Part shown: in pieces, positions 1-64,000 of the stretch
How the letters are laid out: each line of letters starts with the position of its first letter
Position numbering within the stretch: position 1 is the first letter of the stretch
Origin: Bacillus sp. ISL-37
GTDB taxonomy: Bacteria > Bacillota > Bacilli > Bacillales > Cytobacillaceae
Assembly: GCF_018613315.1 (NCBI RefSeq)
Contig: NZ_JAGGQL010000016.1
Span: 62,001-126,000, forward strand
Direction: 5' to 3'
Length of the DNA stretch: 64,000 bases
Program-made: the position numbers and the translations under genes
Notes under the pieces: generated by a model
The model's database searches: none
What the model was told of the DNA's origin: nothing
Seen by the model: the letters and a program-made list of their open reading frames with translations, nothing else

Positions 1-2952
1 GATTTTCCAGCGGGAAGAATGTCTTGTAATATCTTCCCCCAGTCCCGGATGAAGGGAAACCTCACTTCCCCTGATGTAGTCACAATCCTGGTGGCGGATA
101 ACCGCTGGGCCAATCCAGTCAATAAAGCCCGAAGCTGACGCCCTTAAATATTCATCCAGCAGCCAGTCAGGATGGCTTGCCTCGTCCTGCCATTTACTGA
201 TCGTTTTTTCAGCATCCTTGACCGATCCTATCAAGTACAGCTTTTCCTTGGCACGCGTCAAGGCAACGTATAGTACTCTCATTTCCTCTGCCAGCATTTC
301 CATCTTATGCTTGCGCTTGAAGGCCAACTGCGGCAAGGAAGGATAGGAAATTCGCTTCTCAGGATTGATATATTTTGCCGCGAAACCAAACTCTTTATCG
401 AGCATGTAGAATTTCTTCAGGTCCATCGTATTGAAATTGCGGGCCAGACCGGCAACGAAGACTACCGGGAACTCAAGTCCCTTGCTGCTGTGGATCGTCA
501 TGATCCTGACGACATCTTCCTGTTCTCCAAGAGCCCTGGCGGCACCCAGGTCGTCGCCTCGCTCCCTCATCCGCTCAATGAATCGCAAAAAGCGGAACAA
601 GCCGCGGAAACTCGTTGCTTCATATTGTCTCGCGCGATCATATAATGCTCGCAAGTTTGCCTGGCGTTGCTTGCCTCCTGGCATCCCGCCGGCAAAATCG
701 AAGAAACGGGTTTCCCTGTATAATTGCCAGATCAAATCAGATACAGAACCCTGTCTTGCTGAAGTCCTCCAGCTCTTTAAGCTTTCGAAGAAGCGACTTG
801 TCTTCTCATGCAATTCTTCATTTTCCGGCAACGGCTTTTGAAGGCAGAATGCTGTCAATGCCTCATAGAAAGAACCGCGTTTCTGGCTGACCCTGATGAT
901 GGCAAGCTCTTCTTCATCCAGTCCGACAATCGGGGATCTCAGGACTGCAGCCAGAGGGATATCCTGATAAGGATTGTCGATCACCTTCAACAAGGAAATC
1001 ATGATCGCTACCTCTGTTGCCTGGAAATAACCAGTGGAAAGGTTTGCGTAAATCGGGATGCCCTGCTGCTTGAACTCCTCCATGATTTGCGGCGCCCATG
1101 TCATCGAGCGGAGGAGTATGACGATATCACGGTAGTTGACGGGTTTTGATGTCTTAGTCTTTGGGTTGTAAACACCCCGACGCTCTTCTACCATATCCTT
1201 AATATGCTTCGCCATCAGCCTTGCTTCGAGCTGGGATTGTTCCAGGTCGTCTGCGTCGAATTCATCTGCTGCCGTTTCGCTATCTTCCCCAGGGTCACTT
1301 TCTGATGATGCGCCCTCGCTTTTATCAATCAAGAGCAGCTCCACAGGGAACTCGTCATCTTCAGGATATGGCGCTCCTTTTTTCAGCTCAGCATTCTCAT
1401 CGTAATGAATCTCGCCCACCTTGATGCCCATGATTTGCTTGAATAAATAATTGGTCCCATCAAGAACCTCCCTGCGGCTCCGGAAGTTCTTGGCAAGGTC
1501 TATTTTCAATCCTGTTCCTTCGCCATTCGATGTGAACCTGTTGTATTTACCCAGGAACAGATTAGGTTCAGCAAGACGGAACTTGTAGATCGACTGCTTT
1601 ACATCACCAACCATGAACAAGTTTCCTGATGTCTCCCCTTCAGCTGTCACAAGCTGGAGGATCGCTTCCTGTACCATGTTCGTATCCTGGTATTCATCCA
1701 CGAGCACTTCCTTGAATTTATTGCGATAGGCGAGTGCTGCTTCAGAAGGTTTAGATTCACCTGCAGGGAATTCTTCCTCCGAATCCGATTTTGCTGTAAG
1801 AATCTCCAATGTATAATGCTCAAGGTCCGAGAAATCAACAAGGCCACGCTCCTGCTTCATTTCTCCAAACCGGTGCGAGAATTCTTTTACAAGATCAATC
1901 AGAACAGCGATCAATGGCTTCATTTCCTGCATATCCCTCAGAAAGCTTTCAGGTTTTCGTGAAAATAATTCCCCTCTCAAATCCTGGACGATTTTCTTTG
2001 CCCGGTCTCGGAGTTTGGCCGCCTTATCTACAAGATCCTTGTTGAAATCATCGCCGCGGCATGTTTTCGCCCTGCCAAAATTGGCCAATTGGATAGCCTC
2101 ATAAAGCTCTCCCCATGATCGGTCTTTTGCAGCAAGCAAAGTATCAATCACATGAAGGTCTTCAGTGAAATTAACTGCCCTTGGAGCAGGGCCCCCAGGC
2201 ATTTTGGTGATCTCCATCCCTTTTTCAAGAAGCTGGTTCGCCCCCTGGAGCTGGAGCTCAATATCCGCAATGAGCACTTTCATGAAGGGCAGGTTCTCAA
2301 TCGCCGTGCTGCCTGCTGCATCATACATTGAAACGATTGAATCAAGATAGGCATCAGGAGAAGGATTGGATCTAGCAAAATCAAAAAGGTCAACAATGAT
2401 ATCCTTCAAACCTTCATCGGTGCGGTCATTCGTGAACGCATCCACCAGGTTGAAAAAGTGCTGGTTATCTGCCTTTCCGTATTCTTCTTCGAAAAGGTCC
2501 TCAATCACTTCGTCACGAAGCAGCTGCCCTTCGGTTTCATCAGCAATCCTGAAACCTGGGTCCACATCGATTAGGTAATAATATTTTCTGATCACTTCAA
2601 GACAGAAGGAGTGGAGTGTTGAAATAGACGCTCTGTTCAAGAGACTAAGCTGCTTTTTCAAATGAGTCGAAGCCGGGTTGCTGTCGATTGCTTTTTCGAG
2701 CGCTTCCCCTATCCTGTGTCGCATTTCAGCCGCCGAGGCATTGGTGAATGTCACGACGAGCAATTCATCAACATCAATCGGATTGCTTTCCGAAGTGATT
2801 TTCTTAATGATTCTTTCAACAAGCACCGCAGTTTTTCCTGACCCTGCTGCCGCTGCGACAAGGATATCCTGTCCCGATGCCATGATCGCCTTCCACTGGT
2901 CTTCCGTCCACGTTGCCCCTTCCGGTACTGGCGGTATATTTGTTTTAGCCAA
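1..2952 (-). CDS. addA: ATP-dependent helicase/nuclease subunit A, AddA (C-terminus outside window)
   Basis: AddA is the UvrD-like helicase and nuclease subunit of the AddAB enzyme, the RecBCD counterpart of Firmicutes, which resects double-strand breaks for RecA. The reverse strand is open from base 2952 to the window edge (984 codons of about 1240). The start is a TTG at 2950-2952 that overlaps the end of addB by 8 bp and follows a GAGGAGGAAGAGG ribosome-binding site; the protein begins (M)[11 protein letters not shown]. Visible helicase motifs are Walker [13 protein letters not shown] near residue 37, [30 protein letters not shown] and the late helicase motif [15 protein letters not shown]. 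The C-terminal RecB-type nuclease domain lies beyond the window. The identity is secure. The gene is translationally coupled to addB. Confidence 0.96.
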
Positions 2953-5900
2953 GATCCTCTTCCTCCTCTCTCATTGATGCTAGAATATCCAGTTTCTTAA
3001 GTTCTTCTAATCTATCATTTCCTCCAGGCAAGCCATCATTTGCCTTAATGCCTTGATCTTCCCGGAGCGACGCTAGCAAATCTTCTTTTTTAATGACTGG
3101 AAGCTTCCTGAAATCATTCGATTCCACTCCCTGGTCAAACTGGCAGACCGGCTTGAAGGAACAGAATGTACATGGTGCCCTGTCCTTTAGCTTATACGGC
3201 GCAACATCGACGATTCCGCTGACAATCCTGTTGCCGGTCTCCACATACTTATGGCGCACAAATTGCCGCAAATGGTCAAAGTCTTCTCTGCTGGCCACTT
3301 TTGAGCTTTTCAGCAGGCTTCCATCCTTTTTAAAACCTGCAGAAATAATCTGCGAACTGCCTGTATCCAGTCCCTTGTCCATCATCCTGATGACATTCTC
3401 ATCGCTGAGCAGCAATCCATTCATTTTAAAGCGTTTGAGGATTTCCTCTTCTATTTCATCAAGAGTCAGCATTTTCGATGCGTTGACAATAGGGTTATGG
3501 ACATGGAAATACAGGACTCCCGCCGGGTCAGCAGCCTTGCCGACCAACATTGGCGAATGAGTGATGATGATATCCAGGTAGGTGAGCATCTGAAGGGCCA
3601 CACCATAATAAACCTCCGTCAGATTGACATCCTTCACGCTGGATTTATAATCGACGACCCGCAGGTACATTCCCTTGTCGTCCTCTGCTTTATCGACGCG
3701 GTCAATCCGGCCCATCAGTTCCATCCTGGTCCCATTTTTCAGCGAAAAAGCAAGCGGCGGCAGTTTTCCCTGGCGGCCGAAGCCAAGCTCCAGGCCTACA
3801 GGTGAAAATCCGCTTACCTTGGCATGCTCACTTAAAACAAGCGACGCGCGACTGATGATATTCTGCAGCTTCTGCCTGATATAATGATGTCTGTTCGAAC
3901 TCATCAAGATCTCATTCTGCAGTTTAGGAGCCAGCTTTTGGACTGCATCCCTTGCCAGTTCTTCCGCCTGGGCTCTTGTAAGCTGGGCCCAGCTGAGGTT
4001 TTGCTGCATTACGGTCTCAGCAATTTCCTTCAACGCAGCGTGGAACAGATCACCGATATCCGGAGCCTCAAGACGGAAGATCTGGCGGTCACGGAGCTTC
4101 AAGCCATGCTGAACGTAGTGTGAGAATGGGCAGCTATTGAACAATTCCATCCTTGATACACTGGCCTGAATTTCATCACCGTATAGCTCCTTTGTGACTT
4201 CTTCGGACAACTGCTTCGTCCTGTTTTCGTAAAATAGGCTTGAAAGAACCTTGCGTGCAGTATCAGCCCATTGATGATTGTTTAAATAATAATCGTACAC
4301 ATCCCACCAAAAATCATAGACTGGATAATTGCGCTTCTTCAATTGAAGCTGGGATGTCAGATAAGACAGAGCAACGTTTTCTCCAGCTGCGTACTCTATT
4401 TGCTCCTCTTCCGGCAATTCCGATGGATCTGGCAGGAAGAAGTGCGATTGATGTTCAGGGAAAAGATCAGAAATCCTCTTAATAAATGAAGATGGCATCA
4501 AAGCTTTCCCTTCTTCATTGGCTATAGGGTAACTGATATACAGCTGTTCCGATGGCGTCACAAATGCCTTATAAGCAATGAAGTTTTCGTCCAGCAGCTT
4601 CGTGCGGCTGCTTGGGGCAAGCTTTATGCCTTTTGACTGCAAAAGCTCCCGGTCATCATCCGCAAAAATTCCCTCCTCCGACATCTTCGCCGGCAAAACA
4701 CCTTCATTGACACCGATCACAAATGCGACCTTAACATCGGCAAGCCTTGTCTTTTCAAGGTCGGCAACCAATATCTGGTCAATTGCCGGTGGAATGAGTG
4801 AGAACCTTAAAGATTCAAAGCCAGCATCAAGAATCGTCACGAACTTTTTAGGCGCAACTTTTGTGTCACCAAGCATCTCGACGAATTGATCAAGCAGGTT
4901 GATCACTGCATTCCAGGCCTGCTCATGCTCTCTCGCCTCTACCAGCTTGCCTTCCTGTTCAGCCGCCATTCTCCATGCTTCGAGCTTAGCCGGAATATCA
5001 AGCTCTTCCATGAATAAATAGACTGCTTCCGAAAGCTTCCTTCCCGTGTCAGCGCGCTTCAAGCGGCGGGCCATCCGCAGCAGCGGAGAAGTAATCAACA
5101 GTCGCAGATCATTCAGTTCCTGTTCTGTCTGTTTTTCTGCATCCGTCTGGGCCACACTGTCATACTCAAGGCCGCGGATCCTTCGGTATTTCCAACGTTC
5201 TTTTTTCGTCCATTTAACCCCCTGGATGCCATATGCAAGTACATAGTTCTCCAGCACATCCATCTGTTCGCGCATCTTGTTCAGATTAACGCCATCCGGG
5301 AACAATAAGTCCGTTTTTACAGCCCGGAAAATCGGTTCATATCTCCAGTTACCCAATACCGTTTCAAGGCTGGAACGAACCAGCTCAATCAATGGATGAT
5401 GAAGCATATTCCGCTTCTGGTCGATAAAGTATGGAAGCCCATAATCATCAAAGATCGTTTCAAGCACTTCGCGATATTCGCTGCCTCTCATCAAAACCGC
5501 AATATCACGGTAACGGTAACCATTATCTCTTGCCAGCCCAAGAATCTTGCGCGCAACTCCTTCAAGTTCTGCCCTTCTGTTGGCAGCTTGGGCGATATGG
5601 ATCGCAGCCTCTCCGTTATATTTAACGGCAGGCCTGGAATCAAATTCTCTTTCAAGGTGCTGAAGGGATTCATCCTGCCAACGTCTCTGCTCTGTCAACA
5701 CGACGTCTTCTTCCAGCTCATAGCCCCTTGTCCTAATCATGTCATACAGTGTTGAGCAGGTTTCTCCAGTTATCCTGAATAAATGCAGTTCGTCAGGCTG
5801 AGCCTCTTTAAATCCCTGGTCGACGGGCAGCGTAATCGTCACCCTTTTACATGTGCCGATCAGCTGGTCAATAATCATCAATTCAAGGGGAGTGAAGCTG

Positions 5901-6520
5901 TAAAAACCATCGATGTATACTTCCGCATTTTTCAAATATTGTGAGGCCGGGATTTTCTCGGCAAGCAGTTTAAAGTAATCCTCTGAATCGATATATTTGC
6001 CGAATAGTTCATCTTCAAATTGACGATAGACTAACTCAATATCATGGACTTTATCCTTCAGCGCTTTATTGCCTGCAGAGCTTTCTTCCATTTTTCCAGT
6101 GAGCTCATCCGGGTTAATCGCATAGCGTTTGAACTCAATCAGCATCTGCTCCATCTGCTGGACAAATCCATTTTTATCCGCTGCCTTTTGGAAGATTTTC
6201 AAATCATCTTTTTTATCCTCAATGATCTTGCGGATCATCATGCTGATCCCGACGCTGTCCAAATGCTGGCGAGTATATCCGCCTGTTTCCTGCAGGATTC
6301 TCCAGGCAAGGCGCGGAAAGCTGAATACCTGCGCCCTAATCATCCCCCCAAGCTCAGGGTCAGTGGACAATCTGTATTCGGAAAGGAATGACATTTGTTC
6401 AGGAACAAGATAAACTACCGGATCCCCCTGCGGGTCGGAAATGAGCCTGTCCTTGATTTCATTTATGATCATCTCGGTCTTGCCGCTTCCCGAGCGCCCG
6501 AGTACTAAACGTACAGACAT
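2945..6520 (-). CDS. addB: ATP-dependent helicase/deoxyribonuclease subunit B, AddB
   Basis: This 1191-residue protein is the second subunit of the AddAB break-resection enzyme and matches the family length. A Walker A motif, GRSGSGKT, lies at residues 8-15; in B. subtilis AddB this site serves Chi recognition more than unwinding. Near the C-terminus is a RecB-type nuclease core (GRIDRVD, then VVDYKSS). Cysteines in [12 protein letters not shown] and in [13 protein letters not shown] fit the four-cysteine iron-sulfur staple of AddB. The ATG at 6520 follows AGAAAGGGGAAGTCAG. addA starts inside the last codons of addB, so the two form one operon. The leader carries a terminator-like hairpin, described separately. 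Confidence 0.97.
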
Positions 6521-6571
6521 CTGACTTCCCCTTTCTCTCTTAAAATATCTATCTCTGTATCACTTTTAAAA

Positions 6572-6602
6572 TTGAAAAAGGCGCTTCATATTCATGCGCC
6601 TT
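6572..6602 (-). terminator. terminator-like hairpin in the addB leader
   Basis: Read on the minus strand, AAGGCGC pairs with GCGCCTT across an 11-nt loop and is followed by TTTTTCAATTTT. It lies 52 bp upstream of the addB start, between addB and the divergent MFS gene. No leftward gene upstream would need it. A TATAAT hexamer with a weak -35 lies about 40 bp further upstream on the same strand, so the hairpin would interrupt the addB leader transcript. Attenuation is an inference. Confidence 0.5.
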
Positions 6603-6746
6603 CTACATACCAAACGATTGTTCTATATATCATTCATTATACCTTTTTTTCAGGCCATTTTGGAAGCAGGAAGCCCGTTAATTTTTGCCAAAACAACCTG
6701 CAAAATCAGCGGTGGCTTCATATGTTAGTGATGGCAGGTGATATAC

Positions 6747-7901
6747 ATGAAATCCATGTCCTTTTTTTACAAGGCTTCCATCTTACTGACAATTTGCGCC
6801 ATCATGGTCGCAAGCAATATTTATACGCTGATTCCCATTTATTCCGTTCTTGCCGATGACCTATTGATCGCCGAATCCCACGTTGTCCTGGCCGGAGGGC
6901 TATTTACTTTTTTCTATGCCTGCGGACTGCTTTCATTCGGGCCGGTATCCGATTTCAAAGGCAGAAGGAAAATCCTTGTGTCCGGACTTTTGGCCTCTGC
7001 ACTAACGACACTGGCAGTCGGCTTTTCTGACGGATCTCTCAGTTTGTGGATCGCCCGTTCGCTCCAGGGAATCACTCTGGCTACCTTCGCTTCAGTTGCT
7101 TTCGCCTACTCCTATGATGTATTCAATTTTCGGCAGAGGACCATCCTTGTTGTACTGATCAATACTGGATTTTTGATTGCTGGAATATTCGGGCAGGTTG
7201 CCAGTGACTTTCTGGCCGATGTTTTTTCCTGGAATAGCGTCTTCTTTTTCTTCTCAGCTGTCTATTTTATTCTGTTTGCTGCTGCTTTTTTCCTGCTGAA
7301 AGAATCACCAAAACAGACGGTAGAAAGCAAGCCTTTATGGAGAATCTTTTTTCAATTGTTAAAAGAGCCTCGGTTGATGAAATGCTATAGTATTTCATTC
7401 TCACTATTGTTTGCGATTATCGCTTTCTATGATGCAATTGGCCGTTATTTTAACGGTCCTGAATCAGACCTGCTGATGATCCGGCTTGTTGGATTGATTG
7501 GCGCTTCTCTTTCCCTCTTCACAGGTAAACTGATGGATCGATGGGGCGAGTTGCGGACATTGATGTTCGGATTGGCCATCGGGTCAACAAGCGCGCTCCT
7601 GCTGCTTTTCTTCCATTCTACCGGAGCTTTGATTTTCTTCTCCATCTTTTTTGTTTCATCGATTTCACTCGTCATCCCGACCGTCATTACCTTGATTGGC
7701 TTTTACGGCAGCAGCCAGCGGGCAAAAGCATTGTCGCTCTATTCGTTTATCCTGCTGACCGGCGCCAGTCTTGCTCCCCCAGTTGCGGCCCTTTTGCCAT
7801 TCAGCGGAGTCATGATTCTTTTGTCTTCACTCTTCTCTGTTAATATCGGACTTTGCATATTAATTCAAAGAAAGGCATATCAGTCAGCAGATGCTGGCTG
7901 A
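6747..7901 (+). CDS. MFS transporter (drug:H+ antiporter-like)
   Basis: This is a 384-residue, highly hydrophobic protein with about 12 predicted membrane segments. The loop between TM2 and TM3 reads GPVSDFKGRRKILV, the major-facilitator signature, and a second cytoplasmic motif, GKLMDRWGELR, follows in the C-terminal half. I chose ATG 6747 because AGGTG sits 6 bp upstream; a GTG at 6738 is in frame but has no ribosome-binding site. It is a single-gene unit that ends inside a bidirectional terminator, which overlaps its last codons. The substrate cannot be read from sequence. Efflux of a small drug-like molecule is typical of this subfamily but is not shown here. Confidence 0.85.
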   Translation: MKSMSFFYKASILLTICAIMVASNIYTLIPIYSVLADDLLIAESHVVLAGGLFTFFYACGLLSFGPVSDFKGRRKILVSGLLASALTTLAVGFSDGSLSLWIARSLQGITLATFASVAFAYSYDVFNFRQRTILVVLINTGFLIAGIFGQVASDFLADVFSWNSVFFFFSAVYFILFAAAFFLLKESPKQTVESKPLWRIFFQLLKEPRLMKCYSISFSLLFAIIAFYDAIGRYFNGPESDLLMIRLVGLIGASLSLFTGKLMDRWGELRTLMFGLAIGSTSALLLLFFHSTGALIFFSIFFVSSISLVIPTVITLIGFYGSSQRAKALSLYSFILLTGASLAPPVAALLPFSGVMILLSSLFSVNIGLCILIQRKAYQSADAG

Positions 7902-7912
7902 TATGCCTTTCT
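7871..7912. terminator. bidirectional terminator (MFS gene / acyl-CoA ligase)
   Basis: A long stem of about 15 bp (AAAGGCATATCAG pairing with CTGATATGCCTTT) has T-rich tracts on both sides. The stop codon of the MFS gene lies within the hairpin, and the acyl-CoA ligase on the other strand ends 7 bp away. Confidence 0.85.
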
Positions 7913-7918
7913 TTTATT

Positions 7919-9436
7919 TTAGCTGACAGGCTTTTGGTCGGAAGCAGACAACGCATCTTCTTTCAGTTGCTTTTTATCAATTTTGCCTACATGTGTCTTC
8001 GGCATTTGGCCAATGGTATAGATCACTTTCGGTACTTTATAACCGCCCAGCTTCTGCCTGCAATGCTTTTTGGCTTCCTGCTCCCCCAAATCGGCTCCTT
8101 CTTCAAGAACAATGAAGGCAGTCACTACCTCTCCCCACTTTTCATCCGGTATGCCGACCACAGCAGCCTCGCGAATAGAAGGATGGGAACAGAGCCAGTG
8201 CTCAATTTCGAGGGGATAGACATTTTCGCCACCCGTAATGATCAGCTCTTTTTTCCGGCCGACAATATAGTAATAGCCATCTCTATCTCTTTTCGCCAGG
8301 TCGCCTGTATAGAGCCAGCCATCCTTCAATGTGTCTTCGGTCGCGTTCTTATTTTTCCAGTAAAAAGAAAATGCATGATTCCCCTGGATGGCGAGTTCAC
8401 CGACCTCATCCGCTCCAGTCTCGTTGCCGTCTTCATGCAGGATCCTGATATTATGGAACAACATCGGTTTGCCGACTGAGCCTCTTTTTACATCCGCCTC
8501 TGAAGGGTCTATGTAAAAATTATTCGGGCCAGCTTCTGTCAGGCCATAGCCCTCCTTGAAGGCAATACCCTTCTGTTTGTAAGCTTCATAAATTTCGAGC
8601 GGGCATGGGGCTCCCCCTGATAAAAATAGCTTTATATCCTTGAATACTGCCTTATGAAAGGAATCCGATTTTACAAGCATATGGTGCATCGTCGGGACAA
8701 ACAGGACGATCGTGCACTTATGCTCAATTAAATTCTTAATCGCACTTTCCGGTGTAAAATCATTGGCCAGGACGACGGTGCCCCCTGCCATCAGGATCGG
8801 AACGGAAAGAGCATTCAGCCCTCCCGTGTGGAATAATGGTAAATATGTTACCGTTCGGTCTTCATTCGTCAGATTCCAGCTGGTAATCGTCGAAATGCTA
8901 TTCCAGATGATTGCCCGATGTGACAGAACCGCTCCTTTTGGTTTGCCGGTGGTCCCGCCTGTATAAATCATTGCCAGAGGGTCTTCCTCATCCAAATCCA
9001 TTTCACGCTGGCCGGCGAATTGCTCAATCAGCCTCGAGAATCGGGTACCATTTATTTGAATGCAGCGATTTTCCTCAGTCCAGATCATCGTCACTTCTTT
9101 TGTAAAACTTGAATGGAACGCAAGGATCGAGGGTTCACAATCTTTTATAATAAAGGCTAATTCATCGATAGATAGCCTCCAGTTCAACGGCACGAAAATG
9201 GCACCGATCTTTCCACAGGCAAACAGCAAATCAAAATAACAGATTCCATTTGGCGCGAGCAAGGCTATTCTGTCTCCCTTTTTTACCCCTTCTGTTTCCA
9301 GCCACGCTGCGATCGCTTTAGCCCGATCATTGACTTCCCTGTACGACCAGTCCTGACCTGTCCCTGCATCGATAATCGCAGCGGCCTTCGGGGTCAAACT
9401 TGCTCTTTTTTCAAGCCAATCGAGCTCCCACCTCAC
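7919..9436 (-). CDS. AMP-dependent acyl-CoA synthetase
   Basis: This adenylate-forming ligase converts a carboxylic acid, ATP and CoA into acyl-CoA. It has the ATP loop [12 protein letters not shown], the GYGLTEAGP motif, YTGDLAKRDRDGY, and the C-terminal lysine motif KTHVGKIDKKQL. I prefer GTG 9436 (505 aa, starting VRWELDWLEKRA), which follows AGAGGGAGAG. The upstream ATG at 9460 has no ribosome-binding site and would lie almost at the predicted transcription start. The promoter carries the same paired heptamer as livK, which links this gene to the liv/ketosynthase operon. It may activate the compound imported by that transporter (inference). The substrate class, medium or long chain or aromatic, is not determined by sequence. 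Confidence 0.88.
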   Translation of the reverse strand: MRWELDWLEKRASLTPKAAAIIDAGTGQDWSYREVNDRAKAIAAWLETEGVKKGDRIALLAPNGICYFDLLFACGKIGAIFVPLNWRLSIDELAFIIKDCEPSILAFHSSFTKEVTMIWTEENRCIQINGTRFSRLIEQFAGQREMDLDEEDPLAMIYTGGTTGKPKGAVLSHRAIIWNSISTITSWNLTNEDRTVTYLPLFHTGGLNALSVPILMAGGTVVLANDFTPESAIKNLIEHKCTIVLFVPTMHHMLVKSDSFHKAVFKDIKLFLSGGAPCPLEIYEAYKQKGIAFKEGYGLTEAGPNNFYIDPSEADVKRGSVGKPMLFHNIRILHEDGNETGADEVGELAIQGNHAFSFYWKNKNATEDTLKDGWLYTGDLAKRDRDGYYYIVGRKKELIITGGENVYPLEIEHWLCSHPSIREAAVVGIPDEKWGEVVTAFIVLEEGADLGEQEAKKHCRQKLGGYKVPKVIYTIGQMPKTHVGKIDKKQLKEDALSASDQKPVS

Positions 9437-9469
9437 CGCAATCTCTCCCTCTCTCGTCATGATGGGTTT

Positions 9470-9502
9470 ATTTTAGGAAATGGGAGTTACAGGATAGTTA
9501 CA
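9470..9502 (-). promoter_or_regulatory. SARP-type promoter: paired TGTAACT heptamers and -10 of the acyl-CoA ligase
   Basis: On the minus strand two TGTAACT heptamers lie at 9502-9496 and 9491-9485 (4 bp apart, 11-bp period). Nine bp later comes TAAAAT at 9475-9470. The livK promoter has the identical heptamers, spacing and -10 distance. There is no consensus -35 at 17 bp, as expected for an activator-dependent promoter. Confidence 0.75.
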
Positions 9503-9506
9503 TAAG

Positions 9507-9536
9507 CAAAAAACACCACAGCATCAGCTATGGTGT
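9507..9536 (-). terminator. Rho-independent terminator of the small gene at 9544
   Basis: On the minus strand ACACCATAGC pairs with GCTGTGGTGT around a TGAT loop, followed by TTTTTTG. It separates the 9544-9879 gene from the acyl-CoA ligase promoter. Confidence 0.85.
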
Positions 9537-9543
9537 CAAGATT

Positions 9544-9879
9544 TTATAAGCCACTTAACTCTTCTTCCGTAAATATCCCCATGCTTTTCACATGATTCCT
9601 GGCTTCAGCATCACCCAGTTTGTAGACCATCGCGTAAATTTCCTTCATCGCAAAGTCATATTCAGCATGTTCACGGTCTGGGTCCTTGAAAGGATGCAGA
9701 TGGGAATTTCCGTATGTTGCCCAGTCTGCTTTATAGTTTATCTCCAAGTATTCGCGCAGATCCTTGATTTCTTCTCCTGTCGCGAACAACGTGAATAAAT
9801 GGCCCTCCGGCTCAGCCGGCGTGTCCAGGACCTCGCCGCTTTCTATATTAAAGTAGTACTTCTGCTTTGTTTCTTCCAT
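9544..9879 (-). CDS. conserved hypothetical protein (111 aa)
   Basis: I do not recognise this family. It is a soluble, acidic protein rich in Asp, Glu and aromatics, without signal peptide or membrane segment, starting MEETKQKYYFNIESGEV. I chose ATG 9879, which follows GAGGTG; an in-frame start at 9909 lacks a ribosome-binding site. It lies between the acyl-CoA ligase and the SDR operon on the same strand and has its own terminator. It therefore looks like a separate unit, or a weakly read-through tail of the SDR operon. The codon pattern looks like real coding sequence. No function is proposed. Confidence 0.7.
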   Translation of the reverse strand: MEETKQKYYFNIESGEVLDTPAEPEGHLFTLFATGEEIKDLREYLEINYKADWATYGNSHLHPFKDPDREHAEYDFAMKEIYAMVYKLGDAEARNHVKSMGIFTEEELSGL

Positions 9880-10130
9880 GTACAGCACCTCATTCTTTTT
9901 TAATACCATTTACCACTTTTAGAGGGAAGTTAACCTTAAAGTGATGATTGGTGGATGCAAAAAGTGGAGATAGGCTACGGAATAGGGAGTGTGCCATTTA
10001 TAGAGATTAAGTAATTTTAATACCAATTGGCATGACCTGTTGAAGCAATTTTATTAACAGTGGGGAGGTTTTTTCGCTGCTCGGAGGGTTTGAAACGGAT
10101 TTACCTACGCTTAGCTCGAATATTTCTACG

Positions 10131-10236
10131 GTTGAGAGATTTATCTCCAGTTGAGAGAGTTTTCTCCGGTTGAAAGAGATTTTTCTCCAGTTTAAGAGAG
10201 ATTTTTCTCCAGTTGGTATCATTTTATCTACGGTTG
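10131..10236. repeat. tandem palindromic repeat array, 19-22 bp units, about 5 copies
   Basis: Units begin GTTGAGAGA or GTTGAAAGAGA and end TCTCCA or TCTCCG, so each can form a short GAGA/TCTC hairpin. Copies diverge at the right end. The array is flanked by two related GCTCRAATAT segments. The remaining 9880-10265 spacer holds no other gene that I can support. Confidence 0.8.
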
Positions 10237-10267
10237 GCTCAAATATATTCCTCCCCTTCTTACCCAA

Positions 10268-10295
10268 AATAAAAAAGCGCATCGAGTGCGCTTTT
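10268..10295 (-). terminator. terminator of the liv/ketosynthase/SDR operon
   Basis: On the minus strand AAAAGCGCA, a CTCGA loop and TGCGCTTTTTT follow just after the SDR stop codon. This marks the end of the long operon. Confidence 0.88.
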
Positions 10296-10299
10296 ACAG

Positions 10300-11040
10300 T
10301 TACATCATGATCCCGCCATCAACATGAAGAGTCGTGCCGTTTACATATTTGGATTCATCCGAGGCGAGGAACAAATAGGCATTGGCTATGTCCTCTGGCA
10401 AACCGAGCCTGCCAAGCGGGACAAGCATTTTCATTTGTTCAATCACTTTGTCTGGTACTGCGGCGGTCATACCCGTTTCGATGAAACCTGGCGCTACAGC
10501 GTTGACATTGATGCCTTTGCGGCCAAGTTCCTTCGCCCATGTTTTCGTCATCCCGACGACTCCGGCTTTTGTTGCTGCGTAGTTTGTCTGTCCCACGTTG
10601 CCATATATGCCGGAAACGGATGATGTATTGATGATTCTCCCTGAACCTTGCTGAACCATCGCTGGCACAACCGCCTGGGCGCAATTGAATACGCCGGTCA
10701 GGTTGACATCAACGACTTTTTGAAAGTCCTCTGCCGAAAGCTTATGAAGCATCCCATCCCTGGTGATGCCTGCATTATTTATTAAAATATCAATTTTGCC
10801 AAAGTGTCCTAAAACGTTTTGGGCCAACGAGTCTACGCTGGTCCTATCGGCAACATTCACCTGAAAAAAAGCGACGTCATATCCCTCAGCTGACAGTTCA
10901 GCTGCACGCTCCGATCCTGTCTCCTCATCAAAGTCAGCCATCGCAACCCTGGCACCTTCACGGGCAAAAGTCTTTGCAGCAGCAAGCCCAATTCCGTTGG
11001 CTGCACCTGTAATAATCGCTACCTTGTCTTTCAATCTCAT
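10300..11040 (-). CDS. SDR-family 3-oxoacyl reductase (FabG/PhaB-like)
   Basis: This is a 246-residue short-chain dehydrogenase. The NAD(P)-binding motif TGAANGIG lies at residues 11-18, then NNAG near 88, a catalytic Ser in NTSSVSG and YAATK supplying Tyr and Lys. The C-terminus ending VDGGIMM is typical of FabG-like 3-oxoacyl-ACP or acetoacetyl-CoA reductases. It is the last gene of the operon, 12 bp after the alpha/beta hydrolase. The housekeeping fabG normally sits in the fab cluster, so this copy more likely reduces a beta-keto intermediate made by the neighbouring ketosynthase-like enzyme (inference). Confidence 0.9.
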   Translation of the reverse strand: MRLKDKVAIITGAANGIGLAAAKTFAREGARVAMADFDEETGSERAAELSAEGYDVAFFQVNVADRTSVDSLAQNVLGHFGKIDILINNAGITRDGMLHKLSAEDFQKVVDVNLTGVFNCAQAVVPAMVQQGSGRIINTSSVSGIYGNVGQTNYAATKAGVVGMTKTWAKELGRKGINVNAVAPGFIETGMTAAVPDKVIEQMKMLVPLGRLGLPEDIANAYLFLASDESKYVNGTTLHVDGGIMM

Positions 11041-11052
11041 AAATACACCTTC

Positions 11053-11955
11053 CTACTCTGCTAAAAATCCTTCGATATGCTGCAATAGCTGGTCCAGGTC
11101 ATCCACTAATGGCGAATGGCCGCAATTTTTCATTCCCACAAACTTTGCCCGCCCTGCAAAATCCTCGATAATTTCTTCTGCCATTCTTTTAGTGACAACA
11201 AGATCCCGGTCACCGCGGAGTACAAGCACAGGAATCTGGATATCCTTTACCTGGTCTGTTCCATCCTTCAACCCATTATTTAAAGAACTGATGTTAAAAG
11301 TATTAAGAGAATGGTAGACTTCAGCCAAGTTACGCTGTGTCAGCATATCATCAACATACTCATCATAATGCCGTTCATCCGGCTGACGATCGGTATAAAT
11401 CAACATATTCCACATTGCCTTTAAAAATCCTCTATTATGCTGGTCATAGGCCGTCTGGACGGCAACCGTTTTACCAGTATCCGCTTTTACATCCTCATAA
11501 GTAACCAGCCGGTTATTTACATCTGGCAGACCCTCTGCACTAGTCCCGAAGAACGGATATCCTCTCGTTGATGCTGATGCGAGCAGCACAAGTTTTTCAC
11601 AATAACCTGGATAATCAGCGGCGAATTGCATCCCTACTGCTCCTCCCGTCGACCAGCCAACAAGTGCAAACTCCTTCAACCCAATTTCATCTACAAACAA
11701 CTTTACATCATCAGAAAAACCCTTGATGGACATGATTGGCTTATGATAGCTGGACTCACCAAATCCCCTCAGGTCAACCGCAAAAATTTTATATTCAGGG
11801 TCAATCCTGTCAATCAACAGGTCCCAGTGTTTGGATGATGTCATGTTGCCGTGGATCAATAGAACATTTTTGGTTCCGCCATCCCGTTCCCTATACGCGA
11901 TGGTTTCCCCATTCTGCAAATCAACTTTCTTCAATTCCACTGCTGTTTTTTCCAT
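11053..11955 (-). CDS. alpha/beta-fold hydrolase
   Basis: A 300-residue hydrolase starting MEKTAVELKKVDLQNG. It has an oxyanion-loop HGNMTSS, the nucleophile elbow GWSTGG (serine nucleophile), an acid in LRGDRDLV and a catalytic His in GHSPLVDD near the C-terminus. The ATG overlaps the TAA of the ketosynthase gene by one base (TAATG), indicating translational coupling, and GGGAAAGGGTG lies upstream. Family members are esterases, thioesterases or C-C hydrolases. Its tight coupling to a FabH-like enzyme suggests action on the same acyl thioester or ester (inference). There is no signal peptide, so it is cytoplasmic. Confidence 0.87.
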   Translation of the reverse strand: MEKTAVELKKVDLQNGETIAYRERDGGTKNVLLIHGNMTSSKHWDLLIDRIDPEYKIFAVDLRGFGESSYHKPIMSIKGFSDDVKLFVDEIGLKEFALVGWSTGGAVGMQFAADYPGYCEKLVLLASASTRGYPFFGTSAEGLPDVNNRLVTYEDVKADTGKTVAVQTAYDQHNRGFLKAMWNMLIYTDRQPDERHYDEYVDDMLTQRNLAEVYHSLNTFNISSLNNGLKDGTDQVKDIQIPVLVLRGDRDLVVTKRMAEEIIEDFAGRAKFVGMKNCGHSPLVDDLDQLLQHIEGFLAE

Positions 11956-12971
11956 TACAGCACACCCTTTCCCCAACGAATGGTTGTTGCGCCCCATGCA
12001 TAGCCTATCCCTGCACTGACAAGAACAGCTACATCCCCGTCCTTCAATTTCCCTGCCTTTTCTGCAAGTTCCAGCGACAGGATCTGGTCAATCTGTCCAA
12101 TATGACCATAGTCTTCGAGGTAGATAGAGTTTTCTTCCGTAAGCCCTAGCTCCCTCAATACAAAATCATGTGCCGACCGCTTCATGTGTAACATCCCGAC
12201 GTAAGAGATATCTTTTTCGGAAAACCCGCTTTTTTCAACGGACCGAGAGATGACCTTCAGGAAATTAGCCATTGACTTTTGCTCGAGCCGTTCTTTCATT
12301 CCCTGGGGATCGAGAACATCAAGCTGGTACAGACCTCGCTCCAGGTTCTCTGCTGAAATCGGATTTTTTGTCCCGCCGGCAACCACGACGACATCCTCGG
12401 AAAAAGACCCATCCGTAATTATTTCTGTTTCCAGCAGCACGTTCTCCTGATGGCCCTTTTGCAATAAAATTGCACCGCCACCGGCCCCGAGATTGTACAT
12501 GAACCGTGTTCTCGGATTCTGGTAATCTATGAAATCACCATTGCGATAACCTCCAGCGAGGAGGACGGTATTGATCGCCGAATCAGAGAGCATCATCCCT
12601 TTGGCAAGCTTCAGGGCCATCACTGTCGTTCCGCATCTTAATGCCGTGTCAAAGGCCCAGGCATTCCTTGCACCGATTTCCTCCTGCAGCTTGATTCCGG
12701 CTGTCCATAATGGATACTCCTTGTATTCCTCACCAATATAGATGACGAGGTCGATGTCCAGTGGATCAATGTTTGCTTTTTCCAATGCAATTCTCGCAGC
12801 TCTGATTCCCATCTCACATGTATGGTCACCTGGACCAGGCACCGGCTTTTTCTTGATTCCCATCTTTTCTTCCACAACTTCTTCAGGAATTCCTGCCAAA
12901 TGAGCAATTTCCGCTCCTGTGACGTAGTTTTCAGGAAGGTAGATTCCCGTACTGACAATACCAATCTGCAT
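11955..12971 (-). CDS. FabH-like 3-oxoacyl-ACP synthase III family protein with Cys-His-His site
   Basis: A 338-residue thiolase-fold enzyme of the KAS III type, starting MQIGIVSTGIYLPENY. The nucleophile aligns at Cys113 in FDTALRCGTT. The His is His262 in MLHMKRSAH. The position that is Asn in FabH (YGN) reads His290 in DYGHIGQ, so the triad is Cys-His-His. It is therefore unlikely to be housekeeping FabH. The start at 12971 follows AAAGGAGGG. An open frame continues upstream to 13235, but only through the inserted repeat element, so I reject that extension. The gene lies between transport genes and a hydrolase/SDR pair, implying a role in making or breaking a beta-keto acyl-CoA. Confidence 0.85.
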   Translation of the reverse strand: MQIGIVSTGIYLPENYVTGAEIAHLAGIPEEVVEEKMGIKKKPVPGPGDHTCEMGIRAARIALEKANIDPLDIDLVIYIGEEYKEYPLWTAGIKLQEEIGARNAWAFDTALRCGTTVMALKLAKGMMLSDSAINTVLLAGGYRNGDFIDYQNPRTRFMYNLGAGGGAILLQKGHQENVLLETEIITDGSFSEDVVVVAGGTKNPISAENLERGLYQLDVLDPQGMKERLEQKSMANFLKVISRSVEKSGFSEKDISYVGMLHMKRSAHDFVLRELGLTEENSIYLEDYGHIGQIDQILSLELAEKAGKLKDGDVAVLVSAGIGYAWGATTIRWGKGVL

Positions 12972-12989
12972 CTTCTTCCCTCCTTTTTG

Positions 12990-13179
12990 AAAGGCTGTTT
13001 TCGTAAAGATTGTTGTTAAAATCCTAAAGCCGATTTTAACGTGATAAAAAGTCATTTTGTAGGTCGGTATTAAGTGTGCAAGCTCTTTTCTCAAAAAAAG
13101 TTTTAATTTTATGAAAAAACATAGATCATTCAATCCTATTTTGTAGTCATTAGCAACAAAGTCTGAGAAAAGAGCCTTT
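12990..13179. mobile_element. MITE-like element A (190 bp, inverted ends)
   Basis: Ends are inverted copies: AAAGGCTGTTTTCGTAAAG on one side and, reverse-complemented, AAAGGCTCTTTTCTCAGAC on the other, both running into TTGTTG. It has no open frame of its own and is closely related to element B at 32541. It lies inside the liv operon, 19 bp upstream of the ketosynthase start and just ahead of that gene's ribosome-binding site. No clear target duplication is visible. Confidence 0.72.
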
Positions 13180-13218
13180 AAAAAACGCATGCACTGGAGT
13201 TGGACAGTAAAACTAACT

Positions 13219-13398
13219 CTATGAATCTCCAACAATTTCTTTAATAAATTCCATTGCCGACTCTACGGAATCAAACACAGCTTCCTTTTCTTCCTGCACA
13301 TATGTTACCTTGACTCTCCAGTATTTTCTGCCGCTGTCCATTTCGATGTCCGCGAGCTGGAAACGAAGTACGAATGAAGTAACTTGCTTTGTTTCCAT
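13219..13398 (-). CDS. small conserved hypothetical protein (59 aa)
   Basis: A soluble 59-residue protein (METKQVTSFVLRFQLADIEM...) with beta-rich N-terminal and helical C-terminal composition. Its ATG overlaps the livM stop by one base (GTGATGG), with GGGAG upstream, so it is translationally coupled to livM. It belongs to the liv/ketosynthase operon and is followed by MITE-like element A. I do not recognise the family. Operon membership suggests a subunit or accessory role in the pathway, but nothing in the sequence proves it. Confidence 0.65.
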   Translation of the reverse strand: METKQVTSFVLRFQLADIEMDSGRKYWRVKVTYVQEEKEAVFDSVESAMEFIKEIVGDS

Positions 13399-14408
13399 CA
13401 CGAATCTCCCTGGCTGACAGTCTCTGATTCAACCGGAACTGAAGCTTTCTTTTTCTTTCTGAATTTCAGTTTTTGCAAGGTTCCGACGATGCCCATTGGG
13501 AAGAACATGACTGCAAGGATATAAATGATGCCGAAAAAGATGATCCATCTCTCGAAAATCCAGTGAACCTTTGCCAGTTCTGTCAGCCAGTGATGGGAAA
13601 ACTCGATGATTCCCGCGCCGATGATTGCTCCGACAAGCGTCCCGACTCCGCCAATGATGGTCATCAGCAAGGCATCAAGTGTGATATCCATTGTAAAAAC
13701 ACTCGTGTTAACGAACCTTAAGGAAACAGCATATAAAATCCCCGCGATACCTGCGATGACTCCTGATACGACACTGGCAATGATTTTATACTGCAAAACG
13801 CTGTACCCGAGCGATTCTGTCCGCTGTTCATTTTCCCTGATGGCCTGGAGTACTCTTCCGAGTGGGGAATTGGTGAATCTTTTTAATAAAATGAAGACAA
13901 TGACCATCGAACCAAGGCAGATCAGGTAAAAGTCTGTCCGGTCCTTCAGGAAGTCCGGTACCCTGAACGTGAAGCCATCATTTCCATAAGTAACAGTGCG
14001 CCATTTTTCAGCGAGTACTAAAAACAATCCGGCGAATGCCATCGTCAGCATCGCATAAAAATGACTTTTTAGCCGCAATGTCAGCAGTCCGACGAAATAA
14101 CTTACCACAGCAGTAAGCAAGATCGTGACAAGAACAGCCAGCAGAAAGTAGCTTGTTTCTGGTTCGAATTTTTTCATAAAGACACCAACCGTGTAAGCCC
14201 CGATGCCAAAGAACATCGCATGGCCGAACGAGACGATGCCCGTGTAACCGAGCAGGATGTCATAGCTCATGGCCAATACAGCAAAAATGAACACCTGGGA
14301 GAGAAGGATGAGCAAGCTTCTTGAATCGTAGACAAAAGGAAGCACAGCCAAGAACCCGGCGACAAGCAAATATAAGATGTTCATGCGATTTGAAAACATT
14401 CTTGTCAT
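13398..14408 (-). CDS. livM: branched-chain amino acid-type ABC transporter permease LivM
   Basis: A 336-residue permease with about 10 membrane segments and the LivM/LivH loop ESLGYSVLQYKIIASVVSG. The C-terminal tail is basic and then acidic. It begins MTRMFSNRMN after GGGGTGAGGAGAGG, 7 bp after livH. It pairs with LivH as the heterodimeric channel of a HAAT-family importer. Such systems also import amides, urea and aromatic or aliphatic acids, so the substrate need not be leucine; the acyl-CoA enzymes in the operon point to a carboxylic acid (inference). Confidence 0.92.
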   Translation of the reverse strand: MTRMFSNRMNILYLLVAGFLAVLPFVYDSRSLLILLSQVFIFAVLAMSYDILLGYTGIVSFGHAMFFGIGAYTVGVFMKKFEPETSYFLLAVLVTILLTAVVSYFVGLLTLRLKSHFYAMLTMAFAGLFLVLAEKWRTVTYGNDGFTFRVPDFLKDRTDFYLICLGSMVIVFILLKRFTNSPLGRVLQAIRENEQRTESLGYSVLQYKIIASVVSGVIAGIAGILYAVSLRFVNTSVFTMDITLDALLMTIIGGVGTLVGAIIGAGIIEFSHHWLTELAKVHWIFERWIIFFGIIYILAVMFFPMGIVGTLQKLKFRKKKKASVPVESETVSQGDS

Positions 14409-14415
14409 CCTCTCC

Positions 14416-15276
14416 TCACCCCTTTGCCCCGAATAAGCCCTGTGGCCTGAAAATCAATACGACTGCCATCAGCAGCATATTAGCTGCAAGCGCCAGGTCT
14501 GGTACATAATAGGCCATGAATGAACCTGACAATCCAACCAGAATTGCGGCCATCACCGAGCCTGTAAAGCTTCCCATTCCACCAATGACCACTACGATGA
14601 ACGCGAGGATCGCGAACTCCATGCCCATATCTGCATAAATCACGCCAGAATATGGCCCTAGCAGCATCCCTCCCAGAGCAGCCATGCCAGCTCCAATCAT
14701 GAAAACGAACATGAATACTCTCTGGATATTGACTCCTAGTGATTGGACCATTTCCTTGTTCATGACCCCTGCGCGAACGACTAAACCAATCTTTGTCTTT
14801 TTCAGCAGGTATTGTACAGTGAGGAATACAGCAAATCCTACGGCAATGATGAAAACCCGGTATTTGATGATGATGATCCCGCCAAACTCCCAGCTGCCCG
14901 AAAGGTAATCAGGGGTTACCGCTGAAATCTGGTTAGGTCCCCAGACCACTTTTAACATCTCCGATAAAACAAGCATCAAGCCAAGCGTGATCAATATTTG
15001 CTGCACATGGTTGCCGTAAACAGGTTTAATGATCCATCGCTCAGTTACAATTCCGAGGATCATGCCAGTAAGGATGGCACCGATGATCCCAATAAAAAAG
15101 CTTCCTGTCGAGGTATAAATCCAAATGCCACTGTACGCGCCCCAGGCAAACAATCCACCATGGGCAAAGTTTAGTACATCCATCAAGCCAAAAATCAAAG
15201 TAAGGCCGGCTGCCAGAAGGAAGATCAGCATTCCCGTGGCAAGACCGTTAAGGCTCAAGTTAATCAAAACATCCAC
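14416..15276 (-). CDS. livH: branched-chain amino acid-type ABC transporter permease LivH
   Basis: A 286-residue permease with about eight hydrophobic segments, starting MDVLINLSLNGLATGM from a GTG at 15276 behind GGGGGAAGC. The family features are the N-terminal GLTLIFGLMDVLNFAHGG segment and the late loop VIGGMGSFTGSV. It partners LivM in the importer and is driven by LivG and LivF, encoded just upstream in transcription order. The gap to livF is 17 bp, so the genes are co-transcribed. Confidence 0.92.
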   Translation of the reverse strand: MDVLINLSLNGLATGMLIFLLAAGLTLIFGLMDVLNFAHGGLFAWGAYSGIWIYTSTGSFFIGIIGAILTGMILGIVTERWIIKPVYGNHVQQILITLGLMLVLSEMLKVVWGPNQISAVTPDYLSGSWEFGGIIIIKYRVFIIAVGFAVFLTVQYLLKKTKIGLVVRAGVMNKEMVQSLGVNIQRVFMFVFMIGAGMAALGGMLLGPYSGVIYADMGMEFAILAFIVVVIGGMGSFTGSVMAAILVGLSGSFMAYYVPDLALAANMLLMAVVLIFRPQGLFGAKG

Positions 15277-15293
15277 TTTTGCTTCCCCCTATC

Positions 15294-16001
15294 CTACGCA
15301 ATGCCGAGATATTTACGTCTCATTTCTTCATCCTCACGAAGGAGATTCATTGATCCGTTCGAAACCGTCCTGCCATCGTCAATGATGTAAAAGCTATCGC
15401 CAATCGTGCTGGCCATCATGAAGTTTTGTTCTACAAGGATGATTGTCGTTTTATCCTTCATTTGCTGGATGGATTCCATCACCTTCTCGACAACGATCGG
15501 TGCAAGGCCTTTGCTCGGTTCATCGATCAAGAGCAGTTCATTGTCATTGACATATGCTCTTGCGATAGAAAGCATCTGCTTCTGGCCGCCGCTCAAAAGC
15601 CCGCCGGGTTTTTTCCAGAACTTTTTCAAATCAGGAAAAAGATCAAGAATCCAATCCAGTCGCTGTTGGGTCTCATCGTTCTCTTTTTTGACTGCCACCT
15701 TGATATTTTCTTCGACAGTCAGGCCAGCAAAAATCCCCTGATCTTCTGGAACATATCCGATTCCTTTATTTGCAATCGAATAAGTTGGCAAACTCTTGAT
15801 TTCTTCTTCTTTAAATAAAACAGAACCTTTAGCAGCGGGGTTCAGGCCCATGATCGTTCTGAGTGTAGTCGTTTTACCGGCACCATTTCGGCCCAGCAGC
15901 ACAGTAACCTCTCCTCTCGGCACTTCAAATGAGATACCTTGAAGAATATGATACTGGCCAATGAATGTCTCAACCTGCTCAAGCTTCAGCAGCGTGCTCA
16001 C
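15294..16001 (-). CDS. livF: ABC transporter ATP-binding protein LivF
   Basis: A 235-residue ATPase with Walker A GRNGAGKTT, signature LLSGGQKQML, Walker B LLLIDEPSKGLAP and switch His in ILVEQNF context. The start is a GTG at 16001 preceded by AGGAGG, inside the last 23 bp of livG. This gives a coding overlap and probable coupling. It energises the LivHM channel together with LivG. The short LivF-type C-terminus (no regulatory domain) fits the family. Confidence 0.93.
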   Translation of the reverse strand: MSTLLKLEQVETFIGQYHILQGISFEVPRGEVTVLLGRNGAGKTTTLRTIMGLNPAAKGSVLFKEEEIKSLPTYSIANKGIGYVPEDQGIFAGLTVEENIKVAVKKENDETQQRLDWILDLFPDLKKFWKKPGGLLSGGQKQMLSIARAYVNDNELLLIDEPSKGLAPIVVEKVMESIQQMKDKTTIILVEQNFMMASTIGDSFYIIDDGRTVSNGSMNLLREDEEMRRKYLGIA

Positions 16002-16752
16002 TATGCAAACCTCCTAAATAGGCAGACTGGACCGTTTCATTTTTCATGATTTCCTCTGGCGTACCATCAGCAAGCAGGGCGCCATTGAACAGGACCATGA
16101 TGGAATCAGAAAGATCCATGATCATGTCCATTTTGTGTTCAATCAAAATGATCGTCCGGTCACCGCGTTGTTTGATTTTCCTGATCACCTCGAGGATTGC
16201 CGGAACCTCTTCCAGTGACATACCTGCCGTCGGTTCATCGAGCAGCAGCACCTCAGTGTTCAGAGCAAGCAGCATGGCGATCTCCAGCTTCCTTTTCTCA
16301 CCATGGGCAAGGTTCCTTGCAAGTGCATCCTTCTTGTCATCGAGCAACACCAGCTTCAGCCACTCTTCTGCTTGCTCCTCAAATTTTTTAAAGGAACGAA
16401 AATGCCTGAGCATCTGGTAGCGGACTCCTTCATGTGACTGTACCGCAAGACGGACATTTTCCATCACTGTCAGATTGGGGAATACATTGGTAATCTGGAA
16501 GGACCGTCCAATTCCTGCCCTTGTTCTTTTAGTCGGGGAGAGCTTTGTGATGTCACTGCCTTTATACATGACCTGTCCTTTCGTCGGCGCAAGCTGCCCG
16601 CTCAACAGGTTGAAGAAAGTCGTTTTCCCGGCACCGTTCGGACCGATGATTGATTTGAAATGATTATGCGGGACTGAGATGCTGACAGAGTCTACAGCGG
16701 TATGGCCGCCAAATGTAATGCTAAGCTCTTTCGTCTCGATAATTGCCGTCAT
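15979..16752 (-). CDS. livG: ABC transporter ATP-binding protein LivG
   Basis: A 257-residue ATPase with Walker A GPNGAGKTT, signature NLAHGEKRKLE (the LivG variant) and Walker B LLLDEPTAGMS. ATG 16752 (MTAIIETKELSITFGG) follows AAAGGTGGTG; the in-frame upstream ATG at 16806 lacks a ribosome-binding site and enters the intergenic hairpin. The long spacer to livK contains a modular repeat and a hairpin, so the ATPases and permeases may be expressed below livK, as is usual for such operons. Confidence 0.93.
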   Translation of the reverse strand: MTAIIETKELSITFGGHTAVDSVSISVPHNHFKSIIGPNGAGKTTFFNLLSGQLAPTKGQVMYKGSDITKLSPTKRTRAGIGRSFQITNVFPNLTVMENVRLAVQSHEGVRYQMLRHFRSFKKFEEQAEEWLKLVLLDDKKDALARNLAHGEKRKLEIAMLLALNTEVLLLDEPTAGMSLEEVPAILEVIRKIKQRGDRTIILIEHKMDMIMDLSDSIMVLFNGALLADGTPEEIMKNETVQSAYLGGLHSEHAAEA

Positions 16753-16803
16753 GTACTTCACCACCTTTAATTCAATAACAACTAAGTAACGATTCACTAA
16801 AAG

Positions 16804-16841
16804 CATAATGAACTCCGGCTGAGTTACCGAAGTTCATTATG
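16804..16841 (-). terminator. intercistronic hairpin between livK and livG
   Basis: CATAATGAACT and AGTTCATTATG, each extended by CGG/CCG, form a long stem with a short loop. On the minus strand it is followed by CTTTTAG. It lies 52 bp upstream of the livG start and could act as a partial terminator or a stabiliser of livK mRNA. Confidence 0.55.
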
Positions 16842-16850
16842 TTATTTGGA

Positions 16851-17140
16851 GCGGAAGCGTCTTGGTCAGCCCCGACAAGCGCTGCCCGCCTATAACGCCA
16901 CGTCCTGTGGCTGGCGGGTCTAGCACATCGTGTGCCTCGGAGGGCCTGACGGTGAAGTCGTTCTTTGACTTCATTGGCAGGACCGAAATCGAAATGTATA
17001 GCCGACTGCCCAGAAACGTAGAAACTGGAGACTCCGACTAAGAAGCGCTCTTTGCTTCTGCCGGCGGAGTTGAAGTTTCGGAGTTTCTAGGAGGCGAAAC
17101 TAGACAAGCGACTCGAGGGGCTAGGCGCTGGAGCTGGACA
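16851..17140. repeat. modular intergenic repeat, copy 1
   Basis: It shares with the copies at 28224, 53630 and 63577 the blocks CCCCGACAAGCGCTG, a GCCCGCC...GGCGGGT hairpin, GTCTAGCACATCGTGTGC and GTGAAGTCG...GACTTCA with its loop. It ends in CTCGAGGGGCTAGGCGCTGG. This copy has an extra internal segment of about 100 bp. It lies just downstream of the livK stop codon (minus strand). Confidence 0.88.
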
Positions 17141-17177
17141 GTTCTCGAAGTGATTTTATACTTTTTTATTTTTCTTG

Positions 17178-18422
17178 TTAATTCCTGATTGGCGGAGCTG
17201 TTTCTTCTGGAGAGAGCTCACGGATCAGGACTGGAACTGGATAGTCAACTCCATCCTTTTTCTCCAGCTTGATTGCGTATAGTGCCTGGAGTGCCTGATG
17301 GTCTTCTTCCCGGAAGGTCATTTTTCCTTTTGGAGAATCAAAGCTCATTCCTTCCATTGTCTCGATCAATTTCTTGGAATCCGTGTCACCCTCAGTTTTC
17401 TTCAAAGCTTCGACAATTGCCATCGCAGCTGTCATGCCTCCTGGCGTAAACAAATCTGGAAGCTCACCGTTAAAGCGTTTTTTATGTTCATCAACTAGCC
17501 ATTTATTGACGTCATTTTGCGGAAGGTCATGATAATAAACAGTGAAGCCTTCCATGCCGACAAGTGGCTCCATCGTTGCAAGTGCTGCGATATCAGGAGC
17601 ACCAGTAGAGATTTTGATTCCTTTTTCCTGGACCTTCATGTCTGAAATCTGGTTCCAAGGTGAATTCGCGCCAGCCCATACGACAAATAAGTAATCCGGC
17701 TTCTGGTCGATGATCTTCTGGATGTTGGAAGTGAAATCAGTCGCAGCAGGATCTGCATATTCTTCATGAATGACTTCTGCACCAAGTTTTTCAGCTGCTT
17801 CTTTGAACGCTGCCACGCCATCACGTCCAAATGAATAATCAGGAGCAAGAGTCGCGATTTTTACGCCTTTCTTCGCGATTGCAGCGGCACCCGCAACAGC
17901 ATCCTGTGAAGAGTTACGCGCTGTGCGGAAAATAAATTCATTGAATTCAGAGCCTGTGATACTGTCTGCTACAGCCGGCTCGACGATCATGATTTTTTCA
18001 TATTCTTCAGCAAGCGGCAGAACTGCCAGAGTGTCACCTGAACTAGAAGAACCGACAAGGAAGTCTACTTCATCCTCTTCAAGCAGCTTCGTCGCTTTCT
18101 GGACAGCTACTTCCGGTTTCGTTTCTGTATCTTCAACAATGAATTCAATTTTACGTCCCGCCACTTCATTTGTTCCGTTAGTAGCGTATTCAAGTCCCAG
18201 CTCGAACCCGCGAAGTGTCTGCTTCCCATAAGCCTCAAGTCCGCCTGTTTGCGAAGCCAGGACACCAATCTTGATTGGTTCAGTGTTTTTCGGTTCATCT
18301 TTTCCGTCTTTCCCTTCCGTACCGCCTGACTTCTCTGTTCCCGATCCACTGCAGGCACTTGTAAACAAAAGGACCAAAATGAGCATAAATGATAAAACAA
18401 AATTCCGTTGACCAGCTTTCAT
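17178..18422 (-). CDS. livK: LivK-type substrate-binding lipoprotein
   Basis: A 414-residue periplasmic-binding-protein type I receptor for the LivFGHM importer. The N-terminus has a lipoprotein signal, with the lipobox LFTSAC giving a lipidated Cys at about residue 24. An acidic/Gly linker follows, then PIKIGVLASQTGGLEAYGK, the usual start of HAAT receptors. The ATG at 18422 follows GGGGGAAAGGAA. It is the first gene of the operon and carries the paired-heptamer promoter. The Gly/Ala-rich binding pocket does not identify the ligand. Confidence 0.93.
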   Translation of the reverse strand: MKAGQRNFVLSFMLILVLLFTSACSGSGTEKSGGTEGKDGKDEPKNTEPIKIGVLASQTGGLEAYGKQTLRGFELGLEYATNGTNEVAGRKIEFIVEDTETKPEVAVQKATKLLEEDEVDFLVGSSSSGDTLAVLPLAEEYEKIMIVEPAVADSITGSEFNEFIFRTARNSSQDAVAGAAAIAKKGVKIATLAPDYSFGRDGVAAFKEAAEKLGAEVIHEEYADPAATDFTSNIQKIIDQKPDYLFVVWAGANSPWNQISDMKVQEKGIKISTGAPDIAALATMEPLVGMEGFTVYYHDLPQNDVNKWLVDEHKKRFNGELPDLFTPGGMTAAMAIVEALKKTEGDTDSKKLIETMEGMSFDSPKGKMTFREEDHQALQALYAIKLEKKDGVDYPVPVLIRELSPEETAPPIRN

Positions 18423-18473
18423 TTCCTTTCCCCCTTTAAAATGGTGATTCCAAAGCCCACAAGCTTTGACATC

Positions 18474-18506
18474 ATCTTAAAAAACGCCAGTTACAAATGA
18501 GTTACA
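18474..18506 (-). promoter_or_regulatory. SARP-type promoter: paired TGTAACT heptamers and -10 of the liv operon
   Basis: Minus-strand heptamers TGTAACT lie at 18506-18500 and 18495-18489, 4 bp apart. TAAGAT at 18479-18474 follows 9 bp later. Predicted transcription start is near 18467, giving a leader of about 45 nt. The layout equals that of the acyl-CoA ligase promoter at 9470-9502. Confidence 0.75.
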
Positions 18507-18613
18507 ACAGGCTGAATATAATAAGGAGAGATTATTGAAGGTGAAAAATAGCTTAATATGAAACTAACAAGAGGCTGATTCCGTATAGAAAGATATTAAG
18601 GGGGACAATTCAG

Positions 18614-18871
18614 ATGGATTCCATAGTTTTGTTTATCATCATCCTTTTCACACTGCCGTTCATCATTACCACAATCATCATGACTCCGATCCAGTACAGG
18701 TATATCAAAAAAATGGAAGAGTTAAAGGAAGAAAGAAAACTTACCCAAAGTAAACTGTATGAGGAAATGCCTGTTCATGAAGAAGTCCTTCATATGAACC
18801 TGCAATCGAATCCGTTGTTCATACCTGCGAATATCATCGCTGGCATGATTTATAACTTTCGGCATCGATAA
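18614..18871 (+). CDS. small single-span membrane protein (85 aa)
   Basis: An unrecognised small protein starting MDSIVLFIIILFTLPFIITT. One N-terminal membrane helix (about residues 3-24) is followed by a charged, probably coiled segment KKMEELKEERKLTQSK and a short C-terminal domain. GGGGG lies 8 bp upstream of the ATG. It is divergent from livK and directly upstream of another small gene. A role cannot be assigned from sequence. Confidence 0.65.
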   Translation: MDSIVLFIIILFTLPFIITTIIMTPIQYRYIKKMEELKEERKLTQSKLYEEMPVHEEVLHMNLQSNPLFIPANIIAGMIYNFRHR

Positions 18872-18889
18872 ATTTCTAAATAAAATAGT

Positions 18890-18947
18890 ATCCCCTCCAG
18901 ATTTTATGGCAATAACTTTACTAAATTGCCTAAATCACGGAGGGGAT
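18890..18947 (+). promoter_or_regulatory. predicted leader structure hiding the ribosome-binding site of the gene at 18952
   Basis: ATCCCCTCC at 18890-18898 is fully complementary to GGAGGGGAT at 18939-18947, which is the ribosome-binding site. Between them GGCAAT pairs with ATTGCC, giving a nested two-stem structure. Translation would need the outer stem to open. Confidence 0.55.
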
Positions 18948-18951
18948 TTCT

Positions 18952-19269
18952 ATGAAGGGAATCTATTTGATAAATGAAAAGATTCATATTAACGGGTGCT
19001 GCCAGACTGAAAGTGTTGACATCCAGCAAAAACGACTGCATGCATTCATGCAAGAAAATAGAGTGGAGACTGTAAAATTAAATCCATACCAGCTGAACGA
19101 GCATTATACGATCCCACACGCCCTGCTCTATGATTTAAAACAACATAAAAAGCAGATTGATTGCCTGCTGATGTACTCCAATGAGTCAATCAGGGATTTC
19201 GCTGTAACCTATCCTGCGAGATGGCTGATCCTAAGGAGTTATTTTGACCGAGTTTTGACTGTGATCTAA
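18952..19269 (+). CDS. hypothetical protein (105 aa)
   Basis: A soluble 105-residue protein starting MKGIYLINEKIHINGCCQ, with mixed alpha/beta composition and no signal or membrane segment. I do not recognise the family. The ATG follows GGAGGGG, and that ribosome-binding site can pair with a complementary sequence upstream, which suggests controlled translation. It ends close to the convergent VOC gene without a clear terminator. Confidence 0.6.
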   Translation: MKGIYLINEKIHINGCCQTESVDIQQKRLHAFMQENRVETVKLNPYQLNEHYTIPHALLYDLKQHKKQIDCLLMYSNESIRDFAVTYPARWLILRSYFDRVLTVI

Positions 19270-19301
19270 GGCAGTAAAAAGAAGTATGCAACAGGTCAAT
19301 G

Positions 19302-19703
19302 TCAAAAGCCGTCCGTCCCGCCGAATGCAATGCAATAGCCATCAAGATCCTTGACGGCAAACTCCTTCCAGGGTCCATTATTTTCATCAACCCATGGCTT
19401 GATGGCAATTTGCGCCCCTTTTCCCTTAAATTCATGATATAACTCATCAAGCGAATTCCAGTCTTCGATATAGCAATAAAGGTCGACCCCTTGCTTTTCA
19501 CCTGCTGCCGCCGGATTAGGCCTCACTTCTTTCAGATCGCTGGCTTGTAGCAGTTTTATTGCCAGTCCTGAAAATCCATCGCGGATGGCCCACCAGTCTG
19601 TCACCTCACAGCCTAATACATCACTGTAAAACTTCCGCGATTTCGCCAGGTCCGATACCAATAATACCTTCAATGAACTGTGAATCTGTCTTTTCGTTTC
19701 CAT
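19302..19703 (-). CDS. VOC-family (glyoxalase/bleomycin-resistance-like) protein
   Basis: A 133-residue protein with the vicinal-oxygen-chelate layout: an N-terminal half (LLVSDLAKSRKFYSDVLG) and a C-terminal half ending VKDLDGYCIAFGG. Members include glyoxalases, dioxygenases and antibiotic-binding proteins. The usual metal ligands are not all obvious, so enzymatic activity is uncertain. The ATG at 19703 follows GGAGGA. It lies immediately after the activator gene on the same strand (45 bp), so it may be co-transcribed with it. Confidence 0.82.
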   Translation of the reverse strand: METKRQIHSSLKVLLVSDLAKSRKFYSDVLGCEVTDWWAIRDGFSGLAIKLLQASDLKEVRPNPAAAGEKQGVDLYCYIEDWNSLDELYHEFKGKGAQIAIKPWVDENNGPWKEFAVKDLDGYCIAFGGTDGF

Positions 19704-19748
19704 TCCACATCCTCCTTGTGCTCATTCGAAACTGTCAGTGGTTGCTGA

Positions 19749-22700
19749 TTAGTTTCCTTCAATTATCATCTCATACATATGCCTTGTAGGTTCCAGCGGA
19801 GTGACGCCCAGTTCCTCTTCTAACACTTCACTGCATTTTTTATACCATCGGATGGCCTGCGGGCGATTGTTCTTGCGATAATAGCAAAACATCAGCAATC
19901 GATAGGCTTCCTCCCATGTTCTGTCCCTGTGGAGGATTTTTTGACACCAATGAATGGCAGAATCATAGTTTTCACGCCTTACATTCAGCTGCGCCAGCTT
20001 CTCCGCACTTCGCAAAAAGTAAACTAGCATCCGTTCTCGCTCATTGAGGCACCAGTCCTCATACCGTCGTTCAGGAAGATAATCCCCATTATATAAATTC
20101 AAGGCACGCTCTAGTTCTTCCATTGATTTTTCCGTATTCTTCTCTTCAAGGCCGGCTTCTGCCCATTCCTCAAAAATCCGCGAATCCAGCTCAATGGCTG
20201 CCTGTGGGTTAATTCCGTAGCCTGTTCCCTCCCTGATAATGAAAAACGGAGCGGCTCTCGCTTTGCGGGCAGGCTCCAGTACATTATTCAAAGCATTTAG
20301 AGCAACTTTAAAATCTCTGTCTGCACTCTTTTCCTCATGGACTGGCCAGAGCATCTGGAAAATATCCTCCTTCATCAGGAACTGATTCCTCTTTGTCAAG
20401 AAAAGCTGGAACAGCTCTTTTGCTTTTCCCCTCTGCCAATCCCTGTCCTCCACTTCCCTGTCCCCTAGCCAAAGCCTGAATTGCCCAAGCGTTTGGACTC
20501 TTAACGTATAGCCAGGATGGGCATTCAGACGCGGAATTTTCAAATCCTCCAGCAGCTTCTCAGCATAGCCGGGCATAATGGATTGCTTGACTGCTTGAAT
20601 GAGCATCGGTGCGAAAACCTGCAAATCCCTTGGACCAAATGTCGTCCGCTTTTTCAGGAAGAATTCATATCCGCCTGTCTTCATCCTTTTTAAAAAGCTT
20701 GAGAATGCTGTTTTGAACTCCTGACCGTCATTTAATGAGTAATAATAGTAAGACTTCCAAAACGCAAGCAGCATCCTCCCATATTCATCTCCACACTGAC
20801 TAATCAGTCCCTCTGCTTTATGAAGGTTCTCGCTCGCCTCCTTGTGCCTGTCGTTATAAATTGACGCAATCGCCAGGCAAAGCGTTATAAGTGCTGAAAG
20901 CCAAACATCCTTCACCTGTTCTGTTTCAAGCAGCGCCTTTCTCCCAGCCTCTGCAGCCCTCTCATATTCACGCCTTGATCCGTAAAGGATGCACAGGCCC
21001 ATCAGCGGTTCTGCCTTCCCTCGTTCGATGCTCAGACGTCCCATGATATCGAGTGCCGTTTCATAGCATTTTTCAGCCAGAGCCAGATCGTACTGTTCAA
21101 TGAGTTGAACGGCATGCCCCATCCTGATCCATCCGCAAGCTTCCACAAATGGAGCCTGGATATCAATGCCATGCTGGATCCCTGCTTGGGACAACGCCTT
21201 CGCCTGCATGCCATTTCCTGTAAAAGCTTCGATCAATGCAAGCAACAAATCCGTTTCCCGATGTGATTGGGGCAAATGCAGCTTATCATTTAGATGGTCG
21301 ATCGCTTTGACGTCCGTTAAAATCCTTCTGGATTCAACAAATCGTCCGGTCCTTAAGGTTAGCCGGGCTTCCAGATTTCCATCCTCTATGTGGACACCCA
21401 TCGCCCTTGCTCGTTCAATCCATTTTTCCGCCTTCAATGCCTGCCCCGAATTGATCAGGTTTTCAGCAAGAAGGCGATACAGCCTTCCCGTTTCCTCAGC
21501 AGCACCATTAAGCATCGCTGCTTCCCGAAGCTCTATCGCTTGAGCTAAGATACGTTCAGCTTTAAGCGGCTGAATCGTATCAAGATAAATTTTCGCTTTT
21601 CCTTCAAGAGCCTTGCTTTTCCATTCCGCACTTCCTATCCTGTCAGCTGTTTGAATCGCCTGCTCATAGCATTCTTCCGCTTGCTTGTACAATGAGCGGT
21701 AACGGTAAACCTCACCTTCAAGAAACAAAAGTGAACAATAGCGACTTTTATCTTCCAGCGGGATTCTTGCTAGCCGTTCCTGCAGATTCTCGAGCTTGCC
21801 CATTTCTAGTAGTTCCATCCCCTGTTCATCCATAATCGCTGCAGCAGCACGGTATTGGCCTATTTTCTCATAGCAGTATAAAGCCTCTTCCCAATGCCCT
21901 TTTTTTTCAAAATAATGTGCACTATTCATCATCAAAACTCTGTATTGTTCAGGCTGGCTTGTGATCAGCCTGTTCTCAAGGAATTCGCGGAAAAGAGCGT
22001 GATACCTGAACTGGCTGCCGCCAATCTGTTGAATGAACAGGTTTTTCGCAGTCAGCTGCTCCAGCATCTGGATGGAGCCGTTCATGCCGAGGATGTGGTC
22101 GCATACATCCGTACTTAGTTCTTCAAAGATGCTTGTCTGTTCAAGGAATTGCTGAATCATTGGAGGCTGTTTCGAAAACACTTCATAAACCAGATATTGA
22201 AACAGATCCTCAAGCGACTTTGCCGGCTCCACCAGGAGCTCATCAAGACTCTGAAGGTGAGGCAGCTGCTGGGCAATCATTCCAATTGCTATGACCCAGC
22301 CTTCCGTAATGTTATACAACTGGTCAATTTGATCGTCAGTAATAGCAACCTGATAAAAATCAGAAAGTAGCAGCTCGATTTCTTCTTTTCCAAAAATCAA
22401 ATCTGTCTTCGAAATCTCATTCAACTCATTCCTAGCCTTCAACTTGGCAAGGACTTTCCAACCGGGCTTCGTCCTGGTTGAGATGACAAGATGGAGATGC
22501 CCCGGCATATGCTCCAGCAGTTTTTCCAACCATACATTGATATGATAGGAATGCTCTATTGCGTGGAAGTCATCAAGGATGACAATGATTTTCTCCGGTA
22601 TCTGGAGGGTTTCATTGATGAAAAGCGAAGAGAGCATGCTAAGTTCCTCTTCTCTTATATAACGGTCCATCTTTTTCATATAAGTGATTAACTCATGGCC

Positions 22701-22985
22701 AAAATCCGGGAACAAGGTTTGAATCGAGGCTGTCAAATAGGATAGAAACGGAAGAATATCGTCATCGGAAGAAGTGATTGTATACCAGCAGCACGACTGG
22801 TTCTGATCCTTGACATGCAATGCCAGAGCCGTGCTCTTTCCATATCCGGCGCCCGCCTGGATGATGGTCAGCGTCTTTTCAGTAATCGCTTTCATTTTTT
22901 TTGATAATTTGGCCCGTCTGATCCATTGATCCTGTAAGCCAGGAACAATTAATTTTGTTTTGATCAATGGCAATGTTCCCTGCAT
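19749..22985 (-). CDS. MalT-like NTPase transcriptional activator with C-terminal SARP-type DNA-binding and BTAD domains
   Basis: A 1078-residue regulator. The N-terminal third is a STAND-type ATPase (Walker A GAGYGKST at residues 45-52; IIVILDDFH as Walker B). The middle is a long TPR-like helical array for effector sensing. From about residue 835, VQTLGQFRLWLGDREVEDRDW begins an OmpR-like winged helix (KAKELFQLFLTKRNQFLMKEDIF), followed by a bacterial transcriptional activator domain with YLPERRYEDWCLNERERM. MalT itself ends in a LuxR helix-turn-helix; here a SARP-like end replaces it. ATG 22985 follows GGCGGAG. SARP proteins bind heptamer direct repeats of 11-bp period ahead of -10, and two such promoters lie at 18474-18506 and 9470-9502. 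It is therefore the likely activator of the liv/acyl-CoA module (inference). Confidence 0.85.
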   Translation of the reverse strand: MQGTLPLIKTKLIVPGLQDQWIRRAKLSKKMKAITEKTLTIIQAGAGYGKSTALALHVKDQNQSCCWYTITSSDDDILPFLSYLTASIQTLFPDFGHELITYMKKMDRYIREEELSMLSSLFINETLQIPEKIIVILDDFHAIEHSYHINVWLEKLLEHMPGHLHLVISTRTKPGWKVLAKLKARNELNEISKTDLIFGKEEIELLLSDFYQVAITDDQIDQLYNITEGWVIAIGMIAQQLPHLQSLDELLVEPAKSLEDLFQYLVYEVFSKQPPMIQQFLEQTSIFEELSTDVCDHILGMNGSIQMLEQLTAKNLFIQQIGGSQFRYHALFREFLENRLITSQPEQYRVLMMNSAHYFEKKGHWEEALYCYEKIGQYRAAAAIMDEQGMELLEMGKLENLQERLARIPLEDKSRYCSLLFLEGEVYRYRSLYKQAEECYEQAIQTADRIGSAEWKSKALEGKAKIYLDTIQPLKAERILAQAIELREAAMLNGAAEETGRLYRLLAENLINSGQALKAEKWIERARAMGVHIEDGNLEARLTLRTGRFVESRRILTDVKAIDHLNDKLHLPQSHRETDLLLALIEAFTGNGMQAKALSQAGIQHGIDIQAPFVEACGWIRMGHAVQLIEQYDLALAEKCYETALDIMGRLSIERGKAEPLMGLCILYGSRREYERAAEAGRKALLETEQVKDVWLSALITLCLAIASIYNDRHKEASENLHKAEGLISQCGDEYGRMLLAFWKSYYYYSLNDGQEFKTAFSSFLKRMKTGGYEFFLKKRTTFGPRDLQVFAPMLIQAVKQSIMPGYAEKLLEDLKIPRLNAHPGYTLRVQTLGQFRLWLGDREVEDRDWQRGKAKELFQLFLTKRNQFLMKEDIFQMLWPVHEEKSADRDFKVALNALNNVLEPARKARAAPFFIIREGTGYGINPQAAIELDSRIFEEWAEAGLEEKNTEKSMEELERALNLYNGDYLPERRYEDWCLNERERMLVYFLRSAEKLAQLNVRRENYDSAIHWCQKILHRDRTWEEAYRLLMFCYYRKNNRPQAIRWYKKCSEVLEEELGVTPLEPTRHMYEMIIEGN

Positions 22986-23037
22986 ATAATCTCCGCCCTG
23001 TTTTCATTATAATGATGCTAGTCTAACATAAACGAAT

Positions 23038-23069
23038 TAAAAAAAGACTCGAAAGTTGACGAGTCTTTT
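23038..23069 (-). terminator. terminator of yhjE-sipV
   Basis: Minus-strand stem AAAGACTCG / CGAGTCTTT with a TTTTTTT tail, 20 bp after the sipV stop. Confidence 0.88.
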
Positions 23070-23088
23070 CACTTCTCTATATGTATAG

Positions 23089-23643
23089 TTAGAAAGATAC
23101 ATCCATTTCCTCGAGCGGCCAATACCTCAGATTCACTTTGCCGACAACCTGCTCTTCAGAAATGAACCCAAACTGCCTGCTGTCCCAGCTGCCAAGACGG
23201 TTATCGCCAAGGACGAACAATTTTCCTTCCGGCACTCTTTCAACCCCGGTCAAATCCTCAAGGGTAAAGTCGCCGGTCAAATAGCCGCCGGGTGATTGCT
23301 CGCGGTAATGTTTCAAAAAAGGTTCCTTCACTTGTTTGCCATTGATGAATAACATGTCTTCACGATATTCAACTTTATCGCCTGGCAGGCCGATGACGCG
23401 TTTCACAAAGTCTTCCTCTTCATTCGCATGGAATACTATTACGTCAAATCTTTCGAGATCTTCTGTTTCGTATCCCAGCTTATTGACAACGACTTTATTC
23501 CCATCTTCCAGTGTAGGAAGCATGGATTCTCCTTCAACAACATAATTGGAAAAAAAGAAAATCCTGATAAAGACAAATATGATCATTCCGAGAGCAAAAG
23601 CCTTGATCCATTCGAGCCCTTCCCTTTTCACGATTTCTTTCAT
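23089..23643 (-). CDS. sipV: type I signal peptidase
   Basis: A 184-residue membrane-anchored protease that cleaves signal peptides of exported proteins. One N-terminal membrane helix (about residues 13-33) is followed by the catalytic Ser40 in EGESMLPTL and Lys81 in DFVKRVIGLPGD. The later boxes VLGDNRLGSWDSR complete the SPase I signature. The ATG follows GGTGGTGAAGGAAG. It is 27 bp downstream of yhjE, as sipV is in B. subtilis; the symbol rests on that synteny. Confidence 0.92.
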   Translation of the reverse strand: MKEIVKREGLEWIKAFALGMIIFVFIRIFFFSNYVVEGESMLPTLEDGNKVVVNKLGYETEDLERFDVIVFHANEEEDFVKRVIGLPGDKVEYREDMLFINGKQVKEPFLKHYREQSPGGYLTGDFTLEDLTGVERVPEGKLFVLGDNRLGSWDSRQFGFISEEQVVGKVNLRYWPLEEMDVSF

Positions 23644-23670
23644 CGACTTCCTTCACCACCTGTTATCCTG

Positions 23671-24288
23671 CTATCTGTCATTATCGTCTTTTCCAACACT
23701 CATATTCATTTTTACTTCAATTCTTTTGCCGATATACCACAAGATAGCGATTACTGCCAGAACGATAGCCGTTCGCGCGGGATTAGTGATTAAAGAACGA
23801 ATATCATAACCTACAAAGCTAATCGTAAAAATCATCACCATTTTCCCCGTAATCACTGCAAGCATATACTGTGCCATGCTGATTTTTGAAAGCCCTGCTA
23901 CGATATTGACCAGGGCAGATGGTGTAAAAGGGAAACACAGCATGAGAAATATTGGGCCAAACCCATGGCGTTCAATCCAGTTCATCCCTTTCTGGACTTT
24001 TGGATGGCGCTGTAAAAACCTTAGGATTCGTCCCTGGCCGTACCGTCGGAAAATCAAAAAGACAATCAACGCCCCGAGAACAGCACCAATCCAGGAAAAG
24101 AGAAAGCCAAGCCACAGCCCAAACGCATTCGCATTTGCCATGACAAATAGAAACAATGGCAGGAACGGCAAAAAAGCTTCCAGCATTGGCAGCAAAATTC
24201 CCGGAATTGGCCCAAACGATCTGTATTGGTTGAGCAAATCCATAATGTTTTCGATTGTAAACCATTCTTTCAATAATTCAACATCCAT
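23671..24288 (-). CDS. yhjE: TVP38/TMEM64-family membrane protein (DedA-like, YhjE)
   Basis: A 205-residue integral membrane protein with about five hydrophobic segments and the VTT-domain motif FGPIFLMLCFPFTPSALVN. The family is related to DedA lipid-scramblase-like proteins. I chose ATG 24288 (MDVELLKEWF) because AAGGAG sits 6 bp upstream; ATG 24306 overlaps that site. It is followed by sipV in an operon, as in B. subtilis. The exact function is unknown. Confidence 0.85.
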   Translation of the reverse strand: MDVELLKEWFTIENIMDLLNQYRSFGPIPGILLPMLEAFLPFLPLFLFVMANANAFGLWLGFLFSWIGAVLGALIVFLIFRRYGQGRILRFLQRHPKVQKGMNWIERHGFGPIFLMLCFPFTPSALVNIVAGLSKISMAQYMLAVITGKMVMIFTISFVGYDIRSLITNPARTAIVLAVIAILWYIGKRIEVKMNMSVGKDDNDR

Positions 24289-24416
24289 TGAAATCTCCTT
24301 GTCCAAAACACTTGGTAATCAGAATTCCACAGAGTTTTGATTACCTTATCCTATTTACCTCTTAGAGATAATTGTACACCTCTAATTCTTAATTTGGGTA
24401 ATTTTTAACAAGCTAT

Positions 24417-25355
24417 CTATTTAGTTAAAAAATTCTGCAACGCAGTTCTGTTTTCTTCAAAATCTATCGCCAGTACTGCTCCTGCACCACTCACCCTCTG
24501 GTTCTCGAATGATCCTTCAACCGGTATCCTCATTGTTTCGATATCCCTATTATCCTTTGAAATCAGCCCTTTTCCCATAAATAAGATATCGCCTGTATTC
24601 ATATTGGTATTAATAAACGGCGTAACGACTCCAACCAATTTAGGGAGCTTCGGCAGTGTCTGGATGCTGGCGAACTGCTTGCCAACTTCTTTTATGACGT
24701 TTTGCTGGCGTTCTACACGGCCAAAATCACCTACTGCATCCTGGCGGAACCGGACATATCCAAGCAGATGTTTTCCATCCAGTCTTTGGACACCAGGTTC
24801 CAGTGTGACACCAATACCCTCTGACATTTTCTTTTCAACATTAACTTTTACACCTTCTGGGAATGCTTCATCCATTAAACGGACAAACCCTTCAAAATCA
24901 ACGATTGAATAATATTGAAGGCTTACATCAAAGTTTTCCTTTATTGTCTGCCTCAATAGTTCCGGGCCGCCAAGCGCAAACGCAGCATTGATTTTATTCA
25001 TCCCGTGTCCCGGAATCTCCACATACGTATCCCTCATGATCGAGGTCAACTTATAAGACTCTGTATCTGGATTATAGCTGGCGATCATGATTGTATCTGA
25101 ACGGGATGCTTCTTTTGCTCTTGCGTCACTGCCGATCAGCAAAATATTCGTGAGGCCATTTCGGTCACTCTCGCCATTAAATTGGTATTCCTGCTTGTTT
25201 TCCTCTGCCGCCTTTTCGGAATCATTCACGCCAGAACGGTACTGCATATAGGAATACAGTGCAACGGCTCCGACCAGAAGGAATAGCAGTAAAAAGATAC
25301 TCGACCACCTGATTCTCTTTTTTCTTTTTTTATGTTGATGCCTATCAGATCTCAT
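24417..25355 (-). CDS. LytR-CpsA-Psr family glycopolymer transferase (TagU-like)
   Basis: A 312-residue protein with a basic cytoplasmic tail (HQHKKRKKRIR), one membrane helix (about residues 17-37) and an extracellular LCP domain. LCP hallmarks are LLIGSDAR, SDTIMIASYNP and TSIMRDTYVEIPGHGMNKIN with its catalytic arginines and aspartates, then YVRFRQDAVGDFGRVERQQ. Such enzymes attach teichoic acids to peptidoglycan. The ATG follows GGAAGGG. It is monocistronic between yhjE and the S9 peptidase; which TagTUV paralogue it is cannot be said. Confidence 0.9.
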   Translation of the reverse strand: MRSDRHQHKKRKKRIRWSSIFLLLFLLVGAVALYSYMQYRSGVNDSEKAAEENKQEYQFNGESDRNGLTNILLIGSDARAKEASRSDTIMIASYNPDTESYKLTSIMRDTYVEIPGHGMNKINAAFALGGPELLRQTIKENFDVSLQYYSIVDFEGFVRLMDEAFPEGVKVNVEKKMSEGIGVTLEPGVQRLDGKHLLGYVRFRQDAVGDFGRVERQQNVIKEVGKQFASIQTLPKLPKLVGVVTPFINTNMNTGDILFMGKGLISKDNRDIETMRIPVEGSFENQRVSGAGAVLAIDFEENRTALQNFLTK

Positions 25356-25569
25356 TCGAAAAACCCTTCCGATTTATAGATATTGATAAAACATGGATTT
25401 TATTAAGCACTTTCCGTTAACTTGCTGCTTTCGTGGTGTTTTGATTCATGATCATTTTCAAATTGATTATTGCAACCGCGATACATGATAGAATCGAAAG
25501 CAACAGTCAAGTGAATTACTTTATTACTATTTTCCTTCTCTACCTATAACCTTAAACTTATCTGGAGAA

Positions 25570-25614
25570 TTTTTCAAAAATTAACCCGCGGCATGAGCAT
25601 TTGCCGCGGGTTAA
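25570..25614 (-). terminator. terminator of the S9 peptidase gene
   Basis: Minus-strand stem TTAACCCGCGGC / GCCGCGGGTTAA followed by TTTTTG, 15 bp after the stop codon. Confidence 0.88.
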
Positions 25615-25628
25615 ATGTTCTATTGATT

Positions 25629-27611
25629 TTACAGGTAGCTATTAAACCAGTCTACGATCGATGCCAACCGGCTTAGGCGGAGATTAGGCTTTCCGCTTCT
25701 TGAAAGCTCGTGGTTGGACTCTGGGAAGCGGATGAACTTCGTTTCCTTTCCCTGTCTCTTCAAGGCGATAAATAGCTGTTCAGCCTGTTCAATCGGGCAA
25801 CGATAGTCCTTTTCACTGTGAAGGATCAATAATGGTGTATTGATTTTATCCACATAGGCGAGAGGTGAATGCTTCCAAAGTGTATCCAAATCACTGAGAT
25901 CTGCCTGAATCTGCCACTCTGTAAAATAGTACCCGATGTCGCTGACACCATAGAAGCTGATCCAGTTCGAAATCGAGCGCTGTGTGACGGCCGCCTTGAA
26001 TCTGTCAGTATGTCCGACAATCCAGTTGGTCATGAACCCGCCATAGCTTCCCCCGGTTACTCCTAATCGGTCCTTGTCAATGAAATCGTACTTTTCTAGC
26101 GCATGATCGACAGCTTCCATCACATCCTGATAGTCTCCGCCTCCATAATCACCGCGCACGGCATTGACGAATTGCTGCCCGTAGCCATGGCTGCCGCGTG
26201 GATTGATATAGAGAACTCCGTATCCTTCAGCCGCCAGGACCTGGAACTCATTGAAATACGAGTTCGCATACATGGCATGCGGTCCTCCGTGAATCTCGAG
26301 AATCAGCGGATATTTCTTGTCCTCTTCATATCCTGCAGGCTTCATGATCCAGCCATTTAGTAGGGTGCCGTCACTGGCCTCGAAAGATATTTGCTCTGGT
26401 TTTGATAAAGTCACTGACTCCAAAACCTTTTCGTTCACGGACGTCAGCTGTGTCATTTCACCAGTAGTCACTTCAAGCTGAAACAATTCTCCTGGGAGTA
26501 CTGGATTGCTGATAGCTGCGACAATTCTCTGGTTTTTACGGTCCAGTGTGTACCCATACACATGCTGCTGATCAAGAAGTGCTGGATACACTTCACCAGC
26601 AAGGTTCGCAAAGTATAAAACAGTATTTCCCTGGTCAGTCGCAAGGAAATAGAAGCTCTCACTATCTTCGCCCCAGATCAATCCAGGACTGTGCGCTCCC
26701 TGATGGAAGTCTGCGGCAACAGCGTCGCCAACAAGGATATCCATATTCTCTGTGACGCATTGAATGTTTCCAGTCTCTAGCTCCTGAACCCAAACCTGGG
26801 TTAACGTTGCATTTTCAAACTCTCTTTCATGCCCCGTATAGCCAAGGTATTTCCCGTCAGGTGAAAATACGGCATTTCCAAAGTAGCCAGTTCCGTTTGT
26901 AAGCTTTGTTTTGTTCCCTGTCTCGATATCCATCAGCCATAAATCACTTTTGAATGATAAATCACGTTCAGATGACTCATCAGCTGACAATACAAGACTT
27001 TTGCCATCAGGAGACCAGCACTGCAAATGGTAGTCTATTTCGCCTTTTGCCACTAATTCAGCCTTGCCATCTGCAAGATCCACAATGACTGTCTGTCGAT
27101 ACTTGCCGTCCCAGAAGCCAGCTGCATCTGATTTATATTTCATTTCCACGGCTACGAACGGTTCCAGCTTCTTGTCGTCCTTCTTCTCTTCATCTTTTGC
27201 AAGCAAATCTTCATCAGGCTTCAAGGATACAGAACAAGCGATTCTTTCCCCATCCGGTGACCAAACGGGACCATTAGCACCATTCCTGAAATCTGTCACT
27301 TGCCTCGCTTCCCCGCCGGCAGCATTTAGAACAAATATCTGGTTCTTGCTGCTTCGGTTCGAAACGAAAGCCAGCTTCGTTCCATCCGGTGACCACCTTG
27401 GGGAATGATTGCGGTTCTCACCGTAAGTCCATTGCTTCGGCTCTCCGCCATCTTTAATGTCAATTATGTATAAATTAGAGGCGTAATCATTCTTGTTCTC
27501 CAGCATCTCTGTCTGGACAAACACACACTTCTTTCCATCTGGTGAAAACTGTGGGTCCGTAACGGACTTTAATTCAAATAAATCCTCTGCTTTAATAAAT
27601 CTTTTTTCCAT
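25629..27611 (-). CDS. S9-family serine peptidase (acylaminoacyl-peptidase-like)
   Basis: A 660-residue cytoplasmic prolyl-oligopeptidase-family enzyme. The N-terminal part is a WD/beta-propeller with repeated WSPDGxxL segments (for example PRWSPDGTKLAFVSN and CWSPDGKSLVLSA). The C-terminal part is the catalytic domain with Ser522 in TGGSYGGFM, Asp602 in HSEKDYRCP and His634 in ESNHELSR. It resembles B. subtilis YuxL. ATG 27611 (MEKRFIKAEDLF) is preferred: GGAAGG is directly adjacent to the in-frame ATG 27623 and too close for it. It is single-gene, with its own terminator. Confidence 0.88.
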   Translation of the reverse strand: MEKRFIKAEDLFELKSVTDPQFSPDGKKCVFVQTEMLENKNDYASNLYIIDIKDGGEPKQWTYGENRNHSPRWSPDGTKLAFVSNRSSKNQIFVLNAAGGEARQVTDFRNGANGPVWSPDGERIACSVSLKPDEDLLAKDEEKKDDKKLEPFVAVEMKYKSDAAGFWDGKYRQTVIVDLADGKAELVAKGEIDYHLQCWSPDGKSLVLSADESSERDLSFKSDLWLMDIETGNKTKLTNGTGYFGNAVFSPDGKYLGYTGHEREFENATLTQVWVQELETGNIQCVTENMDILVGDAVAADFHQGAHSPGLIWGEDSESFYFLATDQGNTVLYFANLAGEVYPALLDQQHVYGYTLDRKNQRIVAAISNPVLPGELFQLEVTTGEMTQLTSVNEKVLESVTLSKPEQISFEASDGTLLNGWIMKPAGYEEDKKYPLILEIHGGPHAMYANSYFNEFQVLAAEGYGVLYINPRGSHGYGQQFVNAVRGDYGGGDYQDVMEAVDHALEKYDFIDKDRLGVTGGSYGGFMTNWIVGHTDRFKAAVTQRSISNWISFYGVSDIGYYFTEWQIQADLSDLDTLWKHSPLAYVDKINTPLLILHSEKDYRCPIEQAEQLFIALKRQGKETKFIRFPESNHELSRSGKPNLRLSRLASIVDWFNSYL

Positions 27612-27817
27612 TTCGGGAGCCATCCTTCCAAAGTTAAATTATTCTCTTTATATTTCGATAACAGAAATAAATCTCCTGCTTTTACTTCAATGTTTTTCTG
27701 AAGAAAGCCAACAACCCACCAGCACTGCAAGTTTCCTTTTATTTTGGAGAAGATGATAGTGGAAGGAAATTTTTTTTACCCTCTTGAAATCCTCCTTAAA
27801 ATCCAGTACGATAATTA

Positions 27818-27831
27818 CGAACAAACGTTCT
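27818..27831. promoter_or_regulatory. LexA (SOS) box ahead of yhjD
   Basis: CGAAC-AAAC-GTTCT fits the Bacillus LexA box CGAAC-N4-GTTCG with one mismatch. It lies just downstream of a TTGAAA / TACGAT promoter (17-bp spacer) and 28 bp before the yhjD start, a position suited to repression. Confidence 0.6.
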
Positions 27832-27858
27832 TATTTTATTTTGAAGGGACAGAGCAAA

Positions 27859-28290
27859 ATGACAAGGATTCCTGAAAAAGACCGCGATATTATGGAGCAG
27901 GCCATCTATTTGCCGATGGTACTGGTCGTGCTCAACCGGGATCTTTCTGTCGTAGAAAATAGTCCATTTAAACTGAAAAAGCCTTATTTGGAGCTAATTG
28001 AAGAAGCAATGAAAGCAGTCCAGAAAGAGCTCGCCATTGTGAAAAGCTACCTCAAAAAAAATAACCTTAAGGTTGAAGAAGTAAAACGGGATGACGCCTT
28101 CACCATGTTCCTCTTCATCTACAAAGGCTACGAAGAACAGCATAACTATTTCAATCCCCGTATCCGCAACAAAGTCCAGGAATTGATGATCCACTACCTA
28201 TTCAAGCGGTTTAAAACGGAACAAAAAGCGCAAGCGCCTCGTTCAGCCCCGACAAGCGCTGGAGGGCCTGACAGTGAAGTCGTTCTTTGA
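27859..28290 (+). CDS. yhjD: YhjD-family protein with a repeat-derived C-terminus
   Basis: A 143-residue soluble protein of unknown function, starting MTRIPEKDRDIMEQAIYLP. The conserved core ends at YEEQHNYFNPRIRNKVQELMIHYLFKRF. ATG 27859 follows GAAGGGACAG; an in-frame ATG at 27784 lacks a site. The last 21 codons (KAQAPRSAPTSAGGPDSEVVL) and the stop codon lie inside the modular repeat that begins at 28224, so the natural C-terminus was replaced. The gene has a LexA-like box in its promoter. B. subtilis also carries yhjD beside yhjE and sipV. Confidence 0.82.
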   Translation: MTRIPEKDRDIMEQAIYLPMVLVVLNRDLSVVENSPFKLKKPYLELIEEAMKAVQKELAIVKSYLKKNNLKVEEVKRDDAFTMFLFIYKGYEEQHNYFNPRIRNKVQELMIHYLFKRFKTEQKAQAPRSAPTSAGGPDSEVVL

Positions 28291-28467
28291 CTTCATTGGC
28301 AGGACCGAAATCGAAAAGCGAAGGCGACTGCCCAACTCCGACAAGCGTTGGAGGGCCTGACAGTGAAGTCGCTCTTTGACTTCATTGGCAGGACCGAAAC
28401 GTCTCGAGGAGTTAGGAGTCGCAGCTAGACAAGCGTCTCGAGGGGCTAGGCGCTGGAGCTGGATTAA
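28224..28467. repeat. modular intergenic repeat, copy 2 (invades yhjD)
   Basis: Begins AAAAGCGCAAGCGCCTCG and ends CGAGGGGCTAGGCGCTGG. It lacks the GCCCGCC hairpin module seen in the other copies and instead carries the GGGCCTGAC...GACTTCATTGGCAGGACC hairpin twice. Its first 67 bp are translated as the tail of yhjD. Confidence 0.88.
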
Positions 28468-28509
28468 GAAAACTTTATATAAAATCATTTAATAATTCTG
28501 GACAGCAAT

Positions 28510-28540
28510 TGAAAAAGAATCCGGCTGAAAACCGGATTCC
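28510..28540 (-). terminator. terminator of comK
   Basis: Minus-strand GAATCCGG / CCGGATTC stem with a TTTTTC tail. Confidence 0.88.
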
Positions 28541-28545
28541 TTGAT

Positions 28546-29124
28546 TTAGTCTTTATATACCTCACTGACGAGACTGGCATGAGGATATCCTTGTGAGTCA
28601 TTGAACCTTGGACCATGGAGAAGGTATAGCGCTTTTCGTTCGGTTTCTTTCATCCGCTGCATGAATTTGGTGCGCAGCAGGGATGTCCTTAGCAGCTGGT
28701 TTTCAAATGAATGATGGGATACTGGCAGAATCATGGATTTCTTATTCCTGAAGGTAACCTGTGTACTGTGGGCGTCCACCTTCTTATGGAATACTACATG
28801 CTCATGTGAAACCCATATGCAGTCCGGTTTTGTAGGCGAGCTTGTAGGCATGAAATATATGGAGCTTATAGGGTCGACAATGATGGGGGTTTTATGGGTG
28901 ATCCCGGTAAGCTGTTTCGTTCCTTCTTTCCTGCCTTCGTAGCTGCTTCCAAAATACTTGCAGCTTTTCTTGATAATATCTATTGGTCTGAATGGGGATA
29001 AATACTCCTCCTCTAGCTCGATCACCCTGGAGTAAACCCTGCTGCCGTATTCTTCAGGAATAATTATCATGGTAAAAGGATTTATTTCGTACTCTTCTAC
29101 TAAGTTCCTTGTGTTTCCTGTCAT
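28546..29124 (-). CDS. comK: competence transcription factor ComK
   Basis: ComK is the master activator of DNA-uptake genes, binding AT-boxes in the minor groove. This 192-residue protein carries the family core: CKYFGSSYEGRKEGTKQLTGI, HKTPIIVDPISSIYFMPT and HSFENQLLRTSLLRTKF. The length equals B. subtilis ComK (192). The ATG follows TAGGAGGTGAAGG. The roughly 190-bp divergent spacer with yhzC is very AT-rich and could hold AT-boxes (AAAA-N5-TTTT). I see imperfect ones, such as AAAATAGAACTTTT, but cannot fix their number. Autoregulation is expected from the family. Confidence 0.95.
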   Translation of the reverse strand: MTGNTRNLVEEYEINPFTMIIIPEEYGSRVYSRVIELEEEYLSPFRPIDIIKKSCKYFGSSYEGRKEGTKQLTGITHKTPIIVDPISSIYFMPTSSPTKPDCIWVSHEHVVFHKKVDAHSTQVTFRNKKSMILPVSHHSFENQLLRTSLLRTKFMQRMKETERKALYLLHGPRFNDSQGYPHASLVSEVYKD

Positions 29125-29258
29125 TCCTTCACCTCCTAAAATACCTTATACCCTATTTTACCATAAGTGTTTAAATTTTCTTTACTTACAGAAAAAGTTC
29201 TATTTTTAGTCACAATTAGTGTCCACTTATAAATTTTCTAAAAATTATAAAAATTTAG

Positions 29259-29287
29259 TTGATTATCTTTTCGATAATCCATATAAT
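29259..29287 (+). promoter_or_regulatory. sigmaA promoter of yhzC
   Basis: TTGATT at 29259-29264, a 17-bp spacer, and TATAAT at 29282-29287, about 28 bp ahead of the GTG start. Confidence 0.75.
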
Positions 29288-29314
29288 ATAAAAAAGGTCT
29301 AAGAGGTGAGGTCA

Positions 29315-29551
29315 GTGAAAGAAAAACCGTATTCTGAAATCATGAAGGCCAGTGTGATGAAACGCATTAAAGCCAAGGAATCTTTTGTTCTGGACCTGTA
29401 TGTTGACATGCTTATTTCCGAAATACAGCTTAATACTAAAAAAGAAAAACTGATGTCAAAAATTGATAAAGCAATCGATGACCGCGACAAAATTCTATTT
29501 TTAACATTGACGGAGGAATTGAAGGATCTCAACAAACAATTCGGCACTTAG
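29315..29551 (+). CDS. yhzC: IDEAL-domain protein (YhzC-like)
   Basis: A 78-residue helical protein whose C-terminal half (DKAIDDRDKILFLTLTEELKDL) matches the IDEAL domain, a short helical motif found in several Bacillus proteins of poorly known role. The start is GTG 29315 (VKEKPYSEIM) behind AAGAGGTGAG; the GTG at 29306 overlaps the ribosome-binding site. It is divergent from comK, the same neighbour as in B. subtilis, and has its own promoter and terminator. Confidence 0.82.
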   Translation: MKEKPYSEIMKASVMKRIKAKESFVLDLYVDMLISEIQLNTKKEKLMSKIDKAIDDRDKILFLTLTEELKDLNKQFGT

Positions 29552-29558
29552 ATGAGTG

Positions 29559-29588
29559 ATATCCCCTATATAGGGGATATTTTATTAT
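29559..29588 (+). terminator. terminator of yhzC
   Basis: ATATCCCC / GGGGATAT stem followed by TTTTATTATT, directly after the yhzC stop. Confidence 0.85.
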
Positions 29589-29719
29589 TACGAAATAAAG
29601 ACAGCCTTCGATTTTATGTTAAATGATTTTTACCAGAAGACGAATTTCTTAGGAGCAATTGTTATTTCCTGCACTGTTTGCAATCAGTTGCTGGCTGGTC
29701 ATTGGACTCATTCCTGAGT

Positions 29720-29749
29720 TAAAAAAAAGCCCTCATTGTCGAGGGCTTT
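29720..29749 (-). terminator. terminator of yhfN
   Basis: Minus-strand AAAGCCCTC / GAGGGCTTT stem with a TTTTTTTT tail, 5 bp after the stop. Confidence 0.88.
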
Positions 29750-29754
29750 CTTGC

Positions 29755-31041
29755 TTAATATTCATCTTCCTGTGCATTTCTCTTTTCCACTTCATAGTCC
29801 TCGAGTCTTGAAATCCTTTCAAGCATTGTCGGATGTCCATATCGGAAAACTTTCACCAGCCATGGAGGATTTACTTGGCTGAGGCCCGCCTTCGTCAGTT
29901 CCTGGAAGGCAGAAATCGCCGCATCGGTGTTATCCGTCATTTCGATCGCATACCGGTCAGCCCTTGTTTCCTGGTAGCGGGACACAAGATTGGAAACTGG
30001 GCTTGCCGCAAACATGATCATCGAAAGGAACATCAGGAACAACGGAAGCGATCTTAAGTCACCAGGGTGATGCAACTTAAATTCCTTGCCCCAGCGATTG
30101 ATTGCCCAGTTCATCAGTCTTGAGACAAAGTAAAGACCGAACAAGGAAAGGAACAAATAACCGGCAATCCCGATATATAAATGTTTCTCCACATAATGAG
30201 CCATCTCATGGGCCATGATGAACAGAATTTGGTCATCGTTCAACCTGTTCAGAGTCGTATCCCAGAGGACAATCCTCGAATTGGAGCCAATTCCCGTAAC
30301 ATAAGCATTAAGAGCGTTTGTCTTTTCAGCCATATCCACTTCAAATACATGCTCAGCTGGAATATTAGCCTGCCCCGCGATATCAAGGATCTTAGACTCC
30401 AGCTCTTTATTTTTCAACGGGGAAAAATCATTGTACAGCGGGTCGATCACGACAGGCTGCAGAAACATGATAAACAAAGTGAACGGTACAGATAGCATCC
30501 ACGCAAACAGCCACCAGAATCTTTTAAACTTGTTCATCAGCCAGTAAAGGACAACGACAATGACGAACATCATGGCATAATTGATCCAGAAATCAATCAG
30601 CTCATCCTTCATCCACGAGGCGAATGACTGTGTTGATATATTATAGGTCTTAGACAGCGTATAACTGATGTAACTTAGAGGGAACGTCGCGACGTAAGCA
30701 AAAAATGAAAGCCAAATCAAATAAATCGCTGTTTGGCCATACTTATTCTTCGCCGTCTCTTCTCCCCATTTCTTAAAAGCTTTTGAAAGTCCCAGGAGCA
30801 AAATCAAAAAGTAAAACAGCCATTCAAAAGGTGTCGACAGGAAAAACAATAAATTCCTAACTTTTGAGTATTCCTCGCTTAGCATTAATTCCCTTCCGTT
30901 TAAAAACGTTGCCGGGTCCGCCCTCGAACCTTCGAACTCAAATGGAAGATTCGTATCTGCAAAGTAAAATAAATACCAGTAAACCGCGAAACCATAGAGC
31001 ACATAGGCGATCACACCATAAAAACCCATCTTTCTCGCCAT
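29755..31041 (-). CDS. yhfN: M48-family (CAAX-type) membrane zinc metallopeptidase YhfN
   Basis: A 428-residue polytopic membrane protease like yeast Ste24. It has about seven hydrophobic segments and the zinc motif HEMAHY near residue 280, with a distal Glu in YQETRADRYA. ATG 31041 (MARKMGFYGVIAY) follows GGGGGAG; an in-frame start at 31065 overlaps that site. The B. subtilis orthologue sits in the same neighbourhood. Bacterial substrates are not firmly known. It is monocistronic. Confidence 0.9.
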   Translation of the reverse strand: MARKMGFYGVIAYVLYGFAVYWYLFYFADTNLPFEFEGSRADPATFLNGRELMLSEEYSKVRNLLFFLSTPFEWLFYFLILLLGLSKAFKKWGEETAKNKYGQTAIYLIWLSFFAYVATFPLSYISYTLSKTYNISTQSFASWMKDELIDFWINYAMMFVIVVVLYWLMNKFKRFWWLFAWMLSVPFTLFIMFLQPVVIDPLYNDFSPLKNKELESKILDIAGQANIPAEHVFEVDMAEKTNALNAYVTGIGSNSRIVLWDTTLNRLNDDQILFIMAHEMAHYVEKHLYIGIAGYLFLSLFGLYFVSRLMNWAINRWGKEFKLHHPGDLRSLPLFLMFLSMIMFAASPVSNLVSRYQETRADRYAIEMTDNTDAAISAFQELTKAGLSQVNPPWLVKVFRYGHPTMLERISRLEDYEVEKRNAQEDEY

Positions 31042-31202
31042 AGCTTCTCCCCCTTTTACGTACAACCATGTCTATAACTATTTTAATCCTTTGTCCTAAA
31101 AATAGAACAAGTTATTGATGGCTGGGGAAAATGCTTAGCAACATTTTTTAAGTTCTTCGGCTCTTCCACTTTTGGGTACATGTTCCTCCAACATGAAATT
31201 GT

Positions 31203-31355
31203 TTGCATAAGGGTATCTTTCGGCTTGGATGGTACCCTTATAGAGGAGGATTGGCTTGCATAAGGGTATCTTTCGGCTTGAATGGTACCCTTATAGAGGA
31301 ACATTGGCTTGCATAAGGGTATCTTTAGATTCTATCGGTACCCTTATGCAAGAGG
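31203..31355. repeat. tandem palindromic repeat array, 53-bp unit, 3 copies
   Basis: Each unit begins TTGCATAAGGGTATCTTT and ends GGTACCCTTATAGAGGA, so ATAAGGGTA pairs with TACCCTTAT. Unit starts are 31203, 31256 and 31309. The last copy has a different loop but a longer, perfect stem (GCATAAGGGTA / TACCCTTATGC). The rest of 31042-31483 shows no gene. Confidence 0.85.
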
Positions 31356-31483
31356 AATGGCTTTCATGTGGAGTAAGAAGAAAGCACCTTATTTAAGAAA
31401 AGTATAAAGGGGTGTTTGGTTACCTATACGCTAAAAGAAATTCCACTTTTCTCCGTTTATTCATCAATTTGTTGTTAACACCA

Positions 31484-31516
31484 AAAGAGTACCAGGAAAA
31501 CTCCTGATACTCTTTT
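31484..31516 (-). terminator. terminator of the sulfonate/nitrate-type ABC operon
   Basis: Minus-strand AAAAGAGTATCAGGAG / CTCCTGGTACTCTTTT-type stem abutting the stop codon of the binding-protein gene. Confidence 0.78.
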
Positions 31517-31518
31517 TA

Positions 31519-32517
31519 TTAGTTTAGAAAACTACCGTCAATCAATGTTTTGAAATCCGGCTTATCCTTAAGGAACTTCAATGCGTAAGATGAATCTGAG
31601 AAGTCCTGGATTGCCTGTGCATCGACTTCATGGGTAAAACCAATTCGCTCCCACGCTAGCTCGACAACATCTTTTTCAAGCTCTTGTCCTGTTGTTTCTT
31701 TAATGTCTTTAATCGTAATTTCCTGTGCTTCAGCTGGATTTTCATTAATGAATTTAACAGCATCTTTATGTGCAGCAATAATTTTTTGGACAGTTTCTGG
31801 ATTTTTCTCGATCATTTTTCCGGAAGTGACCATTACGGATGCAGGAAGCGTTTCTCCGAATGATACTTCATCCCAGCCAATGACGACTTCTGCGCCTGTT
31901 TCTTTTTCGATGACAGCTGCCCATGGCTCTGGAGCTACAGCGATATCTACCTTGCCTGACTTCAGCATCGCGGCGTATTGTGCTGGCTGGCCAGTAAGGT
32001 GTTTCATTGTTCCGCCGATTCGCTGTGATGTGATTCCTTGTTCTTCGAGGTATGTTTCATATTGGACGTCGTGAGTGCAGCCAACTCCCGGGGTGATGAA
32101 TGTCTTGCCAGCGAAGTCTTCAACTGAGTCAATCTCGACACCTTTTCTTGCCAAAACTACCGTGCCGCCGGTAGAAGCACCGGCAATAATCTTAACATCA
32201 GCACCAGTTGAGTAATTATTCATCGCCGGACCCGGTCCAACTAGACCCGCATCGATCTCACCCGTTTTCAGTGCAGTCATGAACGAACCGCCTTCAGCAA
32301 ATGTCTTATATTCGATTGTTGTTCCATCACCAAGCTGCTGTTCAAAGAAGCCCTTATCTTTGGCCACCATCGCAGGCACGTGGTTGATGTTTGGGAAGTA
32401 GCCGATGACGATTTTTTCCTTGCCTGCTGAGGTTGACGTTGAATTGCTTGAACCGCAACCAGCGAGTACCATCGCAGCAGTAAACAACATTGTTAAAATT
32501 AAAATAGCTTTTTTCAT
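31519..32517 (-). CDS. ABC transporter substrate-binding lipoprotein (SsuA/TauA/NMT1 family)
   Basis: A 332-residue receptor with a lipoprotein signal (MKKAILILTMLFTAAMVLAGC; lipidated Cys near residue 21) and an NMT1-like domain starting KIVIGYFPNINHVPAM. This family binds sulfonates, taurine, nitrate or pyrimidine precursors; the ligand cannot be fixed from sequence. The ATG follows AGGAGGAAAAA. MITE-like element B separates it from the permease gene, so receptor expression may be tuned separately. Confidence 0.9.
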   Translation of the reverse strand: MKKAILILTMLFTAAMVLAGCGSSNSTSTSAGKEKIVIGYFPNINHVPAMVAKDKGFFEQQLGDGTTIEYKTFAEGGSFMTALKTGEIDAGLVGPGPAMNNYSTGADVKIIAGASTGGTVVLARKGVEIDSVEDFAGKTFITPGVGCTHDVQYETYLEEQGITSQRIGGTMKHLTGQPAQYAAMLKSGKVDIAVAPEPWAAVIEKETGAEVVIGWDEVSFGETLPASVMVTSGKMIEKNPETVQKIIAAHKDAVKFINENPAEAQEITIKDIKETTGQELEKDVVELAWERIGFTHEVDAQAIQDFSDSSYALKFLKDKPDFKTLIDGSFLN

Positions 32518-32540
32518 TAGTTTTTCCTCCTTATTTTATG

Positions 32541-32725
32541 ATTTCTGTTTTCGTGAAAATTGTTGTTAAAATCCTAAAGCCGATTTAACGTGATACACGC
32601 CATTTTGTATGTCGATACCAAGTTTGCAAGCTCTTTTCTCATAATCGTTAAGTTTGTGTATAAAATAAGGCAATTCAATCTTATAGTGTAGTCAATAGCA
32701 ACAAAGTTTGAGAAAAGAGCCTTTA
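32541..32725. mobile_element. MITE-like element B (about 185 bp)
   Basis: Nearly the same sequence as element A along most of its length (shared blocks TTGTTGTTAAAATCCTAAAG, GCAAGCTCTTTTCTCA, TGAGAAAAGAGCCTTTA). It has the same orientation relative to transcription. One end forms part of the permease stop codon (TAAAGGCTC on the minus strand); the other lies just ahead of the next gene's ribosome-binding site. Confidence 0.72.
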
Positions 32726-33478
32726 TGAATCAAGTCCCCAGCGATTGAGCACTGATTTTTCGATGCGCTGGAAAATTAACTGGTCTACGATTGTTCCAAT
32801 GACACCAATAATGATCATGACGCCGATTACAAGACCCATATCACCGAAATCCGAAGCATATCGAAGGGTATATCCGAGACCGGGACCCGTGCTTAAAAGT
32901 TCCCCTGCCATCAGGGCCCTCCAGGCAAATGCCCAAGCCAGTCTTGATCCGGTAACCACATAAGGGATCGCTGCTGGAAAAATGACCCTCTTATATAAGT
33001 TCCAGCCAGTCACTCCCATCGTTTTTGCAGCCTTTATAAATAAAGGTGAAACATTTTTAATGCCCACCCTGATATTAAGGGTCATGACAAATGTTCCTCC
33101 GAGAACCACCACGAAAATTACAGCTTTCTCGTTCATACCGAACCACATGATCGCAAGCGGCAGCCAAACGATGCTCGGTACACTTTGAAACGCGAGGACG
33201 ATTGTTCCCAGTGTTTCATCCGCCGTCTTGGATTTTGCGAGCAGGACTCCAAGCGCAGTCCCGATTACCAGCGATAGTCCGAGACCAATCGCAAGACGTT
33301 TAAAGCTGGCGATCAGATCATAGATCAAGGTTTTATCCTGGAAACCTGTTATAAGTGCCTCGAGGACCTTTTCAGGGGACGGTAGGATGATTGGCATCCA
33401 CCATTCCAGCTTGCTTCCGGTGTACCAGAATGCAATGATGGCAGCGAAAAATATGATTCTCTTAATGTGCGGATTCAT
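32723..33478 (-). CDS. ABC transporter permease (SsuC/TauC family)
   Basis: A 251-residue permease with six predicted membrane segments and the EAA loop AAKTMGVTGWNLYKRVIFPA. ATG 33478 (MNPHIKRIIFF) follows GGGAGGAG and lies 17 bp inside the end of the ATPase gene. The in-frame upstream start at 33514 would deepen that overlap and has no ribosome-binding site. It partners the ATPase and the lipoprotein in one importer. Confidence 0.9.
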   Translation of the reverse strand: MNPHIKRIIFFAAIIAFWYTGSKLEWWMPIILPSPEKVLEALITGFQDKTLIYDLIASFKRLAIGLGLSLVIGTALGVLLAKSKTADETLGTIVLAFQSVPSIVWLPLAIMWFGMNEKAVIFVVVLGGTFVMTLNIRVGIKNVSPLFIKAAKTMGVTGWNLYKRVIFPAAIPYVVTGSRLAWAFAWRALMAGELLSTGPGLGYTLRYASDFGDMGLVIGVMIIIGVIGTIVDQLIFQRIEKSVLNRWGLDS

Positions 33479-34259
33479 CTGCAAGCTCCTCCCTGATGAC
33501 TTTGTCGATCTCATTCTTCAGATAACTCATAATGTACTCTTCCAATTCAACCATCTCTTTTTTATGCTCATGACGGGGTCTTGGAATTCCTACTTTAATA
33601 TCTTTAAGAATCACCCCTGGCTTCGTTCCCATCACAATGATCCGGTCTGATAGCTTAATGGATTCAGAGATACTGTGAGTGACGAACAAGATTGTTTTCT
33701 GTGTTTCCGCCCAGATCGTCTCCAGCTGATCATGTAGCCGCGAACGCGTTTGTTCGTCCAGTGCGCCGAATGGTTCATCCATCAAAAGGATTTCCGGATT
33801 CATTGCAAGCGCCCTGGCAATCGCCACCCGCTGCTGCATTCCTCCTGAGAGCTCGTGAGGATAGTGTGAAAGGTATTTGCTAAGCTGTACCTTTTGTAAT
33901 TGTTTCTTTGCCTCCGCTTCGGCCTGTTTCTTTGGCATTTCCTGTTTAAGCGGGAAGAGAACATTCTCCAGGACGTTCAGCCACGGAAACAACGCTGCCT
34001 GCTGGAAAACCATGCCCCTGTCCTTTCCTGGTTTATCTATCTTTTTGCCCGAGACAATAATTTCGCCGCTCGTTGCTGGTGTCAATCCCGCCACTATTGA
34101 GAGAAGCGTCGATTTTCCACACCCCGATGGACCAAGAATCGATACAAATTCACCTTTATTCACTCCTAGATTAATATCTTTTAAAATATCAACCTGGTGA
34201 TTATTTTTGTCTGCGTACTGTTTGTTTACCTTGCTGATATCTATAAACAACTTAACCAC
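33462..34259 (-). CDS. ABC transporter ATP-binding protein (SsuB/TauB family)
   Basis: A 265-residue ATPase with Walker A GPSGCGKST, the Q-loop FQQAALFPWL, signature ELSGGMQQRVAIARAL, Walker B LLMDEPFGALD and switch His VTHSISES, typical of nitrate/sulfonate/taurine importers. The start is uncertain. GTG 34259 opens the frame, but a TTG at 34250 has the better ribosome-binding site (GGGTGG, 5 bp away). It is the first gene of the operon, behind a near-perfect promoter. Confidence 0.9.
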   Translation of the reverse strand: MVKLFIDISKVNKQYADKNNHQVDILKDINLGVNKGEFVSILGPSGCGKSTLLSIVAGLTPATSGEIIVSGKKIDKPGKDRGMVFQQAALFPWLNVLENVLFPLKQEMPKKQAEAEAKKQLQKVQLSKYLSHYPHELSGGMQQRVAIARALAMNPEILLMDEPFGALDEQTRSRLHDQLETIWAETQKTILFVTHSISESIKLSDRIIVMGTKPGVILKDIKVGIPRPRHEHKKEMVELEEYIMSYLKNEIDKVIREELADESAH

Positions 34260-34305
34260 CCTATTCTCATAAAACTTATTAGTTTAGTCGGAATTAATAA
34301 AGTTA

Positions 34306-34333
34306 ATTATAATGTATTCCTTCATCTTGTCAA
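34306..34333 (-). promoter_or_regulatory. sigmaA promoter of the ABC operon
   Basis: Minus strand TTGACA (34333-34328), 16-bp spacer, TATAAT (34311-34306): a consensus promoter. AT-rich sequence downstream of the start could carry an operator. Confidence 0.82.
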
Positions 34334-34418
34334 CATTTCATTCTTTTATAAAATCTGGCAGCCCGTTTTTCTTCAGTTGAATTTTGCGAACTTCCAATTT
34401 CCCAGCAAGCTACTGATG

Positions 34419-34454
34419 CAAAAAAAAAAAATAGACCCGCATAGCGCAGGTCTA
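34419..34454 (-). terminator. terminator of azlCD
   Basis: Minus-strand AGACCTGC / GCGGGTCT stem followed by a run of twelve T. It overlaps the azlD stop codon. Confidence 0.88.
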
Positions 34455-34757
34455 GAAAAAATAGGAATATAAAGTCAACACGGAGATGGAACCGATCACG
34501 ACCACAATGACATTTGCGCCCATAAAAGCAACGATAAAAGCTGCGGCAGCACCAATGAGTCCATACCAGATATCTTCCTGGATAAACAAGATTGCCGGGA
34601 AGATCAGCGCGCCGAGAGTGGCATAAGGAACATTTTTCAGGATACCCTGCAGGAATGGCGGAAGTTCTTTTCCACGGAACATCACAAACGGCAGCATCCT
34701 CGGTATGTAGGTAACGATGGCCATACCTATGATCATGATAACAATTTCTTTACTCAT
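34452..34757 (-). CDS. azlD: AzlD-family branched-chain amino acid export subunit
   Basis: A 101-residue membrane protein with about four helices, starting MSKEIVIMIIGMAIVTYIPR. It is the small partner of AzlC in branched-chain amino acid (and 4-azaleucine) efflux. The gene overlaps azlC by 8 bp, so the two are translationally coupled. Family length and the ITYxPR-like segment support the call. Confidence 0.88.
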   Translation of the reverse strand: MSKEIVIMIIGMAIVTYIPRMLPFVMFRGKELPPFLQGILKNVPYATLGALIFPAILFIQEDIWYGLIGAAAAFIVAFMGANVIVVVIGSISVLTLYSYFF

Positions 34758-35478
34758 CTGTTTCTGTCCCCCTGCCCTTCTTGAATGTTTCTACTGCCTC
34801 TACAAGAATCGCTGATAGCAGTGTTGCCAGCACGATGGCCCAGCCTGTAGACATAAGTTCAGCCATCGTAAAAATCGAATTGAACGCCGCTGCGATTACG
34901 GCAAGGTATACAACTTTCACATTGCCTTTCATCGACGGGACTAGTAATCCCACAAACATGGCATACAAAGCGACTGACATACTTTCCTGAAGGGTCTGCG
35001 GTAATCCTGCCCCAATGATGAAGCCTAACCCCGAGAAAACAACCCAGCTTGAGTAAGCAGTAAGGTTCAAGCCGAACATATAACGGGCATTGATTGTGCC
35101 CTCGCGTGTCGCTGCGACTGAAAATGTCTCATCGGTAATCCCGAATGAATAGCCCATTCTCGCTCCCACGGTATCCTCTTCTGCTTTTTCATTCAAGGAC
35201 GCAGACATGAGAAAATGGCGGATATTCACGATAAAGGTCGTGAGGATGACCTCAAAAATCCCAATCCCCTGGGCGAGGAGACTTAATGAAATATATTGTG
35301 CGGCTCCCGCAAACACCAGCAAGCTCATCATGACCGTCTCGCTAAGTGCAAGTCCCGTTGTCTTGGCAATCAGGCCAAAGGTAAGCGCAACCGGCATATA
35401 GCCTATCGCAATGCTGATGCCAGATTGAATCCCTCTTTTAAAATCTGTTGCCTGCTTAACAACCAATGTGCTTTCCAT
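34750..35478 (-). CDS. azlC: AzlC-family branched-chain amino acid exporter
   Basis: A 242-residue membrane protein with several helices and the family segments SIAIGYMPVALTFG and FAGAAQYISLSLLA. With AzlD it exports branched-chain amino acids. The ATG at 35478 follows AAGGCGGGAAG. The promoter has TATAAT at 35543-35538, overlapped at its upstream edge by a palindrome that could be an operator. No Lrp/AzlB-type regulator gene is adjacent. Confidence 0.9.
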   Translation of the reverse strand: MESTLVVKQATDFKRGIQSGISIAIGYMPVALTFGLIAKTTGLALSETVMMSLLVFAGAAQYISLSLLAQGIGIFEVILTTFIVNIRHFLMSASLNEKAEEDTVGARMGYSFGITDETFSVAATREGTINARYMFGLNLTAYSSWVVFSGLGFIIGAGLPQTLQESMSVALYAMFVGLLVPSMKGNVKVVYLAVIAAAFNSIFTMAELMSTGWAIVLATLLSAILVEAVETFKKGRGTETDE

Positions 35479-35542
35479 TCGCTTCCCGCCTTTCTATCAC
35501 TATGTAAAAATCAAATTCCTTTAATCAATTAAAATATATTAT

Positions 35543-35569
35543 ACATACTTCCAGCACCTTGGAAAAGTA
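35543..35569. promoter_or_regulatory. palindrome at the azlC promoter
   Basis: ATACTTCCA-N6-TGGAAAAGTAT is an inverted repeat with one extra base in the right arm. It sits between the -10 (TATAAT at 35538-35543, minus strand) and the -35 position of azlC. It would suit a repressor operator. Confidence 0.4.
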
Positions 35570-35634
35570 TTTCTTTTATCGAAATAATTTAGCTGGGGCA
35601 ATTTTTGTGACATGCAGGCAGCTAATAATGCAGT

Positions 35635-35740
35635 TGGTCGATATATTCGTAGATGTGGTCGATATATTCAAAAATCCGCTGATATATCCGAAAAAGTGGT
35701 CGATATATTTAAAAATCCGCTGATATATCCGAAAAAGTGG
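35635..35740. repeat. tandem palindromic repeat array, 41-bp unit, about 2.5 copies
   Basis: Units TGGTCGATATATT ... CCGCTGATATATCCG carry inverted GATATAT / ATATATC arms. Two full copies are preceded and followed by partial ones. The rest of the 35479-35802 spacer holds only the azlC promoter. Confidence 0.82.
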
Positions 35741-35802
35741 TCTAAATCATCAAGCTATGCAACCGTTGCGGTCCTCAACTTCGAGCTCTGCCTCAAAAAA
35801 GA

Positions 35803-35828
35803 CTAAAAAACACGGCCTCGGCCGTGTT
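35803..35828 (-). terminator. terminator of the enoyl-CoA hydratase gene
   Basis: AACACGGC-CTCG-GCCGTGTT stem with a TTTTTTAG tail on the minus strand. Confidence 0.87.
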
Positions 35829-35832
35829 ATAA

Positions 35833-36609
35833 TTAATTTCCTTTAAAATTTGGCTTCCGTTTCTCACTGAAGGCTGCCAGCGCTTCGAGTCGGTCTTCTG
35901 TCGGAATGGTCACTTCATATGCTTTGCGCTCGATTTGCAATCCTGTCTGCAAGTCCGCGTTCATCCCCTGCTTGACGGCGTACTTTGCCTGCTGCAGGGC
36001 CACTGGACCGTTCGCCAGCATCATGTCAGCAAATTTCAAGCATTCATCAAGCAAGCTCCCTTTTTTGACGACAGCAGTGACGAGTCCATATTCAAGCGCT
36101 TCCTCAGCTTTCAGCCGGCGCGCGGTCAAAATCAGCTCAAGTGCTTTTGCTTGCCCGATCAATCTTGGCAGCCGCTGTGTGCCACCTGCTCCCGGGATAA
36201 TGGCCAGGCTTGTTTCTGTCAATCCCATCTGTGTTCCTGCAGCGGCAACACGGAAATCGCAGGCAAGGGCCAGCTCCATTCCGCCTCCGAAGGCAAATCC
36301 ATTGATGGCAGCAATCGTCGGCTGTGGAAGCTGGTCAACCATCGTGAAGACCTCGCCGATTTTATAAATGTTCCGCTTTACGTCCTCATCAGACAAAGTA
36401 CGGCGCTCCTTTAAATCAGCTCCGACACTGAATGCCTTTTCACCAGCTCCAGTAAAAATGACGACTCTGGCTTCACGGTTCGATCTAATTTTTTCAATCA
36501 TTTGCTGTAATTCTCCGAGTGTTTCATAGTTAAAAGCGTTTAATGCGTCCGGACGATTCAGCGTGACAATAGCTGTATGTCCTTCTAATTGGAATTCTAT
36601 GTTTCCCAA
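35833..36609 (-). CDS. enoyl-CoA hydratase/isomerase family protein
   Basis: A 258-residue crotonase-fold enzyme, the usual family length when started at TTG 36609 (LGNIEFQLEGHTAIVTLNRP) behind AGAAGGAG. Longer in-frame starts give a non-homologous N-terminus. Motifs are AFSVGADLKER (oxyanion loop), GFAFGGGMELALACDFRVA and ETSLAIIPGAGGTQRLPR, with the two catalytic glutamate positions present. It hydrates trans-2-enoyl-CoA in beta-oxidation. It lies downstream of lcfB, separated by a terminator, and is probably part of the same fatty-acid function. Confidence 0.9.
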   Translation of the reverse strand: MGNIEFQLEGHTAIVTLNRPDALNAFNYETLGELQQMIEKIRSNREARVVIFTGAGEKAFSVGADLKERRTLSDEDVKRNIYKIGEVFTMVDQLPQPTIAAINGFAFGGGMELALACDFRVAAAGTQMGLTETSLAIIPGAGGTQRLPRLIGQAKALELILTARRLKAEEALEYGLVTAVVKKGSLLDECLKFADMMLANGPVALQQAKYAVKQGMNADLQTGLQIERKAYEVTIPTEDRLEALAAFSEKRKPNFKGN

Positions 36610-36669
36610 ATTGATCAACTCCTTCTCCATTGACATTCTAGTTTGAATTTCGAATTTCCTCCCCAATGC

Positions 36670-36702
36670 GAAAAAAGAGGCAGGCACGGATGCCTGCCTC
36701 TC
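36670..36702 (-). terminator. terminator of lcfB
   Basis: Minus-strand AGAGGCAGGCA / TGCCTGCCTCT stem with a TTTTTTCG tail. Confidence 0.9.
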
Positions 36703-36712
36703 ATCTATAAAA

Positions 36713-38269
36713 TTATTGGTTTTGTAATACCTGATTCTTTAGCGCTCTTCTTAAAATTTTCCCAGTCGTATTCTTCGGAAGTTCTTCTAGGAACTCAATC
36801 GAGCTTGGCACCTTGTATTTCGCCAGGTGTTCGCGGCAATACTCGAGCAGCTGCTCTTCGGTAAGTTCAGGATTTTTGCTGACAACATAGCATCTTACTG
36901 CTTCGCCGAAATTCGGATCTGGTACACCGAGAACGGCAACCTCAACTACGTCTGGGTGATTGTATAATACTTCTTCGACTTCACGAGGATATACATTGTA
37001 TCCACCGACCAGGATCAGATCCTTTTTACGGTCAACAATGTAAAAATAGCCTTCTTCGTCCATGCGAGCGAGATCTCCTGTATACAACCAGCCATCCTTG
37101 ATTGTGGCAGCTGTTTCTTCTGGCATCTTATAATAGCCTGCCATAACATTCGGACCGCGGACGATCAATTCGCCAACTTCTCCAGGAGCTACTTCATCTC
37201 CCAATTCATTGACAACCTTGTTCTCAACATTCACGATTGAAGACCCAATTGAACCAGCCTTGCGTGGACGGTCAAGTGGATTGAAGCATGTGACTGGTGA
37301 AGCTTCCGACAAACCGTATCCTTCTGAAACCATTACATTGAATTTACGCTCAAAATTCTGAAGAAGCGCAACTGGAAGTGAAGCACCGCCAGAAATACAA
37401 AGTCGAAGTGATTTAAGGTCATCCGGATTTCCTTCTGGATACTGGAAAAGAAAATTGTACATTGTTGGTACTCCGGCAAATACAGTAGCCTCGTATTCCC
37501 GGGCAATCCTGAACACTTCCGCCGGGCTGAATCTAGGAACTATTAACAGTGTTCCACCATTCATCAATGGCGCATTAAGGGCAACTGTCAAACAGAAGAC
37601 ATGGAACATCGGCAAGGCTGTGATCACCTTGTCATCTTCGTTCATCTTAAGGTAATCGCTTACATCTTTTGCATTGCTATAAAGATTTTTGTGTGTAAGC
37701 ATGGCCCCTTTAGGCTTGCCTGTTGTTCCAGACGTATAAAGAATGACGGCGACATCATCATCATTCAGTTCAGGATCCTTGAAATCAAGATCTCCGGAAC
37801 CAACGACATGTGTAAACGGTTTCAATTTTGAACCTAAAGAAAGCTTGGACATTTCCTCTTCAGACATTTGGCTCTGGCCTGTCTCCGCGATAACGAAGTG
37901 TTCGACCTTTGGCAGATGCTTATGCATTTTTTCTGCGAGCGGCAGCATTAAATCCAGCCCGACGACAAGCTTTACATCACCGTTATTCAAGATATAGCCG
38001 ATTTCATCTGCTGTGTAAATTGGATTGATGGGAATGACTGTTGCACCGAGTCTAAGCGCTCCGTACAAACCGATGACAAAATGTGGAGAGTTTCCTAGCA
38101 ACAATGCGATATGATCGCCCTTTTTTACCCCTAGTTTCTCAAGTCCAGAAGCAAACTTCGTTACAGTAGCATCTAGCTCTGCATAGGTGCTTGCTTTGTC
38201 CATGAAAAAATATGCCGGCTTATCGCCCAGCATTGAGGCAGTGTGATGAAGCTGTGATGAAAGATTCAT
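36713..38269 (-). CDS. lcfB: long-chain fatty acid-CoA ligase
   Basis: A 518-residue ligase activating fatty acids for beta-oxidation. It has the P-loop [57 protein letters not shown] and the catalytic Lys in [15 protein letters not shown] 38269 ([13 protein letters not shown]) follows AAGGGGGAAGGGAG; the open frame extends upstream without a site. The position beside yhfN, lplJ and yhfI matches B. subtilis lcfB (yhfL). A strong sigmaA promoter lies at 38333-38361. I see no clear FadR operator. Confidence 0.93.
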
Positions 38270-38332
38270 TAACTCCCTTCCCCCTTTGCGGTGACAAGAG
38301 TCACCAAACTTTGTAAAAAGTTTTCTAAATAT

Positions 38333-38361
38333 ATTATATTGAAAGAAAATTATGGATTCAA
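38333..38361 (-). promoter_or_regulatory. sigmaA promoter of lcfB
   Basis: Minus strand TTGAAT (38361-38356), 17-bp spacer, TATAAT (38338-38333). A small hairpin GGTGAC/GTCACC lies in the leader. Confidence 0.78.
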
Positions 38362-38403
38362 GGAAAATATGTCGAAATTCTAACAATTTTACTTTTAGTA
38401 AAT

Positions 38404-38431
38404 TAAAAACGCGGTGTCATCAACACCGCGC
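38404..38431 (-). terminator. terminator of yhfI-lplJ
   Basis: CGCGGTGT / ACACCGCG stem followed by TTTTTAATTT on the minus strand. Confidence 0.88.
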
Positions 38432-38440
38432 TCCTTCAGT

Positions 38441-39430
38441 TTAATATATTAAGTTAATGAAATCTTCTTTAGAAATATTTCCGAAATAATGTTTGATGTC
38501 CACAGCTTCTAATGCACTGGCTATTTGATACTTCTCATATTTGATGCCGGTCAGATTGTCCTCTATTTCGGTGACATCGCCTACCCCAAAGAAATCTCCG
38601 TAAATTTTACAGTTTTCGATGATTCCCTTGTTGACTTCAAAACGGACATCGATTTGCCCCACGGGGAACCGATGCGAATGCTGCAGGTTGAACTTAGGCG
38701 ACTTTCCATAGTTCCAATCCCAATTCTGGTATCTTTCCTTTGAAAGCTCGTGGATTTTTTCCCAGTCCTGCTCTGTTAAAACATACTCAGGAATATCATC
38801 CAGTCCCTCAAAGATGTTTTTTAACAGAAGTGAACGGAATTGCTCAATTGTCACTTTTTCTGAGAGAAACTCGGAGATATTCGCAACCCGGCTGCGGATA
38901 GATTTAATTCCTTTTGATTCTATCTTGTCTTTTTTAACATTTAGCGCTGAAACCACACTTTCGATTTCTGAATCAAACAATAAGGTACCATGGCTGAACA
39001 TCCGCCCTCTTGTGGAAAATTGAGCGTTTCCGGATATCTTTCTTCCTTCAGCGAGCAGGTCATTCCTTCCGCTCAATTCGGCATCGACTCCCAGTTTCCT
39101 TAAGGCATTCACCACTGGCTCGGTAAACTTCCTGAAATTGTGGAAGCTTTCTCCGTCGTCTTTTGTGATAAAGCTGAAATTCAAGTTGCCAAGGTCGTGG
39201 TATACTGCTCCGCCTCCTGATAATCGGCGGACGACATGGATGCCATTGTTTTCGACATATTCAGTATTGATTTCTTCAATAGTGTTCTGGTTTTTGCCAA
39301 TAATGATGGATGGTTCGTTTATATAAAACAGTAAGTAGGTTTCATCGATATCGAGATTCTTCAAGGCATATTCTTCGATTGCCAGATTGATCCGAGGGTC
39401 TGTGATTCCTTTGTTGTCGATAAATAACAT
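38441..39430 (-). CDS. lplJ: lipoate-protein ligase LplJ
   Basis: A 329-residue ligase that attaches free lipoate (or octanoate) to E2 and GcvH domains. It shows the family motif VVRRLSGGGAVYHDLGNLNFS and the catalytic-lysine segment GRKISGNAQF, plus a C-terminal accessory domain. ATG 39430 (MLFIDNKGITDPRIN) follows AAAGGAG; the frame extends to 39526 into yhfI without a site. It is 13 bp downstream of yhfI, the same pairing as in B. subtilis. Confidence 0.94.
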   Translation of the reverse strand: MLFIDNKGITDPRINLAIEEYALKNLDIDETYLLFYINEPSIIIGKNQNTIEEINTEYVENNGIHVVRRLSGGGAVYHDLGNLNFSFITKDDGESFHNFRKFTEPVVNALRKLGVDAELSGRNDLLAEGRKISGNAQFSTRGRMFSHGTLLFDSEIESVVSALNVKKDKIESKGIKSIRSRVANISEFLSEKVTIEQFRSLLLKNIFEGLDDIPEYVLTEQDWEKIHELSKERYQNWDWNYGKSPKFNLQHSHRFPVGQIDVRFEVNKGIIENCKIYGDFFGVGDVTEIEDNLTGIKYEKYQIASALEAVDIKHYFGNISKEDFINLIY

Positions 39431-39443
39431 GATTGATTCTCCT

Positions 39444-40178
39444 TTATAAGGTGATTTCGAGCCCTTCCCTTGCAAGAGTAATCGGGCCATTGTAAACTGT
39501 GGAAGCTTCTGAAACAAGCTGGTCAATTTCTCCGTAATGGGGCAAATGGGTCAAGACTAACTGTTTCACACCCGCACCCTCAGCCAGCTTCCCATTGTCG
39601 TAGCTATTCATATGCCCCGCCCCTTTGCCATCCTGGTTACTATAAAAGTTGCATTCTGAGAGCAACAAGTCAGCTCCGGATGCAAATGGGATGAACTCTT
39701 CCTTGAAGGAAGTATCAGCTGTATATACCAGAGACTTTGCGCCTGCTTCGATCCTCATCGCATAGCAAGGAACTGGATGTACTGCAGAAATGAATGAGAT
39801 TGTGAAAGGCCCTACGGTAAGCGTTTTTGCCGGATCATAAGCGATCCCTTTTGTTATGTTCTTATATGTAAGCTTCGCAAACTCCTGCTTGTCCTGTGTA
39901 TGTCCGTAAATCGGAAGTTGCGGGGACTTCTTGCCCAGAAAGCCTTGGATGAGCCTGGCATGCTGTAATACTCCAATATCAGCGACATGATCGGGATGAT
40001 AGTGCGACAGCACCATGGCATCAAGCTCTTCGGGCTGCACGAAATTTTGGATTTTCGCCAGTACGCCGCTGCCAAAATCTATCATTAACTTAAACCCTTC
40101 ATGTTCAAGCAAATATCCAGTGCTGGCCTCATTCACCTTTGGGTAGCCGCCCCAGAATCCTATTATTGTTAGCTTCAA
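39444..40178 (-). CDS. yhfI: metallo-beta-lactamase-fold hydrolase YhfI
   Basis: A 244-residue MBL-fold protein of the RNase Z-like/phosphodiesterase branch, with the metal motif SHYHPDHVADIG, an Asp in YTADTSF and a late His in LTHLPHYG. The start is TTG 40178 (LKLTIIGFWGGYP) behind AGGAGGG, 7 bp away; an upstream ATG at 40214 has no site. It is co-transcribed with lplJ. The substrate is unknown. Confidence 0.88.
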   Translation of the reverse strand: MKLTIIGFWGGYPKVNEASTGYLLEHEGFKLMIDFGSGVLAKIQNFVQPEELDAMVLSHYHPDHVADIGVLQHARLIQGFLGKKSPQLPIYGHTQDKQEFAKLTYKNITKGIAYDPAKTLTVGPFTISFISAVHPVPCYAMRIEAGAKSLVYTADTSFKEEFIPFASGADLLLSECNFYSNQDGKGAGHMNSYDNGKLAEGAGVKQLVLTHLPHYGEIDQLVSEASTVYNGPITLAREGLEITL

Positions 40179-40287
40179 TGATTGCCCTCCTAAAATCACA
40201 CGTTTTTCTTTCACTATACTTCATTTTGCCCATTTTTTCACTTTAACGGCTTTTTCAGAAAATTATGATTGACGCCGGTTGTTCTGT

Positions 40288-40293
40288 TATAAT
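40288..40293 (+). promoter_or_regulatory. extended -10 promoter of yhfH
   Basis: TGTTATAAT (extended -10) lies about 58 bp before the yhfH start. There is no good -35 at standard distance, which an extended -10 can tolerate. Confidence 0.5.
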
Positions 40294-40350
40294 ACAATAA
40301 AATAAATAATAAAGCTGTATCAAAACACAAACTCAATTGGAGGGAACAGC

Positions 40351-40485
40351 ATGATTGAAAATGTCGTAGAATTCTTTCGCAATTTACCAGCAAAGCAATG
40401 CTCAGAGTGTGGAGAGACAATTAATGAACAACATGAGTGCTATGGAAATAAGTGCGATGGATGCATGGACCCTGGCAAACTATAA
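40351..40485 (+). CDS. yhfH: YhfH-family small zinc-ribbon protein (44 aa)
   Basis: A 44-residue protein with two Cys pairs, KQCSECGETIN and CYGNKCDGCMD, spaced like a zinc ribbon. TTGGAGGG precedes the ATG. It is divergent from yhfI, the neighbour it also has in B. subtilis. Its function is unknown; a regulatory or protein-binding zinc module is likely from the Cys pattern. Confidence 0.85.
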   Translation: MIENVVEFFRNLPAKQCSECGETINEQHECYGNKCDGCMDPGKL

Positions 40486-40561
40486 AAACTGAATCGTTTT
40501 CCTTCCCCGGTAATCCGGGTGTAATACAATCCCTTTCCCGCAGTGGTAAAACTGCACATAA

Positions 40562-40604
40562 AAAGCCAGCTCGTTTTATTTATAAACGGCTGGCTTCTTT
40601 TTTT
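40562..40604. terminator. bidirectional terminator (yhfH / yhgE)
   Basis: AAGCCAGC / GCTGGCTT stem with TTTTTTT to the right and AAAA (T on the minus strand) to the left, between convergent genes. Confidence 0.85.
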
Positions 40605-40606
40605 CT

Positions 40607-42823
40607 TTATTTAACTAACATTGCAAATTTCCTCTTAAACATCCAGTGGAAGTATACGCCTGTACTTGCTGCGAGCAGTAAGACATAAATGGCCAGTATA
40701 CCTGCATTTTGCCACATGAAATCGAAATCCCCGCTCGAGATGACAGCTTTGAATCCCTGCACTGAATATGTCATTGGCAAAAATGCATTGAACTTTTGCA
40801 AAAATCCTGGAATCAATTCCAACGGGAAAGTTCCTGCACTTGTCGTAAGCTGAAGGATCAAGATGACGATAGCAACAAACCGGCCCGGATCACCCAGCAA
40901 TGTTACTAGGAACTGAATCAATACAATAAATGTCAGACTTGTGATAATAGAGAAAGTAAAGAATAGCGGAATGCTTTCCACGTCTAAACCTAACCCAAAA
41001 AGTAAGATGACATCAGCTGCAAGTGCCTGCAATACCCCGATTCCTGCCAATATGCCGAATTTGCTGAAGAACCAGTTTGCCCCGCTGGTGGGAACACCTG
41101 CTGGTTCCCTCAACGGGAAGACAATTGAAAGCAGCAAAGCACCTACAAACAAGCCTAAAGATAAAAAGTATGGCGCAAAACCTGTACCATAGTTTGGAAC
41201 CGCTTTGATTGTTTTACTTTCTAGCTTCACAGGTGCCGCCAGCATGTTATAGGTATCCTGGTTAGGATTGAGCTTCGCTTCTTCCACTCCATCCTTTAGC
41301 TTTACAGTGAGCTCTGATGTCCCATCTGCTACCTTGGAATTCCCTTCAGATAATTCTCCAGCACCAGATGCCAGTTTGTCTGTTCCGTCCTTCATGGCTG
41401 CTGAACCAGCTGCCAGCTGATCCATTCCCCCTACAAGTTTAGAACTGCCATTCGCCAACTCAACAGAACCAGCTTTCGCTTCACTCAGCTTGTCACCGAA
41501 CAGCTGGAGACCCGAATGAAACTCTTCGTGTCCGGCTGCCAGCTTTGCAGCACCTGTTTCAAGTTGTCCGCTGCCAGATACGATTTTAGACATTCCCGCT
41601 TGTAGCTGTCCTTGACCAACAATGACTTCATTCAAGCCGGCTGATAATTTCTCAGAGCCGACAGCCAGTTCACCTGCTGAGCTTGAGAGCTGAGCAGTTC
41701 CTTGTTCAAGAGTGGCACTGCCTGCTTCCAGTTTGCTAAGCGCTTCGGCTAGCTTTTGGAAAGAAGCAAGCTCTTTCTGTTTATCAGGATCTGCAGCTAT
41801 TGCAGGCGCCATCGCCTCCATTTGTCTTTGCAGCTCTTGAATGCCTGCATGAAGTTGAGATGCTCCGCCAGCTGCATTGTCAGCCCCATTTTTCCAAGCT
41901 GTCAGGTTCTGGCTGAGATTTTCAGATCCTTGTTTAAGTTGTTTTGTACCTTCAATCATTGCTGGTATCTTGCTGTTAGCTTGATCTATACCTGCTTTTA
42001 TTTCTGTAGCTCCCGCAAGTAAATCTTCCTGGCCTGTCAACAGTTGACCCGAAGCATCCTCAAGCTTGGTTTCGCCTTCCTCCAATTGGCCAAGTCCGCT
42101 GGCTAGCTTTCCTGCTCCATTTGCAAGCTCTTTTGTTCCGTAATTAGCCGAATTCATTCCCTGGTTGAATTCAATCGATTTGCTCGCCAGAACGGACAGG
42201 TTATTATATAGCGCCTGGCTTCCATCTTTCAGCTTTACCGCACCCTCGTTCAGGTCTGAAGCTCCGTCACTCGCTTTGCCAAGGCCATCTGCCAATTCGC
42301 CGATCTTCTCAAACATGGTTTCAGCATAAGTTTCAGAAACCTTTTCGGAGACGGAAGCTTTTATTCTTTCAGCTGCTGTTTCACCAATCTGAGCTGATAG
42401 AAAATTGAAACTTTCATTAGGCATATAAACAAGTTCAAGCTTTTTGGGATGCTCATCCATTAAGGTTGTTGCATTCTCGGAAAAGTCTTTCGGGATTTTG
42501 ATCAGCATATAATATCTTTGCTGCTGCAGACCTTTTATCCCTTTTTCTTCCGACACAAATTCAAAACCGAAGTCCTGGTTCTCTTTTAATTTTTCAACTA
42601 AATCATCGCCAAGCTCCATCTTCTTCCCATCAATCGCAGAACCTGAATCTCCATTGACAACTGCTACAGGCAAATCTGCCAGATGTTCATATGGATCCCA
42701 GAATGCCCATAGAAACATCCCACTGTACAGGACCGGGATAAACAGGACGGCGATGATTGGAATAAGAAGCTTTTTATTTTGGAAAATAGCAAGCAATTCC
42801 TGCGTGAATAATTTATTTTTCAT
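40607..42823 (-). CDS. yhgE: YhgE/Pip-family membrane protein (ABC-2-like)
   Basis: A 738-residue protein. One N-terminal membrane helix is followed by a long extracellular part of about 500 residues and five C-terminal membrane helices. The extracellular part contains many glycine heptads of the form xxLxxGx (for example KLAAGHEEFHSGLQ, ELANGSSKLVGGMDQLAAG, KLASGAGELSEGNSKVADG), predicting a long coiled structure. Relatives include the lactococcal phage infection protein Pip. ATG 42823 (MKNKLFTQELLA) follows GAGGAGG. yhgD and an operator at 42847-42869 lie upstream, implying repression by YhgD. Confidence 0.9.
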   Translation of the reverse strand: MKNKLFTQELLAIFQNKKLLIPIIAVLFIPVLYSGMFLWAFWDPYEHLADLPVAVVNGDSGSAIDGKKMELGDDLVEKLKENQDFGFEFVSEEKGIKGLQQQRYYMLIKIPKDFSENATTLMDEHPKKLELVYMPNESFNFLSAQIGETAAERIKASVSEKVSETYAETMFEKIGELADGLGKASDGASDLNEGAVKLKDGSQALYNNLSVLASKSIEFNQGMNSANYGTKELANGAGKLASGLGQLEEGETKLEDASGQLLTGQEDLLAGATEIKAGIDQANSKIPAMIEGTKQLKQGSENLSQNLTAWKNGADNAAGGASQLHAGIQELQRQMEAMAPAIAADPDKQKELASFQKLAEALSKLEAGSATLEQGTAQLSSSAGELAVGSEKLSAGLNEVIVGQGQLQAGMSKIVSGSGQLETGAAKLAAGHEEFHSGLQLFGDKLSEAKAGSVELANGSSKLVGGMDQLAAGSAAMKDGTDKLASGAGELSEGNSKVADGTSELTVKLKDGVEEAKLNPNQDTYNMLAAPVKLESKTIKAVPNYGTGFAPYFLSLGLFVGALLLSIVFPLREPAGVPTSGANWFFSKFGILAGIGVLQALAADVILLFGLGLDVESIPLFFTFSIITSLTFIVLIQFLVTLLGDPGRFVAIVILILQLTTSAGTFPLELIPGFLQKFNAFLPMTYSVQGFKAVISSGDFDFMWQNAGILAIYVLLLAASTGVYFHWMFKRKFAMLVK

Positions 42824-42846
42824 GATGTCCTCCTCGTTGTAAAGAA

Positions 42847-42869
42847 TGACCGTTTTGTTCATTCAGTCA
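42847..42869. promoter_or_regulatory. predicted YhgD operator ahead of yhgE
   Basis: Minus strand reads TGAC-TGAATGAACAAAAC-GGTCA. It shares 18-19 of 23 positions with the site ahead of yhgD (43486-43508) and has inverted TGAC/GGTCA ends. Confidence 0.7.
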
Positions 42870-42895
42870 ATTCCAGGCTTGAAATAAGGATTATC

Positions 42896-43468
42896 TTATT
42901 CAGACAATCCTCTGAAAATATAGAACTCAAATAACTCTGAGATTTTTTCTTTTTCAAGTGGCTCGTTCTTTTTTTCCCAGTCAAAGATCAGCGCAATATA
43001 AAGCTTCATCATGATGAAAGCAGTAATCTCCGGATCACATTCCTTAATTTCACCTTTTTCGATCGCTTGGATTACTTTCTCTTTAATAAAGCTCAGAATA
43101 GCAGATTCTAATTTATCCATAACCTCCAGAACGGCTGGTGTTCCTATATCTCGCGCTTCTTGCGAAAGCTTGATGGTTAGCTGGTGCCTTTTACGAAACT
43201 CCAGCAGCCTGTACAAAGCCCTATGGACATTTTCATAAAAAGAATCTTCCGTATTTACTGCCTCATTTGCGACTACTTTCATTTCTTTGATCAGCCCATT
43301 AATGATTTCATCGAAAAGCTGTTCTTTATTTTTGAAAAAGGTATAGATTGTCCCTTTACCAACGTTCGCCAGCTTTGCCACCTGGTCAATCGTAGTCGCC
43401 TTATATCCGTATAGCGAAAAAGAGTTGGTGGCCGCATCAATAATCTGCTGTCTTCGGTCAATTGCCAT
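42896..43468 (-). CDS. yhgD: TetR/AcrR-family transcriptional regulator YhgD
   Basis: A 190-residue repressor with an N-terminal helix-turn-helix (DQVAKLANVGKGTIYTFFKNKEQLF) and a helical ligand/dimer domain. ATG 43468 (MAIDRRQQIIDAA) follows AGAGGGGG; the in-frame start at 43492 overlaps the predicted operator. It sits directly upstream of yhgE on the same strand, as in B. subtilis. Paired operators before yhgD and yhgE indicate control of both genes. Confidence 0.9.
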   Translation of the reverse strand: MAIDRRQQIIDAATNSFSLYGYKATTIDQVAKLANVGKGTIYTFFKNKEQLFDEIINGLIKEMKVVANEAVNTEDSFYENVHRALYRLLEFRKRHQLTIKLSQEARDIGTPAVLEVMDKLESAILSFIKEKVIQAIEKGEIKECDPEITAFIMMKLYIALIFDWEKKNEPLEKEKISELFEFYIFRGLSE

Positions 43469-43485
43469 GATATCCCCCTCTAAAA

Positions 43486-43508
43486 TGACCAAATGAGAAA
43501 AACGGTCA
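43486..43508. promoter_or_regulatory. predicted YhgD operator ahead of yhgD
   Basis: Plus strand reads TGAC-CAAATGAGAAAAAC-GGTCA, 17 bp upstream of the yhgD ATG. It closely matches the site before yhgE, in opposite orientation. Confidence 0.7.
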
Positions 43509-43576
43509 ATATGTCAAAAATTAATTTATCATATCTTTTACACTATGGCAAGCGTGTGTACTGTGAAAACAAAAAT

Positions 43577-43599
43577 AAAAAACCCTAAAAGGGTTTTTT
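43577..43599 (-). terminator. terminator of hemEHY
   Basis: AAAAACCCT / AGGGTTTTTT stem and T-run just after the hemY stop. Confidence 0.85.
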
Positions 43600-43600
43600 A

Positions 43601-45025
43601 TCAGTTAAGCTTCAAGAATGCCACAATCTTTTCAACGGCGGCTTCTCCCTGGTCGATGCAGTCCGGAAGGCCGACTCCTTCATAGGAACTGCCGCCAACG
43701 AAGACACCTGGAAGCTCACCGGCCAGGTCATTCTTCAGATTCGCGACCCTTTCCTTATGTCCGACGGTGTACTGCGGCATTGCCTCTTTCCATCGGGAAA
43801 CTACGGCAAACTCAGGTTCTGTCTGGATATCCATCGTTTTATTTAAATCCTCAAGAGCAATCTTGATGATTTCATCGTCCGAAAGCTCGACAATTGCCTC
43901 GTCCCCAGGCCTGCCAACATAAAGGCGCAGCAATACTTTTCCCTCAGGAGTAGTATGGGGCCATTTTTTATGTGTCCAGGTGCAGGCAGTGATTGTGTAG
44001 TCACTGTTCCGCGATACAACGAATCCAGTACCATCAATATCTTCTTTTATGACACTTTCCGGGAATGCCATCGCAACTGTAGCCACCGATGTCGAGGGCA
44101 TATTCCGGAAAGGATCAAAAATATGTTCATGATCTGAGAACATATGCAAGGCAGCTTCATGTGGGGCCGATACCAAGATACTATCTGCGTCCAGTATTTC
44201 CCCGCTGCTCAGCCTCATCCGGTAACCATCTTCCTGTTTGCTTACTTTATCGACCCGGATCCCTTTTATCACAGAACCTGGTTCGAGCTTCGACTCAATG
44301 GCATCGACAAAAGATTGCAAACCTGAAGTCACGGTCAGGAACATTCCTTTTTTCTTTGACTGGCCTGTTTCGGCAGACTTCTTTTTCGCCGACGGAGTCG
44401 TTTTCTTTGTACCAAGAATCAGGCTCCCGTATTTCTGTTCAACCTGATAGAATTGCGGGAAAGTTGATAGTAGACTCATGTTATCAATATCCCCGGCATA
44501 GATTCCGGAGAGCAGAGGTTCGATCAGATTTTCAACGACTTCATCCCCAAGCCTGCGACGGAAAAACTCACCTAGTGACTGGTCTCCTTTCACCTTGGAA
44601 GGTGGCATGAAGAAGTCTCCTGCAGCCCGGAACTTGCCTGGCCATGAAAACAGGCCGGTTGTGACAAAGGGGCCGATTTGTGTAGGGATCCCCATCACTG
44701 CACCGCCAGGCATAGGGTGGAGCTTGTCCTTCACTAACACATACGCTTTTCCGGTACTGTTATTGACTAGTTTATCCCCTAAGCCAACTTCCCTGGCGAG
44801 TCGTCCTGCACTCTCTTTCCTCTCAAGGAATGAATCTGGTCCTCTTTCAATCACAAAGCCATCTTTAACATATGTCTGCATTTTCCCGCCAACACGATGA
44901 GAGGCTTCGACCAATTTCACATCAAGCGGAAGCTGGTTCTCCCTGGCATGCTTTTGCAAATAGTATGCAGCTGACAAACCAGTTATGCCGCCCCCAACGA
45001 TTACAACTTTCTTCTTTTCTGTCAC
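43601..45025 (-). CDS. hemY: coproporphyrinogen III oxidase (HemY/CgoX)
   Basis: A 474-residue FAD enzyme oxidising coproporphyrinogen III to coproporphyrin III in the Gram-positive heme pathway. The N-terminal dinucleotide motif is VVIVGGGITGLSAAYYL; a mid-domain segment RGPDSFLERKESAGRLA and a C-terminal FAD motif VFVGGSSYEGVGLPDCIDQG follow. The GTG at 45025 follows AAGAAGGCG. It is the last gene of hemE-hemH-hemY. The spacer before it holds repeat element C. There is no signal peptide; it is cytosolic or membrane-associated. Confidence 0.94.
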   Translation of the reverse strand: MTEKKKVVIVGGGITGLSAAYYLQKHARENQLPLDVKLVEASHRVGGKMQTYVKDGFVIERGPDSFLERKESAGRLAREVGLGDKLVNNSTGKAYVLVKDKLHPMPGGAVMGIPTQIGPFVTTGLFSWPGKFRAAGDFFMPPSKVKGDQSLGEFFRRRLGDEVVENLIEPLLSGIYAGDIDNMSLLSTFPQFYQVEQKYGSLILGTKKTTPSAKKKSAETGQSKKKGMFLTVTSGLQSFVDAIESKLEPGSVIKGIRVDKVSKQEDGYRMRLSSGEILDADSILVSAPHEAALHMFSDHEHIFDPFRNMPSTSVATVAMAFPESVIKEDIDGTGFVVSRNSDYTITACTWTHKKWPHTTPEGKVLLRLYVGRPGDEAIVELSDDEIIKIALEDLNKTMDIQTEPEFAVVSRWKEAMPQYTVGHKERVANLKNDLAGELPGVFVGGSSYEGVGLPDCIDQGEAAVEKIVAFLKLN

Positions 45026-45055
45026 GGTAAATCGCCTTCTTTAAGTAGTTTTAGC

Positions 45056-45186
45056 GAGGCTCTTTTCGTAAACTTTTTTGCTGTCTCAGCCTGTATGAAT
45101 GCTATCTTAATTTTGAAGTCTCCTCGAAAAGAGCAATGATACCATTCTTGATGCGGTTTACAGAACATGTACGAAAAGCCGCAATT
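45056..45186. mobile_element. MITE-like element C (degenerate, about 130 bp)
   Basis: Ends GGCTCTTTTCGTAAACT and, inverted, GCGGCTTTTCGTACATG resemble the ends of elements A and B, and an internal CGAAAAGAGC recalls their inner arm. It fills the hemH-hemY spacer inside the hem operon. Confidence 0.55.
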
Positions 45187-45206
45187 ATTGCGAAATCAGC
45201 CTAATT

Positions 45207-46139
45207 TCAAGTTGACAGCTTCTTTAAAATTACATCTGCCAATGCATCAATAAATTCAGGCTCTGTATTTGGCATTGCCGGCCTGTAATAGCTGGCCCCG
45301 ATCTCATCCGTTACGATCTTGCATTCATAATCATTGTCATATAGTACTTCCAGGTGGTCGGAAACAAATCCAGCCGGCACATAAACAAAGGCTTTATATC
45401 CATTTGCCTCGAACAGGTCTCTCGTCAAGTCCTGGACATCTGGTCCAAGCCATGGCTCAGGTGTGTTTCCTGCACTTTGCCAGCCAACCTCGTAATTTTT
45501 CACATTTGCCTGGTTTGCGATCATATCAGCTGTTTCTTTTAATTGTTCAGGATACGGATCCCCCAGTTGGAGAATCTTCTCCGGAAGGCTGTGGGCCGAA
45601 ACGATCAATACTGCGTTCTCGCGCTCATCAGCAGGCATTTCAGCAAATGTTTTACTTACTCTGTCTGACCAGTACTTAATAAATTTCGGCTCATCATACC
45701 ACTGTTCTACCGATACAATTTCTGGCCCGCCCAATTTTGCCGCTTCTTCCTTGGCGCGTCCATTATAGGATTTCACGCTGAAGGTCGAGAAGTGCGGTGC
45801 GAGCACGATGCTAACCGCTTCTTCAATACCATCATCATGCATTTGCTTGACTGCATCCTCGATGAACGGCTCGATATGCTTTAGACCGAGATACAACTTG
45901 AATTCGATGTCATCCTGAATGCTGTTCAAATGCTGTTCAAGCTTCTCGCCTTGCGCAACGGTAATTTTCGCAAGTGGAGAAATACCGCCAATTGCTTCGT
46001 AACGCTGTTTTAAGTCCTCAAGCATTTCCGGTGACGGAGCGCGTCCGCGGCGGATATGTGTATAATATCGTTCAATATCTTCTTCTTTGTAGGGTGTGCC
46101 ATATGCCATCACAAGCAAACCCATCTTTTTCTTCGTCAT
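45207..46139 (-). CDS. hemH: coproporphyrin ferrochelatase (HemH/CpfC)
   Basis: A 310-residue enzyme inserting iron into coproporphyrin. It has the ferrochelatase signature [20 protein letters not shown] with the metal-site His, and a Glu in the segment [16 protein letters not shown]. The length fits the short bacterial form without C-terminal extension. ATG 46139 ([16 protein letters not shown]) follows AGAGGTG; the frame extends upstream to 46202 without a site. It lies 90 bp downstream of hemE in the operon. Confidence 0.95.
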
Positions 46140-46229
46140 GATTGCACCTCTTTTTCGTGTCTCTAAGCTTCTATTCTGCCAAAAACCAGACCATTTTACC
46201 AAATGTAATGCTCTGAAGCAGTATAGAGA

Positions 46230-47276
46230 CTATTTGCCTAGTTTCGAGGCAGAATACTCATGGATAAAAGCAGTCAGCTTTTTCAATGTTTCCGGGTTCA
46301 CTGATGGGAATACACCATGCCCAAGGTTGAAGATGTAGCCTGGTTGTGCCATGCCCTGGTCAAGGATACCCTTGGCCTTTTCTTCGATTACTTCCCAAGG
46401 TGCAAGCAGGATTGCAGGATCGAGATTTCCCATGACGGTTTTCTGGATTCCAAGCTCGCGAGCCTCACTGATTTGTAGACGCCAATCTAATCCAACAACA
46501 TCTAGCGGAAGTTCGTTCCATTCCATGGCAAGGTGGCTTGCTCCAACACCAAACATGATCAATGGAACATTTTCTTTCTTCAGTTCAGAAAAAATCCTGT
46601 TCATGACTGGCTTGATGAAAGTTCGGTAATCCTGAACATTCAGCGCACCTACCCATGAATCAAAAATCTGGATAGCTTTTACTCCAGCCTTGAATTGTGA
46701 CTTCACATATGTAATCACCATATCGCCAAGCTTGTCCATCAGTGCGAACCAGGCTTCTGGCTGGGCATACATAAATGCCTTAGTCTTGTTGTAATTCTTC
46801 GAAGGGCCGCCTTCGACCATATAGCTTGCAAGCGTGAACGGTGCTCCTGAGAAGCCGATCAATGGTACTGACAGCTGTTCTTCTGTAAGGAGCTTGATCG
46901 TGTCAAGTACGTAAGGAATATCAGATTCAGGATTAATCGTACCCAACTTTTCAACATCAGCGAATGTTTTTACTGGATTGGAAATGACAGGTCCGATGCC
47001 TGATTTAATTTCAACGTCCACTCCCATAGCTGGCAGCGGTGTCATGATGTCCTTGTAAAGGATCGCCGCATCTACTCCATATTGCTCAACAGGAAGCCTT
47101 GTCACATAAGCACAAAGTTCAGGCTGGTGCGTAATCTCGAATAAAGAATATTTTTCCTTGATCTCTCTATATTCAGGCTGGGACCTTCCAGCTTGTCTCA
47201 TATACCAGACAGGAACGTAATCTGTTGCTTCTCCTCTGGCTGCTTTTAAAAATGTATCGTTAATGATCTTGCTCAT
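46230..47276 (-). CDS. hemE: uroporphyrinogen decarboxylase HemE
   Basis: A 348-residue enzyme that converts uroporphyrinogen III to coproporphyrinogen III. It has the N-terminal signature [17 protein letters not shown] and the [17 protein letters not shown] segment. ATG 47276 ([12 protein letters not shown]) follows AAAGGTGG; the frame runs on to 47345 without a site. It is the first gene of hemE-hemH-hemY. The divergent neighbour hmoB degrades heme, so synthesis and breakdown genes share a control region. Confidence 0.96.
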
Positions 47277-47518
47277 TAGGGGAAATCCACCTTTCAATAA
47301 TGTCTGTATTCCATTGTAATATAAAAGGAATAAAATAAAAAACAACTATTTTACAAATTGATACTGGAATAGACTGTGTAATTTTAAATCAAGAACTTTA
47401 AAAACTATATACACTATATCGTTTTTGTTAACCGATTTCATAGCAAACGCTTTAAATTGTTAAAAATTTGACGAATTTTGCTTTTAGATTCTTTAAAAAA
47501 GGGAAAACAGATTATGGC

Positions 47519-47548
47519 TTGGGTTTGTCAGCTTAAAATTAGTATAAT
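47519..47548 (+). promoter_or_regulatory. hmoB promoter with a Fur/PerR-like 7-1-7 box
   Basis: TTGGGT (47519-47524), 18-bp spacer and TATAAT (47543-47548). TTAAAAT-T-AGTATAA at 47533-47547 overlaps the -10 and matches 12 of 14 positions of a TTATAAT-N-ATTATAA box; the AT-rich context weakens this. Confidence 0.4.
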
Positions 47549-47585
47549 AGAAGCAAAGCACTTTTATTTAAAATGAGGTGAGAAA

Positions 47586-48092
47586 ATGAATCTATATATT
47601 ACGTCAGGAACTCCAGATTTTTTAATGAAGTTGAAAGAAAAGCATCAAGGAGAAAACATGATATTGATGAACAATAATGAGTCGTCGCTCCTTGTCCATG
47701 AGACAGGCAAGAAAACATTGTTCAGTTCACCAAGGAAATATGAAGTGATTGATTCCGCTGGTTCACTTGACCATGAAGGATTCGCTGTTCTCAACAATAT
47801 CCCAGTAACAGATGAAGGCCGGCCCCTTTTTGAAGACCGATTTTTGAACAGGCCGAGGCTGATAGAGAATGAACCAGGTTTTATCGCAATCCGCGTTCTT
47901 CGTCCCTTAAGCTCCAATACATATATCATTTTGACAATCTGGGAAAATGAAGGGGCATTCGAAAACTGGCAAAAATCGAAGGCTTACGAGAATGCGCACA
48001 AAAAACGCGGCACAGAAGCAGGAATAGACGGTGCTCGACCGAATATTTTTGAGAGCGCATCATACGTATCGAAATACTATATAGAAAAGTAG
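47586..48092 (+). CDS. hmoB: heme-degrading monooxygenase HmoB (TRAP/YhgC family)
   Basis: A 168-residue protein whose C-terminal half is an ABM-type heme monooxygenase domain (PGFIAIRVLRPLSSNTYIIL, then WENEGAFENWQKSKAYENAH). The N-terminal half is a swapped subdomain typical of HmoB. It releases iron from heme. The ATG follows GAGGTG. It lies beside the hem operon as in B. subtilis (yhgC), but the pbpF gene found between them there is absent. It is monocistronic. Confidence 0.88.
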   Translation: MNLYITSGTPDFLMKLKEKHQGENMILMNNNESSLLVHETGKKTLFSSPRKYEVIDSAGSLDHEGFAVLNNIPVTDEGRPLFEDRFLNRPRLIENEPGFIAIRVLRPLSSNTYIILTIWENEGAFENWQKSKAYENAHKKRGTEAGIDGARPNIFESASYVSKYYIEK

Positions 48093-48093
48093 A

Positions 48094-48128
48094 AGAAGGG
48101 AGGGGCATAAGGCACCCTCCCTTCTTTT
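48094..48128. terminator. bidirectional terminator (hmoB / liaR)
   Basis: GAAGGGAGGG / CCCTCCCTTC stem with T-tract on the right and A-tract on the left, between convergent genes. Confidence 0.87.
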
Positions 48129-48768
48129 ATGTCGTTTTAATCAAACCGTTTCTGTTAGCATAAATCGCTGCCTGCGTCCTGTCTGATAAACCGAGTTTAC
48201 CCAGAATGTTTGAAACATGGGTTTTGACCGTTTTGACACCGATGAATAACTCCTCACTGATCTGCTGGTTTGTCATTCCTTCACCAATACATTTCAGGAC
48301 ATCTAGCTCTCGTTCTGTCAGTTCATCATGTGGCTTACGCTCCTGCGGCCTAAGTCTTTTCATCATTCTATTGGCCACTTTTGGTTCAATGACCGTTTCC
48401 CCTCTTGAGGCTTTTTCAATCGCCTTGATGACTTCAGATGCGGACGCTGTTTTTAGCATATAGCTAAATGCTCCTGCCTCGATGGCAGGAAAAACCTGTT
48501 CATCGTCATAAAAGCTAGTGATAATGATGATTTTACATTCTGGATAAAAACTTAGTATCTCCCTGGTTGCATCAATCCCCGATCCATTCTCCATTAACAA
48601 GTCCATCAGGACAACATCCGGTTTCGTTTCCTTAACAAGTGAAACTGCCTTTTTTCCACCATCCGCCTCACCGACAATCTCGATTGCTGGTTCAGTCTCC
48701 AAATAGGAAATGATGCCTTTTCTGACCATTTCATGATCATCTACTACGACAACCCTGATTTTCCCCAT
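48127..48768 (-). CDS. liaR: NarL/LuxR-family response regulator LiaR
   Basis: A 213-residue two-component regulator with a receiver domain (VVVDDHEMVRKG, phosphoacceptor Asp in VVLMDLLME) and a C-terminal LuxR helix-turn-helix (TERELDVLKCIGEGMTNQQI, then GVKTVKTHVSNIL). Its start abuts the liaS stop (shared base at 48768). The liaF-liaS-liaR order identifies it as LiaR/VraR, which responds to lipid II-targeting antibiotics and envelope stress. Confidence 0.92.
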   Translation of the reverse strand: MGKIRVVVVDDHEMVRKGIISYLETEPAIEIVGEADGGKKAVSLVKETKPDVVLMDLLMENGSGIDATREILSFYPECKIIIITSFYDDEQVFPAIEAGAFSYMLKTASASEVIKAIEKASRGETVIEPKVANRMMKRLRPQERKPHDELTERELDVLKCIGEGMTNQQISEELFIGVKTVKTHVSNILGKLGLSDRTQAAIYANRNGLIKTT

Positions 48769-49802
48769 TACTCTTCCCTCCTCAAAGCAGGTATCCGTAT
48801 TTCAATATATGTTCCTTCGTTTGCTTTTGAACGAATATTATATGTACCGCCAATTTGTTCGCACCGTTCCCTCATCGTCTTAAGGCCGTATGATGCCATC
48901 TTTTCTTCATGGATGTCGAAGCCCTTACCATCGTCACCGATATACAGATGGATATATCGATTCTCTTCTGCAAGCACCAATTTCACCTTGGTCGCATCGG
49001 CATGGCGCAGGATATTTGATAGTGCTTCCTGAACAATCCGGAATATATGCTCTTCTGCAGCTTGCGAAATATGTTCGATTTCATCAACACTAGCTTCGAA
49101 TGCCAGATTCGTTTTTTGCTTCAGTTCCCTGATTAGTTTAATGATTCCTTCACACAAGCTCTCCCCACTCAATTGGACAGGCCTTAGATGAAGAAGAAGA
49201 GCCCTCATTTCCCCCTGTGCTTTGCCCGCTATCTCAGATATTTGCTCCAGCTGCTTCCTGGCCTTCTCTGGGTCCTGGTCAAAACATCTTAGTGAAGCAG
49301 ATGACATCATGCTGAGCGCGAATAGCTGCTGGCTGACTACGTCATGCAGATCCCTGGCGAGCCTCTGTCTTTCCTCCATGGTTGCTGCGGACTTTGCCGT
49401 CTTTGATAGCTCCGTTTTTTCTTCTGCAAGCCGCTGCAATGAATGAACCTGGTCCTGGAGGTATTCAGATAACTGATTAAGCTCCTCGGAAATGAGTCCG
49501 ATTTCATCTTTTTCATCCGTTTGGATTCTTTCCGTGAATTTGCCTCTGCGCAAAGTAGCGATGAATAGTAATATATCACCAAGACGTCCTTTGATTACGT
49601 AGCTTCCTCGTAAACTGAAGTAAAATCCGACTGCTGCCATAATGACAAAGCTATACAGCCAAAACCAGAACGTCATCGTAGTCGAAAGGCCGCTGTCAGG
49701 CACCAGGAATAGAAAGATTTGAAGACCGATGAAGAGAATGAGAGAAGTTATGAAAGCCATCATCAAGAACGTTTGGATAAACCATAAGCGGATACTTGTC
49801 AT
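48768..49802 (-). CDS. liaS: sensor histidine kinase LiaS
   Basis: A 344-residue intramembrane-sensing kinase. Two membrane helices with a very short external loop (within about residues 8-70) precede a HAMP-like segment. Then comes a HisKA_3 domain with the phospho-His in RQRLARDLHDVVSQQLFALS, and a C-terminal ATPase (GDDGKGFDIHEE). ATG 49802 (MTSIRLWFIQ) follows GTAGGGGGAAG; a start at 49829 would overlap liaF. In this family LiaF inhibits LiaS until envelope damage. Confidence 0.93.
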   Translation of the reverse strand: MTSIRLWFIQTFLMMAFITSLILFIGLQIFLFLVPDSGLSTTMTFWFWLYSFVIMAAVGFYFSLRGSYVIKGRLGDILLFIATLRRGKFTERIQTDEKDEIGLISEELNQLSEYLQDQVHSLQRLAEEKTELSKTAKSAATMEERQRLARDLHDVVSQQLFALSMMSSASLRCFDQDPEKARKQLEQISEIAGKAQGEMRALLLHLRPVQLSGESLCEGIIKLIRELKQKTNLAFEASVDEIEHISQAAEEHIFRIVQEALSNILRHADATKVKLVLAEENRYIHLYIGDDGKGFDIHEEKMASYGLKTMRERCEQIGGTYNIRSKANEGTYIEIRIPALRREE

Positions 49803-49815
49803 TTGCTGCTTCCCC

Positions 49816-50583
49816 CTACACCCGATCAATCCTGACAGAACCGATCTTCAATTCGATTGTGATGTTTAATTTCCTTACTGCATCATCATAATCATCCGAT
49901 TTATAAGCTACTACATGTTTTATTTGCTCCTGAGCATAATCGAACAGCTTTACTTCACCGACGCCTATGACAGCATCAATCTTTACAGGGACATCCTCGG
50001 GAATGAGCATTTTCACTTCACCAACCCAGCCGCGCACCCTTATCGGCGTCTCCCTGTCAGGAATGAAGCCTTTACTGAAGTCTATAAAATATTCACCGAC
50101 CATATTGTATAAATCCATTGGTTCGACTGCCCAGTTTTGCTTTTTGAATGTCACCTGGCCAATCGACACCCCCCGTATCTTCTTCAAGGAAGTTTCGGGA
50201 GCCGGGATTTTATCAATCTGCTTCGCTGATGGAAAATCCGTTTGGTAAATGACTTTTATTTTTTTATTCCTAAACAGCATCGCTAATCCAAAGTAAATCA
50301 GCAATAGAGGCCAAAGTTTCCACACATCAAGAAATTTATAGGCAATCAAGCCAAAGCGGTCCATGATCAGCAAGGATGAAAATAGGACGATGAATGCCCC
50401 CCAGCCAAACTGTCTCTGCAGTAAGACTACTAATCCATACACTATTAATAAAAATGGATAGGTTACGACAAAAAGCTCTTTTATTTCCAAGGAAATGACA
50501 CCTAAATTGACTAACAGAAGAATAACTCCTAAGCCTGATAGTATGACAGCCGCAGCTATCTGATTCATCGATCGTGTACGCAA
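49816..50583 (-). CDS. liaF: LiaF/YvqF membrane inhibitor of LiaRS
   Basis: A 255-residue protein with four N-terminal membrane helices and a C-terminal beta-rich LiaF domain (FIPDRETPIRVRGWVGEVKM, then AVIGVGEVKLFDYAQE). TTG 50583 follows AAGGGGG at 6 bp and is preferred; ATG 50616 has no site and ATG 50568 is a further option. It heads liaF-liaS-liaR, 13 bp before liaS. No liaI, liaH or liaG is present upstream, so the usual main target operon must lie elsewhere or be missing. Confidence 0.88.
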   Translation of the reverse strand: MRTRSMNQIAAAVILSGLGVILLLVNLGVISLEIKELFVVTYPFLLIVYGLVVLLQRQFGWGAFIVLFSSLLIMDRFGLIAYKFLDVWKLWPLLLIYFGLAMLFRNKKIKVIYQTDFPSAKQIDKIPAPETSLKKIRGVSIGQVTFKKQNWAVEPMDLYNMVGEYFIDFSKGFIPDRETPIRVRGWVGEVKMLIPEDVPVKIDAVIGVGEVKLFDYAQEQIKHVVAYKSDDYDDAVRKLNITIELKIGSVRIDRV

Positions 50584-50874
50584 AAGTTCCCCCTTCTTTC
50601 TTCCTATCATAATCACTTATTCTTTTCCTGCTGGGAAAACCCCTTTTTTATGCTGGTTTTTTTAGATTTGAATTTATATCTTCATATTAAAATATGGCTC
50701 GGCATTTTTCGCCCCTCTGGAGAAGCTTTTCCTCTCCGTCTCGAGACCGAGAAAAAATTCTCTGATACCGCTCACACCTTTCCGCGGCCATCATATCTTG
50801 TAGTACTCAATTAGGAAATTTGCCTATATAACCCAAAGGTACACAGCATGTCATTTAGAAAGGAGGATTATTCC

Positions 50875-52266
50875 ATGGTCATAGAATTAACGGCACTTCA
50901 TTGGATATATGTTTTATTCATTTTCCTGATTATCGGTTTCATGGTCATGAAAAGAGACACAACCCTTATATCGATTATCGGTATCTTTTTATTGGCAATC
51001 GTCGCAACGGGATCTTTGAGTGGATCGGTCAGCAGTATATTCAATAGCTTCATATATGCGATTACCGAGCTTTTGCCTACTATTCTTGTTATTTCGATTA
51101 TCGTGGCGATGAGCAGGACACTTACGGTGACCGGAATCAATGATGCGATGATATCCCCGTTTGCAAAGCTGATCAAAACACCGGCACTGGCTTATTGGAC
51201 GATTGGTATTGTCATGATGGTCATATCCTGGTTCTTCTGGCCTTCCCCGGCCGTGGCCTTGATGGGAGCTGTTCTTTTACCGGTTGCTGTCAGAGTCGGG
51301 CTGCCTGCGCTAGGGGTAGCCGTCGCAATGAACCTCTTTGGGCACGGAATCGCCCTGTCCGGTGACTTTGTCATCCAGGCTGCTCCAAAACTTACTGCAG
51401 ATGCAGCAGGCATTCCTGTCAGTTCGGTAGTCCAGGCCAGTATCCCGCTGGTCATTGTCATGGGTGTAGTCACAACGGTCACCGCTTTCTATCTATTAAA
51501 AAGAGATATGAAAAACGGGACACTAAAAGGTGGCGGCGCGCTTGAAGTTGAAATGGATCATACAAGTGACCCCAGCTTGCTATCAGCCGGTGCCAAGAAA
51601 TTTTTCGCCATCCTGATACCGGTTTTATTTGCTGTAGATGTCGCCGCAATGTCCATTCTTGACTTGCAAGGTGGCGACGCAACTGCGCTCGTTGGCGGGA
51701 CTTCGATTTTCATTCTTCTTCTCATTTCACTCGCAGCACATAAGAACAAAGGTCTTGAAAAAACGACTAGCTATCTGATCGAAGGATTTCAGTTCGGCTT
51801 TAAGGTTTTTGGTGCAGTCATTCCAATCGCAGCATTCTTCTATCTTGGTGATTCAGGCTTCACAAAAATTATCGGCGAGTTCCTGCCAAAAACTTCTCAG
51901 GGCATTGTAAATGACCTCGGCGTGGCGCTGGCTTCTGTCGTGCCACTCAGTGCTGAAGTTGGAGCCGTGACCCTCACTGCTGTCGGGGCAATTACCGGCC
52001 TCGATGGATCGGGCTTTTCCGGAATTTCACTTGCCGGATCGGTAGCTGCGATTTTCTCGACTGCCATAGGTGCAGGAGCCGCTACTCTGACCGCTCTTGG
52101 TCAAATTGCTGCCATATGGGTCGGCGGCGGCACCCTTGTTCCATGGGCATTGATTCCGGCAGCCGCAATTTGCGGAGTGGATCCGTTTGAACTAGCAAGA
52201 AGGAATCTGCTTCCGGTTACAATCGGGCTGATTGTCACCACGATTGTGGCAATGTTCCTGATTTAA
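50875..52266 (+). CDS. yhfA: YhfA-like integral membrane permease
   Basis: A 463-residue protein with about 11 hydrophobic segments and several re-entrant-like motifs (WFFWPSPAVALMGAVLLPV, FGHGIALSGDFVIQAAPKL, VPLSAEVGAVTLTAVGAITG), resembling ion/solute permeases of the IT superfamily. ATG 50875 (MVIELTALHWIYV) follows AAAGGAGG; the upstream in-frame ATG 50848 does not. The length equals B. subtilis YhfA. The next gene is the M20 hydrolase yhaA; permease and peptidase may act on the same compound (inference). Confidence 0.86.
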   Translation: MVIELTALHWIYVLFIFLIIGFMVMKRDTTLISIIGIFLLAIVATGSLSGSVSSIFNSFIYAITELLPTILVISIIVAMSRTLTVTGINDAMISPFAKLIKTPALAYWTIGIVMMVISWFFWPSPAVALMGAVLLPVAVRVGLPALGVAVAMNLFGHGIALSGDFVIQAAPKLTADAAGIPVSSVVQASIPLVIVMGVVTTVTAFYLLKRDMKNGTLKGGGALEVEMDHTSDPSLLSAGAKKFFAILIPVLFAVDVAAMSILDLQGGDATALVGGTSIFILLLISLAAHKNKGLEKTTSYLIEGFQFGFKVFGAVIPIAAFFYLGDSGFTKIIGEFLPKTSQGIVNDLGVALASVVPLSAEVGAVTLTAVGAITGLDGSGFSGISLAGSVAAIFSTAIGAGAATLTALGQIAAIWVGGGTLVPWALIPAAAICGVDPFELARRNLLPVTIGLIVTTIVAMFLI

Positions 52267-52414
52267 AATACTGGATGCCATTACATGGCTCCATTTATAT
52301 ACGAAGCTTCCTTTATGGGAGCTTCTTTTGCTATGAAGCTAAAATGTTTTTATTCTATTTATGTGCTATAATTATTTAAATTATCAAACTATTCTACATA
52401 AGGAGATGAACCAA

Positions 52415-53623
52415 TTGCAGGACCAGCTTTTAAAAAAAATAGAAAACCTTTATCCGGAAATGGTGGAAATCCGCCGTTATATGCACCAACATCCAGAATT
52501 GTCTTTCCAGGAAGTGAACACAGCACAATATATCCAATCGTATTACGAAAAACTTGGAGTTGAGGTCCGCGCCAATGTGGGCGGCAACGGAGTGGTTGCA
52601 AAAATCCATGGTGCAAAGCCAGGAAAAACGGTCGCACTTAGAGCTGATTTTGATGCCCTGCCGATACAGGACGAGAAAGATGTTCCATATAAATCATTAG
52701 TTCCAGGCGTGATGCATGCGTGCGGCCATGATGGACACACAGCGACATTATTAGTGCTTGCAAAGGTACTATATGAAGCCAGGGAAACTTTGCAGGGAAC
52801 GTATGTGATGATTCACCAGCATGCTGAGGAGTACGCTCCAGGCGGCGCAATTTCGATGATCGAAGATGGCTGCCTTGAAGGCGTGGATGTGATTTTCGGT
52901 ACCCATCTGTGGGCAACTGAGCCAACAGGAACCATCCAATACCGGATTGGACCAATCATGGCAGCAGCTGACCGATTTGAAATAGCAATCCAGGGAAAGG
53001 GCGGACACGGTGCACAGCCGCATAAGACAAAGGACGCCATTGTTGCTGGAGCACAACTGGTTTCAACCCTACAGCAAATTGTCAGCAGACGTGTTGATCC
53101 TGTTGATTCCGCAGTAGTCACCGTCGGTTCATTCGTAGCAGAAAATGCCTTTAATGTAATTGCCGATAAAGCAAAGCTGATTGGCACAGTCAGGACATTC
53201 AACGAATCAACCCGTGATTTCATCGCAGCGGAAATTGAAAAAGTAGTCAACGGCACTTGCCTGGCGACAGATTGCACATATGATTACCTCTATGAAAAAG
53301 GCTATCCAGCCGTCGTCAACCATGCAGCAGAAACTGAATACCTGATTGACTGCGCTACAAAGGTACCAGAAGTGACAAAAATTGAAGAAAGTGACCTTCA
53401 AATGGGGGGCGAGGATTTCGCCTACTATCTCCATCATGTAAAAGGGACCTTCTTTTTCACCGGAGCGAAGCCAGAAACTGATGGATCGTATCCGCATCAT
53501 CACCCAAGATTCGATTTTGATGAAAAAGCGATGGTCATAGCGGCAAAAACTCTTTGCGCAGCCGCACTCAACTATCAAATAAAGGAACAAACCAAACACG
53601 AAAAAAGTGAGACATTAGCTTAA
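52415..53623 (+). CDS. yhaA: M20-family metal-dependent amidohydrolase YhaA
   Basis: A 402-residue zinc amidohydrolase of the N-acyl-amino-acid deacylase type. It carries the MHACGHDGHTA motif, HQHAEEYAPGGA with the catalytic Glu, and DLQMGGEDFAYYL. The start is TTG 52415, 9 bp after AAGGAG. The in-frame ATG 52406 touches that site and ATG 52361 lies far upstream. The gene stops just before repeat copy 3. In B. subtilis yhaA also lies between yhfA and ecsC. Confidence 0.9.
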   Translation: MQDQLLKKIENLYPEMVEIRRYMHQHPELSFQEVNTAQYIQSYYEKLGVEVRANVGGNGVVAKIHGAKPGKTVALRADFDALPIQDEKDVPYKSLVPGVMHACGHDGHTATLLVLAKVLYEARETLQGTYVMIHQHAEEYAPGGAISMIEDGCLEGVDVIFGTHLWATEPTGTIQYRIGPIMAAADRFEIAIQGKGGHGAQPHKTKDAIVAGAQLVSTLQQIVSRRVDPVDSAVVTVGSFVAENAFNVIADKAKLIGTVRTFNESTRDFIAAEIEKVVNGTCLATDCTYDYLYEKGYPAVVNHAAETEYLIDCATKVPEVTKIEESDLQMGGEDFAYYLHHVKGTFFFTGAKPETDGSYPHHHPRFDFDEKAMVIAAKTLCAAALNYQIKEQTKHEKSETLA

Positions 53624-53629
53624 AAAACA

Positions 53630-53806
53630 AAAAGCGCAAGCGCCTCGTTCAGCCCCGACAAGCGCTGCCCGCCTATAACGCCACGTCCTGTGGCTGGTGG
53701 GTCTAGCACATCGTGTGCCTCGGAGGGCCTGACAGTGAAGTCGTCTTTTAACTTCATTGGCAGGACCGAAGCGTCTCGAGGGGCTAGGCGCTGGAGCTAG
53801 ATTAAG
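53630..53806. repeat. modular intergenic repeat, copy 3
   Basis: About 177 bp, from AAAAGCGCAAGCGCCTCG to CTAGGCGCTGGAGC, with both the GCCCGCC/GGTGGGT hairpin and the GTGAAGTCG/AACTTCA hairpin modules. It starts 6 bp after the yhaA stop codon. Confidence 0.9.
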
Positions 53807-53849
53807 AACACCCTAAATAAGTCACCACAACATAATTATTTGATGATGC

Positions 53850-53885
53850 AAAATACCTCCGCATCTTACAGTTGCGGAGGTGTTT
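53850..53885 (-). terminator. terminator overlapping the end of ecsC
   Basis: CCTCCGCA / TGCGGAGG stem followed by TATTTTG on the minus strand. The stem encodes the last ecsC residues and the stop codon lies in the loop. Confidence 0.8.
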
Positions 53886-54588
53886 TCAGGATCCTTATCC
53901 TATAGGCATTCATCGCTGTTTCACCTAGCTGGTCGAGCAGATTGTAATTTGCGTAAGCCCCTACAACAGCTCCAATACCTGGCATTAGCTGCAGCATTTT
54001 GGCAAAGTCGATATAGTCTCTGTATTCCTGCTGAAATTGCTGCCAATCCAGCTCCGACAATTCAGCTTTTCTTGATTCCCAGTTCTCAATCAAGTCCAGT
54101 GTCTGCTTTCGATGGTCATCACTTGAAAAAGCCAGCTGGAAAACATAAAGGATAAAAAGCCTTTCTTCATATCTTGAAGGGTCATAACCATATACAGATG
54201 CAGCCTCGAAAAGAAATTTCATTTTAATCGATAAAAGCAATGGAAAATCCGCCATTCCTAGCAGTATGCCCCCGGCTCCAGTTCCAGCCCCTTCCACAGC
54301 CGCCGTCCTCTTATATGCAGACAGCTTTTTATGAAGCTCCTGGTCTTTCTCAGCAAGTGAAAGCCCTGTTCCCTGCTGCTTTTTCGTCGGGTAATTTGAT
54401 CCCGCCAGAGTCGCCTTGACCATGTTCTTAATACTTTCCGTCAAGAATTGATGTACTCTGTCTGGAATCAACTGATTCACTTTCGTCTGCGCTTTCTTTG
54501 AAGCACGAGCCAAAAGGCTTGAACGTTTATTCAGCTTCCGCTTCCAGGTGAGAACCTCTTCATAAGCCTTCAATTCATAATCATTCAA
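53866..54588 (-). CDS. ecsC: EcsC protein
   Basis: A 240-residue protein of the EcsC family, with a mildly hydrophobic glycine-rich middle (VEGAGTGAGGILLGMADFPLLLSIK) and a second segment LQLMPGIGAVVGAYANYNLLDQLGE. The start is TTG 54588 (LNDYELKAYEEV) behind AAGGGGTG, giving the length of B. subtilis EcsC (about 236). The frame extends upstream to 54729 into ecsB without a site. It ends the ecsA-ecsB-ecsC operon. Its biochemical role is unknown. Confidence 0.88.
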   Translation of the reverse strand: MNDYELKAYEEVLTWKRKLNKRSSLLARASKKAQTKVNQLIPDRVHQFLTESIKNMVKATLAGSNYPTKKQQGTGLSLAEKDQELHKKLSAYKRTAAVEGAGTGAGGILLGMADFPLLLSIKMKFLFEAASVYGYDPSRYEERLFILYVFQLAFSSDDHRKQTLDLIENWESRKAELSELDWQQFQQEYRDYIDFAKMLQLMPGIGAVVGAYANYNLLDQLGETAMNAYRIRILKTPPQL

Positions 54589-54691
54589 TGTTTTCACCCC
54601 TTGTTTTTTACTATTACGTCTCAAACACAAAAACGATTCAAAAAAATCCTTTTCATAAAAGCTTAAAGCGATTACGAAAAGGATTTCCAAA

Positions 54692-55903
54692 TTATGATTT
54701 AAGCTTGCTCTTACTGTAAAAATAAACAAAGAACAGTGAAAATGCGATCCCAGAAGCTAATACAATCATTCCTAATATCAGTTCGCCTTTAATGAAAACT
54801 GTCCCTGCAAAAACAGCTGCCTGAAATATCATAATTCCCAGCAACAGGCTCGTAAAGGATTTTTTTCTTGAATTCTCTGGTACAGGATACAGACCGACCC
54901 ATAGCTTGTTTTGGTGATGATTCCATAAAGGCAAAAGCTGAAACCCTGTCAAATACATGAAAAGCAAAGCAAGCAAAATTTGTCCTGGCCCATATGATAG
55001 GAAATAAAGCGCTGCTCCTCCTATCAATGTAAGCCGGACAAGCAAGCCGAAATAATCCCCGGATCTCGCAAAGGTCCTTAAGTAAAGATGGCTGAAGGCC
55101 AGGTCCTGCTTGTATGGAATGATGTTAACGAGCCAATCAAGCCATTTTCTTCTTTTAGTGCGGTCTCGCAGCTTTGGAACATCCGTAAACATATTGGCCA
55201 CACGGTAAAAGGCATTCATCCGCCGTTCTTCGTCCTCAATCAACTGCTCCCACTTCAAACCTTTGTCCTTGGTCTGTTTTTTATAGTAAAAAAATAGCAT
55301 GATTAAGACAACAGCTGGAACAGCAGCAAATATCAACTGGGCCCCTGAAAAGATAAAATACAAAAGCACAACATTAATACAAAAACGAATGATGCTATCC
55401 GTCAATTTTACGTTCTTCTCGATAAAATACTGTACATTCCAGCGTATCAATATATTGATCCATTTTATCAGAATGAGTGCGATTAAAAGGATGAAAAAAG
55501 ATTTGAAATCGGCACCATGTATTTTTACATGAAGCGGCATTAGCACTGCTAGTAGGAGCAGCAACAAATAGGACTGCAGGCTCAGGCTGAAAGTGATCGA
55601 TTTCCGGAAATAGTCATCCAATCTGGTTTCAAGTGGCAATAAAAATATTTTATCCGCCTCGGTCAAAAATGTCTGAATTGGACTATATGTTAGCACGGCA
55701 GCAAGAACCAAGGCGATGATCCAGGCTGCCGGGAAATCCGGCTTCAGCGTTTCAATCCACTCTTGATAGTAAAAAGCGGCTGTTCCCAATAAAAATAGGA
55801 CGACAATCACTAAATGTCCATTAAAGATGTATCGCAGGTAGCTTCCGGTTTCCTTGGCAAAAGTACCGAAACGCTCCTTCCATAAGTGCTGCGGATTAAA
55901 CAT
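54692..55903 (-). CDS. ecsB: ABC transporter permease EcsB
   Basis: A 403-residue membrane protein with about 8-10 helices, the channel partner of EcsA. Ecs mutants of B. subtilis affect protein secretion, competence and RasP-dependent regulated proteolysis. Its ATG at 55903 lies 8 bp inside ecsA (translational coupling), with AAGGAAGAAG ahead. The family start MFNPQHLWKERFG and the length agree. Confidence 0.92.
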   Translation of the reverse strand: MFNPQHLWKERFGTFAKETGSYLRYIFNGHLVIVVLFLLGTAAFYYQEWIETLKPDFPAAWIIALVLAAVLTYSPIQTFLTEADKIFLLPLETRLDDYFRKSITFSLSLQSYLLLLLLAVLMPLHVKIHGADFKSFFILLIALILIKWINILIRWNVQYFIEKNVKLTDSIIRFCINVVLLYFIFSGAQLIFAAVPAVVLIMLFFYYKKQTKDKGLKWEQLIEDEERRMNAFYRVANMFTDVPKLRDRTKRRKWLDWLVNIIPYKQDLAFSHLYLRTFARSGDYFGLLVRLTLIGGAALYFLSYGPGQILLALLFMYLTGFQLLPLWNHHQNKLWVGLYPVPENSRKKSFTSLLLGIMIFQAAVFAGTVFIKGELILGMIVLASGIAFSLFFVYFYSKSKLKS

Positions 55904-56636
55904 AGTCTTCTTCCTTTGTCAGTTGGATATACAGGTCATCCAGTGTTGCGCCAGGCATCTTAAACTGGTCCCTCAACTCTTCAAGCGTCCCGTGTGCCCT
56001 GACTTCTCCATTATGAAGAATGACAAAACGATCGCAATAACGTTCGGCCGTTGCAAGAATATGCGTCGACATCAATATGCCAGCCCCATTTTCCTTCATC
56101 TTGTCCATCAAATCTAACAAGGATTGAATCCCAAGTGGATCAAGACCGACAAATGGTTCATCGACGATATAAAGTGAAGGTTGTACCAAAAATGCGCACA
56201 TGATCATTACCTTTTGTTTCATCCCTTTTGAAAAATGGGCAGGAAACCATTTTAGCCTTTTACTCATCCTGAATTCCTTCAATAAAGCATCTATTCGCTG
56301 TTCATATTCTTTTTCCTCAAGACCATAGGCCATGGCTGTCAGCCGCAGATGCTCCTCAAGCGTCAATTCATCATAAAGAATAGGCGTTTCAGGCACAAAG
56401 GTGAACTGCTTTCTATATTCCTCCTTGCCTTCCAAAAAGGTTCTGCCATTAATTTTAATATCACCCTTATGGGGCTCCATCAAGCCGATCACATGCTTGA
56501 TTGTCGTACTTTTTCCAGCACCGTTCAGGCCAATCAATCCAACGATTTCATTACTATTGACGGTGAAACTCACATTTTTCAATACCGGATTCTTCGTATA
56601 TCCACCGGTTACCTGGTTAATTTCCAATAAAGACAT
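55896..56636 (-). CDS. ecsA: ABC transporter ATP-binding protein EcsA
   Basis: A 246-residue ATPase with Walker A GLNGAGKST, signature HFSKGMKQKVMIM, Walker B LYIVDEPFVGLDP and switch His STHILATAE. ATG 56636 (MSLLEINQVTGGY) follows AAGGGCG at 6 bp; an in-frame TTG at 56642 is less likely. It is the first gene of ecsABC and is divergent from the repeat-containing transcript described at 56763. Confidence 0.93.
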   Translation of the reverse strand: MSLLEINQVTGGYTKNPVLKNVSFTVNSNEIVGLIGLNGAGKSTTIKHVIGLMEPHKGDIKINGRTFLEGKEEYRKQFTFVPETPILYDELTLEEHLRLTAMAYGLEEKEYEQRIDALLKEFRMSKRLKWFPAHFSKGMKQKVMIMCAFLVQPSLYIVDEPFVGLDPLGIQSLLDLMDKMKENGAGILMSTHILATAERYCDRFVILHNGEVRAHGTLEELRDQFKMPGATLDDLYIQLTKEEDYV

Positions 56637-56727
56637 GAACAACGCCCTTCCAGTTCGTATTCTGTACCGTTATTTTAACAAATCCATATCCATTAGGAAA
56701 AGCTTCAACTAATTTCGAAACTTTTTC

Positions 56728-56756
56728 GCATATAAGCTTCCAATCGGGGCATCATA
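56728..56756 (+). promoter_or_regulatory. sigmaG-like promoter of the tandem-repeat RNA
   Basis: GCATA (56728-56732), 17-bp spacer and CATCATA (56750-56756) resemble the forespore sigmaG/sigmaF pattern GnATA...CATnnTA. No good sigmaA promoter is visible in this orientation. Confidence 0.35.
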
Positions 56757-56762
56757 ATTTAT

Positions 56763-57150
56763 GAAGGGGTAACAAGCAATATTTCGAAATGAGGTGTCTG
56801 TTAAAGACATATTATTCGATATATAAGCACACTGATTTAAACGTTCAAACAAGGGGATGGTTGCATTGCGCTACGTAAATGTTAACCCAGCCGTTCAGTA
56901 ACATCACTCCACATTTTGAAATGAGGTGTGTGTCGCAGATCACTTCCCGCTTTATAAGTTGTGAAACCGATTAAAGCAGACAAGGGGATGGTCCGATTGA
57001 ACCAGGTACTGAATAACCCATCATTTTTATCATTCAAATGAATTGAAAATGAGGTGTTTATCAAAGGTAAACCTGCTGAGAACGTCAATGAACAGTAATT
57101 AGTTCCCCTTCAGGGACAGGATTCCAAGCGAATCCTGTCCTTTCTTTCTT
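56763..57150 (+). ncRNA. candidate tandem-repeat non-coding RNA between ecsA and hit
   Basis: About 380 bp without a credible gene. Three diverged copies of a roughly 130-bp unit begin GAAATGAGGTGT (56786, 56918) and GAAAATGAGGTGT (57045). TATAAG follows at about +36, and ACAAGGGGATGGT at about +62 in the first two copies, then ATTG and TAACCCA. A short hairpin follows each GAGGTG block (for example TGTCT/AGACA; GTTTA/TAAAC). The transcript would end in the strong terminator at 57114-57150. Very short frames exist but are not convincing. Confidence 0.5.
57114..57150 (+). terminator. terminator of the tandem-repeat RNA
   Basis: GGACAGGATTC-CAAGC-GAATCCTGTCC stem followed by TTTCTTTCTTT. No rightward gene precedes it, so it ends either the candidate RNA or read-through. 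Confidence 0.85.
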
Positions 57151-57212
57151 TATGTTTATTGGTAAAATGTGATAAAATACCAGAAACATGAGCAATGGAA
57201 AGGGTGGTATAG

Positions 57213-57635
57213 ATGAGCGATTGTATTTTTTGTAAAATCATTAACGGCGATATCCCATCAGCAAAAGTGTATGAAGATGAGAATGTCCTTGCCTTCCTCG
57301 ATATCAGCCAGGTAACGAAAGGACATACACTTGTCATCCCGAAGGTACATAAAGAAAATGTCTATGAGCTCACTGACGAGATTGCTGCGAATGTATTCAA
57401 GGCAGTCCCAAAAGTCGCTAATGCGATCAAGGCTGCATATGATCCTATCGGGCTGAATGTACTTCAAAACAACGGCGAAGCAGCTGGCCAATCAGTCTTC
57501 CACTTCCACATGCATTTGATTCCGCGCTATGGCAATGGTGATGGCTTCGGTGCTGTGTGGAAAACACATCAAGATCAATATACGTCCGATGATTACCAAA
57601 AAATCGCCGCAGAAATTAATAGCAAGATTAACTAG
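57213..57635 (+). CDS. hit: HIT-family hydrolase Hit
   Basis: A 140-residue histidine-triad protein with the zinc/N-terminal motif CIFCKIINGDIPS and the catalytic triad segment HFHMHLIPR. Such enzymes hydrolyse nucleoside phosphoramidates and adenylates. The ATG follows GAAAGGGTGG. It lies divergent to ecsA as in B. subtilis and has its own terminator. Confidence 0.95.
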   Translation: MSDCIFCKIINGDIPSAKVYEDENVLAFLDISQVTKGHTLVIPKVHKENVYELTDEIAANVFKAVPKVANAIKAAYDPIGLNVLQNNGEAAGQSVFHFHMHLIPRYGNGDGFGAVWKTHQDQYTSDDYQKIAAEINSKIN

Positions 57636-57661
57636 ACTTCCGCAATGCGGGAGTTTTTTTA
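57636..57661 (+). terminator. terminator of hit
   Basis: ACTTCCGC-AAT-GCGGGAGT stem with seven T, immediately after the stop codon. Confidence 0.88.
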
Positions 57662-57690
57662 TTGGTGCTAAATTGAGGTTAAAGTTGATT

Positions 57691-57950
57691 TATTGGACAT
57701 TTTGACTCCTTCTGCTAATTGTAATGTCCATTAAACTCATCTTATTAGACATTTTGACTCCTCTTTATCATCGAAATGTCTATTAAACCCATCTTATTAG
57801 ACATTTTGACTCCCCTTGCTCATCGAAATGTCTATTAAACCCATCTTATTAGACATTTTGACTCCTCTTGCTCATCGAAATGTCCATTAAACCCATCTTA
57901 TTAGACATTTTGACTCCTCTTGCTCATCGAAATGTCTATTAAACTCATTT
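57691..57950. repeat. tandem palindromic repeat array, 52-bp unit, 5 copies
   Basis: Units TATTAGACATTTTGACTCC ... GAAATGTCTATTAAAC, each with inverted TAGACATTT / AAATGTCTA arms. Copies 2-5 are nearly identical; the first is diverged (TTGGACATT, ATGTCCATT). It fills most of the 457-bp hit-serC spacer. The remainder holds a weak promoter before serC. Confidence 0.9.
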
Positions 57951-58093
57951 TTTCAGGTCTTACCTAGAGAACTCCCTAAAACTAATTTAATTTTTCTGAA
58001 AACATTAGAATTCTGCTTGAATTTCTGGTAGCATGATGATAACTTTAACACATTAAAGACATACCGTAATTAAATTTTCGGGGGGGATTCCAC

Positions 58094-59176
58094 ATGAAAC
58101 GAGCTCTCAATTTTAATGCTGGTCCGGCTGCTTTGCCTGAGGCAGTACTAGCTAAAGCAGAAAAGGAAATGATGAATTACCAGGGCAGCGGCATGGGTGT
58201 GATGGAGCTTAGCCATCGCAGCAAGGAATTCGAAGAAATTAATGAACGTACAAAAAATCTTCTCAGGAATCTGCTCACCATTCCTGATGAACATGAAATT
58301 CTATTTCTCCAGGGTGGTGCAAGTCTGCAGTTTTCAATGGTCCCAATGAACCTGCTTGAGGAAGGATCGACTGCGAGCTATGTCTTGACCGGAACATGGT
58401 CAGAAAAAGCGTTGAAGGAAGCTCAGAAAGTTGGAAATGCCATGATAGCCGCATCTTCCAAAAATGCCAACTATAGATTTATCCCCAGTACTTCAGAAAT
58501 TGACATTCCAGCTGAATCTTCCTATCTCCACATCACGACGAATAATACCATTTACGGAACCCAGTGGCATTCTATTCCTGAGCGTCTGTCAGTTCCGCTT
58601 GTTGCTGACATGTCCAGTGATATTCTCAGCCGGCCTCTAAATCTATCATCATATGGACTAATTTACGCAGGTGCACAGAAAAACCTGGGCCCATCCGGTG
58701 TCACAGTTGTCATCATCCATAGAGATTTGCTCAAGCGCTCTAAGCCAGGGCTGCCTTCCATGCTTAATTATCAGGTTCATGCTGACTCAAATTCACTTTA
58801 TAACACTCCTCCTACTTTATCGATTTATCTTCTGATGCTTGTTCTTCAATGGGCAGAAGAGCTGGGCGGGGTAAAACAGCTTGAATTGCTGAGCAAGCAG
58901 AAATCGGCACTGCTTTATGATGCGATAGACAGAAGCGAAGGGTTTTATACCGGTCATGCCGAAAAAGGAAGCCGTTCACGAATGAATGTCACCTTTACAC
59001 TCGAAAATGACAGCCTGGCTTCGTCCTTCCTCCATGAGGCGGAGGAATACGGCTTTATCGGGCTTGCCGGCCACAGGTCTGTCGGCGGCTGCCGAGCCTC
59101 GATCTATAACGCCGTTCCACTTGAAAACGTTGAAAAACTTGCTGACTTTATGAATCGATTCAGGAGCAGAAATTAA
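58094..59176 (+). CDS. serC: phosphoserine aminotransferase SerC
   Basis: A 360-residue PLP enzyme converting 3-phosphohydroxypyruvate to phosphoserine (serine synthesis; also acts in the PLP pathway). It starts MKRALNFNAGPAALPEAVL after GGGGGGG and shows GGASLQFSMVPMNL, the PLP-lysine segment YAGAQKNLGPSGV and a C-terminal GHRSVGGCRASIYNAV. It is monocistronic here, downstream of the repeat array. Confidence 0.96.
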   Translation: MKRALNFNAGPAALPEAVLAKAEKEMMNYQGSGMGVMELSHRSKEFEEINERTKNLLRNLLTIPDEHEILFLQGGASLQFSMVPMNLLEEGSTASYVLTGTWSEKALKEAQKVGNAMIAASSKNANYRFIPSTSEIDIPAESSYLHITTNNTIYGTQWHSIPERLSVPLVADMSSDILSRPLNLSSYGLIYAGAQKNLGPSGVTVVIIHRDLLKRSKPGLPSMLNYQVHADSNSLYNTPPTLSIYLLMLVLQWAEELGGVKQLELLSKQKSALLYDAIDRSEGFYTGHAEKGSRSRMNVTFTLENDSLASSFLHEAEEYGFIGLAGHRSVGGCRASIYNAVPLENVEKLADFMNRFRSRN

Positions 59177-59190
59177 CAGAATATTAATCC

Positions 59191-59218
59191 TTTACTCCAT
59201 TAAAATATGTGTTATAAT
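59191..59218 (+). promoter_or_regulatory. promoter of trpP
   Basis: TTTACT (59191-59196), 16-bp spacer and TATAAT (59213-59218) with an extended TG; start expected near 59225. Confidence 0.65.
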
Positions 59219-59258
59219 TGGAGAAAGCTTTTCGCTGCAGGCACAGAGAGCACTGCAG

Positions 59259-59298
59259 GAGGAGTACTAGTTAGCTAGAATAGCAGAGGAGAGATGAG
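59259..59298 (+). promoter_or_regulatory. TRAP (MtrB) binding site over the trpP start
   Basis: Nine or more GAG/TAG triplets (59259, 59262, 59268, 59272, 59276, 59281, 59286, 59289/59291, 59296), mostly separated by 1-3 bases, cover the ribosome-binding site up to the ATG at 59301. This is how tryptophan-bound TRAP blocks trpP translation in B. subtilis. Confidence 0.7.
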
Positions 59299-59300
59299 AG

Positions 59301-59819
59301 ATGAATACGAAGAATCTTGTAGCATTGTCACTTTTAGTGGGGATGGGAGCAGTCTTGCACGTGGTCGTACCGGGTTTTTTCCTAGGGATGAAGCCAGATA
59401 TGATGCTGACAATGATGTTCCTTGGGATCATCCTGTTTCCTGACAAAAAGAGTGTACTATTGGTTGGAGCCGTAACTGGACTCATTTCAGGATTGACTAC
59501 TACTTTCCCAGGAGGCCTTGTTCCGAACATCATTGATAAGCCTGTTACTGCGTTTGTCTTTTTCGGAATCCTGCTGGCGCTGAAAAATTTCAAGTTTTCG
59601 ATTTATACTGCAGCCGGCCTTACAGCGGTTGGAACCATTGTGTCAGGAATCGTTTTCCTTGGTTCGGCATATTTCCTTGTCGGCCTGCCGGGACCGTTCA
59701 CTGCGTTATTCGCAGCGGTTGTGCTTCCAGCAGCAGCATTTAACGCTGTTTTCATGGGCATTCTTTATCCTGTGGCAACAAACATTTTTAAAAGAGCAAA
59801 GCTCGCTGAAATCCATTAA
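59301..59819 (+). CDS. trpP: tryptophan transporter TrpP
   Basis: A 172-residue membrane protein with about five helices, starting MNTKNLVALSLLVGMGAVLH, matching the TrpP/YhaG family that imports tryptophan. The upstream run of GAG/TAG triplets across the ribosome-binding site indicates translational repression by TRAP when tryptophan is plentiful. The position after serC is the same as in B. subtilis. Confidence 0.93.
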   Translation: MNTKNLVALSLLVGMGAVLHVVVPGFFLGMKPDMMLTMMFLGIILFPDKKSVLLVGAVTGLISGLTTTFPGGLVPNIIDKPVTAFVFFGILLALKNFKFSIYTAAGLTAVGTIVSGIVFLGSAYFLVGLPGPFTALFAAVVLPAAAFNAVFMGILYPVATNIFKRAKLAEIH

Positions 59820-59828
59820 AAAATAGCT

Positions 59829-59853
59829 GCCCCTGTCTATTACGGACAGGGGC
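59829..59853. terminator. bidirectional terminator (trpP / small gene)
   Basis: GCCCCTGTC / GACAGGGGC stem, with TTTGTT on the right and an A-rich (T on minus) stretch on the left. Confidence 0.75.
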
Positions 59854-59866
59854 TTTGTTATGTCTA

Positions 59867-60079
59867 TTAGAATGTGTAAAAGATAATCCCGATTAATAAA
59901 AAAATTGCTCCTCCTCCTGCCAGCGTTCCTGCTCTCTTCCGCAAAAGCGCCTTCGGAGGATACATACCTGGCTTCTTTAACGCAAGGAGATGATGGACGG
60001 CCCCCACAAAGAAAGCAACGCTGATGAAAAATACCACACTTGTAAAAATCTCGACTCCCCTCCTCTCCTTCCTGAACAT
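59867..60079 (-). CDS. small membrane protein (up to 70 aa)
   Basis: An unrecognised protein with two hydrophobic segments (IFTSVVFFISVAFFVGAV and LAGGGAIFLLIGIIFYTF) joined by a basic loop (PPKALLRKRAGT). The start is unclear. ATG 60079 has AAGG only 2 bp away, while a strong GGAGAGGAGGGGA lies inside the frame ahead of the first hydrophobic segment, without a standard start codon after it. It is convergent with trpP. No function is assigned. Confidence 0.6.
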   Translation of the reverse strand: MFRKERRGVEIFTSVVFFISVAFFVGAVHHLLALKKPGMYPPKALLRKRAGTLAGGGAIFLLIGIIFYTF

Positions 60080-60229
60080 GACCTTACTATATTTTTATGC
60101 CTGTTAATTTAAGGCTATGAAGCTAATAACGTTTATTTGTGCGAGAATAGGAAATTAAATATAGAAGAAAAGAGGAATCGCGATTCATTTGGAGAACATA
60201 TACAGAAAAATCGATGAGGTGGTCAAAAC

Positions 60230-60601
60230 ATGAATGCGAAAAAAGTTTTATCAGGAATGGTTATAGGTGGTGTCGTAGCAGGTATTGCAACACTGCTAGC
60301 AACTCCAAAATCCGGATATGAAACGAGAAGAACTCTTATAGCCAATAAAAATGAATACATTGGATCCATTAAGGATATAAAGGATTCCGCTGTTGAATTG
60401 AAAAATACAGTGGCCACTGCTTCAAAAGAAGGAAAAGAGTCTATCCAAACATTTATCACCGATGTAAAGACTGCTATCTTTGAGTGGAAGCTTGAAACCG
60501 AAGAAAACAAGAAAGGTCTTCAGGAAGATGTAATGGAACTTGAAGATACAATTAAAGACTTGGAAACTGAATTGGCGGCAGCTAATTCTAAAGAAAAATA
60601 A
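60230..60601 (+). CDS. yhaH: YtxH-domain protein YhaH
   Basis: A 123-residue protein with a short N-terminal glycine-rich hydrophobic helix (VLSGMVIGGVVAGIATLLATP) followed by KSGYETRR and a long charged coiled-coil, the YtxH/gas-vesicle-like layout. GAGGTGG precedes the ATG. It lies between trpP and hpr as in B. subtilis and is linked there to general stress. Its molecular role is unknown. Confidence 0.9.
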   Translation: MNAKKVLSGMVIGGVVAGIATLLATPKSGYETRRTLIANKNEYIGSIKDIKDSAVELKNTVATASKEGKESIQTFITDVKTAIFEWKLETEENKKGLQEDVMELEDTIKDLETELAAANSKEK

Positions 60602-60610
60602 TCAGGAACA

Positions 60611-60660
60611 ATCCTTCCCCTTAAGTAAAATTTTTCCGGTGGGAAGGATTTTCTTTTTTT
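60611..60660 (+). terminator. terminator of yhaH
   Basis: ATCCTTCCC / GGGAAGGAT stem with a longer loop, followed by TTTCTTTTTTT. Confidence 0.82.
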
Positions 60661-60836
60661 ATCAAGAAAGATATATTATGCAAATGGCGTTTTTGATAGG
60701 AGAATGAAAAAATTTCATAAAAAAACCCCTGACTTTAGATGGAATTTAACAAATTCAAAAAATTTTGTAAATTTATATCTTTATTAATTTTTGTTTTATT
60801 GGCATAATGAAAATAGAAACAATAAAGTAGGTGATT

Positions 60837-61418
60837 ATGAGAATGGGAGATAAAAATTATTCTATGAAAGAAGCAATGATATTTAGCCAGAGAATTGCCC
60901 AGTTGAGTAAGGCCCTTTGGAAGTCTGTTGAGAAGGACTGGCAGCAATGGATCAAACCATTCGACCTGAATATCAATGAGCACCATATTTTATGGATTGC
61001 TTATCATTTGAATGGAGCTTCGATTTCAGATGTGGCAAAATTTGGTGTCATGCATGTTTCCACTGCTTTCAACTTTTCCAAAAAGCTTGAGGAACGTGGT
61101 TATTTGAAGTTTTCCAAGAAGGAAAGCGACAAGAGAAATACGTATATCCAGCTTACGGAAGAAGGCGAAGGTATATTGCTCGCTTTGATGGAAAACTATG
61201 AGCCAGATACTAATGCCGTTTTTTCAGGAGCCATGCCACTGAAAGAACTATATGGAAAGTTCCCGGACATCATTGAAATCATGGCAATTGTCCGTAATAT
61301 TTATGGCGATGACTTTATGGAAATATTCGAGAAATCTTTTTCGAATATCGACAGCAAATTTTCTGATGAAGACGGTACACTTAAAAAAATAGATCCAGCC
61401 GAAAAGGAGTTTGCTTGA
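60837..61418 (+). CDS. hpr: MarR-family transition-state regulator ScoC (Hpr)
   Basis: A 193-residue winged-helix repressor of extracellular proteases, sporulation and peptide transport genes. The segment [20 protein letters not shown] and the helix-turn-helix [20 protein letters not shown] are nearly invariant in this family. ATG 60837 follows AGGTG; an in-frame GTG at 60831 overlaps that site and ATG 60843 is possible. Downstream hairpins around 61470-61506 and 61535-61571 can end transcription. Confidence 0.94.
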
Positions 61419-61534
61419 TACTTAATGTATGATGCCACTCCAACAATAGAGGAAGGATAACCCCTCGGAGCTACAAACTTGTCCTCTTCCTCTGGCTGTA
61501 GTTTTTGGCTGGAGTCCAGCTGAAATCATCTTTT

Positions 61535-61571
61535 AAAGCGGATGAATGAACATAAATCCCTCCGCTTTTTG
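61535..61571 (+). terminator. terminator of hpr
   Basis: AAAGCGGA / TCCGCTTT stem with a T-run. A second possible hairpin with TTTTT (CTACA/TGTAG) lies at about 61470-61506. The rest of 61419-61763 shows no gene. Confidence 0.65.
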
Positions 61572-61763
61572 TTCTTCCTATGGTTTGCTCATTCCCTCAC
61601 ATTCCAAAGCATGCTTACAGTTTGTCAAATCTTGATTTCAGTTATCTTCCTTTCAACCCTCCTGCACAAAATAACTAGCATTGCCTTATCAAATAACTAT
61701 CTTTTTCTTAAAATATTTGTTATTGTATTTAAGATAAAAAGATTGCTAAGGAGGGATTCTTCG

Positions 61764-61952
61764 ATGATCTCCATTTTGTTCGTGTTTGTTCTTTTTGCTG
61801 CTTTCATTCTTTTCTATATAAATAAGCTTACAGATTCCCTCTGCATCCAGAAGGAAATACCTGAAGACAAACATGCGAAAATTTTCAGGACGATCAATAT
61901 TTTAGTTACAATCTTGCTAATTTCATCTTTCGTTGAAATTTTGTATACGTGA
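61764..61952 (+). CDS. small membrane protein (62 aa)
   Basis: A 62-residue protein with two hydrophobic helices (MISILFVFVLFAAFILFYIN and INILVTILLISSFVEILYT) joined by a charged loop (EIPEDKHAKIF). ATG 61764 follows AAGGAGGG, so the longer open frame from 61542 is rejected. It has its own terminator. The family is not recognised. Confidence 0.75.
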   Translation: MISILFVFVLFAAFILFYINKLTDSLCIQKEIPEDKHAKIFRTINILVTILLISSFVEILYT

Positions 61953-61968
61953 CGTGACTACATAAATT

Positions 61969-61998
61969 AAGCGGTGAGGCTTCCCTCACCGCTTTTTA
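61969..61998 (+). terminator. terminator of the 62-aa gene
   Basis: AGCGGTGAGG-CTT-CCCTCACCGCT stem followed by TTTTTATC; it could also serve the minus-strand YjcZ-like gene. Confidence 0.85.
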
Positions 61999-62062
61999 TC
62001 ATCAGAATTGATGAAGCTTTTTTAATGATTAAGGCATGCAGAAAGCATTGCCCCATCGATGT

Positions 62063-62155
62063 TTACAGCCAAGAAGCACCGATGATGATTAACAGAATGA
62101 ACAAGACAACGAGCAATGCAAAGCCGCCGCCATATCCGTGTCCTCCTCCAGACAT
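62063..62155 (-). CDS. YjcZ-family tiny sporulation membrane peptide 1 (30 aa)
   Basis: A 30-residue peptide starting MSGGGHGYGGGFALLVVLF: a glycine-rich head and one membrane helix ending GASWL. AAAGGAGG precedes the ATG by 8 bp. It matches the tiny Gly/TM YjcZ family found in several copies in Bacillus and associated with sporulation. It is one of three tandem paralogues in the hpr-prsA interval. Confidence 0.88.
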   Translation of the reverse strand: MSGGGHGYGGGFALLVVLFILLIIIGASWL

Positions 62156-62203
62156 TGAGGTTCCTCCTTTCTGTTTTAGGAACTTGCCTTAACAACGTTG
62201 TTC

Positions 62204-62237
62204 AAGAGTATGGGGGCCAAATGTCCCCCATACTCTT
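62204..62237 (-). terminator. hairpin after YjcZ-like gene 2
   Basis: AAGAGTATGGGGG / CCCCCATACTCTT long stem with an 8-nt loop and only a weak T-tract; a terminator or mRNA-stabilising element. Confidence 0.65.
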
Positions 62238-62247
62238 TACTCAGAGA

Positions 62248-62331
62248 TTAAAGCCAAGCTGCACCCACGATGATTAACAGAATGAATAACACGACAATTA
62301 ACGCGAAGCCGCCGCCGTATCCTGCACCCAT
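62248..62331 (-). CDS. YjcZ-family tiny sporulation membrane peptide 2 (27 aa)
   Basis: A 27-residue peptide, MGAGYGGGFALIVVLF then ILLIIVGAAWL, with GGAAGGAGGTG 5 bp ahead. It differs from peptide 1 mainly in the head. A separate leader and a downstream hairpin suggest it is transcribed independently of its neighbours. Confidence 0.88.
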   Translation of the reverse strand: MGAGYGGGFALIVVLFILLIIVGAAWL

Positions 62332-62424
62332 ATTAACACCTCCTTCCAAAGTGGTTATGGTATCTTATTCAAGTAATGTCGTTTCCGCATAGGCAACTAT
62401 CCTGCATTACTTGCTTTTTGTTGA

Positions 62425-62505
62425 TTACAGGTAAGCTGCACCTACAACGATCAGCAAGATGAACAGGACAACGATTAACGCAAAGCCTGAATTATAGTGG
62501 CCCAT
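62425..62505 (-). CDS. YjcZ-family tiny sporulation membrane peptide 3 (26 aa)
   Basis: A 26-residue peptide, MGHYNSGFALIVVLF then ILLIVVGAAYL, with AAAGGAGG upstream. The glycine head is replaced by HYNSG. The three paralogues share the FAL-VVLFILL core. Confidence 0.87.
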   Translation of the reverse strand: MGHYNSGFALIVVLFILLIVVGAAYL

Positions 62506-62615
62506 TATCAACTACCTCCTTTTTTTCTCTTCTCTACATCCTATGCACCCTCGAACAAACGGTATAGATATCCGCCCAACTCATTAAATAACCAATAATA
62601 TCCATTACTTATTTT

Positions 62616-62643
62616 TTGTAGAATATTGAAATTATGTTATAGT
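62616..62643 (+). promoter_or_regulatory. sigmaA promoter of prsA
   Basis: TTGTAG (62616-62621), 16-bp spacer and TATAGT (62638-62643), about 50 bp before the prsA start. Confidence 0.55.
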
Positions 62644-62696
62644 AGAGTTTGTGGTAAAAACGGCCACTAGAATTTTCTGTTTAGGAGATGTTCACC

Positions 62697-63575
62697 ATGA
62701 AAAAAATGATAATTTCCCTCACGGTTGCAGCGGGAGTTATGGGATTAGCCGCTTGCAGCAACGATAATGCAGATTCTTCAGAAGTAATCGTTGAGTCGAA
62801 AGCAGGCAACATTACCAAGGAAGAGCTTTATCAATCAATGAAGGAAAAGTATGGAGAGCAAGCACTTCAAGAATTGCTTTACCAAAAAGTTCTTGCGGAA
62901 AATTATGAAGTGACAGATAAAGAGGTTGAGGAAAAAGTGGCCGAGCTTAAGGAAGAGCTTGGAGAGAACTTCGAGCTAGTTCTTCAGCAAAACCAGCTTA
63001 AAGACGAAGAAGAATTAAAAGAGGTCCTTAAAGACCAGCTTCTTATGGAAAAAGCTGCGCTTAAAGATGTAAAAGTCAGCGAAGAAGAAGTGAAGAAGCG
63101 TTACGAAGAGTACAAGCCTGAAATCAAGGCAAGCCACATCCTAGTAGAAGATGAAAAGACTGCACAGGAAGTGAAGAAAAAGCTTGATGAAGGTGCAAAG
63201 TTTGAAGATTTAGCGAAAGAGTATTCTCAAGACCCTGGTTCAGCTGCACAAGGCGGAGACCTTGGATTCTTCGGTCCTGGCAAAATGGTGCCTGAATTTG
63301 AAGAGGCGGCTTACGCTCTTGAAGTAAATAAAATCAGCGAACCTGTAAAATCACAGCACGGCTTCCATATCATCAAGGTGACTGAGAAGAAAGAAAAAGA
63401 ATCTTACGAAAAAATGAAGGACGAGCTTGAGTATGAGTTGAAACTTGCTCAGCTAGACTCTAACAAGATTCAAGAGGTTCTAAAGCGTGAGCTTGATGCG
63501 GCTAATGTAAAAATCAAGGACAAAGACCTTAAAGGCGCTGCTGAATTCCCAGAAGCAGAAGCACAACCACAATAA
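62697..63575 (+). CDS. prsA: foldase lipoprotein PrsA
   Basis: A 292-residue extracytoplasmic folding lipoprotein. The signal peptide ends in the lipobox GLAAC (lipidated Cys at about residue 20). An N-terminal helical chaperone domain is followed by a parvulin (PpiC) domain from about residue 140 (KASHILVEDEKTA, YSQDPGSAAQGGDLGFFGPG, SQHGFHIIKV). ATG 62697 (MKKMIISLTVAAG) follows TTAGGAG; the in-frame ATG 62688 touches that site. It assists exported proteases and PBPs. Repeat copy 4 begins 1 bp after the stop. Confidence 0.95.
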   Translation: MKKMIISLTVAAGVMGLAACSNDNADSSEVIVESKAGNITKEELYQSMKEKYGEQALQELLYQKVLAENYEVTDKEVEEKVAELKEELGENFELVLQQNQLKDEEELKEVLKDQLLMEKAALKDVKVSEEEVKKRYEEYKPEIKASHILVEDEKTAQEVKKKLDEGAKFEDLAKEYSQDPGSAAQGGDLGFFGPGKMVPEFEEAAYALEVNKISEPVKSQHGFHIIKVTEKKEKESYEKMKDELEYELKLAQLDSNKIQEVLKRELDAANVKIKDKDLKGAAEFPEAEAQPQ

Positions 63576-63576
63576 G

Positions 63577-63750
63577 AAAAGCGGAAGCGACTTGTCCAGA
63601 CCCGACAAGCGCTGCCCGCCTTTAAACGCCACGTCCTGTGGCTGGCGGGTCTAGCACATCGTGTGCCTCGGAGGCCCTGACAGTGAAGTCGTTCTTTGAC
63701 TTCATTGGCAGGACCGAAGCGTCTCGAGGGTCTAGGCGCTGGAACTAGAC
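63577..63750. repeat. modular intergenic repeat, copy 4
   Basis: About 174 bp, from GAAAAGCGGAAGCGACTTG to CTAGGCGCTGGAAC, with both hairpin modules. It directly follows the prsA stop codon. Confidence 0.9.
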
Positions 63751-63793
63751 AGTTATCAAAGTTGATATTATATAAATTCTGATATTATAGTAA

Positions 63794-63833
63794 AAAAACA
63801 CTGGCTCCATTTTCTGGAGACCAGTGTTTTTTT
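63794..63833. terminator. bidirectional terminator (prsA / yhaL)
   Basis: AAAACACTGG / CCAGTGTTTT with inner CTCCA/TGGAG, and T or A tracts on both sides. Confidence 0.87.
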
Positions 63834-64000
63834 ATGCTTCCGCCGAATGTTCACGTCGTTCTTTTTCCCGCTCAAGACGCTTCATATAAAGCTCGCCTTC
63901 ACGTTCTATGCTTTCCATTTCTTCTTTTCGTTCTTCTTTCCCTGTTTTCACTGCCATGAAGGCGCTGAATACGATCCCTGCTGCGACTGCTATTACCCAG
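63832..64000 (-). CDS. yhaL: sporulation protein YhaL (N-terminus outside window)
   Basis: The last 56 codons of a small protein on the minus strand. The end of a membrane helix (WVIAVAAGIVFSAFMAVKTG) is followed by a highly charged tail (GELYMKRLEREKERREHSAEA). Both the tail and the position beside prsA fit YhaL of B. subtilis. The stop is at 63832-63834, next to the shared terminator. The start lies beyond the window. Confidence 0.72.
   Translation of the reverse strand, partial: WVIAVAAGIVFSAFMAVKTGKEERKEEMESIEREGELYMKRLEREKERREHSAEA

Follow-up and report, generated by a model that had tools for sequence, protein, structure and literature searches.

The DNA of Bacillus sp. ISL-37 analysed here, a stretch of 64,000 nucleotides which is called the window in the following, carries the same heptamer repeat in front of a liv-type operon and of an acyl-CoA ligase gene, and the question arose of which protein recognises it and what the two promoters are for. 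The livK promoter reads TGTAACT-CATT-TGTAACT-ggcgttttt-TAAGAT (18506-18474, minus strand) and the ligase promoter TGTAACT-ATCC-TGTAACT-cccatttcc-TAAAAT (9502-9470, minus strand), which reproduces the orientation, the spacing and the -10 distance given in an earlier sequence-only reading. The promoter elements are:

18489..18506, minus strand: livK operator TGTAACT-CATT-TGTAACT (sequence and conservation in relatives)
18474..18479, minus strand: livK -10 box TAAGAT, 9 nt past the second heptamer; transcription start predicted at about 18467
9485..9502, minus strand: acyl-CoA ligase operator TGTAACT-ATCC-TGTAACT (sequence and conservation in relatives)
9470..9475, minus strand: ligase -10 box TAAAAT; transcription start predicted at about 9463

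At both promoters the repeats sit in the -35 position with the -10 box at a fixed distance, and no -35-like hexamer was read from the sequence 16-18 bp from the -10; therefore, both promoters look activator-dependent. The window contains two exact heptamer pairs and three further matches with 3 mismatches each. Five matches at up to 3 mismatches, compared to 3.5 expected, are not unusual; the weight of the pair comes from its exactness and conservation, not from this count. Across the 62 contigs of the genome (4.74 Mb) the pair was found twice without mismatch, not at all with 1 mismatch and 21 times with 2. The earlier reading had seen the pair nowhere else in the intergenic DNA of the window; as an exact pair it is confined to the two promoters in the window and, at zero to one mismatch, in the genome.

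The comparison of neighbourhoods comprised 160 loci (80 + 80 from separate searches, some genomes occurring twice) and the window, giving 161 rows. The relatives put the window in or near Mesobacillus, the best listed record being M. selenatarsenatis. Of the rows whose locus contains both regulator and livK, all 152 had a site with 0-2 mismatches upstream of livK (no mismatch in 120, one in 28, two in 4; some genomes twice). Where the locus contains regulator and ligase, the ligase was preceded by such a site in 125/142 rows; the ligases behind the 17 upstream regions without a site are 47-60% identical to the window ligase. When the sites were clustered at <70% flank identity (85 livK and 57 ligase clusters), the heptamer columns were 84-100% identical and the 4-bp and 9-bp spacers variable, the T, A and last T of the -10 were conserved at 99-100% and the predicted transcription start was an A in 93% of the livK and 88% of the ligase clusters. 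TANNNT followed exactly 9 bases past the second heptamer at 117/118 livK and 92/92 ligase sites. A motif-blind count of repeats revealed TGTAACT with a gap of 4 as the top 7-mer repeat, present in 51/70 livK and 51/79 ligase regions; the best of 20 shuffles gave 1. The exact pair occurred in 82/193 genomes of the family (reversed control: 6/193) and the pair with a -10 in 79/397 genomes of the order (control: 1/397). The pair is, thus, kept before orthologous livK and ligase genes of regulator genomes, and its occurrence across genomes is not the random scatter that would have spoken against the sequence-only reading. That the repeats are due to chance, or were inherited without selection, has a next to negligible probability: it agrees with the unremarkable window count at 3 mismatches, but not with heptamers that stay constant while the spacers diverge, an identical motif in front of unlinked genes and a reversed control found in just one of the order genomes.

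Two further sequences were seen at the livK promoter. CAAAGCTT...GGCTTTG is kept at the predicted livK transcript start (window 18467-18452, and relatives) and is not conserved at the ligase; it may be a second operator. An RNA hairpin formed by CAAAGCTT..GGCTTTG, folded for the window alone, had a z-score of 0.35 and was unsupported. Directly past the livK -10 of seven distant loci (L141, L142, L147, L148, L154, L156 and L159) there are cre-like sequences such as GTAAACGCTTACAA; this suggests catabolite repression by CcpA in those loci.

Upstream of livK lies the gene of a candidate regulator:

19749..22985, minus strand: regulator with MalT-like STAND ATPase and TPR region, then C-terminal SARP-type domain (family models)
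19752..20513, minus strand: SARP-type DNA-binding and BTA domain, the last 254 residues (predicted structure, pLDDT 94.6)

The family scan placed the MalT model NF003420 over residues 7-492 and BTAD over residues 933-1074 and found no receiver domain. A P-loop, GAGYGKST, and the motif VILDD are present in the translation, and the block DFKV..N is invariant in the presumed recognition helix of the SARP domain. NF003420 reached 227.4 bits, which is under the cut-off of 537 for the whole protein. In the predicted structure the C-terminus has the OmpR-type winged helix and the following all-helical BTA domain of a SARP, and both promoter sets have direct repeats of 11-bp period. Large SARPs of the AfsR type start with the SARP domain, and NOD and TPR come after it; since the order here is STAND, TPR, SARP, the regulator is not classed with them. 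In sequence searches, the DNA-binding domain alone matched PhoB best (E 0.002) and WalR weakly, with AfsR absent at E up to 10; the whole C-terminal domain retrieved AfsR at E 6.5e-7, ranked under several designed TPR proteins. The SARP likeness asserted earlier holds for the predicted fold and the promoter layout, but since the 11-bp layout is common to OmpR-family sites, including the WalR consensus, layout alone is no proof of SARP control.

Among known systems, MalT of enterobacteria likewise has a STAND ATPase and a TPR region at its N-terminus and offers a functional parallel, a regulon for polymer use with importer and depolymerases; its output domain is of the LuxR type, in contrast to the SARP-type C-terminus found here. 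EmbR of Mycobacterium tuberculosis has no STAND part and other targets. Unlike the window regulator, it has an FHA domain (PDB 2fez, 2ff4). In AfsR, a large SARP from Streptomyces coelicolor (PDB 8hvr, 8k60), an OmpR-type DNA-binding domain, a BTA domain, an ATP-binding NOD/STAND part and TPRs are likewise joined in one protein, and its sites are direct repeats of 11 bp that cover the -35 region, with the repeat centre at -29.5 compared to about -28.5 predicted here (PMC10936776, excerpts). According to the same excerpts, which also name MalT as a STAND regulator, the SARP protomers of AfsR lie side by side on two 11-bp repeats and contact region 4 of sigma, and ATP binding lifts the inhibition exerted by the NOD and TPR parts. 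They give 8 bp between the 3' repeat of SARPs and the -10; here the second heptamer ends 9 bp before the -10 at 209/210 sites, one more than stated for SARPs, a distance that depends on where the repeat is taken to end. The window regulator differs from AfsR in the reverse domain order, in an identity of only ~20%, in the repeat TGTAACT, in the Bacillales host and in its catabolic targets, as opposed to antibiotic control.

Operator and regulator mostly occurred together. In the family (193 genomes) exact pair and regulator were found jointly in 80 genomes, the regulator alone in 8, the pair alone in 2 and neither in 103; for this table 88 of 94 genomes with regulator matches were kept, genomes with only a MalT-like paralogue being dropped (G023, G047, G093, G115, G147 and G182) and G163, which has only a C-terminal regulator fragment, being counted as positive. 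In the order (397 genomes, -10 required) the numbers were 77 for both, 22 for the regulator alone, 2 for the site alone and 296 for neither, the surveys of sites and regulators being taken as the same 397 genomes, on which their listed handles agree. A relaxed pattern, run on 25 genomes, revealed a TGYAACY variant in 16 of the 22 genomes that have the regulator without the strict site, and 6/99 order-level regulator genomes had no site even by this pattern. No site was present at orthologous operons without regulator (L251, which is the DNA of L113; L252; L253, which is the DNA of L150); their best matches had at least 4 mismatches before livK and 3 to 6 before the ligase. Likewise, no site was found before livK at 16 loci that belong to a paralogous livK group (L254-L268 and L270), and a regulator search at E up to 1e-15 gave no match in G193 and G194, which are among the genomes with regulator-less or paralogous livK loci. 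Of the two livK copies in Psychrobacillus sp. OK032, the one adjoining a regulator has a site (L157) and the other has none (L102), and L145 retained the site with the regulator on the far side of the ligase. Sites without an intact regulator were seen in G044 (regulator in fragments), G011 (6 stops) and G528 (none found), which may reflect recent losses of the regulator. The locus in G044 (L269, contig C7) is decaying: regulator, livK and phaZ are fragmented, and fabG and one site remain. The lone fragment in G163 (C10:169662-170225, query residues 890-1077) is apparently a relic, with no strict or relaxed site in that genome. The records of L086 and L156 are titled Chryseobacterium and Arthrobacter and hold Bacillaceae-type loci; the titles look wrong.

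These data also bear on the view that the sites belong to a response regulator of the OmpR family, chiefly WalR (YycF). The WalR consensus of B. subtilis is TGTWAH-N5-TGTWAH (PMC9210968, excerpt). Both window sites fit it exactly, the 11-bp period and the half-site (TGTAAC fits TGTWAH) are in common, and the DNA-binding domain alone is, as mentioned, closest to PhoB. However, all 66 livK and 64 ligase matches have A for W and C for H in each half, where a WalR site should vary, and the operators are tied to a STAND-SARP regulator without receiver domain. Since the WalRK system is described as present in all Firmicutes, WalR would not explain that the site is lost along with the regulator. Besides, the targets are not cell-wall genes, and 49 WalR-type matches in the window genome versus 37 in reversed controls are near chance. 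WalR was, therefore, rejected as owner of the sites on account of the missing variation at degenerate positions and the co-occurrence with the STAND-SARP regulator, and ownership by this family as a whole is very improbable; dual use of the sites by WalR and the STAND-SARP regulator may occur.

The genes behind the two promoters are:

17178..18422, minus strand: LivK-type substrate-binding protein (Peripla_BP_6)
15979..16806, minus strand: LivG-type ABC ATPase (ORF, conserved operon place)
15294..16001, minus strand: LivF-type ABC ATPase (ORF, conserved operon place)
14416..15276, minus strand: LivH-type permease (ORF, conserved operon place)
13398..14408, minus strand: LivM-type permease (ORF, conserved operon place)
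11955..12971, minus strand: 3-oxoacyl-ACP synthase III-like protein (NF005308, 534 bits, cut-off 315)
11053..11955, minus strand: intracellular short-chain-length PHA depolymerase (NF050089, 457.9 bits, cut-off 300)
10300..11040, minus strand: FabG-type 3-oxoacyl/acetoacetyl-CoA reductase (NF004198, 320 bits, cut-off 296)
9544..9909, minus strand: 121-aa protein without family match, in 28/147 operons compared
7919..9436, minus strand: AMP-forming acyl-CoA ligase, proposed GTG start (family scan)

The names LivG, LivF, LivH and LivM are presumed from position and from the usual make-up of such operons. The KAS III-like start was set at ATG 12971, where the family match begins; the longest ORF of the intracellular depolymerase starts at 11997, ATG 11955 being the likelier start. 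The longest ligase ORF starts at 9460, only 3 nt from the predicted transcription start 9463, and GTG 9436, which is preceded by a good ribosome-binding site (GAGAGAGGGAGAG), is probably the true start. Among the 25 matches listed for the ligase, no specific family was above its cut-off. The intracellular PHA depolymerase was present in 140/147 operons and the FabG-type gene in 116/147. A glyoxalase-like gene between regulator and livK was found in 21/147 operons, all beside regulators at least 82% identical, and a role for it was dropped.

A third class of targets came from 16 loci that were examined because an exact site lay away from the regulator; one of them (L341) was the ligase promoter again, and ten sites precede genes of esterases whose sequence is that of PHB depolymerases. 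Of these esterases, nine were scanned and all matched the extracellular PHA depolymerase family, one as a fragment under the cut-off; L338 in G508, the tenth, came from searching the order genomes with NF050058. This model (extracellular scl-PHA depolymerase type 1, cut-off 150) was exceeded by 8/10 scanned proteins; the 134-aa fragment at L334 reached 106.9, and L342 gave no match. "Extracellular" refers to the family name and to hydrophobic N-termini judged by eye. NF050058 was above cut-off in 37/373 order genomes. Listed regardless of sites, depolymerase genes from the family (protein query) and the 373 order genomes (NF050058) amounted to 81. The upstream DNA was examined for 78; the other three are at the liv operon, between fabG and the ligase (G288, G343) or straight after the ligase (G050). 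A site with up to 2 mismatches was present upstream of 18/25 depolymerase genes in regulator genomes, all 18 with a -10 at spacer 9, and upstream of 1/53 in regulator-less genomes (G528); as a scale, the whole window genome contains 23 such matches on both strands. The degenerate pattern (TGYAACY twice) flags 17/25, the eighteenth, in G291, having one mismatch outside the pattern; including G191, which came from the site search without a -10, would give 19/26. Three of the seven genes without a site (one in G102, two in G157) have an internal stop codon. In G204 two depolymerases are found on different contigs from the regulator, and in G369 depolymerase and regulator genes are ~1 megabase apart; the link is, thus, in trans.

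Four other exact sites, before genes read off their translations as LacI-type (L335), Nudix (L336), glycosyltransferase-like (L345) and glycosidase-like (L346), were judged to be chance; three of the four have no -10. A perfect site with -10 in G458 precedes a 418-aa hydrolase with hydrophobic N-terminus (L342:2716-3972, minus strand). Pfam gave no match to this protein at E 1e-5, its NCBIfam matches were at chance level only, and a lipase in the PDB was matched weakly (E 2e-4); the protein is a candidate for a new type of PHA depolymerase.

The two-promoter regulon proposed before, thus, stands for the window genome at 0-1 mismatch but not for the group, in which relatives add promoters of extracellular-type PHB depolymerases. 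These promoters, together with the intracellular PHA depolymerase and FabG in the operons, point to the use of PHB and 3-hydroxybutyrate. No depolymerase of the extracellular family was found in the window genome or in most regulator genomes of its family, and PHB use by the host is, therefore, deduced from relatives; the host may live on breakdown products freed by others, or the regulon may serve a related acid. That it serves another acid altogether (branched-chain, short-chain or aromatic), with the depolymerase link being secondary, is unlikely. The transporter of the branched-chain amino-acid type, the ligase without a specific family among the matches listed, the genomes without extracellular depolymerase and the 7/147 operons without the intracellular one would fit such a function, but the sites that precede depolymerase genes, in several genera and at unlinked positions, the depolymerases at the liv operon and the intracellular enzyme in nearly all operons argue for PHB.

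In sum, we propose, with a probability of roughly 0.8, that both sites are operators of the regulator 19749-22985 and that its regulon serves the uptake and use of PHB breakdown products. The assignment is based on sequence, conservation, co-occurrence, the predicted SARP fold and the third target class; the upstream conservation and non-random occurrence support recognition of the pair by the neighbouring regulator, as first suggested from the sequence, binding itself being what we infer. By analogy with AfsR, the following mechanism would apply. As is the case for MalT and AfsR, the N-terminal STAND/TPR part would sense a signal together with ATP; the signal may be 3-hydroxybutyrate, its oligomers or a CoA derivative. 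Each TGTAACT repeat would then be occupied by one SARP domain, so that two adjacent domains lie on successive helix turns, stand in for the absent -35 box and bring RNA polymerase with sigma-A to the -10, which follows after nine bases. This would turn on the Liv-type importer, the intracellular PHA depolymerase, the FabG-type reductase, the KAS III-like enzyme and the acyl-CoA ligase and, in relatives, the extracellular-type PHB depolymerases. A regulator that binds the same sites but represses, blocking polymerase until substrate is present, is improbable: the site overlaps the place of the -35 and of sigma region 4, where a repressor could also sit, but the lack of a -35-like hexamer at either site speaks for activator dependence, and the SARP fold and site placement agree with activators.

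Regulators of the PhaR/AniA type are associated with PHB granules and control storage. They share with the window regulator the transcriptional control of PHB metabolism (PMC12542648, excerpt) and are unrelated to it in architecture. Judged by title and abstract opening, and with most subscription journals outside the search, none of the papers listed dealt with a SARP- or BTAD-type regulator whose targets in Bacillus are known or with a transcriptional activator that controls extracellular PHB depolymerases of Bacillales. The parts are individually of known kinds; their combination in Bacillales, a MalT-type sensor with C-terminal SARP output, this operator and a PHB regulon, was not among the listed papers either, which is a weak sign of its absence from the literature.

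There is about an even chance that the regulator is a master switch for PHB in Bacillales, in which a MalT-type sensor with SARP output senses a PHB breakdown product, acts by an AfsR-like adaptation of sigma and keeps extracellular depolymerase, importer and the enzymes inside the cell in step, and that its near-invariant operator can serve to find polyester-degrading enzymes missed by family models, such as the L342 hydrolase. SARP-type regulators are known mainly from antibiotic-making actinomycetes; here, such a protein beyond the actinobacteria would be given a concrete operator and a probable function in carbon metabolism. The operator would be a sharp search key for new depolymerases. 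PHB is a bacterial storage plastic that is biodegradable and of commercial interest, and knowing what turns on its breakdown would be of practical use.
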